Of a DNA stretch of 64,000 nt, positions 1 through 64,000 are shown piece by piece. The DNA is from an uncultured Paracoccaceae bacterium (GTDB lineage Bacteria; Pseudomonadota; Alphaproteobacteria; Rhodobacterales; Rhodobacteraceae). The DNA lies in contig CAJWNQ010000001.1 in the NCBI GenBank assembly GCA_913043905.1, positions 115,319 through 179,318 on the forward strand, given 5' to 3'. Position numbers and translations under genes: made by a program. The notes under the pieces are model-generated. The model was not told where the DNA came from and made no database searches. It was given only the letters and a program-made list of their open reading frames with translations. The stretch's first letter is position 1. Every line of letters begins with the position of its first letter.

Positions 1-216
1 CAACCAACTTAATGCAGCTCTAGTTTCCTTAACCGCCTCAGAAACAGGCATCGTACGAGATTTTAGTGCGATCACTTCAAATGCTGATGTATCTTTCGGA
101 GGCTCTTTTGGTACGCCTATCCGAAGAGAAACTTTGACACCACTTCGCGCCAGCATGCTTGCCAAATCAGTAGCCCCAGTAAAATCATCCGCAATGCAGC
201 CTAAAAGTGTTGTCAT
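1..216 (-). CDS. Four-carbon acid sugar kinase family protein (OtnK/DUF1537), N-terminal part, truncated by window edge
   Basis: Reverse-strand translation from ATG at 216 gives MTTLLGCIADDFTGATDLASMLARSGVKVSLRIG..., the typical N-terminus of the family; adjacent to an LtnD-like dehydrogenase. Confidence 0.8.
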   Translation of the reverse strand, partial: MTTLLGCIADDFTGATDLASMLARSGVKVSLRIGVPKEPPKDTSAFEVIALKSRTMPVSEAVKETRAALSWL

Positions 217-264
217 TTTTTTTCCTGATCTTTGGCTATTTTTATATAAATTAATGCAAATAAT

Positions 265-1179
265 TTATACTTTATTTGGTAAAGTCAAACCTGCATTTTT
301 AGCGTAAACCTTAGCAACGGCTGAATCATCTTCATTCCCGAAACCCATTTCTGCAGCAGCTACAAACTGTTGCAAAGCAGCAGTTGTAATCGGTGCATCA
401 AAGTTAGTGGAATTAGCCACATCTAGGACAATTCCAAGATCTTTAGGCCAAATATTAACTGAACTATGCGCTGTATAATCACCATCAACAATATGTGGTG
501 CACGGTTTTCTAACATCCAACTACTGCCTGCACATTTACTTATTACTTCAACAAATTTTTCAGGTGTTACACCTTGCGTCATTCCAAAAGTTAAAGCCTC
601 TGCCATGACAGCAATATGAACACCAGCCAGTAGCTGGTTCACCGACTTCATAGCACTGCCTGGCCCAGCCTCATTTCCCAACTTAAATACAGTTTCAGAA
701 ATACTATCTAAAAGTGGGCCTGCAAAACTAAAAGCTTCAGGCGTACCGGAAGCCATAATTGATAATTGGCCATTAGCAGCTTTAACTGAGCCACCAGAGA
801 TTGGAGCATCAAGATAATGAACACCAAACTGTGCACAGCGAGCTTCCATATCTTTAGCAAATAAGGGGGAAACAGTTGCGCAAGCGACAACAACGCAACC
901 AGCTTTTAAATGCTTAACAATACCATCGCCCCCAAATAAAACAGTCTCGGTCTGTACTGCGTTAAGTACAACAATTGCAACAGCATCTAGCCTAGACACA
1001 GCTTCAGAAAAACTACTAGACTCGCCACCTTGATCACAAAACTTAGTAGTTTGTTCTGGACTGATATCGACGCCCCAAACCGTATGGCCCGCTCGAAGGC
1101 ATGATGAGGCGATTCCGTATCCCATGGATCCAAGCCCAATAATTGCAATGTCGAGATTCAAAATTTCCAATGGTTTCAT
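265..1179 (-). CDS. ltnD: NAD(P)-dependent 3-hydroxyisobutyrate dehydrogenase family protein, probable L-threonate dehydrogenase
   Basis: GLGSMGYGIASSCLRAGHTVWGVD Rossmann motif, DAPISGGSVKAANGQLSIMASG; next to OtnK-like kinase. Confidence 0.75.
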   Translation of the reverse strand: MKPLEILNLDIAIIGLGSMGYGIASSCLRAGHTVWGVDISPEQTTKFCDQGGESSSFSEAVSRLDAVAIVVLNAVQTETVLFGGDGIVKHLKAGCVVVACATVSPLFAKDMEARCAQFGVHYLDAPISGGSVKAANGQLSIMASGTPEAFSFAGPLLDSISETVFKLGNEAGPGSAMKSVNQLLAGVHIAVMAEALTFGMTQGVTPEKFVEVISKCAGSSWMLENRAPHIVDGDYTAHSSVNIWPKDLGIVLDVANSTNFDAPITTAALQQFVAAAEMGFGNEDDSAVAKVYAKNAGLTLPNKV

Positions 1180-1341
1180 ATGAACTTTCTTTCGCTACTA
1201 ACCAATTAATGCAATCAAAATTTATAAATTTAACTGAATATTGGCTTTAAGTTGTTTACTCGTATAAATGTTGCAGGCGACACTATCCAATAAGTTTAAC
1301 TTAATAATTTATATCGAAAGAGTAAGTTAAAAAAGATTAAC

Positions 1342-1707
1342 TTAAAAATCTTTGTTCCTTTTTTTTCGTGACTTATGCAGTTTGAATAAAAAAGGTGCTA
1401 ACACCCATAAATAAATAATGTTTAACACGAACTTTATTGGGCGTATCGCAGTAATTTTACCCAAAAATCTATAATAAGGAAGCTTACTCCATATTGCTAG
1501 AAATGCATCCAGTCCAGTTAATCGCATTCCATTAAATTGTGCATGTAATTTTTTAGCAGCTTGATCTTCACTTAATCCCCAAGCATTTAATGTCTCAGGT
1601 GAAATTGGGATAAATACAATTTTATCTTTAGATATTTTTTTGTAATGATTAATTTCTTTATCACAAATAGGACACTCAGAATTATATAATACTTCTAGAT
1701 TAGCCAT
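1342..1707 (-). CDS. Thiol-disulfide oxidoreductase DCC family (DUF393) protein
   Basis: N-terminal LYNSECPICDKEINHYKK motif. Confidence 0.8.
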   Translation of the reverse strand: MANLEVLYNSECPICDKEINHYKKISKDKIVFIPISPETLNAWGLSEDQAAKKLHAQFNGMRLTGLDAFLAIWSKLPYYRFLGKITAIRPIKFVLNIIYLWVLAPFLFKLHKSRKKRNKDF

Positions 1708-1810
1708 ATTTTTTCTCTTATCTATTATTTACACTGCGAAGTGCAAATTTTTTTATTACTATTAGCAATATTAGAAATTAATTATAGTACCATTTAATCA
1801 AAATTAGATT

Positions 1811-2830
1811 TTATTCTTCTGATACACCAGCTTCTGAAAATGTGGCCATCCCTGCATGACAAGCGAGTGCACCTTGCAGAACAGCAATTGCTAATGCACC
1901 ACCTGAAGCTTCACCCAAACGCATACCCAAAGTTAAGATTGGTTCTTTTTGCAAGTGCCCCAACAATGCCCTATGGGCATTTTCATTTGACTCATGACCA
2001 GCAGTACAATGATCCAATGATCCAGGTATAGTATTTTCCAAGCACGCTGCAGCAGCACTACAAATAAACCCATCTAAAATAACAGGAATAGACTTTGCAC
2101 GGGCACTCGCAATCGAGCCCGCCATTGCAGCCAATTCTCGCCCGCCCAAACATCTAAGAGCTTCAATACCATTCTTGGTTGATGTAGGATTTGAAATCAA
2201 ACTAGTAGCAACTACTTGTGCTTTTTTTTCTAGTCCTATGTCATCTATTCCTGTGCCACGCCCAACCCAATCAATGGCAGATCCCCCATATAAAGCATGT
2301 GAAATCGCGGCCGCTGATGTTGTATTTCCAATACCCATTTCACCCGCAACAAATAGGTCAGTGGACTTATCGACTGCATTCCAACCTATTGTTAGGGCTT
2401 TAACACACTCAGCTTCACTCATTGCAGGACCAGTAGTAAAATCAGCTGTTGGCTTATCTAAATCTAATGCAATAACATCTAATTTTGCTCCAAAAGCTTT
2501 GCATAATTGATTTATAGCCGCACCACCATGTTGAAAATTTATAACCATTTGTTGCGTAACTTCAGATGGGAATGCCGAGATACCCTGTGCAGTTACACCA
2601 TGGTTTCCAGCAAAAACAACTACTTGTGGAGATCGTAACTTTGGTGCTAATTCACCACGCCATGATGAATACCAAATAGCTAGTTCTTCAAGACGCCCCA
2701 ATGAACCAGGAGGTTTAGTCAATTGATTATTACGCTCTGATGCTTGTTTTTCTATATCAAGATTTGAGTTAGGTTGATTCTTTAGCAGTTCTTTGAATTC
2801 AACTAAGGTAGAAAAAGGAGCACTGAGCAT
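1811..2830 (-). CDS. cobT: Nicotinate-nucleotide--dimethylbenzimidazole phosphoribosyltransferase
   Basis: NNQLTKPPGSLGRLEELA, FAGNHGVTAQGISAFPSEVTQQMV, GEMGIGNTTSAAA motifs; divergent from cobS. Confidence 0.95.
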   Translation of the reverse strand: MLSAPFSTLVEFKELLKNQPNSNLDIEKQASERNNQLTKPPGSLGRLEELAIWYSSWRGELAPKLRSPQVVVFAGNHGVTAQGISAFPSEVTQQMVINFQHGGAAINQLCKAFGAKLDVIALDLDKPTADFTTGPAMSEAECVKALTIGWNAVDKSTDLFVAGEMGIGNTTSAAAISHALYGGSAIDWVGRGTGIDDIGLEKKAQVVATSLISNPTSTKNGIEALRCLGGRELAAMAGSIASARAKSIPVILDGFICSAAAACLENTIPGSLDHCTAGHESNENAHRALLGHLQKEPILTLGMRLGEASGGALAIAVLQGALACHAGMATFSEAGVSEE

Positions 2831-2914
2831 ATATTTATCATTTCATCGTTGATTTTTTTTATTATTAACGCCATTTATAAATAGTTAAAATACCAATTGC
2901 GAAGTTTATTATTT

Positions 2915-3679
2915 ATGAGCGACATTAAAAAACGAGCTTGCTTTGAGGCCCATGACATTTGGGCTGCTTTCAGTATGCTAACACGTTTGAAAGTACCAGT
3001 GGACCATAAACGTGCAGGGGAACGAGCAAATGCTGCCACTTGGGCATTTCCAATTGTTGGGGCCATAATAGGTGGTCTAGCTGGTTTCGTTATAATGGTT
3101 GCAAATGCTTTAATGTTACCAGTCAGCTTTAGTGCGGCATTAGCACTTTTAACTTTGATAGCCTTAACTGGAGCAATGCATGAAGATGGTTTAGCTGATT
3201 GCGCAGATGGTTTTTGGGGGGGGCATACTCGTGAGCGTCGCTTAGAAATAATGAAAGATAGCTCAATTGGTGCATATGGCACAGTTATCTTAATTGTCAT
3301 TTTATTAGCAGAATGGTCTGCAATTGAAACACTCGCTCTTTCTAATCCAGTCCTTACATTTGCAGCTGTTGGGGCAATCAGCAGAATACCCATGATCATA
3401 GCATTAAGAGTAATTCCAAATGCTCGGGAAACTGGATTAGCCGTGGCCGTAGGTATTCCACAGCTATGCTCAATTCAAATAGCATGTGGGTTAACTGTAT
3501 TAATATCATTTTTATGCTTAGGTATTCCTGGGCTTATAATCTTAATAATTGGTACATTGTCTGCTTTGCCAGTATTTTTGATAGCAAAAGCAAAAATTGG
3601 CGGACAGACAGGTGATGTGTTAGGTGCCTCTCAGAAATGCGCTGAACTTGGTACTTTGGCAGCCGTGCTCATATTTTAA
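2915..3679 (+). CDS. cobS: Adenosylcobinamide-GDP ribazoletransferase
   Basis: FPIVGAIIGG, MHEDGLADCADGFWGGHTRERRLEIMKDSSIGAYG; ATG at 2915 preferred over the TTG at 2897. Confidence 0.93.
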   Translation: MSDIKKRACFEAHDIWAAFSMLTRLKVPVDHKRAGERANAATWAFPIVGAIIGGLAGFVIMVANALMLPVSFSAALALLTLIALTGAMHEDGLADCADGFWGGHTRERRLEIMKDSSIGAYGTVILIVILLAEWSAIETLALSNPVLTFAAVGAISRIPMIIALRVIPNARETGLAVAVGIPQLCSIQIACGLTVLISFLCLGIPGLIILIIGTLSALPVFLIAKAKIGGQTGDVLGASQKCAELGTLAAVLIF

Positions 3680-3727
3680 GAACTCATCCTCAATTTAAGA
3701 ATGAGTTTTAAAATATAATCATTGAAT

Positions 3728-4240
3728 TTATGACGCACGCGCTATTAAAATAGCAGTTACTTTTTCACCAGCAATGCCTTCATCTGTAGCATCAACGGCT
3801 GCTACTTCACGTGTTAAACGTTCTAATGCTGCTTCATATAATTGACGTTCTGAATAAGATTGTTCACGCTCTTCATCATTTCTATGCAAATCACGTACAA
3901 CTTCTGCGATTGACATTAAATCACCTGAGTTGATCTTTTGTTCATATTCCTGTGCACGCCGCGACCACATTGCGCGTTTAACTCGGGCACGCCCTCTAAG
4001 CGTTTTCATAGCTTTTTCAACTAATTCAGTACTAGCCAAATTCCTCATACCAACAGCAGTTGCCTTGGCAGTTGGTACCCGAAGTGTCATTTTGTCTTTT
4101 TCAAATAAAATAACAAACAATTCCATTTGCGTTCCAGCAATTTCCTGTGTTTCAACAGTCATAATTTTGCCCACACCATGTGCGGGATATACAACAAATT
4201 CATTTAAACGAAATTCGCCGTATTTTTTTCCTTTAGCCAT
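3728..4240 (-). CDS. carD: CarD family transcriptional regulator (RNA polymerase-binding)
   Basis: EFVVYPAHGVGKIMTVE and C-terminal helical domain; conserved block with fdxA. Confidence 0.9.
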   Translation of the reverse strand: MAKGKKYGEFRLNEFVVYPAHGVGKIMTVETQEIAGTQMELFVILFEKDKMTLRVPTAKATAVGMRNLASTELVEKAMKTLRGRARVKRAMWSRRAQEYEQKINSGDLMSIAEVVRDLHRNDEEREQSYSERQLYEAALERLTREVAAVDATDEGIAGEKVTAILIARAS

Positions 4241-4496
4241 GCTTAGCTATCCTTTTATTTGAAGAGTAAAACCACACACCGAAGATCACCTTTATAAACG
4301 AGCGATAGAAGATATGTGGGTATTAGTTGACCTAGAGTTTAAAAAATATTTGCCATAATCAGCTCAAAACTCCTTAGTTCTTAGAAATATCATATCATAA
4401 AATCACCTTATGTGCCAGCGGTCTAAAACTATATAAATACTCAATAAAATATACGTTTTTGAAACATTATTTTTTTATTTAAAAAAGTGATTCTTA

Positions 4497-4835
4497 TTAG
4501 CCACCTTCACCAGGCTTTTCAGAAAAATACTTTTCTAGCTTACCCTCTTCGCCATCTCGTGCCTCAGCGTCTGGAAGAGGCGGTTTCTGACTTATAATAA
4601 CTGGCCATATTTTGGAATATTTACGGTTAAAATCTACCCACTTTTCAGTGTCAGGTTCTGTATCAGGTAAAATTGCATCTGCCGGACATTCAGGTTCACA
4701 AACTCCACAATCGATGCATTCGTCAGGATCAATTACTAACATATTTTCACCCTCATAGAAGCAATCTACAGGGCAGACTTCTACGCAATCAGTATATTTA
4801 CAAGCAATACAAGCATCATTGACGATATATGTCAT
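4497..4835 (-). CDS. fdxA: Ferredoxin FdxA (7Fe-8S type)
   Basis: [29 protein letters not shown]...[16 protein letters not shown]. Confidence 0.95.
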
Positions 4836-4886
4836 TGTTTTTATCCAAGATTAGTAATTACACGCGTATTATGGGGTGTAGTCCGA

Positions 4887-5261
4887 TCAATCAAGACCAC
4901 TATTTGAAAAAGAATGTAAAGCACGGCGCCATTTGCCAGTTGGGCGGCCTTTTCCCTCATATTTTGGATTATAAGGAACTTTTCCCCGTATTGGTGCAGC
5001 ATCAGAACGATCAGTATATAAAGCTTGTGCTTCCGGTGCAGGACCGCGACGTAGTCCAATAGCTGAAATTTCAATTAATCTAATCCAATCACCCGTGGCA
5101 AAAGTTAAAACATCCCCAATCGCCACCTGTTGAGATGGCTTAGAAATCCTTTCTCCATTCACACGGATCTTACCTTCACGAACTAATTTTGCAGCTAAAC
5201 TACGCGATTTGAAAAAACGCGCATGCCAAAGCCACTTATCAATACGATCAGCAATCAGGAT
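4887..5261 (-). CDS. S4 domain RNA-binding protein (Hsp15/RlmH-associated type); start codon non-standard or uncertain
   Basis: The frame is open up to 5261 and reads ILIADRIDKWLWHARFFKSRSLAAKLVREGKIRVNGERISKP; the listed ORF (GTG at 5162) lacks the conserved RIDKWLW...A N-terminus. Confidence 0.75.
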   Translation of the reverse strand: MLIADRIDKWLWHARFFKSRSLAAKLVREGKIRVNGERISKPSQQVAIGDVLTFATGDWIRLIEISAIGLRRGPAPEAQALYTDRSDAAPIRGKVPYNPKYEGKGRPTGKWRRALHSFSNSGLD

Positions 5262-7900
5262 TTACCTTTCAGCGCCATCAATGCGGCAAACGGATTATCT
5301 GGATCAATAGGCTTATCTTTTTTAACAGGCGCTGGCATTTGTCGTTTAGGCTTATTTGTTTGAGGCTTATTATTTGGTTTGACCTTATTATTTACTTTTT
5401 GAACCTGTTCTGTTCGTTGCGGTCGCACCTTGGGAACCCACTTAAATATGTAAAACGTCTCCGTAGTTTCTTCTTCACTATTTAGGGGCTTTGCTTCTTC
5501 GCCCTCTTTAAGCTCAGGTTTAACTTTATCACGCACACTTTTTTCAACAGTAAATCCAAGTCCCTCCATCATATTCGAGAATTGATCCAATGTTGTTCCA
5601 GATATAGACAGCATATCTGAATTAGCCTCAAAGCCAGCTTTAACATCCTGTGTCCGAGTTAAATCAGCTAATCGCTCAAGCATATCGATACGGATTGCTC
5701 GTTCGCCTGCCAAGCGATAGCCAGCGCGCGGGTAATATCCTTTAGGAGCGCCCTTAGTTTCTGGGATAGTTACTAAACCTGGGGGTGGAGCCTCAGGAAA
5801 TTCATCTAAGCCTTCAAATAATGACCACAATACTAAACGTAATCGCGTTGGAGCAGGCTTTAACATTAACTGTTGAAATAATGTATACTGCCCAAAACGA
5901 ACACCATGCTTGCGGAGTAAACCTCGGCCATCTTGATCTAATTCTTTTACATCCTTAGCAACTACAGAGCGTGGAATAACGCCCAAACTTTCAATAAGCC
6001 TAAATGCAAGCCCACGAGCCATTCCAGTGACCATTCCATCATCACGCATGCCTATTAAAGGCTCAAAGGCAGCATTTACTTTACGGTCCATAAAATGTCG
6101 CAGTCGTTTTTGTACTTTTGTGGCAACATCACTACCAGCTTCATCATCGACAAAAACTTCAATACGCGGAGTGAGGATGTCATCGCTCTTAACCAGCTTA
6201 CCCACACCGTATTCACCCCACATGAGACCACCTTGCTCAGTGAACTCAAATTCAGTATCTGGTGCGTTATATATTCGATCTGCGCGCAAATTAAATTCAG
6301 GCTGAAGGGCCTGAATAGATGCAGATCTTAAGATTTTACCCTCTTCTGCAGTTGCATCTTTGTCCATTTGGAAGCGGAATCCATTTAGTTTACCAACGAA
6401 TTCACCCTCAATAGTCACTTTACCTTTTGTATCAACCTCAGCCACAAGGCTCTCCTTTTGCTTCAAGCGGCGCATCAACATTGATGTGCGCCGATCAATA
6501 AATCGTTGCGTTAACGCGCCGTGAAGCGCATCAGATAAGCGATCTTCTACTGCACGCGTCTCTTCACGCCAATAGCTTTCATTCTGAACCCACCCTTTTC
6601 TTTGACAAATGTACGTCCAAGTACGAATAAATGCTAATCTCTTAGATATAGCGTCTATATCACCACCAGTTTTGTCAATATTTTCAATCTTTTGTGCAAG
6701 CCAATTTTCACTAACTTCGCCTTTTTCATGAAGAAAGTTAAAAATGCGTGATACTAATGTCGTATGATCAGTAAAGCTAACGCCTCGAAAGTCAGGTATT
6801 CCACATGTATCCCACAATAATCGCACCGAAGGTCCATCACTTGCGCGTGCCGCGACTTCTCCATCTTCAACCAATGTGGTTAATGTACGAAAGTCTTCAG
6901 CTGGTTGTGATTTAATTAATAATACATCATTTGAAGGCTTATCTAAAGAATTAATTAAAGCATTAATTGTTCCAAATTCTAATCGAGAGTTTCGCCACTG
7001 AAGCCTCTTTAGTGGTGCAAACTTATGATTTTCGATTGCCTTCACGACCTCTTCATCAATCTGTGATACATCACCAGTTACGCCAAAAGTTCCAGAGTTT
7101 AGATGTCGCCCAGCACGCCCTGCAATTTGAGCTAACTCATTTGGCATCAAATACCGCATACGCCGGCCATCAAATTTAGTAAGGCTAGAAAACGCCACAT
7201 GCTTAATATCTAGATTTAATCCCATGCCAATAGCATCAGTTGCAACTAAATAATCTACGTCACCATTTTGGTACAACTCCACTTGTGCGTTACGTGTACG
7301 TGGGGACAAAGCGCCCATAACAACAGCAGCACCACCTTTTTGGCGCCGCAATAGCTCAGCAACAGCATAAACATTATCAACTGAAAACCCAACAATTGCA
7401 CTTCGTGTAGGCATACGGCTGGTTTTTTTAGACCCTGTATATTTTAACTCTGAGAAACGGCCACGCGTAACAAATTCTACATTAGGTATTAAATGACCAA
7501 TTATCTTGCGCATGGTATCTGCACCTAAAAATAATGTCTCCATAGTACCGCGCATATTTAACAAACGATCTGTAAATACGTGACCACGCTCTGGATCAGC
7601 ACATAATTGCACTTCATCAATAGCAACAAACTCGACTCCAATATCTTGAGGCATCGCTTCGACGGTACAAACCCAATATTGCGCACGTGTTGGAACAATT
7701 CGTTCTTCACCAGTAATCAGAGCAACTGCATTGGGCCCTCTCATCTTTACAATTTTATCATAAACTTCACGTGCCAGCAGGCGTAACGGTAAGCCTATAA
7801 CGCCAGTACGGCGTGCTAGCATACGTTCAATAGCGTAATGAGTTTTTCCTGTGTTGGTCGGGCCTAGGATGGCCGCCAAGCGAGGTTGTATTTGAGACAT
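5255..7900 (-). CDS. SUV3-like ATP-dependent helicase
   Basis: GPTNTGKTHYAIERML Walker A, DEVQ, QIAGRAGRH motif VI, long C-terminus. Confidence 0.9.
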   Translation of the reverse strand: MSQIQPRLAAILGPTNTGKTHYAIERMLARRTGVIGLPLRLLAREVYDKIVKMRGPNAVALITGEERIVPTRAQYWVCTVEAMPQDIGVEFVAIDEVQLCADPERGHVFTDRLLNMRGTMETLFLGADTMRKIIGHLIPNVEFVTRGRFSELKYTGSKKTSRMPTRSAIVGFSVDNVYAVAELLRRQKGGAAVVMGALSPRTRNAQVELYQNGDVDYLVATDAIGMGLNLDIKHVAFSSLTKFDGRRMRYLMPNELAQIAGRAGRHLNSGTFGVTGDVSQIDEEVVKAIENHKFAPLKRLQWRNSRLEFGTINALINSLDKPSNDVLLIKSQPAEDFRTLTTLVEDGEVAARASDGPSVRLLWDTCGIPDFRGVSFTDHTTLVSRIFNFLHEKGEVSENWLAQKIENIDKTGGDIDAISKRLAFIRTWTYICQRKGWVQNESYWREETRAVEDRLSDALHGALTQRFIDRRTSMLMRRLKQKESLVAEVDTKGKVTIEGEFVGKLNGFRFQMDKDATAEEGKILRSASIQALQPEFNLRADRIYNAPDTEFEFTEQGGLMWGEYGVGKLVKSDDILTPRIEVFVDDEAGSDVATKVQKRLRHFMDRKVNAAFEPLIGMRDDGMVTGMARGLAFRLIESLGVIPRSVVAKDVKELDQDGRGLLRKHGVRFGQYTLFQQLMLKPAPTRLRLVLWSLFEGLDEFPEAPPPGLVTIPETKGAPKGYYPRAGYRLAGERAIRIDMLERLADLTRTQDVKAGFEANSDMLSISGTTLDQFSNMMEGLGFTVEKSVRDKVKPELKEGEEAKPLNSEEETTETFYIFKWVPKVRPQRTEQVQKVNNKVKPNNKPQTNKPKRQMPAPVKKDKPIDPDNPFAALMALKGKS

Positions 7901-7908
7901 AATTTACC

Positions 7909-8496
7909 TTAAAGAGAGGTGCCTTTAAGCTGTTGAGTTAATCGCATTATCGCATCTTGTGCATTCTTAGAGTGTGGATGCACCCCTAATAGCTTTTTGT
8001 AAACCTCTAGTGCTTGCTTTGGGCGCTCAGTACGTTCAAGGATCATACCCAATCCACCCAAAGCACCAAAATGACGTGGATTTAAGCGTAACGTCTGCTG
8101 TATGTCAGCAACTGACGAGCTATATTTTTCCATAAGAAAAAAAACAGTAGCGCGCATATTCCATGCCTCAGAAAAGTCAGGGGCGTCTTTAATAGCTGCA
8201 GTAAAATATTGAACTGATTCGATAAAATTACCATTCGACATGGCGTCCATACCACGCTCTAAAAGAAAATCAACATCACTTGATCCTGATTTACGCCATT
8301 CAGTCCATATTTCCTCTTCTACTTTTTTATATTTTTTTGTTTGTTCATTCTGCAGTTCTAAAAATAGACCATCTAGTTTTGAACTTTGAGCAAATACATG
8401 GTTACTATAAGCGGTTTCAAATGCAAAGATGACCAATGCAATGACTATTAGTTTGGATATTATACGTATTGGATAAATCATCATCATATGCAACAA
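7909..8496 (-). CDS. Tetratricopeptide repeat protein, probably exported
   Basis: Hydrophobic N-terminus; TPR-like units FIESVQYFTAAIKDAPDFSEAWNMRATVFF and PRHFGALGGLGMILERTERPKQALEVYKKLL. Confidence 0.75.
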   Translation of the reverse strand: MLHMMMIYPIRIISKLIVIALVIFAFETAYSNHVFAQSSKLDGLFLELQNEQTKKYKKVEEEIWTEWRKSGSSDVDFLLERGMDAMSNGNFIESVQYFTAAIKDAPDFSEAWNMRATVFFLMEKYSSSVADIQQTLRLNPRHFGALGGLGMILERTERPKQALEVYKKLLGVHPHSKNAQDAIMRLTQQLKGTSL

Positions 8497-8550
8497 GTTA
8501 GCATTATACCCACCAAAAGAAAGGGCATAGATACATTATAGGAATTCAAA

Positions 8551-8862
8551 GTGAGCATATTAATAAAAACTATTTTAGCTGAAATAAATAAAAAATTAAA
8601 TGGTAGCGGGTTTGAAAGCGCAATTAAAATAGAAATTTATAACGAAGGTTCTATTTTTATCAATGAAGATGGGGCAAGAACAATTAATGCAAAAGTAGAT
8701 TGCATTATGTCATCAGATGTCGAAACTTTTGAAGGCATTCAAAGCGGACGCATAAAGGCAACAAATGCATTTATGACTGGAAAGCTAAAAATTGATGGTA
8801 ATATGTCTATTGCTATTAAGCTTGCTAACACTCTAAGTTCAAAAAAATCTGCAAAAACTTGA
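8551..8862 (+). CDS. SCP2 sterol-binding domain protein
   Basis: INEDGARTINAKVDCIMSSDVETFEGIQSGRIKATNAFMTGKLKIDGNMSIAIKL. Confidence 0.85.
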   Translation: MSILIKTILAEINKKLNGSGFESAIKIEIYNEGSIFINEDGARTINAKVDCIMSSDVETFEGIQSGRIKATNAFMTGKLKIDGNMSIAIKLANTLSSKKSAKT

Positions 8863-8901
8863 GATTAGCGGCTTGAAAGCAACTTAATTATTAAATGATA
8901 T

Positions 8902-9699
8902 TTATGCGTTTAAAATCTTTATCGCAGCAGCATGTATTTTTGGATCACCCGCAGCGATTACTTGGCCACCTTGATCTGCGGTTCCCCCCTGCCAATTCGT
9001 CACAATACCACCCGCTGCCTGAACAACAGCCAAAGGACCCTGAATATCATATGGATTTAATTGAGCTTCAATTATCAAATCAATTTGACCAGCCGCCAAT
9101 AAAGCATAAGCATAGCAATCCATACCGTATCGAGTAAGCTTACACTTTTGAGATACATTGTTAAATAATTTAGTCTCAACTTCATTACCAATCTCAGGCA
9201 TTGTTGAAAACAGAACTGCATGCTGAAGTGATTTGCATGAGCGCACTTCTAGAGTTCGCTCATGCCCGTTATGTTGCAAAACTGACTGTCCAAAACCACC
9301 TATGAAGCGTTCAGTTGTAAAAGGTTGGTCAATAATTCCAAATACAGGTTGTGTACCATCATTCACCCCGATCAACATTCCCCATGTAGGAGTCCCCGAA
9401 ATGAAACCCCTTGTCCCGTCTATAGGATCTAAAACCCATGTTAAACCCGATATGCTTAGTACGTTTGGAAACTCTTCTCCTAAAATACCATCTTGGGGGC
9501 GACGTTCTAATAAAATTTTTCGAAATATAAGTTCAATTTCTTTGTCTGCAGCCGTGACTGGATCAAAACCATCTACCAACTTATTTTCAACAATTTGGTT
9601 GTTATTTCGAAAATAATTTAATGCAATTGGACGACCTGCATCTGCCATCTCTAATGCTGTTGCAAGTATGCTTGCTCTGTCACTACGATCTAACTGCAA
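8902..9699 (-). CDS. Inositol monophosphatase family protein, probable histidinol-phosphatase (HisN type)
   Basis: ILGEEFPN, WVLDPIDGTRGFISGTPTWG, GMDCYAYALLAAGQIDLIIE. Confidence 0.85.
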   Translation of the reverse strand: MQLDRSDRASILATALEMADAGRPIALNYFRNNNQIVENKLVDGFDPVTAADKEIELIFRKILLERRPQDGILGEEFPNVLSISGLTWVLDPIDGTRGFISGTPTWGMLIGVNDGTQPVFGIIDQPFTTERFIGGFGQSVLQHNGHERTLEVRSCKSLQHAVLFSTMPEIGNEVETKLFNNVSQKCKLTRYGMDCYAYALLAAGQIDLIIEAQLNPYDIQGPLAVVQAAGGIVTNWQGGTADQGGQVIAAGDPKIHAAAIKILNA

Positions 9700-9860
9700 A
9701 AAAACCTCCCCCTAAATTTATAATATCATGAATTTCAAATTCAATATCTTTATTCAATACTATGACATGATGATTAGCGCTAACACCAAAAAATTAAAGA
9801 ACTTCAAGTAAGTATATTTAGACAATATAATTAAGGCATATAATCAAAAAAATATTAATT

Positions 9861-9893
9861 AAATATTTTGGCAGTACTTCCGCCAAAATATTT
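9861..9893 (-). terminator. Perfect 12-bp stem, intrinsic terminator of typA
   Basis: AAATATTTTGGC-N9-GCCAAAATATTT followed on the minus strand by AATTAATATTTTTTTGA. Confidence 0.75.
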
Positions 9894-9937
9894 ATTTTAT
9901 AGTTAAAAGCTTAATTTATTTTATAGAAAATTAAGTT

Positions 9938-11761
9938 TTAACCCTTAACTGATTTAGCATAACGTTTTCGCTCATTAGAATCTAAATAACGCTTACGCAT
10001 TCGAATTGCTTTTGGAGTAACCTCTACCAATTCATCATCATCTATGTATGCAATTGCTTCCTCTAAAGACAATGTAATGGGTGTTGTGAGGCGTACAGCT
10101 TCATCTGTTCCAGAAGCACGGACGTTAGTCAATTTTTTACCCTTCAACGGATTTACTTCTAAATCATTCTCACGGTTATGTTCAGCAAGGATCATACCAA
10201 CATAAACATCTTCTTGAGCACCAATAAAGAAACGCCCACGGTCTTCTAAATTAAAGATAGCATAAGAAACAGATAAACCATTTTCCATAGAGATCAAAAC
10301 TCCAGAACGGCGCCCTGGCATTGGACCTTTATACGGCGCCCAGTCATGGAATACACGGTTTAGAACTCCAGTTCCCCGTGTGTCTGTCAAAAATTCCCCA
10401 TGATAGCCAATTAAGCCACGTGCAGGCACATGAGCAACGATACGTGTTTTACCAGCTCCAGCCTGCTTCATCTCTACAAGCTCACCTTTGCGAGCACCTG
10501 TTATTTTTTCTATAACTGCTCCAGCATATTCATCATCAACATCGATAGTTGCCTCTTCGATAGGCTCCAATCTTTTACCATCTACGTGCTTAAACAATAC
10601 TTGAGGGCGAGAAATCGAGAGTTCAAAACCTTCACGGCGCATATTTTCAATTAAAACACCCATCTGCAATTCTCCACGGCCAGCGACTTCAAACGCTTCC
10701 CCACCAGGTGTGTCACTTACTTTGATGGCTACATTCGACTCTGCTTCCTTCATCAGGCGGTCACGAATGACGCGTGACTGTACCTTTTTGCCATCACGTC
10801 CAGCCAATGGACTGTCGTTAATACCAAATGTAACCGTAATGGTTGGTGGGTCAATTGGTTGAGCAGGAATGGCTTCAGTAATTGTAAGGTCAGATAATGT
10901 ATCAGCAACAGTAGCTTTGCTCATACCAGAAATAGATACAATATCTCCAGCTTCGGCTTCGTCTATTCCAGTCTGTGACAGACCACGGAATGCCATTATT
11001 TTTGTCACACGAAAGCTTTCAATCAATTCACCTTCACTCGTCATGGATTTAATTGTTTCACCAGCTTTTAATCGACCAGTTTCTACACGACCTGTTAACA
11101 GGCGTCCCAAAAATGGATCGCCACCTAAAGTTGTAGCTAACATGGAAAACTTCTCATCACGCCGACTAATCTGAGCAGGTGCTGGAACATGGTGTAATAT
11201 TAAATCAAACAATGCCGATAAATCTTTTCGCGGTCCATCTAATTCCATATCCGCCCATCCAGAACGTCCCGATGCATACATATTTGGAAAGTCTAACTGT
11301 TCGTCAGAAGCTTCTAAGTTTGCAAATAAATCAAAACATTCATCCAAAGCTCGATCAGGTTCACCATCAGGCTTGTCCACTTTGTTTACAACTACAATCG
11401 GGCGAAGGCCTAGCGCCAATGCCTTAGATGTAACAAATTTAGTTTGTGGCATCGGACCCTCAGCCGCATCAACCAGTAAGACAACACCATCGACCATTGA
11501 CAAAATACGCTCTACTTCTCCACCAAAATCAGCGTGCCCTGGAGTGTCCACAATATTAATACGTGTTCCCTTCCATACAACTGAGGTCGGTTTAGCAAAA
11601 ATAGTAATACCACGCTCACGCTCCAGATCATTACTATCCATAGCACGCTCTGTCGTAGTTTCATTGTCGCGGTAAATACCCGATTGTTTTAAAAGTTCAT
11701 CAACCAAAGTAGTTTTGCCGTGGTCGACGTGTGCAATAATAGCAATATTTCTCATATCCAT
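9938..11761 (-). CDS. typA: Translational GTPase TypA/BipA
   Basis: NIAIIAHVDHGKTTLVDELLKQSG, DTPGHADFGGEVERIL, NKVDKPD. Confidence 0.97.
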   Translation of the reverse strand: MDMRNIAIIAHVDHGKTTLVDELLKQSGIYRDNETTTERAMDSNDLERERGITIFAKPTSVVWKGTRINIVDTPGHADFGGEVERILSMVDGVVLLVDAAEGPMPQTKFVTSKALALGLRPIVVVNKVDKPDGEPDRALDECFDLFANLEASDEQLDFPNMYASGRSGWADMELDGPRKDLSALFDLILHHVPAPAQISRRDEKFSMLATTLGGDPFLGRLLTGRVETGRLKAGETIKSMTSEGELIESFRVTKIMAFRGLSQTGIDEAEAGDIVSISGMSKATVADTLSDLTITEAIPAQPIDPPTITVTFGINDSPLAGRDGKKVQSRVIRDRLMKEAESNVAIKVSDTPGGEAFEVAGRGELQMGVLIENMRREGFELSISRPQVLFKHVDGKRLEPIEEATIDVDDEYAGAVIEKITGARKGELVEMKQAGAGKTRIVAHVPARGLIGYHGEFLTDTRGTGVLNRVFHDWAPYKGPMPGRRSGVLISMENGLSVSYAIFNLEDRGRFFIGAQEDVYVGMILAEHNRENDLEVNPLKGKKLTNVRASGTDEAVRLTTPITLSLEEAIAYIDDDELVEVTPKAIRMRKRYLDSNERKRYAKSVKG

Positions 11762-12052
11762 GATAGATGGCCTTGTGGGGGAAAGAATTATTGCGCGCTT
11801 TAGACTAGGATGCCCCCAAAGACCAGCATAAAAACCTATTTATAAATCAAATGCATAGTCTCAAGTTCTCAAATAAAAATTAATAAGTCCATAAACTGAT
11901 TTATTTTTATAATGCCATAATTATAATACTATTCTTTTGACATCACACAATTATTTAAAATTTGTGTGTTTTAACTTGAAATTTCCTTTACAAAAGCAGA
12001 TATATACAAATGAAAGCGCTTAATAGCGTTGTCACTAAACTAGGAGTATAAA

Positions 12053-12769
12053 ATGGCAGATTATCAAACAATTAATCGTGCAGACGTTAGTGCAATAAAT
12101 ATTGATGAAGGTCTTCGCGCCCACATGAATAGCGTTTATGGCATTATGGGTGTCGGCATGGCAACTACGGGTCTAGTTGCTTACTTTACAGGGCAAAATG
12201 ATGCACTTTTAGCAACCTTATTTACCGGCGGGATGCGTTGGGCAGTTATGTTTGCACCACTAATCATGGTATTTTTCTTAGGTAGCATGATAAATCGCTT
12301 ATCTATGAGTGCAGCACGTTTAGCATTTATAGCTTTTTCTGCATTAATGGGTTTATCAATCTCATGGATTTTTGCCGTATACACAGGCATTTCCATCACT
12401 CAAACCTTTTTCACTACAGCGATAGCATTTAGTGGTTTGTCTTTATACGGCTATACAACTAAGCGTGATATTTCAGGATGGGGAAGTTTTTTAATAATGG
12501 GCGTTATTGGCCTGATTGTTGCCTCAGTCCTAAATATTTGGATGGCATCATCCGCTATGACGTTTGCAATTTCAGTAATTGGTCTTTTAATTTTTGCTGG
12601 TTTAACAGCATACGATACACAAAAAATTAAAAATACATACATTGCTATGGCTTCTGCGGGTCAAACTGAATGGCTTGGAAAAGCTGCGATTATGGGTGCG
12701 CTAAGTCTATATTTAGACTTTTTAAACATGTTTATGTTTTTACTCCACTTCATGGGTGGTCGTGAATAA
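12053..12769 (+). CDS. Bax inhibitor-1/YccA family membrane protein
   Basis: YGIMGVGMATTGLVAYFTG; multi-TM; FAGLTAYDTQKIKNTY; GALSLYLDFLNMFMFLLHFMG. Confidence 0.93.
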   Translation: MADYQTINRADVSAINIDEGLRAHMNSVYGIMGVGMATTGLVAYFTGQNDALLATLFTGGMRWAVMFAPLIMVFFLGSMINRLSMSAARLAFIAFSALMGLSISWIFAVYTGISITQTFFTTAIAFSGLSLYGYTTKRDISGWGSFLIMGVIGLIVASVLNIWMASSAMTFAISVIGLLIFAGLTAYDTQKIKNTYIAMASAGQTEWLGKAAIMGALSLYLDFLNMFMFLLHFMGGRE

Positions 12770-12786
12770 AGTTGACTACTATTTAT

Positions 12787-12821
12787 TAAAAAAGCCAAGG
12801 CATTTGCCTTGGCTTTTTTAA
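12787..12821 (+). terminator. Intrinsic terminator
   Basis: AAAAAAGCCAAGGCATTTGCCTTGGCTTTTTT. Confidence 0.9.
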
Positions 12822-12932
12822 TTGCAATTCAAAGTAAAAAATTTTTACCCAGCATTAAAACTATAAATAGTTAAAGATTTTATATAAGATATTTTGAATA
12901 AAAAACTATGCCACCAAGCACAGTCTTTTTAA

Positions 12933-13100
12933 TTATTTAATCTTACCTTCTTTATATTCAACATGCTTGCGAACAACTGGATCATACTTTTTAACAACCA
13001 TTTTTTCAGTCATTGTACGTGCATTTTTTTTAGTCACATAGAAATGACCAGTGTCCGCAGTTGAGTTCAAACGGATCTTAATTGTGGTTGGCTTTGCCAT
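12933..13100 (-). CDS. rpmG: 50S ribosomal protein L33
   Basis: [55 protein letters not shown]; the start trims 9 aa from the ORF track. Confidence 0.97.
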
Positions 13101-13228
13101 GAGACTTCTCCATACGGGTCGGGACATTCCCGATTAAACTTGAATTTGCGTTCTAACTGGATGGAGCTACGTGTCAAGTGTCAAACACTCACAAACCTTT
13201 ATTTTTTGCAATCTAGCAAATATTTTAT

Positions 13229-13681
13229 CTAGCTTACTGCTTTGTCTCGCAAAACAAACAGATCTCTAATTTTATCTGCTAATCGCATAGATTTCCCCTC
13301 ATCCAGATCGGCCATTACAATCCGCGTGTTGGCTCGAGCTCTAACAGTATCACCACAATGCACAGCATAGTCCAAATCAAAACTGGTATTACCCACTCTT
13401 GAACAGCGGATAACTGTTATGTACTCTTCACCTAAAAACATCGCCATATTATATTCAACACTTGCAGACCTTACGACCGGCATAGCCAGTGTCTTATCGG
13501 TAAAATCAAACCCAGATTCAGTTAAATAACACATCCGTAAATTTTCAAACCAAGCGTGATAGATTTTGTTATTTACATGATTATAGCTATCCAAATCACT
13601 GTAACGAACAAAATCGCTTAGCCCCATCACCCAATCCCCGCCTATTCCTGCAGCATTAATTTTTTCTTTATCTAAAATCAT
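13229..13681 (-). CDS. Acyl-CoA thioesterase (hotdog fold)
   Basis: [29 protein letters not shown]. Confidence 0.85.
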
Positions 13682-14739
13682 AATACACCACTATCAATAA
13701 TTTTTTGTGCTATTAAAATATAGGCTTCACCGTGCGGACTATCGGTAGCAGCTATTGGCGTGCCACCATCACCAGCCTCCCGAATATCTAATTCAAGAGG
13801 AATTTCACCTAAAAATGGTAATCCAAACTTATTTGCATCATCTCGAGCTCCACCATGACCAAAAATATGTGCCTCATGGCCACATTTAGGGCAATGATAG
13901 CTGGACATATTTTCAATCATTCCAAGCATCGGAACTTCAAGGCGATCAAACATATTCATAGCTTTTCGCGCATCTAATAATGCAACATCCTGAGGTGTGG
14001 AAACAATAATTGCACCCGTAACATCTGTTTTTTGCGATAAAGTCAGCTGTACATCACCAGTTCCTGGCGGTAAGTCAATCAAAAGAACATCGAGCTCCCC
14101 CCATTCAACTTGATTCAACATTTGCTGCAATGCACCCATTAACATGGGACCACGCCAAATAACTGCCTCATCTTCTTTTAACATTAATCCCAGCGACATC
14201 ATAGTCACGCCATGTGCTTGTAATGGAATTATTGTTTTACCATCAGGGCTTGCAGGGCGTTTACTTACACCCATCATTCTTGGTTGAGATGGCCCATGGA
14301 TGTCGGCATCTAGAAGGCCAACTTTTATACCAAGCTTTGCCAAAGCCACAGCCAAATTACTTGATACAGTTGATTTTCCAACGCCACCTTTGCCAGATCC
14401 AATTGCTATTACTCGTTTTACTCCAGGTATTGGAAGCTTATCTTCCTGCGGCTTAGCATGGCCACCAATCTTTAAATTTGGTGGCTGTTTTGGTGCAATA
14501 TGTGCAGTCATCATAACACTACATTTTTCAACACCAGTCATACGCAATATTAATGCTTCTGCACCTGATCGTACGGGTTCCATTCGTTCACCCAACTCCC
14601 CAGGAACTTCTAGAACAAAACGCACACTGTCACCTTCAATGGTAACCGCCCGCACCATATCAGCGTCAACAATATTAGTTCCATCTGGCAGCTGAACTCT
14701 CTTCAATTCTTCGACAATTGCTTCTACAGTGATAGACAT
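13678..14739 (-). CDS. Mrp/ApbC/NBP35 family iron-sulfur carrier ATPase
   Basis: [67 protein letters not shown]. Confidence 0.95.
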
Positions 14740-14832
14740 GTGGTATGCGTCCTTTTATGTGATGGAACTAACTTTAGTACTTTAACACTGAGGGCAAGTC
14801 CCCAACAGCAAGAAAGACACTTTTTGGAGATT

Positions 14833-15525
14833 TTGAACACAACATTGCAGTTAATAACTTCTGGTGATGCTACTTTATGGGGCATTGTGGCTTTGTCACT
14901 GCGTATTTCCTTATCTGCAACATTAATAGCAGCCGTATTAGCGATTCCATTAGGTACTGGTCTTGCAATGGGCCGCTTTGTAGGACGGCGTATTATTATA
15001 ATGCTATCATCATCTTTAATGGCACTCCCACCAGTAGTTGTTGGCCTTGCTATTTACCTGATTTTATCACGTGCAGGACCACTCGGAGAATATGGCCTTC
15101 TGTTTACACCAACAGCAATGATAATAGCCCAATCAGTCTTAATTTTTCCAATTATTTTAGCACTAACAACAGAAGCTGTTAATCCCCTAGAACAAACGTA
15201 TCGTCCTTTACTTCATAGCGTTAACGCGTCTCATTGGTTTAGACTGAAAACACTTATAATTGACGCACGGTTTGCAATATTTACAGCCTTATTAGCAGGT
15301 TTTGGGAGAGCAATTGCTGAAGTTGGCGCCGTAATTATCGTTGGTGGAAATATAGCTGGGCTAACAAGAGTTATGACAACTACGATTGCATTAGAAACAT
15401 CTAAAGGTAATTTGGAGTTAGCTTTAGCCCTTGGATTAATCCTGATATCTTTAGCAATAATAGTAAATACCATTATACATAGCTTAAAATCTATTGGCCA
15501 AAAATATCAACGGACATCACGATGA
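14833..15525 (+). CDS. tupB: Tungstate ABC transporter, permease
   Basis: SLRISLSATLIAAVLAIPLGTGLAMG...EVGAVIIVGGNIAGLTRVMTTTIALETSKGNLELALALG; TTG start at 14833 is likely, the upstream extension is probably spurious. Confidence 0.85.
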   Translation: MNTTLQLITSGDATLWGIVALSLRISLSATLIAAVLAIPLGTGLAMGRFVGRRIIIMLSSSLMALPPVVVGLAIYLILSRAGPLGEYGLLFTPTAMIIAQSVLIFPIILALTTEAVNPLEQTYRPLLHSVNASHWFRLKTLIIDARFAIFTALLAGFGRAIAEVGAVIIVGGNIAGLTRVMTTTIALETSKGNLELALALGLILISLAIIVNTIIHSLKSIGQKYQRTSR

Positions 15526-16220
15526 TTAATTTAAACTATAAATCTGTATCTTTTTCACAAAATGGAACAAATCTTTTAGGACCAATTGATCTTGAAATTA
15601 ACCTACGTGGCATCACAAATGTTTTGGGTTACAATGGAGCTGGTAAATCTTTATTTCTAGAGTTGTGTCACGCTTTGATCATGCCACAATCTGGTCAAAT
15701 AAGATGGGACGGCCAGCCTGCAAACACTACCAGAGACAGTCGTGGATATATATTTCAGCATCGCATCACCCTACGGCGATCTGTGAAAAACAATATAGCG
15801 CTTCCAATGCAAGCAGCCGGCTGGACTAAAAACATAATTAACAAGCGCCTAGATGAGCTCTTATATATGGCAAAGCTTACATCTAAAGCCAATGAACCTG
15901 CGTCCACTCTATCAGGCGGGGAGGCGCAGCGGATGGCTTTAGTGCGAGCTCTGGCAACCTACCCTAAACTTGTAATTATGGATGAGCCTACCTCTAGCTT
16001 AGATCCAAACGCCACTACTGAATTTGAAAAATTAATTAAAAAAATTGCCTCCTCTGGTGTAAAATTCCTCTGGGCAACCCACAACGTCACTCAAGCAAAA
16101 CAATTTGCAGATGATGTTATTTTTATTGCGAGTGGAAAAGTGGCTGAATATAGCCCCGCAGATATTTTTTTTATTGCCCCAAAAACATTAATAGCTCAAC
16201 AATATATTAAAGGCCTATAA
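15522..16220 (+). CDS. tupC: Tungstate ABC transporter, ATP-binding protein
   Basis: LGYNGAGKSLFLELC Walker A, LSGGEAQRMALVRALAT signature; overlaps tupB stop. Confidence 0.88.
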   Translation: MINLNYKSVSFSQNGTNLLGPIDLEINLRGITNVLGYNGAGKSLFLELCHALIMPQSGQIRWDGQPANTTRDSRGYIFQHRITLRRSVKNNIALPMQAAGWTKNIINKRLDELLYMAKLTSKANEPASTLSGGEAQRMALVRALATYPKLVIMDEPTSSLDPNATTEFEKLIKKIASSGVKFLWATHNVTQAKQFADDVIFIASGKVAEYSPADIFFIAPKTLIAQQYIKGL

Positions 16221-17045
16221 ATGAAGTTTCTAATTGGATTATTTTTGATCATTGCAACTACGATACATGCAAATGAACAAAAAATTATTTTATCTTCCAC
16301 GACTTCAACCCAAAACTCTGGTCTTTATGATCATATTTTACCAATATTTACAGCAGAAACTGGCATCAGCGTTAAAGTTGTAGCAGTTGGAACAGGGCAA
16401 GCAATTCGTATTGCAAAAAATGGTGATGCTGATGCTTTACTTGTACATCACCGACCATCTGAAGACGCATTTATTGAAGAGGATTACGGAACACAGCGCT
16501 TCGATGTCATGTATAATGATTTTGTATTAATAGGACCCAAAACAGATGGAATTATATTCAATAATCTTAATGAATTTTTTAACACAGCACAAATTAGCGG
16601 GTCACTAAATTTTGTTTCACGTGGTGATGATAGCGGTACTCACAAAAAAGAATTAGAATTATGGGGTTATTTTAATAAAATGCCACCTTTGGGAAAATGG
16701 TACCGCGAAATTGGATCAGGCATGGGAGCAGCTCTAAACATGGCCTCTGCAACAAACTCATACACTATAAGTGATCGAGGCACTTGGTTATCATTTGGCA
16801 ATAAAGGTGATTTAGTAATTAAGTGGGCTGGAGATTCAATAATGCAAAATCCATATGGCCTAATTTTGGTTAATCCAAAAAAATTTCCTCACACCCGCTA
16901 CAAGCAAGCACGTATTTTTGCTAATTGGATAACATCTCCAAAAGGTCAAAAGATAATTGGTGATTACCGGGTTGATGGAAAGCAATTATTTTGCCCAGAT
17001 TCTGATAAAGAAAAAAATAATCGCTTAGCATGCCCTGCACAATAA
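16221..17045 (+). CDS. tupA: Tungstate ABC transporter, substrate-binding protein
   Basis: Signal peptide then IILSSTTSTQNSGLYDHILPIFTAETGISVKVVAVGTGQAI...GDADALLVHH...SRGDDSGTHKKE. Confidence 0.92.
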   Translation: MKFLIGLFLIIATTIHANEQKIILSSTTSTQNSGLYDHILPIFTAETGISVKVVAVGTGQAIRIAKNGDADALLVHHRPSEDAFIEEDYGTQRFDVMYNDFVLIGPKTDGIIFNNLNEFFNTAQISGSLNFVSRGDDSGTHKKELELWGYFNKMPPLGKWYREIGSGMGAALNMASATNSYTISDRGTWLSFGNKGDLVIKWAGDSIMQNPYGLILVNPKKFPHTRYKQARIFANWITSPKGQKIIGDYRVDGKQLFCPDSDKEKNNRLACPAQ

Positions 17046-17058
17046 AAATTGATAAAAA

Positions 17059-17079
17059 GATATGCATTAAATGCATATC
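17059..17079. repeat. 21-bp palindrome GATATGCATT-A-AATGCATATC
   Basis: Perfect 10-bp arms, 1-nt centre, no T-tract; between tupA and the sRNA candidate. Confidence 0.7.
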
Positions 17080-17140
17080 GGCATTGCAGTATCAACACTT
17101 CTAAATATAAAATTATTTGCTATTCTAAATCTATGAGAAA

Positions 17141-17262
17141 CAAAACTCTGCGGTCATCTCCTCCCGGCCGTAAAATTTGATATGGGCTCCAATTCCTCCC
17201 TGTTTAGGGGCCTAAAAAAACGGTAATGCGCTTTCTCTTCCCTTGCGTGTTACCGTTTTTTA
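17141..17262 (+). ncRNA. Candidate trans-acting sRNA with three anti-SD-like hairpin loops (alpha-r14/NfeR1-like architecture)
   Basis: Hairpins 17149-17172 (loop AUCUCCUCCC), 17183-17214 (loop AAUUCCUCCCUGUUUA), 17220-17256 (loop CUUUCUCUUCCCUUG) followed by TTTTTTATTTTT. Confidence 0.7.
17218..17262 (+). terminator. Intrinsic terminator of the candidate sRNA
   Basis: ACGGTAATGCG-N15-CGTGTTACCGT then TTTTTATTTTT. Confidence 0.85.
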
Positions 17263-17343
17263 TTTTTAAAGATTGCTCCCCTTGAGACACATCATAAAAG
17301 CTGAAAGCAGAATTTTTTAGAAGTAAAAACTATAGTTTTCGTG

Positions 17344-19743
17344 TTAAAATGGCACATAATCCGCACGCGTTACAAAGCTAGCAACCACCTTCTTAGCCCC
17401 ACCCGCATCAAAAACTATTGATAGCTTATCACCTTCAATCCCAATAACTGTACCAATTCCAAACTTTCCATGAATTACACGATCCGTTATAGAATAGTTT
17501 TGCATAACTTTAGCATCAATAATAATTCCTTTAGGATTATTAGGTTGATGTAGCCCACGTTGGGAAGTGCGAGCTTGCATACGCTTCCAACCTGGCGAGT
17601 TATAAGCATCTGCTTTAGCCGCACGCGCAGGCAAGTCACTCTCAGTTGAAGCAAATGTACCACCACCGTATAAACCAGGAGGGGTTAATACATCGACATT
17701 TTCGTGAGGTAATTCATCAATAAATCTAGATGGCATTGAGGATTGCCACTGCCCATATACACGCCGATTTGCTGCAAAGGAAACCGTACAAATAGCTTCT
17801 GCTCGAGTAATGCCAACATAAGCCAGACGCCGCTCTTCCTCTAACCCATTTTGACCAGATTCATCCATGGACCGTTGAGATGGAAACAACCCATCTTCCC
17901 AACCAGGCAAAAATACATTAGGAAATTCTAGGCCTTTAGCCCCATGAAGTGTCATAATAGATACCTTCTGAGTTGCATCATCAGTATCGTTTTCCATGAT
18001 CAAACTAATATGTTCTAGAAATCCTTGTATATTTTCAAACCCTTCTAGTGCTTTTACAAGTTCTTTTAAATTCTCTAACCGACCAGGTGCTTCTGGAGTT
18101 TTATCATTTTGCCAGTGATCCGTATAACCACTTTCTTCCAATATTATTTGCGCTATTTCCACGTGATTTATAATGGGTGCAGCATCACCAAACTCTTCTA
18201 AAATATCTGCATCATCACGGAATACATTTAAACCATTTAACATCGAAGCCCAGCGGTCAATGCCAAGAATTAAGGTACTTAATGAATTTCGAGCTTTTGT
18301 AGATAGCCCTCCCTCAGCAACAATAATTCGTGCTCCATCTAATAAAGATATGCCATTTTTTCGTGCAATTGCATTTATCGTCTGTTGCGCTTTATCACCA
18401 ATTCCACGTTTTGGTGTATTTATAATACGTTCAAATGCTAAGCTATCATCAGGACTTACAACTACACGAAAATAAGCCATAGCATCACGAATTTCTAAAC
18501 GCTCATAAAACCTTGGGCCTCCAATGACACGATACGGCAACCCAATAGTAAGAAATCTATCTTCAAATGCACGCATCTGATGCGATGCACGTACTAAAAT
18601 TGCCATACTTTCTAAGCAAATAGGATCTAGGCCACGTGTTCCACGCTGATAGCTTTCAATTTCTTCGCCGATCCAACGAGCTTCTTCTTCTCCATCCCAA
18701 TGACCAATTAGTCTTACTTTTTCTCCATCTTTACGCGCAGTCCACAATGTCTTGCCAAGACGATCTTTATTACCGGCAATTACACCAGAAGCAGCCGCTA
18801 AAATATGTGGAGTAGATCTATAATTTTGCTCTAGGCGAATAACTTTAGCACCCTCAAAATCTCTTTCAAATCGTAAGATATTGCCAACTTCTGCACCGCG
18901 CCACCCATAGATGGATTGGTCGTCATCTCCAACACAGCATATGTTGTGATGCTTGGCAGCCAGCAATCGCAACCACATGTATTGCGCAACGTTGGTATCT
19001 TGATATTCATCTACTAGTATATATTTAAACCAGCGTTGATATTTATCTAAAACATCTTCATTTGTTTGAAAAATATTTACGACATGTAATAATAAATCCC
19101 CAAAGTCAGCGGCATTAAGCGTTTTTAAACGATTTTGATATTGCGCATAAAACTCAGAGCCTCGGCCATTAAAACTATCTTCTCCTGCCGGTATTCGATC
19201 AGGTGTCCATGCTCTATTTTTCCAAGTATCAATAAGCCCCAAAAGTAACCTAGGTGGCCAACGCTTTTCATCAATATTTTCTGCTCGCAGTAATTGCTTT
19301 AAAAGTCGCAATTGATCATCTGTATCTAAAATTGTGAAATTTGACTTTAAACCTACGAGTTCTGCATGTCTGCGTAAAATTTTAACACACAGAGAATGGA
19401 AAGTTCCTAACCAAGGCATTCCCTCAACCATCTCACCCAACATTGAACCAACACGCAACTTCATTTCGCGGGCAGCTTTATTTGTGAACGTCACCGCAAG
19501 AATTTCATTAGGGCGTGCACGATTCATATTCATTAAATGGACAATACGGGTCGTCAAAGCTTTAGTCTTCCCAGTACCAGCTCCCGCTAACATCAGAACA
19601 GGGCCATCCATTACTTCAACAGCAGCGCGCTGTGATGCATTTAGCCCATCCATATATGGCGTAGCACGCACCCCCATTGCGCGTTGTGACAATGGCACAT
19701 TAGAAGCCATTTCCATGGCTTGATCTTCTTCCCAGTTGGTCAT
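17344..19743 (-). CDS. uvrD: ATP-dependent DNA helicase UvrD/PcrA
   Basis: LNASQRAAVEVMDGPVLMLAGAGTGKTKALTTRI, VDEYQDTN, GDDDQSIYGWRGA, LEQNYRST. Confidence 0.95.
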   Translation of the reverse strand: MTNWEEDQAMEMASNVPLSQRAMGVRATPYMDGLNASQRAAVEVMDGPVLMLAGAGTGKTKALTTRIVHLMNMNRARPNEILAVTFTNKAAREMKLRVGSMLGEMVEGMPWLGTFHSLCVKILRRHAELVGLKSNFTILDTDDQLRLLKQLLRAENIDEKRWPPRLLLGLIDTWKNRAWTPDRIPAGEDSFNGRGSEFYAQYQNRLKTLNAADFGDLLLHVVNIFQTNEDVLDKYQRWFKYILVDEYQDTNVAQYMWLRLLAAKHHNICCVGDDDQSIYGWRGAEVGNILRFERDFEGAKVIRLEQNYRSTPHILAAASGVIAGNKDRLGKTLWTARKDGEKVRLIGHWDGEEEARWIGEEIESYQRGTRGLDPICLESMAILVRASHQMRAFEDRFLTIGLPYRVIGGPRFYERLEIRDAMAYFRVVVSPDDSLAFERIINTPKRGIGDKAQQTINAIARKNGISLLDGARIIVAEGGLSTKARNSLSTLILGIDRWASMLNGLNVFRDDADILEEFGDAAPIINHVEIAQIILEESGYTDHWQNDKTPEAPGRLENLKELVKALEGFENIQGFLEHISLIMENDTDDATQKVSIMTLHGAKGLEFPNVFLPGWEDGLFPSQRSMDESGQNGLEEERRLAYVGITRAEAICTVSFAANRRVYGQWQSSMPSRFIDELPHENVDVLTPPGLYGGGTFASTESDLPARAAKADAYNSPGWKRMQARTSQRGLHQPNNPKGIIIDAKVMQNYSITDRVIHGKFGIGTVIGIEGDKLSIVFDAGGAKKVVASFVTRADYVPF

Positions 19744-19901
19744 TTGATTACTCTAACTGTTTAGGCGGCAATGGGAAAGTATGTTCTTTGATTGTTCTTT
19801 TATTTTTTAACTATCCAAATCCCACAAACAAGGTTTCTAATAAAGCGAAACTTGCATACATTAGCTTGCAGAGATGACACCACAACATTAGAGTATTATC
19901 T

Positions 19902-21041
19902 ATGAATATTGATGATAAATATCCCAGTTTAAATGATCTGAAAAAGCGAGCAAAACGCCGCTTGCCACATTTTGCTTGGGAATACTTAGATAGTGCAACG
20001 GGTGTTGAAGATCAGAAAGCTCGCAATCGAATAGAATTAGATAAAATTCTATTCGAAACACGCGTCTTACAAGGTGAATACACGCCCAGCCAGGAAACAA
20101 CATTTCTTGGGCGGTCCTACACCCATCCATTTGGGGTAGCTCCAGTTGGTATGTCTGGAATGATCTGGCCAGGTGCAGAATATATGTTGGCACAGGGTTG
20201 CGTTAAACTGAGTATTCCATACTCAATGTCAGCTGTAGCAACAGTAACACCTGAAATGATAGCATCTAGTCTAGGAGATATGGGCTGGATGCAGCTATAC
20301 CCTCCAACTGACCCAAATATTCGCCGTGACATGCTTCAGCGCGCAAAGAATGCAGGATTTCATACACTAGTACTGACGGTCGATGTTCCAGCTCCCAGCC
20401 GACGTGAACGTCAGCGTAGAGCTCAATTGACAATACCTCCAAAGATTACGCCTACAATGCTATGGGAAACTGCCACTCATCCAGCATGGGCGATAGGCAC
20501 AGCACGCCATGGACAACCACGCCTTCGATTTGCAGAAAGTTATGTCAAAGTAAAAGGCAATACGTCTTCAACAGCACATCCCGGCTATATTATTCGTGGA
20601 AGACCCAATTGGGATTACCTATCCGAACTGCGTAGTGAGTGGGATGGACACGTTATAGTAAAAGGGATTACATCTCCTCACGATGCAGTGAAATTAAAAC
20701 AAGCCGGAGCAGATGCAGTCTGGGTTTCAAATCATACAGGCCGCCAGTTTGATGGTGGGCAAAGTAGCATTGAAACCCTGCCCGCAATCCGTGCTGCCGT
20801 GGGTGATGATTATCCTTTAGTATTCGACAGCGGTGTAGAAGGTGGATTAGATATTATACGTGCAATTGCAATGGGTGCTAATTTTGTCATGCTTGGGCGA
20901 GCATTCCACTATGCACTCGCTGCACTTGGGCAAAAAGGTTTTGACCAAATGGCTTTTATGCTATCAGATGATATAAAAACAAACATGTATCAAATGGGGA
21001 TCAAAAACTTATCCCAGGCATCCGAACGTTTAATAAAATAA
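19902..21041 (+). CDS. lldD: FMN-dependent alpha-hydroxy acid dehydrogenase (L-lactate dehydrogenase family)
   Basis: LKKRAKRRLPHFAWEYLDSATGVED, LTVDVPAPSRRERQRRAQL, VWVSNHTGRQFDGG. Confidence 0.87.
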   Translation: MNIDDKYPSLNDLKKRAKRRLPHFAWEYLDSATGVEDQKARNRIELDKILFETRVLQGEYTPSQETTFLGRSYTHPFGVAPVGMSGMIWPGAEYMLAQGCVKLSIPYSMSAVATVTPEMIASSLGDMGWMQLYPPTDPNIRRDMLQRAKNAGFHTLVLTVDVPAPSRRERQRRAQLTIPPKITPTMLWETATHPAWAIGTARHGQPRLRFAESYVKVKGNTSSTAHPGYIIRGRPNWDYLSELRSEWDGHVIVKGITSPHDAVKLKQAGADAVWVSNHTGRQFDGGQSSIETLPAIRAAVGDDYPLVFDSGVEGGLDIIRAIAMGANFVMLGRAFHYALAALGQKGFDQMAFMLSDDIKTNMYQMGIKNLSQASERLIK

Positions 21042-21050
21042 GGCTAACTA

Positions 21051-21872
21051 TTGCGAAAAATAATAATAATCACTGATATCCATTTACGATCAAGTGGTCG
21101 TGATATTATTGGCTTGTATCCATTGAAACAATTGGAAAAAGCTCTAATTCACGCAAAAAAAGCACACCCCGATGCAGAACATCTTATTTTAATGGGTGAC
21201 TTAACACATTCCGGCCACGCCGAAGAATTTGAAATGCTCAAAGCTGCCGTAACAGGTTACCCTATTCCGATAACTTATATGTTAGGTAATCATGATAAGC
21301 GAAATAATTTTATTAAAACATTTTCTAACATTCCGTTGGCTCGTAGCGGTCACTTACAAACACGAATTGAGTTAGGTAACGATGTACTGCTTTGTTTAGA
21401 TACTTTAGATGGGCCTCCATATCCGGAAAATCAACACAATGGAATACTATGCAAAGATCGCTTAGCTTGGCTAAATGAAGAATTAGACAAATCTATTAAT
21501 AAGCGGGTTTCTCTCTTTATGCATCACCCTCCACATAATATTGGATTTCCAGGTATGGATAAAATTAAATTAAAGAATAGCTCTGATTTTTTCAAAATTA
21601 TATCACAAAACTCAAATATTTGTCATATTTTCACAGGGCATGTACATAGAACGATTTCTGGTCATACCAACGGTGTTGGGTTTTCAATCTTTAAAAGTAC
21701 ATGCCATCAAACACCGATGGCATTAGATTCTGACGATGATAGCCTTTCAGTTCCAGAACCTGCAGCATATGGAATTATTTTGTTTGATGACCAAAGCATC
21801 ATAGCACACACTGAAGATTATGAAATTGCCATCCAATCATCTTCAACCTCTTTAGATGCAATGCCTGATTAA
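21051..21872 (+). CDS. Metallophosphoesterase (class III phosphodiesterase, CpdA/GpdQ-like)
   Basis: ITDIHLRSSG, LMGDLTHSGHAEEFE, LGNHDKR, FTGHVHR; TTG start. Confidence 0.85.
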   Translation: MRKIIIITDIHLRSSGRDIIGLYPLKQLEKALIHAKKAHPDAEHLILMGDLTHSGHAEEFEMLKAAVTGYPIPITYMLGNHDKRNNFIKTFSNIPLARSGHLQTRIELGNDVLLCLDTLDGPPYPENQHNGILCKDRLAWLNEELDKSINKRVSLFMHHPPHNIGFPGMDKIKLKNSSDFFKIISQNSNICHIFTGHVHRTISGHTNGVGFSIFKSTCHQTPMALDSDDDSLSVPEPAAYGIILFDDQSIIAHTEDYEIAIQSSSTSLDAMPD

Positions 21873-21961
21873 TTTTAGAAAAAGATAAAAAGCACTTGCG
21901 GCAGAAAAATAGACGCGTATAACGCCCTTACCCAAAGGAATGAAAGTTCTTTTCCAAGGAA

Positions 21962-22036
21962 GCGGGCGTAGCTCAGGGGTAGAGCATAACCTTGCCAAGG
22001 TTAGGGTCGAGCGTTCGAATCGCTTCGCCCGCTCCA
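21962..22036 (+). tRNA. tRNA-Gly (anticodon GCC), CCA encoded
   Basis: GCGGGCGTAGCTCAGGGGTAGAGCATAACCTTGCCAAGGTTAGGGTCGAGCGTTCGAATCGCTTCGCCCGCTCCA folds as a cloverleaf. Confidence 0.97.
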
Positions 22037-22057
22037 ATTACCAAAATTTTGGTATCG

Positions 22058-22090
22058 ATAAGGCCACCTTAGGGTGGCCTTTCGTCGTTT
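22058..22090 (+). terminator. Intrinsic terminator downstream of tRNA-Gly
   Basis: AAGGCCACCTTAGGGTGGCCTTTCGTCGTTTT. Confidence 0.75.
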
Positions 22091-22257
22091 TAGAGTAATA
22101 TAAATTCACGACAGATAATAATATGAATTATTGCCTATAATAAAAAGTAGCGTTTTCTTAGCGATTTTATTTTATATTCTTAAATCAAGTCGATTTCACT
22201 TTACCCATTCTGATAAATAACTAACACTTTTTAAGTAACATCAAATAAGGTATTCCT

Positions 22258-23097
22258 ATGAAACTGCTTAGATACGGCCCGAAGGGCCAAGAAATTCCTT
22301 GTTTGCTTGATGACGAAGGTCATATTCGTGATCTATCCAAACATGTCATGGATTTTGCAGGGGATGCAGTGTCATTTGAGGCAATCGAAGCAATCAGAGC
22401 TTTAGATATTAAAAATTTACCACAACTACCTAGTGGAGGAAGAATAGGATCCTGCCTAGCAGATGCGCCGAACTTTTTCTGTATTGGTTTGAATTATGCA
22501 AAACATGCTGCCGAAACTGGAAGTATACTTCCAGATGAACCTTTAGTTTTCAACAAGGCCACATCCGCTATTAGTGGTCCATTTGATATCATAAAGATTC
22601 CAGAGGGTTCAATCCATACAGACTGGGAAGTCGAACTTGGTATTGTTATTGGGAAGCCTTGCTATCAAGCATCAGAATCCAATGCTTTAAGCTTTGTTGC
22701 AGGGTACTTTACTGCCAATGACGTCTCTGAACGTACTTTTCAAAAGCATCGCTCTGGGCAATGGATAAAAGGTAAATCCTCACCAACATTTGCACCAATA
22801 GGCCCATATTTAGTTACACATGACGAAATTAAAGACCCTCAAAATCTAGAAATTAAGACTACTGTAAATGGCAAATTAATGCAAAGTTCAAACACTAATG
22901 ACATGATCTTTAAGCTTCCAAAAATTATTTCAAATCTATCTAAATATATGACACTTCGAACTGGAGATATAATCATTACTGGTACGCCAGAAGGTGTAGG
23001 CGCAGGTATTAAGCCTACACCACAATTTTTACGATCAGGAGATACTATAGAAGTGGAAGTAAAAGGGCTGGGTCAGCAAAAGATGAAAGTTATTTAA
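22258..23097 (+). CDS. Fumarylacetoacetate hydrolase family protein
   Basis: FFCIGLNYAKHAAETG, DWEVELGIVIGK, GDIIITGTPEGVGAG. Confidence 0.93.
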   Translation: MKLLRYGPKGQEIPCLLDDEGHIRDLSKHVMDFAGDAVSFEAIEAIRALDIKNLPQLPSGGRIGSCLADAPNFFCIGLNYAKHAAETGSILPDEPLVFNKATSAISGPFDIIKIPEGSIHTDWEVELGIVIGKPCYQASESNALSFVAGYFTANDVSERTFQKHRSGQWIKGKSSPTFAPIGPYLVTHDEIKDPQNLEIKTTVNGKLMQSSNTNDMIFKLPKIISNLSKYMTLRTGDIIITGTPEGVGAGIKPTPQFLRSGDTIEVEVKGLGQQKMKVI

Positions 23098-23120
23098 CTA
23101 TTTAACTATTTAACTATTTA
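23091..23120. repeat. 8-bp tandem repeat (TATTTAAC, about 3.75 copies)
   Basis: TATTTAACTATTTAACTATTTAACTATTTA spans the stop codons of two convergent genes. Confidence 0.9.
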
Positions 23121-23818
23121 TCTTTTTTTACTCGGGATATCAGTTCCGTAGAAATTTCTACCCGTTCAGAATATCTATCAACCAATGTATCTTTGATATC
23201 TCTTGTCAGTAATGTAAAGCGCATCAACTCTTCCATTACATCAACAATACGGTTGTAATTACCTGATGGTTTCATTCGGCCATCGCTATCAAACTGTGTG
23301 AACGCTTTAGGTGTTGATGATTGATTAGGAATAGTTAGTAATCGCATCCAACGCCCTAAAATTCTCAATTGATTTAAAGTATTAAAACTTTGTGAACCAC
23401 CATTAACTTGCATCAGGGCCAAAGTTTTACCTTGTGTAGGCCTAAGTGCACCATCTGAAAGTGGCACCCAATCTATTTGAGTCTTCATGACGCCAGTCAT
23501 AGCACCATGTCGCTCAGGAGACGACCAAACCATACCTTCAGACCACTTAACCAAATCGTGTAATTCTTTTACTTTTGGGTGGTTTGTATTTTCTTCATCA
23601 ACTAAGGGTAAGCCAGCGGGGCTATAGAACTTAACCTCAGCGCCTAAGCGAGCTAATATGCGCCCACCTTCTTCAGCAGCTAATCGACTATAAGATATTT
23701 TTCGCAATGAACCATACAAAATTAAAATTTTTACAGGATGTGTTGATCGATGTGCTGGAAATAAATTGTCTGTATCAATTGAGTTAAAGTCATCTTCTTT
23801 GATATTGGACGTTACCAT
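23114..23818 (-). CDS. arsH: Arsenical resistance protein ArsH (NADPH-dependent FMN reductase)
   Basis: [67 protein letters not shown]. Confidence 0.93.
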
Positions 23819-23827
23819 TTCAATTTC

Positions 23828-24427
23828 CTAATCACGTTTTTTATTCAACTGAAAATGCAAATGCGCTTTGATCGTCTTCCATTCAGAATTAATAACAGAA
23901 TAAACAGCTGTATCCCGTAATGATCCATTTGCCATCAACATATGATTACGTAAAATACCATCCAACTTTGCACCTAGTCTTTCAATAGCACGCCTGCTCT
24001 GAATATTAACAACATGAGTGCGAAACTCAATTGCGATGCAACCTAATTTTTCAAATGCGTGTGACATTAATAAAAGTTTACATTCAGTATTTACAGGTGA
24101 TCTTTGAAATGACTTTGCATACCATGTTGACCCAATTTCAACATGTTTATTTGTAGCGTCAATGTTCATAAAAGTGGTCATGCCAACAGCATGCCCACTA
24201 GATTTGTCAATAATAGCAAAGGGCTGCATAGAGCCCCTAGACCTAAGGTCTAATCTCCGTATTATTTCCGCGGCCATACCATCCGAGTTTGGTATCATTG
24301 TGTACCAAAGCAAATGCAAATTACCATCTTTTACTGCATCTTGTAGGTCGCTAAGGTGCTCCATAGATAGCGGAATAAGGCTTACATACTGGCCTGATAA
24401 AGCTATGTCTTCAGGCCAGTTATTCAT
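23828..24427 (-). CDS. GNAT family N-acetyltransferase (RimJ/RimL-like)
   Basis: [67 protein letters not shown]. Confidence 0.87.
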
Positions 24428-25131
24428 TTTTTATTTACAGCTAATTCAGAAATACCACCATTTGCAGCTGACCATTCCAAAGGATTATTCAAAAATGCTT
24501 CTACTTGATCCAAAGCTGCAGCATCAAAATTGCCTCCATCACGGGCTGCCTTAAGAATGTCCCACCACGTAAGTAAATAATGTAATTTCAACCCATTTTC
24601 TGCTAACATTTCATGCGTATTTTTAAAAATATCATAATAGAAGACAACTAAAATATGTTCACAAATTGCTTCAGCACGGCGGATAGCCTCTGCAAACATT
24701 AGTTTTGATCCTCCATCAGTAGTTAAGTCTTCAACTAATAGAACCCTTTGCCCACAATGAATATCACCTTCTATTTGAGCATCCCGCCCATAACCTTTTG
24801 GCTTTTTACGAACGTATTGCATAGGTAATGCCATCTTATCAGCAATCCACGCAGCAAATGGGATACCAGCAGTTTCTCCACCAGCCGCACTATCAAATTT
24901 CTCAAAGCCAACTTCACTATACAGTGTGGCAACAGCAAAATCCATCAGTGCTGATCGAATACGTGGATGACTGATTAATTTACGACAATCAATATACACA
25001 GGCGAAGCTAGTCCTGAGGCAAACGTATAGGGTTCATCTGGGCGAAACTTTACAGCTTCAATTTCAAGGAACATCCGAGCAGCTAAATTAGCCATTTCTT
25101 CTTTAGTGGCAAAAGTGTTTGGGAAAGTCAT
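24424..25131 (-). CDS. pyrE: Orotate phosphoribosyltransferase
   Basis: [57 protein letters not shown]. Confidence 0.93.
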
Positions 25132-25230
25132 GATGAGGCCTCTTTAGAATTTTCTAACCCTTATCTAGTTTCGCCTCACAAGCCAAGTCTGACAATTGCG
25201 AGAGCAATAGATTGTGCGTATAAGAGCTTT

Positions 25231-26388
25231 ATGAAAGACTATTTCCGATCACATCACAATCAAAGACTTCAAAACGCATACGCAACTTGGGCCTTAAACA
25301 TACCAGTTGCGCAAATAATAGCTATTTGTTTGAGCGACCCCAAACACGCAATGGCGGCCTTTTTCGGCATATCTTTAATTGGAAGGCAGGTATGTATTAC
25401 ATCTCCTGAAATTATAAAAAATTTAGATTCACGATTTACATCTTTAATAGAAAAACAAAAACCAAATGATGATGTAATTATAGCTGGGAAAATGACTAAC
25501 TTTATTACATTCTCAAGTGGAACCACTTGTGCGCCTAAAGCTATTTTACGAAGTCACAAAAGTTGGATCTTCAGCTTTGGGAAAACAGGTGTAAAACTCA
25601 CTGATTCAGTTGCAATCTTGGGGCACTTATCTCATTCTTTAGCATTATATGCAGCTTGTGAAGCTATGCACATAGGCGCCCAAATAAATTATTGCGGAAT
25701 GCGTCCTTGCAGAACACCCACAGTAATTTATGCAACACCAACTTTACTCAAATTAGTTTATAAAAATAGTGAAATTTATTCACAAGTACGTTTGATCTTT
25801 ATTGGTGGCGGTCATTTTAGTGCTGCAGATAAAAGCTTTTGTGATGAACGATTTCCCAATGCAGATGTTCGAATATTCTACGGAACAGCCGAGACAAGCT
25901 TTATTACTATTTCAGATAGTAAAACTCCTAATGGATCTGTTGGGCGTGCATTTTACGGTGTTAAAATTCAAACAAAAAATGAAGTGATATCTGTTGAAAC
26001 ACCAATGCTTGCAGTCAAATACATGAGAAGTACAAAAATATTTGGAGATAGTACTCCATTTGTAACTGGCGAATTAGGTTGGGTAGACAAAAACGGGTTT
26101 TTATACATACATGGGCGATCAGATCGCGCTGTAAAAATTGCTGACAAAATGGTTCATTTGGATGTCTTGGAAAGTGAGCTAATGTTAATAAAAGGAGTAA
26201 AAAATGCGGCTGTAATTACTTTACCAGACATAAAACGTGGACAACGAGCGTTTGGAGCAGTTATTGGAAATGATGTTAAACATCCACAAATCTCAAACAT
26301 ACTTCAACTTACGAAGTGGCCACAACTTTTGTCTGGAAAAACAGACTATTTGAAGTTGAAAGAAATTTTGGCAAAGGCTTTTTTATGA
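25231..26388 (+). CDS. AMP-binding (acyl-CoA synthetase-like) enzyme
   Basis: ITFSSGTTCAPKAILRSHKSW, RIFYGTAETSFI, GELGWVDKNGFLYIHGRSDRAVKIADKMVHLDVLE. Confidence 0.88.
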   Translation: MKDYFRSHHNQRLQNAYATWALNIPVAQIIAICLSDPKHAMAAFFGISLIGRQVCITSPEIIKNLDSRFTSLIEKQKPNDDVIIAGKMTNFITFSSGTTCAPKAILRSHKSWIFSFGKTGVKLTDSVAILGHLSHSLALYAACEAMHIGAQINYCGMRPCRTPTVIYATPTLLKLVYKNSEIYSQVRLIFIGGGHFSAADKSFCDERFPNADVRIFYGTAETSFITISDSKTPNGSVGRAFYGVKIQTKNEVISVETPMLAVKYMRSTKIFGDSTPFVTGELGWVDKNGFLYIHGRSDRAVKIADKMVHLDVLESELMLIKGVKNAAVITLPDIKRGQRAFGAVIGNDVKHPQISNILQLTKWPQLLSGKTDYLKLKEILAKAFL

Positions 26389-27494
26389 ATAAATTTGCTT
26401 ATATTATTTCAGCACACCGGAGTGCAGTTATTCCGAAGAGTGGAGCTTTCTCACAACTTCATATTCACGAATTAGCCGCTCCAGTTATTCAGAAAGTCTT
26501 AAAATCTGCTAATATATCAAAAAATAGTGTAACTGAATTAATTATGTCAAATGCTGTGGGGGCTGGCGGCAACCCAGCTCGATTAGCTGCATTAGCAGCT
26601 AATTTACCTGAAAGAGTTGGAGGTCTAACTATAGACCGTCAATGCGCTGGCGGATTAGACGCGATTTGGCTGGCAGCTCAAATGATTATGTCAGGTATTC
26701 ATGATGTAATAATTGCAGGTGGTTCTGAGAGCGCATCAAGACGTCCAATCAGGCTAGCAATAAATCCAAACGGTGGAGAACCCAAAACTTATATCCGCCC
26801 CAACTTCACAGGCCTAAAGGGCCGTGACCCTGATATGGTTGTATCCGCTGCAAAAATTGCAAATTCTGAAAAAATTACACGTAATGCACAAGAGGAATGG
26901 GCAATTAAAAGCCATCAAAAGGCATTAGTAACAGATTTTAACGAAGAAATAGTTCCCATACAAAAGCAAAAAATAGATTCGTTTACTAGAAATTTAACAA
27001 AAAAAACTTGTGCGCGCGCTGCAATATTAGAGGGCTCTATCACCTCAGCTACAACTGCAGTAGATTCAGATGCCGCAGCATTTTGTTTAATAGTGAGTGA
27101 GAAAATTGCACGTAACTATCCCAATGCTTTTCGCATTCAGATAGGATCTTCTTGCGCAAGCACTCCAGATGAACCTGTGAAGGCAACATTGGAAGCCATG
27201 AACCATGTTCTTGATGTAACTAAAATTAACCCAAATTCTCTAAAAGTTATAGAAATAATGGAAGCCTACTCCGCGCAAGCAATTATAGCGGCCACTGCTC
27301 ATAATTTTAATATAAGTAAAATAAATATTGGTGGAGGGGCACTAGCGCGTGGGCATCCTATTGGAGCCTCTGGTGCTATTTTAGCTGTCCGTTTATTCCA
27401 CGAATTAAAGAAGACAGGTGGTGCTGGATTGGCTACTATTGCTGCTGCTGGTGGGTTGGGGAGCGCACTTATTTTGACAAATCTACATTCTTGA
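26385..27494 (+). CDS. Thiolase family protein (acetyl-CoA acyltransferase)
   Basis: TIDRQCAGGLDAI, GGSESASRRP, GGGALARGHPIGASGA; ATGA overlap with upstream gene. Confidence 0.92.
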   Translation: MNKFAYIISAHRSAVIPKSGAFSQLHIHELAAPVIQKVLKSANISKNSVTELIMSNAVGAGGNPARLAALAANLPERVGGLTIDRQCAGGLDAIWLAAQMIMSGIHDVIIAGGSESASRRPIRLAINPNGGEPKTYIRPNFTGLKGRDPDMVVSAAKIANSEKITRNAQEEWAIKSHQKALVTDFNEEIVPIQKQKIDSFTRNLTKKTCARAAILEGSITSATTAVDSDAAAFCLIVSEKIARNYPNAFRIQIGSSCASTPDEPVKATLEAMNHVLDVTKINPNSLKVIEIMEAYSAQAIIAATAHNFNISKINIGGGALARGHPIGASGAILAVRLFHELKKTGGAGLATIAAAGGLGSALILTNLHS

Positions 27495-28028
27495 TAAAAT
27501 AGCATTCGGGCGTGATCTATACACACTACCAACAATCAGACTTGCCAAAAGAGCTTTTATTATATCGCCAGGCATAAACGGAACCATAGTCAGTGCCGCC
27601 TGACCTAAATCAACTTTTGCACCTAACATGTAATATGGAATGGCGATGCCATAAAGAACAAAAATGCCACCAACAATTGAACCAATTCCAGCAGCAAATC
27701 CCACTGAAATATTTCGCGTATGCTCCATTACGTAACCAGCAAAAAATGCTGCTATAGGAAAGCCAAATAAAAAACCTGCCCAAGGCGTTGTGAACACACC
27801 CAAGCCACCGCGACCACCTGCCAGAAGTGGCAAGCCTAGTGCAGTTAAAGATAAAAACAAAATAACGGCTAATGCGCCACGTTTAGCGCCTAGAATAGTG
27901 CCACATAGCATTATTCCAAGGCTTTGCGCTGTGATCGGAATTCCACTAATTAATGTTAGCTTTGGCAACAGCCCCAGTGCAGCAATCAATCCAGCAAACA
28001 ATGCGATAAAAACAATATTACGTTCCAT
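27483..28028 (-). CDS. bioY: Biotin ECF transporter S component BioY
   Basis: PITAQSLGIMLCGTILGAKRGALAVILFLSLTALGLPLLAGGRGGLGVFTTPWAGFLFGFPIAAFFAGY. Confidence 0.93.
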   Translation of the reverse strand: MERNIVFIALFAGLIAALGLLPKLTLISGIPITAQSLGIMLCGTILGAKRGALAVILFLSLTALGLPLLAGGRGGLGVFTTPWAGFLFGFPIAAFFAGYVMEHTRNISVGFAAGIGSIVGGIFVLYGIAIPYYMLGAKVDLGQAALTMVPFMPGDIIKALLASLIVGSVYRSRPNAILSRM

Positions 28029-28029
28029 T

Positions 28030-28632
28030 TTATTTACCTATCCCACCTCGTGCACGAAGAGCTTCCGCAACTCTATCAGCATCGTCCACAACTGTTATAA
28101 ACAGAGGTAGAATAATTCGCCAATTGGTTTGCTTTAACCCACGCGCCCGCCAACTTTCTGATAGTTGGCCTGCACGCTTTATTAATACAGGTGTAAAACG
28201 CATAACCATTCCAAGCGCAAGGCCAATTGGACCTACTTGAATGCCAATTCGCTTTAATGGTGATAAAAGCCACAAAAATAACTCTATCATATCAGTTAAC
28301 CGCGAAGTTAACGTTACAAAGTTAGCCAACGAAACTAGTATTATCAGACGCAAGCATACAACACTACCAGCTATGAATTCACCACGAAATACATGAAATG
28401 CCAAAATCAAACAAACAACCCAGAGCAATGGTCGCATTAAAGATAATCCTATTAGAAGCACTTCACGCGAAATTAATAAATAAAGAATTATTACTCCCAA
28501 TAATATAGCCATGAGAGCAACCCAGCTAATAACAAAGAAAAGTATGATTGAAATAACTGCAAGCGCTAACATTTTGAAACCAACACGTGCCTGGTGCGCC
28601 CAAGAAGAGCCAGCAATACTAATAGCCAGCAT
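28030..28632 (-). CDS. bioN: ECF transporter T component (BioN-like)
   Basis: Polytopic; SWRARGLKQTNWRIILPLFITVVDDADRVAEALRARGG. Confidence 0.87.
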   Translation of the reverse strand: MLAISIAGSSWAHQARVGFKMLALAVISIILFFVISWVALMAILLGVIILYLLISREVLLIGLSLMRPLLWVVCLILAFHVFRGEFIAGSVVCLRLIILVSLANFVTLTSRLTDMIELFLWLLSPLKRIGIQVGPIGLALGMVMRFTPVLIKRAGQLSESWRARGLKQTNWRIILPLFITVVDDADRVAEALRARGGIGK

Positions 28633-29317
28633 GAGCCCGCCGTTTCATTTCCATAGTAAATTTAGATAAAATTTTATTAGCTGGGCCATCACCAATAACT
28701 TCACCATTATCCATCCAAATAATTCGGTCAAAATCTGCTAGGATGTTTGGGTCATGGGTAATCATAATGAGCTGTTGTTTTAGATCATTTAAGATCTCAT
28801 GTAATTGGAGTGACGTGGGAAGATCAAGACCCGCATAAGGTTCATCCAAAATAATTATTTCAGGTTCCATTGCTAAAACTGATATTAAACACAAATAATG
28901 GCGTTGACCTTGGGAAAGGTTATGGGCCAGGCGATCTGACCAATCTAAACGATTAAAGTTAGATAAAATGACACGAGCTTTTTTATCCGCCTCAGCGCGC
29001 TTCATTCCTTGTTGAGCTAGCCCAAAACTAATTTCTTCTGCACAAGTTGGAAAAATTATTTGATGATCTGGGTTTTGAAAGATAATTCCAATTGTTTTAA
29101 GCGCCCCTTTTCTATCTTTAAAGACATCGATATCATTAACTCTAATCTTCCCACTGGTTGGCGCAATTAAACCAGTAATTAATCGCGCTAATGTAGACTT
29201 TCCAGAACCATTAACACCAATAATACCAACACGATGTTCTGAAATATCCATAGTAATTTTATCGATCACACGATTATTTTCAAATTCTAAGACTATATCC
29301 TGCAAGTATATTGACAT
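28619..29317 (-). CDS. bioM: ECF transporter ATPase (BioM-like)
   Basis: GVNGSGKSTLARLITGLI, LSQGQRHYLCLISVLAMEPEIIILDEPYAGLD. Confidence 0.88.
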   Translation of the reverse strand: MSIYLQDIVLEFENNRVIDKITMDISEHRVGIIGVNGSGKSTLARLITGLIAPTSGKIRVNDIDVFKDRKGALKTIGIIFQNPDHQIIFPTCAEEISFGLAQQGMKRAEADKKARVILSNFNRLDWSDRLAHNLSQGQRHYLCLISVLAMEPEIIILDEPYAGLDLPTSLQLHEILNDLKQQLIMITHDPNILADFDRIIWMDNGEVIGDGPANKILSKFTMEMKRRAHAGY

Positions 29318-29344
29318 CTTACCTATCCAGTACCTTGCTTATCA

Positions 29345-29361
29345 ATTACATCGAATGTAAT
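29345..29361. promoter_or_regulatory. 17-bp palindrome ATTACAT-CGA-ATGTAAT in a divergent promoter region
   Basis: Perfect 7-bp arms, between bioM operon and MFS gene. Confidence 0.5.
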
Positions 29362-29405
29362 CCATCTTCAAGAAACATCGCGGAAATTTTCCCAATTGGA
29401 TACAC

Positions 29406-30614
29406 ATGAATTTAATAGCTCTAAAATCTCCAAGCTATAGACGTTATCTAATTGGGTCGGCAGCAGCCGTAAACGGATTATGGATTCTAAGAGTAGTAGT
29501 AACCTGGTTAGCTTGGGAGGTCGCGCAATCAGCAACCTTTGTAGGATTGATTGCAGCATTAACAATGCTCCCTACTATGATTATTGGACCATTTTTCGGG
29601 GCATTAATGGATCGCTCCAACATAATAAAAGCGGCCTATAGTACAAATTTTGGAATGATAATAGCAACTTTCGTAGCTATTATTGCATTACTTTTTAATG
29701 CAGTTAATCCAATTTTTTTAATCATCTTAGCAATTTATATTGGAATTATTACATCTGCACATCATCCCATGAGACTATCATTGGGTCCACGCTTAGTGCA
29801 TCAAAATCAAATAAGTTCAGTCTCTGCTTTAGCTGCCTTAAATTATAATACCGCACGTGTTATTAGTCCATTTATTGCAGGCACTATCATTGAATATTTT
29901 GGTGCAATGTCAGCACTCATAACCGCAATAATTTTATATCTACCAAATTTGGTAATCTATGCAACTTTAGAGCCACGTAAATTAAAAGCATCAACCGAAT
30001 ACCAAAGCATTGTTGCAGCAATAAAAGAAGGAATGAGCTTTGTCTGGTCACGTAAGTATTTACGCTTAATTTTCTTAGTATCTGCGGTTTATACAATATC
30101 AATCAGATCTATTGCAGAGATTTTGCCTGTAATAGCAGATGGAACTTTTTCTAAGGGAGCTGGTGGCTTAGGGCACTTGGCTGCTGCTGTTGGTGTAGGG
30201 TCACTATGTGCTGCATTTTTAAAAGCTATGGGAACATCTGAACGTGTACCAGCTTTTAATATATCTATAATGATTATTGCAGCTTTTGGAATGATAGCAG
30301 CGTGGATACTTACCATCACACAGTTTTGGCCAATTGCACTAATTTCAGCTACATGCGTGGGGTTTTCGGCAACTCATCTTGGCGTCAGTTTTCAAGCTGA
30401 GATTCAAGCAGATTTATACGATAACATACGAGGCCGAGTAATGAGTCTGTGGGGCATGGTGACACTTGGGTCCATGTCAATTGGCTCTTTATTACTTGGC
30501 TGGATGGCAGATACAGTTGGCGTTTTTATAGCGGGTTCAAGCTTAGTAATTTGTTCGCTAATTTTTTTACTTTATATTTTCATTAAGTCTTTAAGCTTAG
30601 ATAAAATAAATTAG
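29406..30614 (+). CDS. MFS transporter
   Basis: About 12 hydrophobic segments; FFGALMDRSNIIKA; VWSRKYLRLIF. Confidence 0.85.
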   Translation: MNLIALKSPSYRRYLIGSAAAVNGLWILRVVVTWLAWEVAQSATFVGLIAALTMLPTMIIGPFFGALMDRSNIIKAAYSTNFGMIIATFVAIIALLFNAVNPIFLIILAIYIGIITSAHHPMRLSLGPRLVHQNQISSVSALAALNYNTARVISPFIAGTIIEYFGAMSALITAIILYLPNLVIYATLEPRKLKASTEYQSIVAAIKEGMSFVWSRKYLRLIFLVSAVYTISIRSIAEILPVIADGTFSKGAGGLGHLAAAVGVGSLCAAFLKAMGTSERVPAFNISIMIIAAFGMIAAWILTITQFWPIALISATCVGFSATHLGVSFQAEIQADLYDNIRGRVMSLWGMVTLGSMSIGSLLLGWMADTVGVFIAGSSLVICSLIFLLYIFIKSLSLDKIN

Positions 30615-30730
30615 ACAAGATAGTTAAATTTATTACTTTTTCTGGATACCTAATTCAACCATAGAAGCTGTTCAAGTTAGTGTTTTTATGTAGCATTAGA
30701 TTTACTTAATATATTTAAAGAGTTTATACA

Positions 30731-30762
30731 AAAAAGCTGGGGAGAATACTCCCCAGCTTTAA
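30731..30762. terminator. Bidirectional intrinsic terminator between convergent MFS and nrdJ genes
   Basis: AAAAAAGCTGGGGAGAATACTCCCCAGCTTTAA. Confidence 0.85.
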
Positions 30763-30886
30763 TTCAAAGTCTGAAAATACTGCAAACCTTATTCAAATAT
30801 AAACTTAATTTAGCGTCACTCTTTCTCAGCCAATTACTCGGCTTTAGATTGGCGCTTTACCAAATTTAACAAAGCCGTATTTTAAT

Positions 30887-33800
30887 TTAGCTACAACCAC
30901 TGGTTCCCCCACAAGTATTGCATTTCATACATGTTCCATTTCGAACTAATGTATAATTTCCACAATCACCACATGCATCACCTTCATAACCCTGCATTTT
31001 TGCTTTAGCACGATCATCTAATTGAGGCATGGTAGCGGTCTGCTGAACAGCAACTGCCACTTTATTATCTGTGCTAGGAGCTTCTTGCAAAGATGTTTCA
31101 GCATCAAACAAATTAGCCTGCCCTCCTTGAAGAACCATAAGTTCTTGAGGCAAACGTTTTCGGAGATAACCTGTGGATGATACTTGCTTGATCATCGCAA
31201 GATTGCCTTCGTTTGTTTGCTGAGCGGTTGAAACGCCTTCGTTAGTGCCTTTGCCTAATGTATCAAAACTTTCACCTTCTGGCTGAACATGTGCTAAATC
31301 TGTGCGATCTAAGTAAGAAATAGCTAATTCACGGAAAATATAATCAAGAATTGAGGTTGCAGACTTAATACTATCATTACCTTGAACCATTCCGGCCGGA
31401 TCAAAACGTGTGAATGTAAAAGCATCCACAAATTCCTCCAATGGAACTCCATACTGAAGGCCAACAGATATTGCGATAGCGAAGTTATTCATCATCGCAC
31501 GGAAACCCGCACCTTCTTTATGCATATCGATAAAAATCTCACCAATTTTACCGTCTTCATATTCCCCCGTACGTAAATATACTTTGTGACCGCCAACATT
31601 AGCTTTTTGAGTATAACCTTTACGACGCTCTGGTAAGCGCTCTCGCGCCTGTCGGTTAACTTCTTTAACAATCACTTTTTCAACAATTTTTTCTGCTAAA
31701 ATTTGTACACGGTCACCCGCTGACGCTTCCATTAAGGTTGTTTCTAAATCTTCTTCGTCGTCATCATCAACTAGAGCAGATGATAATGGCTGTGAAAGTT
31801 TTGAGCCGTCCCTATATAAAGCGTTGGCCTTAACACCTAAAGACCAAGATAATTCATATGCCTCTTGGCAATCTTCGATTGTTGCATCATTTGGCATATT
31901 AATTGTTTTTGATATTGCCCCAGATATAAAGGATTGTGCTGCGGCCATCATAGTTATGTGGCTCTCAACTGACAAATATCGTGTGCCAATACGGCCACAT
32001 ACATTTGCACAATCAAACACATCATAGTGCTCCTCTTTTAAGTGTGGGGCACCTTCTAGTGTCATGGTTCCACAAACGTGATTGTTAGCACCCTCAACTT
32101 GCTTCTTAGAGAAACCAAGGTGTGATAACAAATCAAACGATGGATTATTTAAAAGATCCTCTGGTATGCCCAAAGTTCCTTTGCAAAAGTCCACGCCTAG
32201 TGTCCATTGATTAAAGACAAATCTAATATCAAAAGCTGAAGGTAAAGCCGCTTCAACTTTATCAATTTCTGTTTGTCCAAAACCATGCCCAACTAACGCT
32301 GTATGATTAATACCCGGAGCGTTACCCATGCTACCATGACCAACTGCATAAGATATAATTTCTTCTGCCTGAGCCGAACCATACCCCATTTTAGCCAATG
32401 CGGCTGGAACTGATTGGTTTATAATCTTAAAATAACCACCACCCGCTAATTTTTTAAATTTCACTAACGCAAAGTCTGGTTCAATACCTGTTGTGTCACA
32501 ATCCATAACTAGTCCAATTGTGCCCGTTGGCGCAATCACAGATACCTGTGCATTACGATAACCATGCTGCTCACCAAGTTGAACTGCTTCTTCCCAAGAA
32601 GTTTTAGCTAATTCCACAATATTACGGTCTGGACAGTTTTTGGAGTCTAGTGGGACCGGCTTTATTTCCAGCCCCTCATAACCAGCTTTTTTACCGAAAG
32701 CAGCACGTTTATGATTACGCATTACACGCAACATATGCTGAGCATTTTTCTCATAGCCTGGAAAAGGACCAAGTTCTTTAGCCATTTCAGCAGACGTTTT
32801 GTAAGAAACACCAGTCATTAAAGCTGTTAATGCTGCACACATAGAGCGCCCCTGATCACTATCATAGGATAATCCCATGTTCATAAGTAATCCGCCTATG
32901 TTGGCATAACCTAAGCCAAGTGTGCGGAAATCGTATGAACCCCGCGCAATGGCTTCAGATGGAAATTGTGCCATTAGAACTGATGTTTCCAACGTAATAG
33001 TCCACAATCGAGTTGCATGCATATAAGAATCAGCATTAAATTGGCCATCTTCAAAGAATTTCAAGAGGTTCATAGAGGCTAAATTACAGGCTGTGTCATC
33101 AAGGAACATATATTCAGAACATGGGTTTGATGCACGAATTTGACCATCTTCAGGGCATGTGTGCCATGCGTTTATAGTGTCATGATATTGTACACCTGGA
33201 TCAGCACAGGCCCACGCAGCGTGACCCACATCTTCCCACAATTCTTTAGCTTTAACAGTTTTAGATACTTTTCCATCCGTGCGGCGTATTAATTCCCAAT
33301 CTTCATCGTTCTGTACTGCTTTTAAAAATGCATCTGTTACACGAACAGAATTATTGGAGTTTTGCCCAGCAACAGTATTATATGCTTCAGAATCCCAATC
33401 TACGTCATAAGTTGGAAATTCAATGCTGCTGTAGCCCTGGCGCGCATACTGTAAAACACGATTTACATATGTTTCTGGTATCATCACCTTTTTTGCAGAT
33501 TTAATTGCTATTTTAAGTGCTGCATTTGCCTTTGGGTCAAATGCATCAACTTCAGCACCATCCCATTGCTGAATAGAAGCAAAAATTTCGTTTAATTTTA
33601 ACTCATGCAATTTTGAGCCTGCCACAAGTGATGCTACTTTTTGCTCTTCTTTAACTTTCCAGTTTATAAATTCTTCTACATCAGGGTGATCCATATCACA
33701 GACTACCATTTTTGCTGCACGTCGAGTTGTACCACCAGATTTAATAGCACCAGCTGCACGATCACCAATCTTTAAAAAAGACATAAGACCGGAAGACTTC

Positions 33801-34540
33801 CCCCCCCCACCTAAAGATTCGTCTGAGCCCCGCAAAGAAGAAAAATTAGTACCAGTGCCAGAACCATATTTAAACAGGCGGGCTTCACGCACCCACAAGT
33901 CCATAATACCCCCCTCATTTACTAGGTCATCTTTTACAGATTGAATGAAACATGCATGTGGTTGTGGGTGCTCATATGAGCTTGTTGATTGAACCATTTT
34001 ACCAGTTTTGTAATCTACGTAATGGTGACCTTGTGATGGACCATCTATGCCGTAAGCCCAATGCAATCCAGTATTAAACCATTGAGGACTATTGGGTGCA
34101 GTCATCTGACCGGCCAACATATAACGCATTTCATCAAAATATGTGCGCGCATCCATTTCAGAATCAAACATACCACCTTTCCAACCCCAATACGCCCAAG
34201 CCCCAGCCAAACGATTAAACACTTGTTTAGAGGAGGTTTCTCCTAAATATTCTCCATTTGGCTTTACTTGCTTTCCATCACGGGGCGCAGAGCGCCATAA
34301 AAATTCAGGAATACCATCTTCTTGAATGCGGACAAGATCGTTAGAAACTCCAGCTTTACGAAAATATTTTTGTGCAATCACATCAGAAGCGACTTGGCTC
34401 CAAGCCTTTGGTACTTCAACATTATCTAAGGAAAACACGATAGATCCATTTGGATTACGAATTTCAGAAGTTGTTCGGTGAAATTCAATACCAGTATATG
34501 TGTCTTGATTTTCTTTCGTAAAGCGTCGTTCTATTTTCAT
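30887..34540 (-). CDS. nrdJ: Vitamin B12-dependent ribonucleotide reductase
   Basis: 1217 aa; [47 protein letters not shown]-terminal [28 protein letters not shown]. Confidence 0.97.
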
Positions 34541-34641
34541 GTTTGCCTCATTTTTTAAATTACTGCCTGTTTGGTCATAAATTTAGACTTTATCTTAAGT
34601 ATTTTAGCCCATGTTGATACTTATTCTTAAAATATTAACGA

Positions 34642-34657
34642 ACACTAGATATAGTAT
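34642..34657. promoter_or_regulatory. NrdR-box-like near-palindrome upstream of nrdJ
   Basis: ACACTAGATATAGTAT, close to ACACTATATATAGTGT. Confidence 0.4.
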
Positions 34658-34745
34658 TCTGTCTAACTACAGGCACAAACTGTATCATCTAAGCCTCACG
34701 GTCAACGACTTTATTTTGATTTTTCATACATTTTTAAGTTGACGC

Positions 34746-34775
34746 AGTATACTATGGGGCCTGTGGATAACTCAA
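34746..34775 (-). promoter_or_regulatory. Putative promoter with a DnaA box in the spacer
   Basis: Minus strand TTGAGT-18-TATACT; TTATCCACA (perfect DnaA box consensus) at 34762-34770. Confidence 0.5.
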
Positions 34776-34889
34776 ATTTAAGGATACATAATTAGAAGAC
34801 TAAAATAATTTATATTTTATCAATAGATAGCAGTTATTAAGCACAAATTTGGAATAAAAATCAATATCGAAAAAAATATTAATATTAAA

Positions 34890-34913
34890 AAAAATCGCCA
34901 CTTGGCGATTTAA
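34890..34913 (-). terminator. Intrinsic terminator of tRNA-Pro
   Basis: Minus strand AAATCGCCAAGTGGCGATTTTTTTTAATATT. Confidence 0.85.
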
Positions 34914-34932
34914 TTTAAAGCTTTTATAAAAC

Positions 34933-35009
34933 TGGTCGGGACGGCTGGATTCGAACCAACGACCCCTTGTACCCAAAACAAGTGCGCTACCAGACTGCGC
35001 CACGCCCCG
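34933..35009 (-). tRNA. tRNA-Pro (anticodon UGG), CCA encoded
   Basis: CGGGGCGTGGCGCAGTCTGGTAGCGCACTTGTTTTGGGTACAAGGGGTCGTTGGTTCGAATCCAGCCGTCCCGACCA. Confidence 0.97.
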
Positions 35010-35082
35010 ACTGATGCGCGGTTTACAAAACTAGTTCAGCAATGGAAAGCCCTAAAATGCATGATCGCACCAAAAAAATAAA

Positions 35083-35511
35083 TTAACACTTCCAAACAGC
35101 ATGTTTATTTTCAACCATTGGGTATCGCATTTCAGTACCTTCTTTAATTCCCAACTTTGCTACCATGCCTCCATTTATTTCAAGAACATATTGTATTGCA
35201 TCGCCACCAAAGAGACTAGACAAATCCAATGGTCGAGCATTTTGGTGGATTTTTTTAAGGAGGCCTTTAGAATTAAAAAATAGTATATCTAATGGGATCA
35301 GTGTATTACGCATCCAAAAATTAACGGATTGTTCATTAGGGTATACAAAAATCATCCCTGTGAATCTACCTAATGTTTCGCGAAACATAAGGCCTTGCGC
35401 TCGTTCGGCTTCATTATCAGCAAGCTCAACACTAAACTTGGCAGATCCACCGCTCCAACGTAAATCTATATAAGATTCTGAACAAATATCAGCCAAGGCA
35501 AAGCCAGGCAC
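35083..35511 (-). CDS. DUF192 family protein, exported
   Basis: FSVELADNEAERAQGLMFRETLGRFTGMIFVYPNEQSVNFWMRNTLIPLDILFF. Confidence 0.92.
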   Translation of the reverse strand: MPGFALADICSESYIDLRWSGGSAKFSVELADNEAERAQGLMFRETLGRFTGMIFVYPNEQSVNFWMRNTLIPLDILFFNSKGLLKKIHQNARPLDLSSLFGGDAIQYVLEINGGMVAKLGIKEGTEMRYPMVENKHAVWKC

Positions 35512-35549
35512 CGTGATAAATATTCCAAAAATAATTGTTATAATTTTTA

Positions 35550-36152
35550 TTATGGGCTTAACCGATCAATTGTCCAGTTAGAATCTCTAAGTTTGCGTAT
35601 CCAGCGAAACCTATCATGTAGGCGGGATTCTCCGTCTGCCCAAAATTCAATTTCAGTTGGATAAATACGAAACCCACCCCAAAAAGTAGGGCGCTTAGGT
35701 GTAGGCCCATTTTCTGACAAAGCATTATCATACCAACCTTGAAGAACAGAACGATCTTTAATAACTTGAGATTGGCGTGATGCAATTGCACCCACTCTGC
35801 TTTGAGGTGAGCGACTATCAAAATAAGCATCAGCTTGACTACCTTCGGCTTTTTCGACACTTCCACGTACCCTAATTTGCCTGCCTAGAGATTTCCAGTG
35901 CAACACAAATGCTACTTGGCCTGAAGCAATCAATTCCCGGCCTTTTTTACTATCGTAATTTGTATAAAAAACAAAAGCATCTTGCTCTATTTCTTTAAGC
36001 AGTACCATTCTTACATTTGGCAAACCGCAATCATCAACCGTAGCCAAAGCTATTGCATTAGGATCATTTGGCTCCAAATCCCTTGCCTTGCCTAACCAAT
36101 TGTTAGCAATCTCAAAAGGGTTTTCACCTGCAAATATTCCTGCTCTATCCAT
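35550..36152 (-). CDS. pdxH: Pyridoxamine 5'-phosphate oxidase
   Basis: [39 protein letters not shown]-like C-terminal [14 protein letters not shown]. Confidence 0.93.
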
Positions 36153-36294
36153 AATACTCCACCTTTGTTTGAGGCTAAGATAACGCCAATATGGCTGATG
36201 GCAAGTAAATGCATTCTAATTCACCCTTTTTCTTGAAGCTGACGCGCCCTTGATCTATTCATAAGTAATTATTTAAATACATTGGGGAACTATC

Positions 36295-37110
36295 ATGGGC
36301 ATTATGGACGGAAAACGCGGACTTATTATGGGTGTTGCTAATAAACAGTCTATGGCTTGGGGCATTGCAAAAGCATGTCATGAGCAAGGCGCTGAAATGG
36401 CATTCTCCTATCAGGGCGATGCTTTAAAAAAACGCGTAGGTCCATTAGCAGAAAGTATTGGATGCGACACAGTTCTAGAATGTGATGTTACCGATTCAGC
36501 ATCCATGGATGCACTATTCGCAGCTTTAGAAGCAAAGTGGGGTAAAATTGATTTTGTTGTTCATGCTATTGGTTTTTCTGATAAAAATGAATTACGTGGC
36601 CGATACGTGGACACAAGTGCAGAAAACTTCCGGATGACCATGGATATATCAGTATATTCATTCACAGCAGTAGCCCAGCGCGCCGAAAAGATAATGAACG
36701 AAGGTGGATCAATACTAACATTAACATATTATGGTGCAGAACAAGTTATGCCACACTATAATGTAATGGGTGTAGCAAAAGCAGCCCTTGAAGCTTCAGT
36801 TAAATATTTGGCAGAAGATTTAGGAAAAGATGGCATTCGCGTAAATGCTATTTCCGCAGGCCCTGTAAAAACTTTAGCTGCATCTGGTATTGGCGACTTT
36901 CGCTACATCCTAAAATGGAATGAATTAAATTCACCTCTACGGCGCAACATAAATATTGACGATGTAGGAAAGTCAGCCATGTATTTATTATCTGACCTTT
37001 CATCAGGCGTCACTGGTGAAAACCTACACGTCGATGCAGGTTATCATGTGGTTGGTATGAAGGCAGTAGATGCTCCAGATATAGATGCAGTTACAGGACG
37101 TAAAGAATGA
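36295..37110 (+). CDS. fabI: Enoyl-[acyl-carrier-protein] reductase
   Basis: [59 protein letters not shown]. Confidence 0.96.
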
Positions 37111-37607
37111 CAAATCAACTGCCACACGAAAAAGGATTTCATGTAAGTTGGGACCAACTGCATCGAGACAGCAGAGCATTAGCTTGGCGCCTAGACGGAA
37201 AAGGTCCAGACGCTGGTAACTGGAAGGCAGTTATTGGCATCACACGCGGCGGCATGGCACCAGCAATGATTGTAGCACGTGAGTTAGACATACGTGTTGT
37301 TGATACAATCTCAGTTAAATCTTATGACCATCAATCTCAATCAGACGCAAAAGTATTAAAGTCTCCCGATGCTGAGCTTGTTGGAGACGGTGAAGGTATT
37401 CTAATCATAGATGACTTGGTAGACTCTGGCCGTACATTAGAAATTGTGCGTCAAATGTATCCTAAAGCCCACTTTGCCACAGTATATGCTAAACCTAAAG
37501 GCCATCCGATGGTTGACACTTTTATTACTGAGGTAAGTCAAGATACCTGGATTTTCTTTCCGTGGGATATGGCTTTGCAATACATTGAACCATTTAGAGG
37601 GACTTGA
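37107..37607 (+). CDS. gpt: Xanthine-guanine phosphoribosyltransferase
   Basis: [49 protein letters not shown]. Confidence 0.93.
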
Positions 37608-37802
37608 GCGAAGGTATTTTATACAATACACTAACTTACCAGTTAGGCCATTTGCTTTTTTATCAACCCTTTAAAGACAAAAAACCTTTAATTTTGACAA
37701 TTATACTAACAGTTAACATTATTAATTTTTTTACTAAAAATTCTAATCTAGTTTACTTAAAACTATGGCAAAATTTGACCTTAACCCTCAAAAGGAAATA
37801 AA

Positions 37803-39218
37803 ATGAATGCGCACATAGAACCAACTTTTCGTGAATCAGTGAATATGATGTTCGATAAGGCTATTAACTTGATGGATATATCCCCCGGGTTAGCTAGTAA
37901 AATAAAAGTTTGCAACTCAACATATACTGTTCGTTTTGGAGTTAAACTGCGCGGCGACATTCATACATTTACAGGTTACCGATCTGTACATTCTGAGCAC
38001 AAAGAGCCTGTAAAAGGTGGCATTAGATTTGCCACATCAGTTAACCAAGACGAAGTTGAAGCTTTAGCAGCCCTCATGACCTATAAGTGTGCGCTGGTTG
38101 AAGCGCCTTTTGGTGGTTCAAAGGGTGGCTTGCATATTGATCCAAATGAGTGGGAGCCAGATGAGCTTGAGAAAATTACACGTCGGTTTGCATATGAATT
38201 AATTAAGCGTGACCTAATTCACCCATCTCAAAACGTACCCGCTCCCGACATGGGGACGGGCGAACGAGAAATGGCATGGATCGCTGATCAATTTCGCCGC
38301 ATGAATACTTCCGAAATCAATGCAGATGCCTGTGTTACAGGGAAACCTTTAAACAAAGGAGGTATTATAGGACGTGTTGAAGCAACTGGTCGTGGTGTGC
38401 AATACGCTCTTCAGGAATTTTTTCGTCATGCTGATGATGTAAAAACCTCAGGTTTATCTGGATCATTAAATGGTAAATCTGTTGTAGTACAAGGTTTAGG
38501 CAATGTGGGATATCATGCTGCGCATTTTCTTTCGACTGAAGATGGATGCAAGATTACAGCTGTGATTGAACGCGATGGAGCTGTGATAAATGATGGTGGT
38601 ATAAATATTAATGATTTACAATCGCATCTACAAAAAACAGGTGGTGTCAAAGGGTTTTTAGATGCTGAATATACTAGTAATGGGTCCAGTATTTTAGAAA
38701 AAAATTGTAATATTTTAATTCCAGCCGCAATGGAAGGCGTCATTAATTTATCTAATGCTAAAAGAATAAAGGCAAATGTAATTATTGAAGCTGCAAATGG
38801 TCCAGTAACAGCTGGTGCTGATGAAATCATTAATGCGGCAGGAACTGTTATTATACCTGATATGTATGCCAACGCTGGTGGTGTTACGGTTTCTTATTTT
38901 GAATGGGTTAAAAACCTGTCCCATATTAGATTTGGGCGCATGCAGCGCCGCCAGCAGGCAACATCTAATCACATGTTAATCGAGGAAATGGAGCGCCTAG
39001 TCGGTAAGCCCGTTTCAGACAGCTTTAAGACTAAATTTTTCCAAGGTGCTGGCGAATTAGAATTAGTTCGTTCAGGCTTAGAGGATACTATGTGTAGCGC
39101 TTATCAACAGATGCATAAAACATGGCGCTCCAATGATAACATAGATAGCCTACGGACTGCAGCTTATGTCTTAGCTCTAACCAAAGTAGCAGATAGCTAT
39201 CGCGCTTTAGGATTATAA
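37803..39218 (+). CDS. Glu/Leu/Phe/Val dehydrogenase (glutamate dehydrogenase)
   Basis: VKGGIRFATSVNQDEVEALAALMTYKCALVEAPFGGSKGGL, VQGLGNVGYHAA, DMYANAGGVTVSYFEWVKNL. Confidence 0.95.
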   Translation: MNAHIEPTFRESVNMMFDKAINLMDISPGLASKIKVCNSTYTVRFGVKLRGDIHTFTGYRSVHSEHKEPVKGGIRFATSVNQDEVEALAALMTYKCALVEAPFGGSKGGLHIDPNEWEPDELEKITRRFAYELIKRDLIHPSQNVPAPDMGTGEREMAWIADQFRRMNTSEINADACVTGKPLNKGGIIGRVEATGRGVQYALQEFFRHADDVKTSGLSGSLNGKSVVVQGLGNVGYHAAHFLSTEDGCKITAVIERDGAVINDGGININDLQSHLQKTGGVKGFLDAEYTSNGSSILEKNCNILIPAAMEGVINLSNAKRIKANVIIEAANGPVTAGADEIINAAGTVIIPDMYANAGGVTVSYFEWVKNLSHIRFGRMQRRQQATSNHMLIEEMERLVGKPVSDSFKTKFFQGAGELELVRSGLEDTMCSAYQQMHKTWRSNDNIDSLRTAAYVLALTKVADSYRALGL

Positions 39219-39332
39219 TAGTTTACTATTTTATAAAATTTAATTTTTGTATAAAAAAACTATAATGTTAACATATATCGTCGGTTTCAAATTTTACCAG
39301 TGCCGGTTTTAATATATGGAAAGGGAATAGAT

Positions 39333-40487
39333 ATGACAAATATAAATAGTAAACTTTCTGTAGAAACTCGTATTGCACAAGCCTTGCGATATCTTGACCC
39401 TAAAACTGGCTCAATTATTCCCCCCATTCAAACAACTGCAACATACGCACGGGATGCAAATTATAAAGTTCGTCAGCCTTATTGGTATCGTCGTGATGGC
39501 AATGAAACCACAGTTCATGCAGAAGCAATGATTGCTGACCTAGAGGAAGCAAAGGAAACGCTATTATTTTCTTCAGGTATGTCTGCGGCAACAGCCGTAA
39601 TCGATACACTAAACCAAAATGCACATGTAGTAATTCCTCGAGCAATGTATCATGGTGTTTTAAACCAATTCCAAGCTTATGAACGAAAAAATCGTTTACA
39701 GATATCTTACTACGAAGCAGGTGACACAGAAGAATTAGCGCGTGTAATCCGAAATGATACTGTGCTTGTATGGGCAGAAACACCAAATAATCCTGACTGG
39801 GCTATCACAGACATTTCCAAAGCCGCCAATATTGCCCACGCACATGGGGCAAAACTGTTAACCGATTGCACTGCAACACCACCCTGCGCCACAAAAGCGT
39901 TAGACTTTGGCGCAGACATTTCTATGCACTCAGCAACTAAATACTTAAATGGCCACTCAGATGTAACATCAGGAGCTTTATCAGTTCGTAATCAAGATGA
40001 GTTTTGGGAAGCGATTGCACTAAACCGGAAACTACAAGGTACCGTCTTACAATCGTTTGATGCATTTCTACTAATTCGAGGAATGCGAACACTTTACCTA
40101 AGATTTGAGCGAGCAACGCAAAATGCTAGCCGCATTGCGCACCACTTCGAGCAACACCCTTTGGTTAAAAAAGTTCTTTACCCAGGACTTCCAAACCATC
40201 CCGGCCATGCTATTCAAGCAGCTCAAACAGGGCGTATGTTTGGTGGAATGATGTCAATAATCACTACTGGCACCCAACAAACTGCCATAGACGTGGCAAG
40301 ATATTGCAATGTATTTTACCCTGCAACATCTCTAGGTGGCGTAGAAAGTTTAATAGAGCACCGAGCTACAGTCTCTGGAAGTGACTTTCCTGTAGACCAA
40401 AACTTATTGCGCCTATCAATTGGAATAGAGGATGTTGGTGATTTAATTGATGATTTGGAACAAGCATTAGAGCGTGCAAATATATAG
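39333..40487 (+). CDS. metC: Cystathionine beta-lyase / PLP-dependent Cys-Met metabolism enzyme
   Basis: PPIQTTATYARD, SGMSAATAVID, SMHSATKYLNGHSDVTSGAL, SLGGVESLIEHRA. Confidence 0.85.
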   Translation: MTNINSKLSVETRIAQALRYLDPKTGSIIPPIQTTATYARDANYKVRQPYWYRRDGNETTVHAEAMIADLEEAKETLLFSSGMSAATAVIDTLNQNAHVVIPRAMYHGVLNQFQAYERKNRLQISYYEAGDTEELARVIRNDTVLVWAETPNNPDWAITDISKAANIAHAHGAKLLTDCTATPPCATKALDFGADISMHSATKYLNGHSDVTSGALSVRNQDEFWEAIALNRKLQGTVLQSFDAFLLIRGMRTLYLRFERATQNASRIAHHFEQHPLVKKVLYPGLPNHPGHAIQAAQTGRMFGGMMSIITTGTQQTAIDVARYCNVFYPATSLGGVESLIEHRATVSGSDFPVDQNLLRLSIGIEDVGDLIDDLEQALERANI

Positions 40488-40541
40488 TTTAACCACCTAA
40501 ATTATAAAATATTACTATCAATTTTATAGTATAAATTATGT

Positions 40542-41702
40542 CTATATTGGTTGTGAACCCTCAACTAACCGAACAAAATAGCTTGCACCAATTGGGCTAA
40601 TTTCATCATTAAAGTCAAAAGACTGATTATGCAATTTAGCGCTATCCCCATTTCCAATATATAAATATGCTCCCTTGCAACGCTCTAAAATGAATGCGAA
40701 ATCTTCTGCTCCCATACTTGGCGTTGCATCAATGCTAACATTTTCATCACCAACCAATTCACCAGCAATACTGGCAGCAAATTTTACATTTTCACCATGG
40801 TTTATTGTTGGGGGATACCCATCAATAAATCGAATTTCAGCAGTAGCACCAAAAGCTTTAGATGTATTGTCAACAATATCATTTAAACGTGCCAGCATCA
40901 TAGATCGTATATCAGGCTGAAATGCACGAACTGTACCAATTATTTCACCAGTATGAGCAATTACATTATTTGCGCTACCAACATTCAACTGCGTCACAGA
41001 TAGTACACCACTCATCAATGGATCAACATTTCTGCTAACTATTGATTGTAAGGCTTGCACAATGTTTACTATCACTATTACAGGATCAATTGTATGATCT
41101 GGATGTGCAGCATGCCCACCTCGCCCAGTTACAGTAATTTCAAAATCATCAACAGATGCTAGAAGTGGGCCAGCAGTTGTTTCAAATTTTCCCACATCTA
41201 ATCCTGGTAAATTATGAAGAGCATAAACATTATCAATATCAAACTTTTCAATTAATCCCTCAGAAACCATTACTCCAGCGCCTCCACCTGCCTCTTCAGC
41301 AGGTTGGAAAATTAATACTACACGGCCTGAAAAATTACGTGTTTCACAAAGATACTTTGCTGCTCCCAACAACATTGTAGTGTGCCCATCATGACCACAG
41401 GCGTGCATTGCTCCTTCATTATGAGAAGCGTAATCGAGCCCAGTTTGCTCATACATTGGCAAAGCATCCATATCAGCTCGCAATCCAATTGTACCCCCGT
41501 CCCCTTTACCATTAATTACAGCAATAATGCCTGTTTTAGCCCATCCTGTTTGTATTTCATCCACACCAAATTCACTAAGTAATTTTTTGACATACTTTGC
41601 AGTTTTATGACACTCAAAGCCTGTTTCAGGTTGACTGTGTAAATAATGTCGCCAAGTTTTCATTTCTTCAAAATAATCAGCTATACGGTTGATAACGGCC
41701 AT
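40542..41702 (-). CDS. M20 family amidohydrolase (hippurate hydrolase-like)
   Basis: WRHYLHSQPETGFE, GLRADMDALPMYEQTGLDYAS, MHACGHDGHTTMLLGAAKYL, MGAEDFAFIL. Confidence 0.93.
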   Translation of the reverse strand: MAVINRIADYFEEMKTWRHYLHSQPETGFECHKTAKYVKKLLSEFGVDEIQTGWAKTGIIAVINGKGDGGTIGLRADMDALPMYEQTGLDYASHNEGAMHACGHDGHTTMLLGAAKYLCETRNFSGRVVLIFQPAEEAGGGAGVMVSEGLIEKFDIDNVYALHNLPGLDVGKFETTAGPLLASVDDFEITVTGRGGHAAHPDHTIDPVIVIVNIVQALQSIVSRNVDPLMSGVLSVTQLNVGSANNVIAHTGEIIGTVRAFQPDIRSMMLARLNDIVDNTSKAFGATAEIRFIDGYPPTINHGENVKFAASIAGELVGDENVSIDATPSMGAEDFAFILERCKGAYLYIGNGDSAKLHNQSFDFNDEISPIGASYFVRLVEGSQPI

Positions 41703-41740
41703 GGCTTTGCTATTCTCCTATTTTTTAACAGATAATCAGA

Positions 41741-42598
41741 TTGATGAAGATGACAAAAGCACAAAATGATAGTCAGAATATATGCCATGACCCTAACGGT
41801 GGTGTTCCACGACTTCTAGAAATTATGGCTAGACTGAGAAATCCAAAAACTGGATGCCCTTGGGATATTGAGCAAACCTATAAATCTATAGCATCTTATA
41901 CAATAGAAGAAGCCTATGAAGTTGCTGATGCCATTGATCAATCTAATTGGGAGGAGCTTGAAGGTGAGTTAGGGGATTTATTGTTACAAGTCATTTATTA
42001 TACACAAATGGGCTCAGAAGATGGATATTTTACTTTCGAAAGCGTAGTAAAAAATATTTCAGATAAAATGATACGCAGACATCCACATGTTTTTAATGAA
42101 GCAGATCAACACAAAACAACAAAGCAACAAATATCAGACTGGGAGAAAATCAAAGAAAGTGAACGATCAGATAAACATAATGGACCAACCAAAACATTAG
42201 GTGGAATAGCCAAAAATCTACCAGCGTTAACTCGTGCAGTAAAACTTCAAAATCGCGCAGCACGAGTGGGTTTTGACTGGCCAGACATCTCAGGTGTTAC
42301 AGATAAGATTACAGAAGAAATTGCAGAATTAACCGAAGCTCGTGAAATTTTATCATATGATAATCAAGTTGAAGAATACGGCGATTTACTGTTTGTAATG
42401 ACAAATTTTGCTCGCCACTTAAAAATTGATCCTGAAGAAGCATTACGGGCAGCTAATGAAAAATTTAGTCGCCGTTTTGAAAGCGTAGAACAAAAACTTG
42501 CCGCTATTGGAAAAAGCCCAATTCAATCTAATTTAGATGAAATGAATAATCTTTGGAATATCGTTAAAAAATTAGAAAAAGAAAAAACTATCTTATAA
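41741..42598 (+). CDS. mazG: Nucleoside triphosphate pyrophosphohydrolase MazG
   Basis: LRNPKTGCPWDIEQTYKSIASYTIEEAYEVADAI, ELGDLLLQVIYYTQM, RRHPHVF. Confidence 0.95.
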   Translation: MMKMTKAQNDSQNICHDPNGGVPRLLEIMARLRNPKTGCPWDIEQTYKSIASYTIEEAYEVADAIDQSNWEELEGELGDLLLQVIYYTQMGSEDGYFTFESVVKNISDKMIRRHPHVFNEADQHKTTKQQISDWEKIKESERSDKHNGPTKTLGGIAKNLPALTRAVKLQNRAARVGFDWPDISGVTDKITEEIAELTEAREILSYDNQVEEYGDLLFVMTNFARHLKIDPEEALRAANEKFSRRFESVEQKLAAIGKSPIQSNLDEMNNLWNIVKKLEKEKTIL

Positions 42599-42630
42599 AA
42601 GATACTAGTATCTATATATTGATTTATACT

Positions 42631-42645
42631 TGATTGTTTTTATCG
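42631..42645. promoter_or_regulatory. IRO-like box TGA-N9-TCG upstream of the Fe3+-binding protein gene
   Basis: ATACTTGATTGTTTTTATCGGGTAT about 62 bp before ATG 42708. Confidence 0.6.
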
Positions 42646-42707
42646 GGTATTGAGTTAATAAAGTTTATTTGGTAAGTTTTATAATAGATTCACAACTGGA
42701 GCTTATT

Positions 42708-43721
42708 ATGAAATTTCGCACATTAATTACAACCGCAGCTGCAATTACGACCATAAGTAGTACCGCTGTACAAGCAGACGAAATAAACGTTTATTCATAT
42801 CGTCAACCAGAACTAATTAAACCATTATTTGATGCGTTTACCAAAGAAACTGGAATTAATATCAATATAGCATTTTTAAAAAAAGGTCTTGTTGAAAAGT
42901 TAGTTGCAGAAGGAAACCGAAGCCCAGCTGATCTAGTTGTAACTGTAGATATTTCTCGCCTTACTGCAGTCGTTAATGCTGGGGTGACGCAGCCTGTAGT
43001 TTCTGAAATAATAAATAAAAATATTCCAGGTGAGTTTCGTGACCCATCAGGGCATTGGTTTGGGTTAACTTCACGAGCACGAATTATTTACGCATCAAAA
43101 GAACGTGTTCCTGATGGTGAAGTTACAACATATGAAGATCTTGTTTCTACTAAATGGAAGGGTCGTCTATGCACACGAGCAGGTACAAATGCATATAATC
43201 TAGCGCTCACATCTTCGATGATAGCCCATCATGGTGAAGATGAAACAAAGAAATGGCTGCGAGGTCTGAAAAAGAACTTAGCACGCAAGCCATCTGGTAA
43301 CGATCGAGCACAAGTCAAAGCTATATGGGCTGGAGAATGCGACATCTCTATCGGAAATACGTATTATATGAAAAAATTATTATCTAAAAAAGAGTCACGA
43401 GCGTGGGCTGAAAGTGTTCGCATTATATTTCCAAAATTTGAAAATGGCGGAACACATGTAAACCTATCCGGTGTAGCACTTACAAAAGCTGCCCCAAATA
43501 AAGAAAATGCAATCAAATTAATGGAATGGTTAACAAATGAAACTGCACAAGAAATATACGCTGAAAAGAATGGGGAATACCCATTAAGGCCAGGCTCAAA
43601 TCCATCTAAACTTGTATCTAGCTGGGGTAAGCTTGTACCGGATAGTATACCACTTATACAGATAGCAAAACTTCGGCCAAAATCATTAAAAATTACGGAA
43701 GAAGTTGGTTTTGATCAGTAA
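42708..43721 (+). CDS. Fe(3+) ABC transporter substrate-binding protein (FbpA/FutA type)
   Basis: Signal peptide; INVYSYRQPELIKPLFDAFTKETGININIAFLKKGLVEKL, GVALTKAAPNKENAIKLMEWL; ATG at 42708 preferred. Confidence 0.92.
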   Translation: MKFRTLITTAAAITTISSTAVQADEINVYSYRQPELIKPLFDAFTKETGININIAFLKKGLVEKLVAEGNRSPADLVVTVDISRLTAVVNAGVTQPVVSEIINKNIPGEFRDPSGHWFGLTSRARIIYASKERVPDGEVTTYEDLVSTKWKGRLCTRAGTNAYNLALTSSMIAHHGEDETKKWLRGLKKNLARKPSGNDRAQVKAIWAGECDISIGNTYYMKKLLSKKESRAWAESVRIIFPKFENGGTHVNLSGVALTKAAPNKENAIKLMEWLTNETAQEIYAEKNGEYPLRPGSNPSKLVSSWGKLVPDSIPLIQIAKLRPKSLKITEEVGFDQ

Positions 43722-43723
43722 AT

Positions 43724-43760
43724 AAATTAGCCCTTAAACTGTAAGTTTAAGGGCTAATTT
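43724..43760 (+). terminator. Intrinsic terminator between convergent genes
   Basis: AAATTAGCCCTTAAACT-GTA-AGTTTAAGGGCTAATTT. Confidence 0.8.
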
Positions 43761-43826
43761 AACAGTTTAATTTTTAAAAAATTATAAGCTAACTAATTTC
43801 AAATAATCAATACGTATTCAGTATTC

Positions 43827-44810
43827 TTAATTGCCAAAAACCCAATTAGTTAGCTTTCTGGCTCTTCCAAATTGTTTAGTTATAATTTTTGCTATATCTT
43901 TAAATGGTCGAGTATATATATCAACTAAATTTGTTGAACTTGCTTCATGCTGCATTAATCCAAATTTTAATTTCTTGTTTTCTTCAGACAAATGTAACGA
44001 TCCAAACATCCAGTCCCATACGGCAAGCGCAGCACCATAATTCTTATCATAATGTTCTTCTGCAATTGAGTGGTGCAACTGATGTTGCGCTGGTGAAATT
44101 AAAAAGCGTTCCAACCATGGCCAGTAACTGATGGTTATATGCGAGTGCCTTAGGTTTGAACCAGTAATGTGAAATATAAATACTAATACATTTACACCAA
44201 CAATTGTATAAAGATCCACTAAGTTTCCAAACAGAAAAACAAAAAGTGAAATTGCAATACCTTGAGAAATAGCACCCCTAAAAGAATAAAGAATACCTTC
44301 TAAAGGGTGCACTCGATAAACAGTAAGTGGTGTAAGCGTTTCTGCTGAGTGATGCACTTTGTGTATTGCCCACAAAAAATGAAACTGATGCATCCATCGG
44401 TGCATTAAATACTTTGTTAAGTCATCAATTATAAACATAAATACTGTAAACAAAAAAACAACAGTGCCAATTTTGGTATCATTAAAGTAACCTGATTGGA
44501 TAAAATCTTGTCGATGCAGCAAAAAATAAATAGCTGTTGCTATAGCAATTTGTGTAACTAACAATGGCGAAATAAATAATGAAAAAATTCGATTTATAAT
44601 GAATATCTTGTAATCTGCTCTGGCAGATTTTGAAAAAAATACTTTTGGGTCAAATACTTTTGATAAAGCTATTGAAATAGTTGTTTTCTTGAAAAGTATT
44701 AACCAAAGGAAGGCTATAAATAGTGAAAGAAAGAGGTAACCTACAAAAATACGTTTTCTAGGGTCTGTAAAATCAGCTAAAAGCGATATTATCTGATAGA
44801 AATTATCCAT
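43827..44810 (-). CDS. Sterol desaturase/fatty acid hydroxylase family membrane protein
   Basis: DLTKYLMHRWMHQFHFLWAIHKVHHSAETLTPLTVYRVHPLE, SPAQHQLHHS histidine boxes. Confidence 0.92.
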   Translation of the reverse strand: MDNFYQIISLLADFTDPRKRIFVGYLFLSLFIAFLWLILFKKTTISIALSKVFDPKVFFSKSARADYKIFIINRIFSLFISPLLVTQIAIATAIYFLLHRQDFIQSGYFNDTKIGTVVFLFTVFMFIIDDLTKYLMHRWMHQFHFLWAIHKVHHSAETLTPLTVYRVHPLEGILYSFRGAISQGIAISLFVFLFGNLVDLYTIVGVNVLVFIFHITGSNLRHSHITISYWPWLERFLISPAQHQLHHSIAEEHYDKNYGAALAVWDWMFGSLHLSEENKKLKFGLMQHEASSTNLVDIYTRPFKDIAKIITKQFGRARKLTNWVFGN

Positions 44811-44864
44811 AAATTACCTCAAGTTTAAAGTATTGGGCAGCGCAACTGCGCCACCCAATCATGT

Positions 44865-46280
44865 TTAATCAGTCTCAGCACTTGAAGCGTCGCCTAATTT
44901 ACCAGCAAGAGCTGCAATATCACCTAATTTATTATTAACCAATGCTTTAATGCCAAATTTATCAACCATTAACTTTTGCACCTTTAACAAATTAAGTTGG
45001 TAGTCACTCCAAGTCATACGTTTTTCACGCTTGAAATCACCGTTCGATGTAACACTAGTTACATAAGAGTTATCTAAAGTTACTGGTCCAAATAGAATTA
45101 AATCATTCATTGTGCCAGCTGTTTCCCCTAAATTATTACGGCCACTTTGTAGCGCCATAGAGAAGCCTTTCAGTTCACCCCAATGCTTAACATAAGCATT
45201 GTATGCTTTAGCCTGATCGGCACCATCTTCTTGCACCTTGCTTATGTCTTTGTAAGCTGAACCAGCATATTTAAAAACAGCTTCAGCTAGAACTTGCTCC
45301 CAGTTAGACTCAATAACAGACGCATAATTTTTTATTTCCTGGCGCTGCCCATCTGTAAGAATAGCACCGTCTGCTGATGTAATCACCATACGACCATCTA
45401 CATAAGCCTTCATTATATTATTTAAATAATTTGTGCTTTTACTTCCAGATCGATCAAACGCAGCAGCATAATATGCAGGCCCAAAAACCATCTCTGACTT
45501 TAGGTCAACTAAACCATCGCCATTAGCGTCTGCTGATGCCATGTCTTTGCGTTTAGCAATCCCGTAAGCCTGGTCAGCAGTTAAAGATAATGTGTGTGCA
45601 GCTGCACCAAAATATCCAAAACCTTCATCCCAGACATGCTCTTTTCCAGTATAATGCTTGCCATCTTTGTAAGGCTTATTGTTAGGCTTCGTACCAGCGT
45701 CTAGCTTCTCATCCAAATAGTTATCAACAGCTTGGCTGTAAGCCATAGCACCCATTGTGAACTTTGAGATTAATTGAGGCCAATTATATCCATTTTCAGC
45801 ATCAACGCCTTTATTTGCTGTAGACGCACGATCAATCATATGCAAAGCAACTTCACGGCCCTTCATTGATCCTGGCCAAGCTAGCATAGGACCATTGTAA
45901 AACTTGCCTTCTATATTTTTTCCAGAAGAAATCTCGTTTAGCGTTCCTTGCTTAATAATGAATTCATCTTTACTACCCGGCGCTAAAATAGCTTTGTTTT
46001 TTTCAGAGCCTGAAAAGTATGATAACATCTCTGCCTTGAGCGCTGAAGAGTTAGCCCCACCATCACCACGGCCGGCTAGGACCTTGAGGCTGTCATGCAG
46101 AACATGACGAGCAATTTGTCCAGAATAAGATACAGAATTAGTTGCATCGCCTGTGTAACCTTTTACAGTTACTGGAAATGGCCCATAGTTCATGGCTGAG
46201 TGACCATCTGCTGCAGCGATAGAACCCATCATTGTTACGGCTATAGCAAATGTCGTATATTTTAGTTTTGTTTTAAGCAT
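44865..46280 (-). CDS. Imelysin/DUF4856-like secreted iron-associated protein
   Basis: Signal peptide; YTGDATNSVSYSGQIARHVLHDSLKVLA; EHVWDEGFGYFGAAAHTLS; DANGDGLVDL Ca-loop-like insert. Confidence 0.7.
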   Translation of the reverse strand: MLKTKLKYTTFAIAVTMMGSIAAADGHSAMNYGPFPVTVKGYTGDATNSVSYSGQIARHVLHDSLKVLAGRGDGGANSSALKAEMLSYFSGSEKNKAILAPGSKDEFIIKQGTLNEISSGKNIEGKFYNGPMLAWPGSMKGREVALHMIDRASTANKGVDAENGYNWPQLISKFTMGAMAYSQAVDNYLDEKLDAGTKPNNKPYKDGKHYTGKEHVWDEGFGYFGAAAHTLSLTADQAYGIAKRKDMASADANGDGLVDLKSEMVFGPAYYAAAFDRSGSKSTNYLNNIMKAYVDGRMVITSADGAILTDGQRQEIKNYASVIESNWEQVLAEAVFKYAGSAYKDISKVQEDGADQAKAYNAYVKHWGELKGFSMALQSGRNNLGETAGTMNDLILFGPVTLDNSYVTSVTSNGDFKREKRMTWSDYQLNLLKVQKLMVDKFGIKALVNNKLGDIAALAGKLGDASSAETD

Positions 46281-46323
46281 TTTAGCTTCTCCAAATATCT
46301 AAGTCTTTGATTGGATATATACC

Positions 46324-46362
46324 CGAGTATTTTGATCGGAATATACCTGAGTGTTTTAATCA
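46324..46362. promoter_or_regulatory. Two tandem IRO-like boxes (CGA-N9-TCG and TGA-N9-TCA) upstream of the imelysin-like gene
   Basis: ATACCCGAGTATTTTGATCGGAATATACCTGAGTGTTTTAATCAACAT; boxes 24 bp apart, about 45-80 bp from the start codon at 46280. Confidence 0.65.
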
Positions 46363-46593
46363 ACATTATTACAGGAGAGTCAATAGCTTTATCATTATAA
46401 AATAAATTTATTATTTAATGTATTTTGACATAAATATTTTAATGAATAATAAAATAAATAGTTCTATTTATTCTATACAAATTTAATATATGAATTGTCT
46501 AGTATTTAGAGAAATTATGGTGCCCAATTCAAATAACCAAATCTTAGAATAAATATTTCAATAAAAATTATTTTTTAGATGCTATGAATACGT

Positions 46594-47130
46594 TTAGTGC
46601 ATTCGCTTTATATTAATATTATCATAAAAAGGCATTTTAATTTTATGAGTATGATACTCTTCAATAATAGTTGCTAATTTATTCATTGCATCAAGAAATT
46701 TATTTTCAGCCATTCCTTCGCATAATATAATAGCATTTTCCTTGGCTCCAAATTTATTTAACTTTCGAATAAAATATAGTGTTTCAATAAAGCAGTGTTC
46801 ATGAAGAGTAATATATTTTATGCACGTTTCACATTTTGGATCGTGATAATTAAGCCCTGCCCCCCTTGTCCCACAAAGTATATTTAATGCAATTTGCACA
46901 GCATTTGCGATTGTAGCGCCGTAGGGAGTATTGAAATTTTTTTCAGAAGTTTTATATGCACTTATCCAAGCATGAGTTTCAGGATGATGAAAAGCTAAAA
47001 AAAAGAACCTAGTTATCTGGAGTATTTGGCGTTCACATTCATCAAATGAAGTTTTATCTATATGTATGCAATTATCATTTATTTTATGTTGATGCATTAA
47101 TCTAATTGCAGGGTTGGATGGTGACGACAT
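46594..47130 (-). CDS. Hypothetical protein with CxxC and several His/Cys residues
   Basis: 178-aa ORF, codon use consistent with neighbours; YHDPKCETCIKYITLHEHCFIETLYF; no family recognised. Confidence 0.6.
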   Translation of the reverse strand: MSSPSNPAIRLMHQHKINDNCIHIDKTSFDECERQILQITRFFFLAFHHPETHAWISAYKTSEKNFNTPYGATIANAVQIALNILCGTRGAGLNYHDPKCETCIKYITLHEHCFIETLYFIRKLNKFGAKENAIILCEGMAENKFLDAMNKLATIIEEYHTHKIKMPFYDNINIKRMH

Positions 47131-47228
47131 TACAAACCTCGTTTGATGAATTTAAGACCAAATTATAAAAAGTAATATTAAATATTATTTATAAAACCAT
47201 TTATAATTTTAGTATTAATAATAATTCT

Positions 47229-47243
47229 TGACTATATTTGTCA
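47229..47243. promoter_or_regulatory. IRO-like palindrome CTTGAC-N7-GTCAAG
   Basis: TGA-CTATATTTG-TCA in the divergent region between the hypothetical gene and the YeiH gene. Confidence 0.4.
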
Positions 47244-47314
47244 AGTATTATCAATGTGTTTGTGTTCTCTCACAGAAAATTTCCATTATAATAATTAAGA
47301 AGGTCCACCAGCGC

Positions 47315-48325
47315 ATGATTACAACTTCAGTATATATTTCTAAAACTAAATTAATATTCCCAGGATTATTAATCTCAGTGCTAATAGCCTTAGCAGCTCA
47401 ATTTATTTCAGACCATTATGGCGCACCCTCGATGCTAATGGCACTTTTATTTGGTATGGCATTAAATTTTTTATCTTCTGATCAAAAATGCAGATTAGGG
47501 ATAAAGTTTTCGTCCCGCACATTACTTCGCTTTGGAATTGCTATGCTTGGGCTAAGGGTCAGTTTTGAAATGATAATAGATTTAGGCTGGCCTATTGTTT
47601 TCATTGTTATTAGTGGCGTGATATTAACAATTTTATTTGGACTTTTAATTGCAGGAATGTTTGGTTTTGGGCCACGTTTTGCATTTTTATCTGCCGGATC
47701 TGTAGCTATTTGTGGTGCATCAGCTGCTATGGCAATATCTGCAATATTACCGCAAGACGAACGATCCGAAGAACGCTTACTTTTTACAGTAGTTGGCGTT
47801 ACTATATTATCAACTTTTGCAATGATTATTTATCCAATTCTTTCTGATGCAATGAACTATAATGATAAGCTATCGGGAATTTTTATCGGTGCCACAATCC
47901 ATGATGTAGCACAAGTTGTAGGGGCTGGATTCTCTAAATCTGAAGAAGTTGGTGACATTGCAACAGTTGTAAAATTAATCCGCGTTGCGATGCTAGCACC
48001 AGTAATATTAATAGCAACAATTGCAATACGATGTATGAAAATAAAAGCTCAAAACAGCACTCAACATCTTCCAATTTTACCAAGCTTTGTTGTCGCCTTC
48101 ATTTTTTTTGCGATCGTAAACTCTTTTGGATTAGTTCCAACTATTTTTTCTACGACTGCTGCAGAAATTTCAAGATGGGCTCTACTTTCAGCAATTGCGG
48201 CTGTTGGAATGAAAACTGCATTAAAAGAAGTGATTAATGTTGGGCTCCCAGCTATTTTATTATTGATATTAGAAACTATATTCATAGCTTTATTTATAAT
48301 AGTTGCTTTACGTTGGCTAGAATAA
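47315..48325 (+). CDS. YeiH/UPF0324 family putative sulfate exporter
   Basis: PGLLISVLIALAAQFISDHYGAPSMLMALLFGMALNFL, GSVAICGASAAMAISAILP, GIFIGATIHDVAQVVGAG; ATG 47315 preferred. Confidence 0.9.
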   Translation: MITTSVYISKTKLIFPGLLISVLIALAAQFISDHYGAPSMLMALLFGMALNFLSSDQKCRLGIKFSSRTLLRFGIAMLGLRVSFEMIIDLGWPIVFIVISGVILTILFGLLIAGMFGFGPRFAFLSAGSVAICGASAAMAISAILPQDERSEERLLFTVVGVTILSTFAMIIYPILSDAMNYNDKLSGIFIGATIHDVAQVVGAGFSKSEEVGDIATVVKLIRVAMLAPVILIATIAIRCMKIKAQNSTQHLPILPSFVVAFIFFAIVNSFGLVPTIFSTTAAEISRWALLSAIAAVGMKTALKEVINVGLPAILLLILETIFIALFIIVALRWLE

Positions 48326-48424
48326 TAACAAAATTCTCATTTTTTAGACCTCATAAATTATAATCTTGTAATTAAAATTGTAAAATAGGTTACAGATACT
48401 ACCATGAGAATTATTTAAATTTTT

Positions 48425-48449
48425 ATACCTGATTGTTTTACTCAGGTAT
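48425..48449. promoter_or_regulatory. IRO-like box ATACCTGATTGTTTTACTCAGGTAT overlapping a TTGACA -35
   Basis: TGA-N9-TCA palindrome; TTGACA at 48449-48454. Confidence 0.65.
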
Positions 48450-48479
48450 TGACATGCTTATTCAAATAGTATGTAAGAG

Positions 48480-48592
48480 AGATAATTAACAATATAATAT
48501 ATGTTTAATAAAGTTATCTGAATTATCATGAATATAAAATTTTAGTTATTTAAATAAACACCCAAGTAGTCCCCCTACTTGGGTGTTTTTTT
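48480..48592 (+). ncRNA. Candidate iron-regulated sRNA (transcript start estimated)
   Basis: IRO-like box plus -35 upstream, no plausible ORF, perfect 13-bp intrinsic terminator at the end. Confidence 0.5.
48557..48592 (+). terminator. Intrinsic terminator
   Basis: AACACCCAAGTAG-TCCCC-CTACTTGGGTGTT then TTTTTATTTT. Confidence 0.9.
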
Positions 48593-48706
48593 ATTTTAAT
48601 ATAAACTGCCTTTTGCCTTCTATATTTTTATGCTATTTCTAGATGTAGATTAATGTATTAAAATTGCAGCTCTTAAACTTATTCTGAATATAAAAATGGA
48701 TTTTTA

Positions 48707-49117
48707 ATGAATACAATTATTGAACGATGTGAATCATCTGGCTTAAGGATGACTGAGCAACGCCGAGTTATTGCCAGAGTATTAGACGCGTCTAAAGACC
48801 ACCCAGATGTTGATATAATTTATTCCAGAGTGTCTAAAATTGATAATTCGATTTCTATTGCTACAGTTTACCGAACAGTAAAACAATTTGAAGAAGCAGG
48901 AATATTAGAACGTGTTGATTTTGGAGATGGGCGCGCACGTTACGAAGATGCTAAGAGAGAACATCATGATCATTTAATTGATATACAATCTGGAAATGTA
49001 ATAGAATTTGTAGATCCTGAAATTGAAGAACTACAAGAGCGTATTGCTGAAAAATTGGGATATGAACTACGTGGTCACCGGTTAGAATTATATGGCGTAC
49101 CTAAGAAACCTGAATAA
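48707..49117 (+). CDS. irr: Fur family transcriptional regulator, Irr-like
   Basis: CESSGLRMTEQRRVIARVLDASKDHPDVDIIY, SIATVYRTVKQFEEAGILERVDFGDGRARYE, HHDHLIDIQSGNVIEF; no C-terminal Cys metal motifs. Confidence 0.8.
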   Translation: MNTIIERCESSGLRMTEQRRVIARVLDASKDHPDVDIIYSRVSKIDNSISIATVYRTVKQFEEAGILERVDFGDGRARYEDAKREHHDHLIDIQSGNVIEFVDPEIEELQERIAEKLGYELRGHRLELYGVPKKPE

Positions 49118-49119
49118 AG

Positions 49120-50037
49120 ATGTTTTTAATAATCATGGTAGCATTAGCGCCTAGTTTTTGTTTGGTAGCTTTGGGTGGCTTAATCCGAAACCGTTTATCT
49201 GAAAATGCTTGGCTAGGCTTGGATAAGCTGAACTTTGACATACTTTTCCCTGCGTTATTATTTTCTTCTATTGCAAGTCGCCCCATACCCTTGCCACAGA
49301 TATTTACTTTAGCCATATCAGTTTGTTCATTATTATTTATTGCAATGATCCTTGCTTATTTATTAAAACCTTTGGGCCCAGATCGATTTATTGATTTTGC
49401 TGGACTTTGGCAGTGCTCTTGGCGGTTTAATACTGCTGTCGGTTTACTTGCCACAACATCACTGATGCCTGCTGCAAATGCATTAATGCCAGTAGTACTG
49501 GGAATAGCGGTGCCAATATCTAATGTTTTAGCAATAAGTGCACTATCAAGTAGTAGTAATAATACTAACTTTTGGAAAACTATTATTGCAGTTCTGGTAA
49601 ATCCATTTTTTTTAGCAAGCTTTTCCGGTGTCTTAGTTGGCATTAGTGGTGTTACAATCCCAACCCCAATAATGATGCCAATAAAACTCCTTGGCAACGC
49701 AGCAATTCCTATAGCCCTATTATCAATAGGCGCCTCAATGGATTGGACTGCATTAATGAAGATTAATCGCTTCACTGCATTTATGAATTTCATTAAATTA
49801 ATAGCCATGCCCATGATTGCGTTAATCTTAGGGTTTTTATTTGAGTTAACTATTCCACAATTAACTGTTTTAATTGTTTTCGCAGCTTTACCTACAGCAT
49901 CTGCAGGCCATGTACTCGCTGCTAAGTTTGGTGCAGCCCGCAGACCAGTGGCAACCTTAATAGCCCAGTCTACGTTGTTGAGCGCACTAACCCTACCAAT
50001 GTGGATTTATGTAGCAACAATTATTGAAACAGGATAG
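49120..50037 (+). CDS. AEC family transporter (auxin efflux carrier-like permease)
   Basis: Polytopic; GNAAIPIALLSIGASMD, LPTASAGHVLAAKFGA. Confidence 0.88.
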   Translation: MFLIIMVALAPSFCLVALGGLIRNRLSENAWLGLDKLNFDILFPALLFSSIASRPIPLPQIFTLAISVCSLLFIAMILAYLLKPLGPDRFIDFAGLWQCSWRFNTAVGLLATTSLMPAANALMPVVLGIAVPISNVLAISALSSSSNNTNFWKTIIAVLVNPFFLASFSGVLVGISGVTIPTPIMMPIKLLGNAAIPIALLSIGASMDWTALMKINRFTAFMNFIKLIAMPMIALILGFLFELTIPQLTVLIVFAALPTASAGHVLAAKFGAARRPVATLIAQSTLLSALTLPMWIYVATIIETG

Positions 50038-50166
50038 TTCAATTAAGAATAGTTATAATCTTATTTAATAAAAATACTATTCAGCAAACTTTAGTGTATT
50101 CTTTGCATCCAGCCACTTGCTAGGTTAAAGAACAATGTAATAATGATAAGACAGCAAGGATATTGA

Positions 50167-51447
<1,281 letters not shown>

Positions 51448-51529
51448 ATTTAGAATTAAAAATAAATAAAGGGCGCGTTATAAATGACATGCCCTTTATT
51501 GTTAAATATACAATTCAAAAATAAGTATA

Positions 51530-52573
51530 TTACATTTTGCCATATTTGGTATGCAGCTCTTTATATGAAATTAAACGCCGCTCTGCCTCATCCCACAGGT
51601 GAAGCTTTACTGATGCTAAACTTTCACGAATACTTAAGCGTTGATTCTCACTCAACATTGGATGATCTTTTACAATTTGAGGTAATCTGTAAAAAGGAAT
51701 TCGGCTATATAAGTGATGAACGTGGTGGATCCCAATATTTGCAGAAAACCATTGCAATACAACTGGTAAATCATAGTGCGATGATCCCCCAAGCGCAGCT
51801 TCATGCATATCCCATTCCTCCTCACGCTTCCAATGAGTTTCCTCGAACTGATGCTGAACATAAAACAGCCAAACACCCAATGTTGCAGCTAAAACTGTAC
51901 TTGGTAAAAAAATCAGAACAACTGGAGCCCAGCCCCCAAAATAATAAATAATACCTAATATTGCAATTATGGCAACGTTAGTACCCATGGCACTAGTCCA
52001 ATATTTAGTACCGGCATTCATTAAACCAAGTGGCAATCGATTTTGTAGAATAAACAAATAGGTTGGCCCGAGAGCAAATAAAACGAATGGATTTCTGTAT
52101 AAGCGATACATAAATTGTTGGCGTGTATTTAGTGCTCTGTATTCAGAAACTGTTTTTGTATGAATATCGCCCATACCTTGGCGCTCCAAATTACCAGAAC
52201 CAGAATGATGTTCAGAATGTGTACGACGCCAAACATCGTAAGGTGTGAGAGTAAACACACCTAAAACTCGACCCACCCAATCACTTACACTCCTATTTTT
52301 AAAGAAAGATGCGTGTCCACAATCGTGTTGGATCACAAACAAACGAACAATAAATAGACTATTAAAAATGGACAATGCAAACGCCAACCAATGTGAATAT
52401 GATAGGCTAACCCATGCCAGTGCCCAAAGAGCTGTAAATGGGACCAAAGTGACAACTAGTTCAAAGACACTTCTAACGAGACTCGGCGTCCTGTAACGAG
52501 CAAGTATTTGAACCCAATCACGCGCCTTTATGGCAGTCTGCTCCACCACTTCTTGATCAAAAATTTTATTCAT
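51530..52573 (-). CDS. Fatty acid desaturase
   Basis: HDCGHASFF, RRTHSEHHSGSGNLE, HHVHHLYSRIPFYRLP. Confidence 0.93.
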   Translation of the reverse strand: MNKIFDQEVVEQTAIKARDWVQILARYRTPSLVRSVFELVVTLVPFTALWALAWVSLSYSHWLAFALSIFNSLFIVRLFVIQHDCGHASFFKNRSVSDWVGRVLGVFTLTPYDVWRRTHSEHHSGSGNLERQGMGDIHTKTVSEYRALNTRQQFMYRLYRNPFVLFALGPTYLFILQNRLPLGLMNAGTKYWTSAMGTNVAIIAILGIIYYFGGWAPVVLIFLPSTVLAATLGVWLFYVQHQFEETHWKREEEWDMHEAALGGSSHYDLPVVLQWFSANIGIHHVHHLYSRIPFYRLPQIVKDHPMLSENQRLSIRESLASVKLHLWDEAERRLISYKELHTKYGKM

Positions 52574-52817
52574 CCGCTTCCCACTTATTGGGTTTCTTAA
52601 AAGTGTTAGGTTGCAATTTATAATTTTTATTTAATGCGAACACAGAAACCATTTTTTTCTTGTTAGCTATTTCACATGATAACAGTTTCAGTGCAATAAA
52701 TTAGTGGTTTTAAAATAAAAAAACTTAAAAAAATGTACAATATGATAATCTTTATATTTTGCCCTTTGACGTGTGTCGAAAGCATGGTTAAACGGTTATA
52801 AACAAAGGCTGTTTAAA

Positions 52818-53438
52818 ATGTCAGAGCAAGAAACACCACAAATTTATTTAATAACCCCAAGTAATGCAGAGCTGTCGTTCTACTCAGAAACATTAGCACC
52901 CTTAATGGATGCTTTTCCTATGGCATGTGTACGTTTGGGTTTAGTATCAGAAGACGAAACTGTCATTAGTCGACACGCAGATCAATTACGTGATGTTTCA
53001 CATGTGCGCGATGTAAGTGCAGTAATTTCTACGCATTATCGCTTGGTTGATGCTTTAGGCCTTGATGGCGTTCACCGAGTAGATGCAGCAAAAACTTTAC
53101 GTGAAATTCGTGATGAGTTGGGCGCAAATGCAATTATAGGAACTCATTGCGGGACATCTCGCCATGTTGGTATGAATGCTGGAGAAGTTGGCGCAGACTA
53201 TATATGTTTTGGTCCAGTAAGCAAAACCGCCTTAACTGATGGCGATATTACAGAATTTGATACTTTTGAATGGTGGTCAGAAATGGTTGAAATACCTGTT
53301 GTTGCCGAAGGAAATGTAACACTAGATGTTGCCAAGGAGTTAGCACCAGTAATAGATTTTTTAGCTCTTGGTCCTGAAATTTGGGCGCATGAAAATCCAG
53401 GTAAACAATTAGAAGAATACATCACTCGAATTACCTAA
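52818..53438 (+). CDS. thiE: Thiamine phosphate synthase family protein
   Basis: MSEQETPQIYLITPSNAEL, GLDGVHRVDAAKTLREIRDELGANAIIGTHCGTSRHVGMNAGEVGADYICFGPV. Confidence 0.82.
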   Translation: MSEQETPQIYLITPSNAELSFYSETLAPLMDAFPMACVRLGLVSEDETVISRHADQLRDVSHVRDVSAVISTHYRLVDALGLDGVHRVDAAKTLREIRDELGANAIIGTHCGTSRHVGMNAGEVGADYICFGPVSKTALTDGDITEFDTFEWWSEMVEIPVVAEGNVTLDVAKELAPVIDFLALGPEIWAHENPGKQLEEYITRIT

Positions 53439-54231
53439 GCTTTAATCCTGCAAAAACTGCAGCTTCAGCGGCTAGCGCAAGCTCTTTGCGATCACTAAAT
53501 TCAGCAACGCTTAAAGGATCATGAAATATTAATTCGACACTTCCTTGCTTCCACTCAGACAGAACCATAATAAATGCTGCAAAAAATCCCATCTCAGCCC
53601 ACCAGCCATACCAATTTCGCCGTTTAGACTTTGGAGCAACATAATTAACAGTTACTGGTTGTATCCATGTCAATTCTAATGCACCTTTTTCAAAAAAAGC
53701 AGCAAATAAAGATGATTTAAACGGTAATACTCTGCGCCCATCAGTGCTAGTTCCTTCGGGAAAAAATAATAGCTTATCGCCTAGAAAAATACGCTCTAAA
53801 AATACATTTTTTTGATTTATTGCATCACTGCGTAATCGTCTAATAAACACAGTACCCACATGTTTGGCAATCATACCAATAAATGGCCATTCTCTAACTT
53901 CTGCTTTAGAAACAAAATAAACTTTTTGTGCCGCATTTAATACAAAAATATCAAGCCATGATGAATGGTTTGCAACCACCGCACCGGCATATTGCATTGG
54001 TTTTCCAACTCTAATCAGTCGAATACCCATAAAGAATAATGACCCCATGCATGCTAATTTAACAATCAACTGTCCTGCATTCTTTTTCCCAACAGTTCGC
54101 AATATAATCAGAGGAATAAACATAGTTAAAATAGTTGAAGCAATCAAAGCTAATCTAAACGTTAATAGAAGCCACCCCAGTCCTTTTGGACGCTCAAGTT
54201 CTGCTTCAGGAATGCCCTGCCATGCTTGCAT
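53431..54231 (-). CDS. olsA: Lysophospholipid acyltransferase, probable OlsA
   Basis: VVANHSSWLDIFVLNAA, FFPEGTSTDGRRVLPFKSSLF; TAATG coupling with olsB. Confidence 0.85.
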   Translation of the reverse strand: MQAWQGIPEAELERPKGLGWLLLTFRLALIASTILTMFIPLIILRTVGKKNAGQLIVKLACMGSLFFMGIRLIRVGKPMQYAGAVVANHSSWLDIFVLNAAQKVYFVSKAEVREWPFIGMIAKHVGTVFIRRLRSDAINQKNVFLERIFLGDKLLFFPEGTSTDGRRVLPFKSSLFAAFFEKGALELTWIQPVTVNYVAPKSKRRNWYGWWAEMGFFAAFIMVLSEWKQGSVELIFHDPLSVAEFSDRKELALAAEAAVFAGLKLR

Positions 54232-55004
54232 TATTTTGCTCCCTTTAAATACATTGACTTATATTTGTCCAACATGCGTTGAGTATCCATCACAAGGCAT
54301 ACATCAATTGTATTAAAATCACTATCTAAACTAGCTCCACAGCCCACGAAACCACCAAGCCTGATGTACGCTTTGATTAGAGGAGGTAATTGCTTTAAAG
54401 CGATCATTCTGTTGACTTCAGATATTGGAAGAATGTCCATTTCAATTCTATTTTTACCTAACGCTCTCACTTGAAGGTTTTCAGGCGCTAGATGATTATG
54501 ATGTAGGAAAGAAAGTGCATGAGCTATAGCATTAGCATCTGTTCCATGAAATGAAGCAACACCAAATAATACATCTATTTTATTTTTTATTACGTACTCA
54601 GCTAGCCCATTCCACATCATGTATAAAGCAACTCCACCGCGGTGATGAATGTTGACACATGAACGCCCTAATTCTAAAATTTTACGTCCAGAGTTTATCA
54701 ATTTTTGCAGATCATATTCTACGGCACTATAAAACCCTTTTTCTTTATAAGCGACATCACCTGTTAAAAGACGATACACGCCAATAACGTTCTCACTAAC
54801 ATCCTTATTTGCCTCATCTACTAGAATAAGGTGTTCAAAACTATCATCAAACTCATCATATTCTAACTGTAATCTGTGACATTTTTCAGATGTATTAGCA
54901 CCCAATTCCTCAACGAAAACGCGATAGCGTAATCGCTGTGCGGCACGCAATTCTTGATCTGATTGGGCAATTTTTATTGTTAGATAATTTTTATCAATGT
55001 GCAT
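54231..55004 (-). CDS. olsB: L-ornithine N-alpha-acyltransferase, probable OlsB
   Basis: AAQRLRYRVFVEELGA, EYDEFDDSFEHLILVDE, LELGRSCVNIHHRGGVALYMMWNGLAEYV. Confidence 0.88.
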   Translation of the reverse strand: MHIDKNYLTIKIAQSDQELRAAQRLRYRVFVEELGANTSEKCHRLQLEYDEFDDSFEHLILVDEANKDVSENVIGVYRLLTGDVAYKEKGFYSAVEYDLQKLINSGRKILELGRSCVNIHHRGGVALYMMWNGLAEYVIKNKIDVLFGVASFHGTDANAIAHALSFLHHNHLAPENLQVRALGKNRIEMDILPISEVNRMIALKQLPPLIKAYIRLGGFVGCGASLDSDFNTIDVCLVMDTQRMLDKYKSMYLKGAK

Positions 55005-55077
55005 TTATCATTTTTCATATTATTCAAAGAATAATTTAATAATGGGAAAAGTTTACAAACCTAAAATACTTTAAAGA

Positions 55078-55245
55078 TTAGTAGACTAGATTCAATTCAA
55101 TAGTAGATCCATTAATAACAACTTTTCCTTGCTCTTCAAAATTTACAGTTATCTTTCCATTTATAACAGATTGAACTTGCCCAACTCCCCAGTCTGGTTG
55201 ACTGGGATGTGTCACTAGTTGTCCAGGAATCAGAAAATCATTCAT
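55078..55245 (-). CDS. DUF3553 domain protein
   Basis: MNDFLIPGQLVTHPSQPDWGVGQVQSVINGKITVNFEEQGKVVI. Confidence 0.85.
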   Translation of the reverse strand: MNDFLIPGQLVTHPSQPDWGVGQVQSVINGKITVNFEEQGKVVINGSTIELNLVY

Positions 55246-55287
55246 AATCATAAACCTTTTTACAATCAAAACTTTATCTAAAAACTA

Positions 55288-55815
55288 TCAGATTTCAATT
55301 AAGCTTTTAAGAAAAATTCGCATTTTATGCTGATAATCTTTGGCAGATTTCTGCAATTTTATTACATCATTATCTTTAATTTTTCGGATAACTTTAGCTG
55401 GCATCCCAACAACCAAAGAATTGTCTGGAATTTCAGTGCCTTCCTTAACTAATGCCCCAGCACCAATAAGGCAGTTTCTGCCAATTTTCACACCGTTAAG
55501 TATTGTAGCACTCATACCAATCAAAGAATTATCCCCAATTATACAACTGTGTAAAATAGCTGAGTGGCCAATGGTGCAGTTTTTACCAACATTTAGTGGT
55601 AAACCTTCATCAGTATGCAAGATACAATTTTCTTGAATATTAGTACCATCACCAACGGTGATTAATTCATTATCTCCTCTAATGACTGCACCAAACCATA
55701 TGCCGCAACCAGATCCAATTCGAACTTTCCCAATAACTTGTGCATTAGGAGCTACCCAATAATCATCATCCGACGGTAATTCTGGCTTAATATCTTGAAG
55801 ACTATAAATAGTCAT
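55288..55815 (-). CDS. Gamma carbonic anhydrase family protein (hexapeptide repeat)
   Basis: VRIGSGCGIWFGAVIRGDNELITVGDGTNIQENCILHTDEG, GHSAILHSCIIGDNSLIGMSATILNG. Confidence 0.93.
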   Translation of the reverse strand: MTIYSLQDIKPELPSDDDYWVAPNAQVIGKVRIGSGCGIWFGAVIRGDNELITVGDGTNIQENCILHTDEGLPLNVGKNCTIGHSAILHSCIIGDNSLIGMSATILNGVKIGRNCLIGAGALVKEGTEIPDNSLVVGMPAKVIRKIKDNDVIKLQKSAKDYQHKMRIFLKSLIEI

Positions 55816-56456
55816 GACATTGTATCAAATTCTGTATTTAAATTTTCTATTAAAGATTCTAAATCATTGCGCCGTGCCTGTTTTGTACGCTCCGCTATCA
55901 GTATAGATTTCAAAGCTTCAAAAGACTGTTGCAAGTCATTATTTACGATTAAATATTCATATTCATTCCAATGACTAATTTCATCTTTTGATTTTGACAT
56001 CCGGCTTGCAACCACTTCAATACTATCTTGGCCGCGTGCATTTAACCTACGTTCCAATTCAGAGATTGATGGCGGTAAAATAAAAATAGAAATTACATCA
56101 TTTTTCATTGATGATGCACGGATTTGTTTTCCACCTTGCCAATCAACGTCAAATACTACGTCTATACCTTTAGAAACTGCACTTTCAATTGGCTCTTTTG
56201 GTGATCCATAAAAGTTATCAAAGACTTTAGCGTGCTCCAACATACCATCTGAAACAATTAATTTTTCGAATTCATTGTATGTCTTGAAATAGTACTCACG
56301 ACCATCAACTTCACCAGAACGTGGATCACGCGTCGTTGCAGAAACAGAAAACCTTAAACTAGGATCCCAGTCTAACAACATTCGAGATAGGGTCGATTTC
56401 CCTGCTCCTGATGGTGATGAAAGGATAATTAATAACCCACGGCGTGTTTTAGTCAT
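55812..56456 (-). CDS. gmk: Guanylate kinase
   Basis: LIILSSPSGAGKSTLSRMLLDWD, SVSATTRDPRSGEVDGREYYF, FDVDWQGGKQI. Confidence 0.96.
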   Translation of the reverse strand: MTKTRRGLLIILSSPSGAGKSTLSRMLLDWDPSLRFSVSATTRDPRSGEVDGREYYFKTYNEFEKLIVSDGMLEHAKVFDNFYGSPKEPIESAVSKGIDVVFDVDWQGGKQIRASSMKNDVISIFILPPSISELERRLNARGQDSIEVVASRMSKSKDEISHWNEYEYLIVNNDLQQSFEALKSILIAERTKQARRNDLESLIENLNTEFDTMS

Positions 56457-56696
56457 AAGCTACTCCACATTTAACAATTCGCTTGCATATTAAATCAGAA
56501 ACGCAGCACATTGGAAAATTTATAATTTTATTCTAAAATAATATCGTAAATAAAATAAACTTTCAGTATGAAATATAATTTAATATTAATTAACAAAATT
56601 TAACAAAATTATAAGTTTTAATAAATAGAATAAACCAGATTACCAAAAGTAAGCTGGATTATATTAAAATATTAAAATCTATGTTGATATTCAAAA

Positions 56697-58067
56697 TCAT
56701 AATGCTTTACAGGCTGCATTATGACGAGACTCCAATAGTTCAGAAACTAAAAATGCCAACTCAAGAGCTTGGGAAGCATTCAAGCGTGGATCACAAGCTG
56801 TATGATAACGTGATGAAAGATCTTCATCAGTTACAGCACGAAAACCACCAGTACATTCAGTAACATCTTTACCTGTCATTTCAAAATGCACCCCACCTGG
56901 CACTGTGCCTTCAGCTTTATGGACCGCAAAAAATTCTTGCACTTCACGTAATACACTTTCAAATGGTCTTGTTTTATAACCAGTTGAAGATTTAATAGTA
57001 TTCCCGTGCATTGCGTCACAAGTCCATAATACATTACGTCCCTCTGCTTGAACTGCCTTTATCAAGCGGGGTAAATGATCACCTACATTTCCTGCACCAA
57101 AACGCGCAATTAATGTTAATCGGCCTGCATCGTTTTCAGGATTAAGTTTATCTATTAAGCGTAATAAATCATCTTCTGAAATTGTTGGCCCACATTTTAA
57201 ACCAATTGGATTTTGCACACCACTACAAAACTCCACGTGTGCGCCATCAGGTTGACGCGTTCTGTCACCAATCCAGATCATATGACCAGATCCAGCAATT
57301 GGTAAATTAGTTGTGCTGTCAACTCGGCATAGAGCTTCTTCATACTCCAATAATAGTGCTTCATGAGAAGTGTAAAAGTTTACCGTACGTAGCGCGTCAG
57401 TGCTATCTGAACTAATTCCTGCAGCTGTCATAAAGTCTAAGGCATCTGATATTCGCTTGGCTAAATCTTTATATTTTTGAGCGGATCCTGCTGCATTTGC
57501 GAATCCCAAATTCCATTCTTGGACATGATGAATATCTGCAAAACCACCTTGGCTAAATGCTCGCAATAAGTTTAAAGATGCCGCTGATTGAGTATACGCG
57601 CGTAGCATATTTTCAGGATTAGGAATGCGCGCAGCTGGCGTAAACTCTAATTCATTGATGATATCTCCACGGTAACTAGGTAGTTCTACTCCATCAATGG
57701 TTTCTGTCGGTGTCGACCTTGGCTTTGCAAATTGGCCGGCAACACGTCCAATTTTAACAACTGGAACTTTAGCACCAAATGTTAAAACAACAGCCATTTG
57801 TAACATTACTTTATAGGTATCACGCAACATATCGGCATTAAATTCATCAAAGCTTTCTGCACAATCCCCGCCCTGAAGGAGAAATGCTTCTCCACGCGAT
57901 GCAGCAGCTAATTTTGCCTTTAATGATCTTGCTTCGCCAGCAAAAACTAATGGTGGATAAGATGATAAACGAACTTCGACAGCATTTAATGCTGCTTGAT
58001 CCAGATATTCAGGCATCTGAATTCGTTGCTTATTGCGCCATCCTGATTTTTTCCATTCCGATGTCAT
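56697..58067 (-). CDS. Class II 3-deoxy-7-phosphoheptulonate synthase
   Basis: [64 protein letters not shown] 58067 preferred. Confidence 0.95.
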
Positions 58068-58261
58068 TTCAGACTCCATTTTTAGTTTTGAAGTTATGCT
58101 TAAGACAGCTATCAACTCAAAACCAGCACTTTTTACGTAAAAATAATTAATGATAAACATCGCAACATTAGTTTTCTATTGTAAAAAAATAAAGTGAGAG
58201 TAATTGTTCTTTTATTAGCTGCGAAAAAAAGCTGATTTTCAAACGATTTAAGGGCTTTAAA

Positions 58262-59230
58262 ATGACTGACCATGCGCCACTAAAACGGTTTATATTTTTA
58301 TTACTAGGCGAATTTTCCCAGCTGCCATTTTCTTGCGCTGTAGAAACTTTACGCCATGCAAATCGCTTTAGTGATTATGTTGTATATGACTGGGCACTTG
58401 CAGGCATAGGTGGTGAGTTTGTAACTGCCTCAAACTCAATAGAAATTAAATTAGACTTTGGTTTAGAAGACACAAAGCGTAATGATGTAATAATCGTTTG
58501 TGGGGGCTTAAATATTCGCAAGCATACAACACAACCAATATTAAACTGGTTAAGAAAAGAAGCTCGAAAGGGCACACAAATTGGAAGTATATGTACTGCT
58601 ACTTATGTCTTAGCTAAAGCTGGATTGTTGGATGGAAAACGAAGTACAATTCATTGGGAAAATTTAGATAGCTTTGAAGAAGAATTTCCAGAAGTTGACT
58701 TACAAAAAACTGTATTTACAATGGATGGTAATCGCTTCACAGCAGCTGGTGGAGTATCACCAATTGATTTGATGTTATCAATTATATCTAAAGATATGAG
58801 TCAAGACGCTGCTAACTGGGTTGCAGACCAAATGATATATAATTCAGCTCGAACAGAAAAAGATGGTCAACGTTTATCTATTCCAACTCGGATTGGTGTA
58901 CGTCATCCAAAGTTGGCAAACGTAATCAAAATGATGGAAGAAAATATTGAAGAACCTATTTCGCCTTCATTATTAGCACAAGAAGTGGGTATGTCTACAC
59001 GACAACTTGAAAGGTTATTCCGGCGATATTTAGATAGATCACCCAAACGTTATTATATGGAACTTCGATTACAGAAAGCACGTAACCTATTGATGCAAAC
59101 TGATATGTCAGTAATTAATGTGGCACTAGCATGTGGCTTTACTTCACCATCACATTTTTCGAAATGTTATAGATCACAATACGATACAACACCTTATCGT
59201 GAGCGCGGGTCACAGGCTGGTGAGAAATAA
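58262..59230 (+). CDS. GlxA family (DJ-1/PfpI plus AraC-type HTH) transcriptional regulator
   Basis: GSICTATYVLAKAGLLDGKRSTIHWEN; MSTRQLERLFRRYLDRSPKRYYMELRLQKARNLL...GFTSPSHFSKCYRSQYDTTPYRER. Confidence 0.93.
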   Translation: MTDHAPLKRFIFLLLGEFSQLPFSCAVETLRHANRFSDYVVYDWALAGIGGEFVTASNSIEIKLDFGLEDTKRNDVIIVCGGLNIRKHTTQPILNWLRKEARKGTQIGSICTATYVLAKAGLLDGKRSTIHWENLDSFEEEFPEVDLQKTVFTMDGNRFTAAGGVSPIDLMLSIISKDMSQDAANWVADQMIYNSARTEKDGQRLSIPTRIGVRHPKLANVIKMMEENIEEPISPSLLAQEVGMSTRQLERLFRRYLDRSPKRYYMELRLQKARNLLMQTDMSVINVALACGFTSPSHFSKCYRSQYDTTPYRERGSQAGEK

Positions 59231-59355
59231 TCCCCAAGATATAGTATTGTGAGGATTAATTTTTAGTTTTTAATTTTTAGTTTCACACTTTATAAATAAT
59301 ATAGTTTATGTTTTAGGATAATTTAATATTAAAGATTTAAATATATTAAAAATTA

Positions 59356-61080
59356 ATGGAAAATTTAATGGCTGCTGATAAGATGAAATTTATTCCTGAG
59401 CTTTATGCTCCTGTTGAAGCTACTCAATCTTTAAAAATTGAAGCAACCGACCTAATTTCTTGGGATCTAACATCAAGACAAACCTGTGACTTAGAGTTAT
59501 TAATGAATGGTGGCTTTTATCCACTTAAAGGCTTTTTAGGTAAAAAAGATTACATCAACGTAGTTGAAAATATGCGTTTAGCTGATGGTACATTATGGCC
59601 AATACCTATCACGTTAGACGTTTCTAAGAGTTTTTCTGAAAAATTAAAGACTGGTCAAAAAATTGCTCTGCGCGACCAAGAGGGTGTTATCTTAGCAACC
59701 TTGGAAATTTCTGATATTTATATCCCAGACAAAAAAAAAGAGGCTGAAAATGTCTATGGTGAGGACGACCAAGCACATCCAGCAGTAAATTATCTATTTA
59801 ATACAGCAGGTGATGTATATTTGGGTGGTGCCGTCATAGGAATTCAACCAGTTGTACATTATGATTTTCGTGCTCGTCGAAATTCACCAAATGAATTACG
59901 TTTGTTTTTTCAAAAAGTTGGTTGGCATCGTGTAGTTGCGTTTCAAACACGCAACCCATTACACAAGGCACACCAGGAATTAACGTTTAGAGCTGCACGT
60001 GACGCCCAAGCAAACCTATTAATACATCCGGTTGTTGGTATGGGAAAACCAGGCGACATTGATCATTTTACTCGCGTTCGTTGTTATGAAGCAGTACTTG
60101 ATCAATATCCAGCGGCAACCACCACAATGTCTTTGATAAACTTAGCAATGCGGATGGCTGGTCCTCGTGAAGCAATATGGCACGGTTTAATTCGTAAAAA
60201 CCACGGATGTACACATTTTATTGTGGGCCGTGATCACGCGGGCCCAGGAAAAAACAGTAAGGGTGAAGAGTTTTATGGTTCATATGACGCCCAAGTATTG
60301 TTCGAAAAGCATCAAAATGAAATGGGCATAGAAATGGTCGACTTCAAAAACATGGTCTATGTGCAAGAGCGTGCCCAATACGAAGCGCAAGAGGAAATAA
60401 GCGATCCAGATAATGTAACAGTTTTAGACATCTCAGGCACCGAACTACGCCGTCGACTAAGCGAAGGTTTAGACATTCCTGAATGGTTTTCCTTTCCTGC
60501 TGTAGTTAACGAATTACGTAAATCTAAACCACAGCGATCAAAACAAGGCTTCACCGTGCTTTTTACTGGGCTTTCGGGCTCAGGAAAATCGACAATAGCC
60601 AATGCATTAATGGTCAAGTTAATGGAAATGGGCGGTCGCCCTGTGACATTACTGGACGGCGATTTAGTGCGTAAAAATCTATCATCTGAACTAGGATTTT
60701 CTAAAGAGCACCGTGATTTGAATATTAGACGCATTGGATATGTTGCATCTGAAATTACAAAAAATGGTGGCATTGCTATTTGTGCACCAATTGCACCATA
60801 TTCCATAACACGAAATGCCATTCGTGAAGAAATTGAACACTTTGGTGCATTTATAGAAATTCACGTTGCAACAAGTATAGAAGAATGTGAACGCCGCGAC
60901 CGTAAGGGATTATACAAACTAGCGCGAGATGGAAAAATTAAAGAGTTCACTGGGATTTCAGACCCTTATGATATCCCAAAAAATCCAGAGATCCGCTTGG
61001 AAACAGAAAATGTAGATGTTGATAGCTGCGCACATCAAATTCTTTTAAAATTAGAAAGTATGGGACTGATTAATAGTTAA
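59356..61080 (+). CDS. Bifunctional sulfate adenylyltransferase / adenylylsulfate kinase
   Basis: N-terminal ATP sulfurylase (AFQTRNPLHKAHQELTFRAA, HFIVGRDHAGPGK) fused to APS kinase (LFTGLSGSGKSTIANALMVKL, LDGDLVRKNLSSELGFS). Confidence 0.95.
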   Translation: MENLMAADKMKFIPELYAPVEATQSLKIEATDLISWDLTSRQTCDLELLMNGGFYPLKGFLGKKDYINVVENMRLADGTLWPIPITLDVSKSFSEKLKTGQKIALRDQEGVILATLEISDIYIPDKKKEAENVYGEDDQAHPAVNYLFNTAGDVYLGGAVIGIQPVVHYDFRARRNSPNELRLFFQKVGWHRVVAFQTRNPLHKAHQELTFRAARDAQANLLIHPVVGMGKPGDIDHFTRVRCYEAVLDQYPAATTTMSLINLAMRMAGPREAIWHGLIRKNHGCTHFIVGRDHAGPGKNSKGEEFYGSYDAQVLFEKHQNEMGIEMVDFKNMVYVQERAQYEAQEEISDPDNVTVLDISGTELRRRLSEGLDIPEWFSFPAVVNELRKSKPQRSKQGFTVLFTGLSGSGKSTIANALMVKLMEMGGRPVTLLDGDLVRKNLSSELGFSKEHRDLNIRRIGYVASEITKNGGIAICAPIAPYSITRNAIREEIEHFGAFIEIHVATSIEECERRDRKGLYKLARDGKIKEFTGISDPYDIPKNPEIRLETENVDVDSCAHQILLKLESMGLINS

Positions 61081-61113
61081 AATACACTATTTTTAATTAA
61101 ATCAGTCTCTGTT

Positions 61114-61338
61114 TCAGTGAACAGAATGTAGAGAAAACTTGTGTTCTTGAGCTAATGCAAAAGCAACTTGTTGATCTTCAACTAAAGCAATTTGCTGACC
61201 ATTTTCAGCATAAACAGCAAATAGTGGCATGTTTTTATCAATGCTATCCAGTACCTCAACAGGTAATTCGTCATGAGAGATAGATCTTATATAAACAATA
61301 TTACTAGGTAATCCCATTTTTTCATATAAGGGGGTCAT
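61114..61338 (-). CDS. DUF1150 family protein
   Basis: IVYIRSISHDELPVEVLDSIDKNMPLFAVYAENGQQIALVEDQQVAFALAQEHKFSLHSVH; next to hsp20. Confidence 0.85.
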   Translation of the reverse strand: MTPLYEKMGLPSNIVYIRSISHDELPVEVLDSIDKNMPLFAVYAENGQQIALVEDQQVAFALAQEHKFSLHSVH

Positions 61339-61347
61339 ATTTTAGTC

Positions 61348-61761
61348 CTATTTCTTATTTATTTCAATTGTTTGAACAATAGCGTTTGGTACCGATCTTT
61401 GCAGATCAACATGCAGTAAACCATTCTCTAAGTTAGCACCAGCAACTTCAACTCCATCAGCCAAAACGAAACTCCGCTGAAATTGTCGCGCTGCTATACC
61501 ATGGTGTAAAAATACTTTACCTTCACTGTTGTCTATTTGGCGCCCACGTATTACTAATTGACTGTCTTCTAGCGTAATTGATAAATCATCATCACAAAAT
61601 CCTGCAACGGCTAGTGTTATTCTATAGGCTGTATCAGAACTTTGTTCGATATTGTACGGTGGGTAGCCTTCATTTCCAGTTTTAGCAGTACGTTCAACCA
61701 AACGATCCAACTGTTCAAATCCCAATAAAAATGGATGGGATGCAAAAGATATTTTTGTCAT
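61348..61761 (-). CDS. Hsp20/IbpA family small heat shock protein
   Basis: GYPPYNIEQSSDTAYRITLAVAGFCDDDLSITLEDSQLVIRG, HHGIAARQFQRSFVLADGVEVAGANLENGLLHVDLQR. Confidence 0.95.
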   Translation of the reverse strand: MTKISFASHPFLLGFEQLDRLVERTAKTGNEGYPPYNIEQSSDTAYRITLAVAGFCDDDLSITLEDSQLVIRGRQIDNSEGKVFLHHGIAARQFQRSFVLADGVEVAGANLENGLLHVDLQRSVPNAIVQTIEINKK

Positions 61762-61948
61762 TTTAAGCCCTTTTTAAGCGACTGAATCAGGTCCCATGTT
61801 GGCAACCTTGTTAGAATATGATGATTTTAGTGGGAAATCTCAAGCGAATTGAGGTGAAATAACACAAATATCATATATAAAGTTTCTAACTAACATATAT
61901 TTTGGGCAAAATATAAAAATCTTATCTGAAATTTCTTATAAAGATGTT

Positions 61949-62131
61949 TTGAAAATTAAATTAATTTACTTATGCGAAACACACCAAGACCCAGACCATG
62001 CAATTAAGGCTCTTCATTTCACAGCTAATAGTGGCTTATTGAGCTTAAAGAGGTTAAAACGCAATAAATTAGCACTTAAAGATATAATTGCACGTCTAAA
62101 AGATAAACTGACACCAGATATTATTGCCTAA
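61949..62131 (+). CDS. Small DUF465/YdcH-like protein (tentative)
   Basis: C-terminal LKRLKRNKLALKDIIARLKDKLTPDIIA; TTG start uncertain. Confidence 0.5.
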   Translation: MKIKLIYLCETHQDPDHAIKALHFTANSGLLSLKRLKRNKLALKDIIARLKDKLTPDIIA

Positions 62132-62187
62132 ACTAATATTTCCAGGTTATACCAATACTTTCTGCAATACATGAAAGCGATAAACTT

Positions 62188-62676
62188 ATGTCACAGATTA
62201 AAGTCGGAATCATTATGGGATCACAATCAGATTGGCCCACTATGCAAGAAGCTGCTAATATATTAGATGAACTTAGTGTCCCTTTTGAAACTAAGATTGT
62301 TTCAGCGCACCGTACACCTGATCGCTTGTGGGAATATGGGAAAACAGCTGTTGAGCGTGGGTTAAGTGTTATTATTGCAGGTGCAGGTGGCGCAGCACAT
62401 TTACCAGGCATGATGGCATCAAAAACGCGAGTTCCAGTACTTGGAGTTCCAGTCCAAACTAAAGCTTTAAGCGGTGTAGACAGCTTATACTCAATACTAC
62501 AGATGCCCAAAGGTTACCCAGTCGCTACGATGGCAATTGGCAGCACAGGTGCAGCGAATGCTGGGTTAATGGCAGCAGCAATTATAGCTATTACAGACCC
62601 CGAGTTAGCCACGAGGTTAGACGAATGGCGTTTAGCTTTGTCTAAATCTATTCCAGATGAACCATCATATGATTAA
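62188..62676 (+). CDS. purE: 5-(carboxyamino)imidazole ribonucleotide mutase
   Basis: [52 protein letters not shown]. Confidence 0.97.
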
Positions 62677-63742
62677 TCCATTAAAACAGGGTTCAACGAT
62701 TGGTATCCTAGGCGGTGGCCAATTAGGCCGAATGTTAGCTGTAGCAGCAAGCAAGCTAGGCTTCAAAACACACATTTATGAACCTGAAAAAAATCCACCT
62801 GCAAGCCATGTTGCAAATAAAGTTACTACTGCTGCATATGAAGATACCAACGCATTAATAACGTTTGCAAATGAAGTTGACGTAATTACATTTGAATTTG
62901 AAAATATTCCAGAAACTGCATTAAATACACTTGAAACTATACGTAAAGTGTTACCTGCTAGAAATGCTTTGGTAACAAGTCAGGATCGCATAATAGAGAA
63001 AAAATTTCTTGAAGAACTAGGACTTAAAGTTGCACCATACGCCAATATAAATACCCAATCTGATCTTTTGTCCGCACTAGCTACTGTTGGCGCACCATCC
63101 ATTATGAAAACAAGGCGCTTTGGTTATGATGGCAAAGGCCAAGTACGCTTAAAAGAAGTAGATTGTGGCAATATCGCTTGGGAAGAGCTCGGCAAAACTC
63201 CTTGCGTACTCGAAGGTCTAATAAATTTTGAAAAAGAAATTTCAGTTATTGGTGCCCGCAATCAATCTGGTGAAGTAGTATGCTTTGATCCAGGTGAAAA
63301 TACACATAAAGACGGCATACTGCATACAACAAATGTTCCAGCTGGTATTACCACTTCGCAACGTATGGATGCGGTTTTACTAACTGGAAAAATTCTTAAT
63401 GCATTAGATTATGTTGGCGTAATGGGAATTGAGTTATTTGTCACGTCAGACGAATTATTAATCAACGAAATTGCTCCTCGCGTTCACAATTCAGGCCACT
63501 GGACACAAAATGGCTGCGTTATTGATCAATTTGAGCAACATATCCGTGCAATCTCAGGCTGGCATTTAGGTGATGGCAAACGTCATTCAAACGTTTTAAT
63601 GACTAATTTAATTGGAACAGACGCTTTAGACATAGATACGCTGTCCAAAGACACAAGTATTGGCATTCATCTTTACGGTAAAGAAATTGTAAAATCTGGC
63701 CGCAAGATGGGACATATTAATAAAATCTTAGTTAATAACTAA
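62669..63742 (+). CDS. purK: 5-(carboxyamino)imidazole ribonucleotide synthase
   Basis: [54 protein letters not shown]. Confidence 0.96.
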
Positions 63743-63746
63743 TCTG

Positions 63747-63786
63747 CATTTGCCATATAGTTTAATATTAAACTATATGGCAAATG
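63747..63786. repeat. 40-bp perfect palindrome with no spacer
   Basis: CATTTGCCATATAGTTTAAT|ATTAAACTATATGGCAAATG. Confidence 0.9.
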
Positions 63787-63833
63787 GATTGATTATATAA
63801 TACTTCTGTTTATTTAAATCTAATAAAATGACA

Positions 63834-63859
63834 AAAGGGTCGCATTTTAGCGACCCTTT
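63834..63859. terminator. Intrinsic terminator between purK and groL
   Basis: AAAGGGTCGC-ATTTTA-GCGACCCTTT. Confidence 0.8.
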
Positions 63860-63945
63860 ATTTTCTTATATTGGATAATGTAATTCTATAAAGCTATAGG
63901 TATTATATAAAAAACCTATATTTATAAGTCCGCAAAGCGAACTGA

Positions 63946-64000
<55 letters not shown>

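Follow-up and report, generated by a model that had tools for sequence, protein, structure and literature searches.

An orphan IscR-type promoter fused to an fbpA terminator upstream of a fur/mur-type gene: a probable deletion scar in an uncultured Paracoccaceae bacterium

Genes for small RNAs (sRNAs) are said to arise via genome rearrangement, a promoter becoming joined to a terminator, as reportedly described by Raghavan et al. 2015. The locus presented here resembles such rearrangement-born genes in that a deletion would have joined an existing promoter and an existing terminator into an sRNA-like unit. It differs from them in that its promoter is predicted to be iron-regulated, the event would have followed replacement by a foreign gene copy, and the transcript is a prediction. 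RyhB, PrrF, NrrF and FsrA have in common with the unit their short length, an intrinsic terminator and induction in iron shortage (predicted here), whereas the unit has IscR and not Fur as its predicted regulator and lacks a family match, structure and conservation. Another alphaproteobacterial sRNA, RusT of Caulobacter crescentus, is induced by iron starvation, controlled by NtrYX and bound to Hfq (PMC11005374); the same induction is predicted for our unit, but NtrYX control and Hfq binding are features of RusT, with no sequence relation shown between the two. As for regulation, IscR of R. sphaeroides binds Iron-Rhodo-boxes and represses the genes carrying them, and these boxes overlap promoters or stand near them, that of afuA lying near its promoter (PMC4618611). 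The afuA and hemP-irpA promoters of this IscR regulon (PMC4618611) carry a palindromic TGA-N9-TCA, as does the promoter studied here, the kinds of target are alike (a ferric-iron binding protein and the imelysin irpA), and both organisms have a Rhodobacteraceae-type IscR as their sole Rrf2 protein; unlike in R. sphaeroides, no coding gene stands behind the promoter at 48449-48477.

The unit lies in a stretch of 64,000 nucleotides, hereafter the window, whose relevant features are collected in Table 1. A sequence-only reading of this DNA had pointed to a palindrome overlapping TTGACA, followed by a perfect terminator with no credible ORF in between, and our analysis bears out all three elements. 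The palindrome has perfect 8-bp arms, ATACCTGA (48425-48432) and TCAGGTAT (48442-48449), separated by the 9-nt spacer TTGTTTTAC (48433-48441). Perfect palindromes of such size are not rare in AT-rich DNA on size alone; the exact ACCTGA-N9-TCAGGT occurs a single time in the 2.02-Mb genome, at this position. The -10 hexamer is weak, and a promoter scan requiring at least 9 of 12 consensus matches gave no promoter with this TTGACA; transcription is predicted to start near 48484. The terminator stem, AACACCCAAGTAG/TCCCC/CTACTTGGGTGTT at 48557-48587, reaches 14 pairs with the flanking A-T (48556-48588), is followed by a T-rich tail, and ranks as the strongest terminator-like site within 41500-49200. 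No ORF of at least 50 aa was listed across 48425-48592, where only two micro-ORFs, encoding MFNKVI (48501-48521) and MNIKF (48528-48545), are found, and the predicted RNA has no recognisable Shine-Dalgarno sequence. Operator, TTGACA, terminator and the absence of an ORF support the prediction of a discrete, repressor-controlled and probably non-coding unit that stops 5′ of the next gene.

Table 1. Features of the locus, in positions of the window.
Feature	Position	Strand	Remarks
mazG	41741..42598	+	stands to the left of fbpA in close relatives
Operator of the foreign fbpA	42626..42650	+	ATACTTGATTGTTTTTATCGGGTAT
Foreign fbpA (ferric-iron ABC binding protein)	42708..43721	+	82% identical to G018, 70% to G002
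Fatty-acid hydroxylase (43827-44810) and DUF4856 (44865-46280)	43827..46280	-	order as next to fbpA in G018
Operator	48425..48449	+	perfect palindrome ATACCTGA-N9-TCAGGTAT with TGA-N9-TCA core; predicted IscR site, Iron-Rhodo-box-like
Promoter, predicted	48449..48477	+	TTGACA 48449-48454, 17-nt spacer, weak -10 TGTAAG 48472-48477
Putative remnant of fbpA 5′ UTR and start codon	48484..48526	+	ATG 48501-48503 aligns with the fbpA start
Putative remnant of fbpA last codons and 3′ UTR	48527..48556	+	CATGAATAT 48527-48535 aligns with GACGAATAG of G002
Intrinsic terminator	48556..48594	+	identical to the fbpA terminator of G002, 31/31 bases
fur/mur-type regulator	48707..49117	+	Pfam FUR; NCBIfam Fur models score above Irr models

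The same reading had called the palindrome IRO-like; the IRO-box is the site of RirA, and that assignment did not hold here. We found a single Rrf2 protein in the 92.65%-complete genome, encoded next to a cysteine desulfurase gene. It carries the CPAV motif described for IscR of R. sphaeroides and scored 145.5 bits with the IscR model, which is below the curated IscR cut-off, against 32.7 bits with the RirA model. This sole Rrf2 protein is a Rhodobacteraceae-type IscR; RirA was not found in the genome at this completeness and was rejected as the regulator. Since the only Rrf2 protein is IscR and RirA is absent, the palindrome at 48425-48449 is best read as an Iron-Rhodo-box, a predicted IscR site recognised by its pattern, a TGA-N9-TCA-type palindrome overlapping the -35.

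Similar operators were sought genome-wide with the half-site pattern GATNNNTTTACTCRGGTAT, allowing up to two mismatches and using the reversed pattern as control. The pattern occurred at eight places against two for the control, and five of the eight lie in or upstream of an iron-type context: the operator at 48425-48449, the window fbpA, the DUF4856 gene, irpA and the gene of a 159-aa protein. The pattern was derived partly from the matched sites, irpA, an imelysin gene (PF09375), being the independent catch. The half-site TTTACTCRGGTATTGAC of the 48425-48449 operator is also present upstream of irpA and of the 159-aa protein gene, and the operator of the latter is conserved in G002 upstream of a 92%-identical orthologue. 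The 159-aa protein, which had no Pfam and no NCBIfam match and whose double IscR-type operator is conserved in two genomes (G000:C12:17117-17135, L041; G002:C1:122251, L190), is a candidate new iron-responsive protein family. A short ORF (MSFLEKFKCQRPPSQLKKLPQLN...) behind a double operator 5′ of irpA (G000:C14:28914-29176, L129) resembles the start of this protein, encoded on contig C12, and is perhaps a decayed copy of its gene. Within the window, tandem IscR-type half-palindromes on the minus strand (ATACCCGAGTATTTTGATCGG and ATACCTGAGTGTTTTAATCAA, 46319-46363) stand 5′ of the DUF4856 gene and suggest that it is iron-regulated, and a TGA-N9-TCA palindrome (CTTGACTATATTTGTCAAG, 47229-47243) in the divergent region between the gene of a 178-aa protein and yeiH may place yeiH under IscR control as well. 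In the close relatives that have fbpA next to fur, the fbpA promoters (G002, G031 and G027; L007, L008 and L010) have TGA-N9-TCA boxes in duplicate around TTGAC. These boxes are of the TGACT-N5-AGTCA type, the first preceding the -35 and the second lying within the -35/-10 spacer. Judged by sequence, they form an operator sub-type distinct from the one at irpA and at the 159-aa protein gene in the same lineage.

The gene downstream of the unit had been called irr. The NCBIfam Fur models outscore the Irr models on its protein, with none above cut-off, and one of the genome's three Fur-family proteins, encoded on contig C31 (C31:11049-11399), exceeds the two Irr cut-offs with 181.8 and 180.4 bits and is irr proper. 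The name irr is therefore a misnomer for 48707-49117 and was rejected for this fur/mur-type gene, whose start codon at 48707 lies about 115 bp 3′ of the terminator. The nearest genomes (G002, G031 and G027) have mazG, fbpA, terminator hairpin and fur in this sequence, and fbpA occupies the position that the unit has in the window. Fur of G002 is 95% identical to that of the window, and the stretch from the terminator to fur is orthologous to G002, with 81% identity including the start of fur. In the window the order is mazG, fbpA, hydroxylase, DUF4856, 178-aa protein, yeiH, the promoter-terminator unit and fur, and the fbpA present at 42708-43721, some 5 kb upstream of the unit and next to mazG, has its own operator and its own hairpin. 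The 178-aa protein (46594-47130) was considered as a homologue of the 159-aa C12 protein, for which BLASTP gave no support.

The fbpA that the window now carries is of foreign origin. In a maximum-likelihood tree its product pairs with that of G018 (100/93), outside the clade of G002, G031 and G027 (96/87; with G023 95/87), and the window Fur falls within the clade of these three genomes (100/99). In G018, fbpA, hydroxylase and DUF4856 have the order and orientation that they have in the window, at a locus distant from the mazG and fur of G018, and the two neighbours of fbpA are 75% and 66% identical between window and G018. Never more than one fbpA match was found in any of the genomes compared. 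Tree, synteny with G018 and the maximum of one fbpA per genome together argue that a cassette entered and the resident fbpA was lost, and the sequence comparisons mark the current copy as foreign. The cassette itself (42708-46280; fbpA on the plus strand, hydroxylase and DUF4856 on the minus strand; G018:C6, L165 9731-13228) looks mobile: its order recurs at separate loci in two distant genomes of the Amylibacter group, as in a xenologous replacement of fbpA.

Because close relatives have mazG-fbpA-terminator-fur, the terminator is identical to that of G002 and the current fbpA is foreign, we read 48425-48594 as the scar that a deletion of the resident fbpA probably left, with a promoter under predicted IscR control now placed directly before the fbpA terminator. 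The synteny, the base-identical terminator and the foreign origin of the window fbpA are direct observations. By this account, the cassette of foreign fbpA, hydroxylase and DUF4856 would have been inserted between mazG and the resident fbpA, with the 178-aa protein gene and yeiH as two further genes now beside it. A deletion reaching nearly from the start to the stop codon would then have removed the resident coding sequence and left its promoter and IscR operator fused to its terminator. With plentiful iron, Fe-S-loaded IscR would occupy the operator across the -35 and block transcription; in iron shortage the promoter would fire, about 110 nt would be transcribed, and transcription would stop at the terminator, which would also shield fur from the promoter at 48449-48477. 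The unit may thus give an iron-starvation RNA of about 110 nt, untranslated and under the old regulation of fbpA, and possibly an incipient sRNA.

Probable traces of the resident gene were seen at both ends of the unit. The distance from the stop position of G002 fbpA to its terminator is 21 nt, the same as in the window, and when the comparison is anchored at the terminator, 23 of the 40 nt upstream are identical to the end of G002 fbpA (null mean 14.1, p 0.0005). With the anchor set directly behind TATTGAC, the 60 nt that follow align with the fbpA promoters of G002 (z 3.7) and G031 (z 3.5), at p 0.0015 in both cases. None of 43 AT-rich real control segments reached the score obtained with either promoter, and the match extends to the fbpA start codon, which corresponds to the ATG of the MFNKVI micro-ORF. 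The same alignment was not significant with G027 fbpA (p 0.12). Eight candidates were tested in this comparison, and the alignment is gapped and in AT-rich DNA; because of the number of candidates, descent of the promoter half from the resident fbpA is only moderately supported. The deletion junction is placed in the interval from about 48504 to 48526. When the entire interior was aligned to fbpA with gaps and anchored ends, the result was not significant (p 0.53), and local alignment without an anchor, of the interior against pieces of fbpA, was uninformative in such AT-rich sequence, the signal coming only from the operator- or terminator-anchored tests.

A first alternative is that the unit is a functional, IscR-repressed and iron-responsive sRNA, comparable to RyhB, PrrF or RusT, that base-pairs with the mRNAs of iron proteins in iron shortage, perhaps after recruitment of an fbpA scar. 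It has the full anatomy of an sRNA gene (an operator, a TTGACA, an ORF-free interval and a strong terminator ending in a T-rich tail), its operator arms are perfect, and its terminator has stayed identical to that of G002 despite drift of the flanking DNA; that identity, however, also fits a young scar. The unit had no Rfam match at the gathering score, sub-threshold matches being at chance level. The interior of the unit (48484-48555) has less structure than its shuffled versions (z +1.84), so the structure of the whole unit (z -4.9) is due to the terminator. Conservation in relatives, proposed as a check for an sRNA, was not found: other genomes of the genus and class, searched at the DNA level for the complete unit, returned only the terminator region of G002 and short chance matches, and the scar was found in one genome only. 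The suggestion of a RyhB-type iron-sparing RNA is left without support, as there is no Rfam family, no structure beyond the terminator and no second occurrence among the genus genomes examined, and as each of its two halves probably goes back to the fbpA gene that is resident in close relatives. If transcribed, the unit would behave like a gene for an iron-regulated sRNA, but it shows none of the RyhB family-specific features that were tested, and we consider a functional sRNA unlikely. Since the joining of promoter and terminator is a known kind of event and these features are lacking, we class the locus as a probable rearrangement-made, sRNA-like unit.

A second alternative concerns the promoter half, which could come from another IscR-controlled gene that arrived with or beside the cassette and was then lost, the promoter coming to lie beside the old fbpA terminator through rearrangement. 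Its operator is of the type found at irpA, the 159-aa protein gene and the foreign fbpA, and it abuts TATTGAC as theirs do; the core TGATTGTTTTACTCA, directly 5′ of TATTGAC, is closer to the irpA and 159-aa operators than to the TGACT-N5-AGTCA boxes of the resident fbpA. As the core is unlike these boxes, the scar operator may have been altered or may have come from elsewhere. However, the 60-nt sequence behind the operator aligns with the resident fbpA promoters of G002 and G031 and not with those of the foreign fbpA (the window's own and that of G018), irpA or the 159-aa protein gene (p 0.46 to 0.86), and we hold such an origin of the promoter half improbable. That the unit serves as an upstream promoter or leader of fur is very improbable, and the sequence-only reading, too, had decided against a leader: the unit lies on the same strand about 115 bp 5′ of the start codon and some read-through is always possible, but a perfect terminator intervenes and the equivalent hairpin in relatives closes fbpA.

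The deletion scar that we favour carries a caution, namely that an intergenic promoter and terminator without an ORF may be what a lost gene has left behind, which gene order in relatives exposes quickly. Should the orphan IscR promoter and terminator have been retained as a functional sRNA gene that responds to iron and is switched by IscR in place of Fur, for which we see little likelihood, a marine alphaproteobacterium would have gained an sRNA from what was left of an iron-uptake gene. Promoter, operator and terminator can outlast the gene that was replaced and so provide a ready iron-regulated unit, a plausible first step towards a new sRNA.
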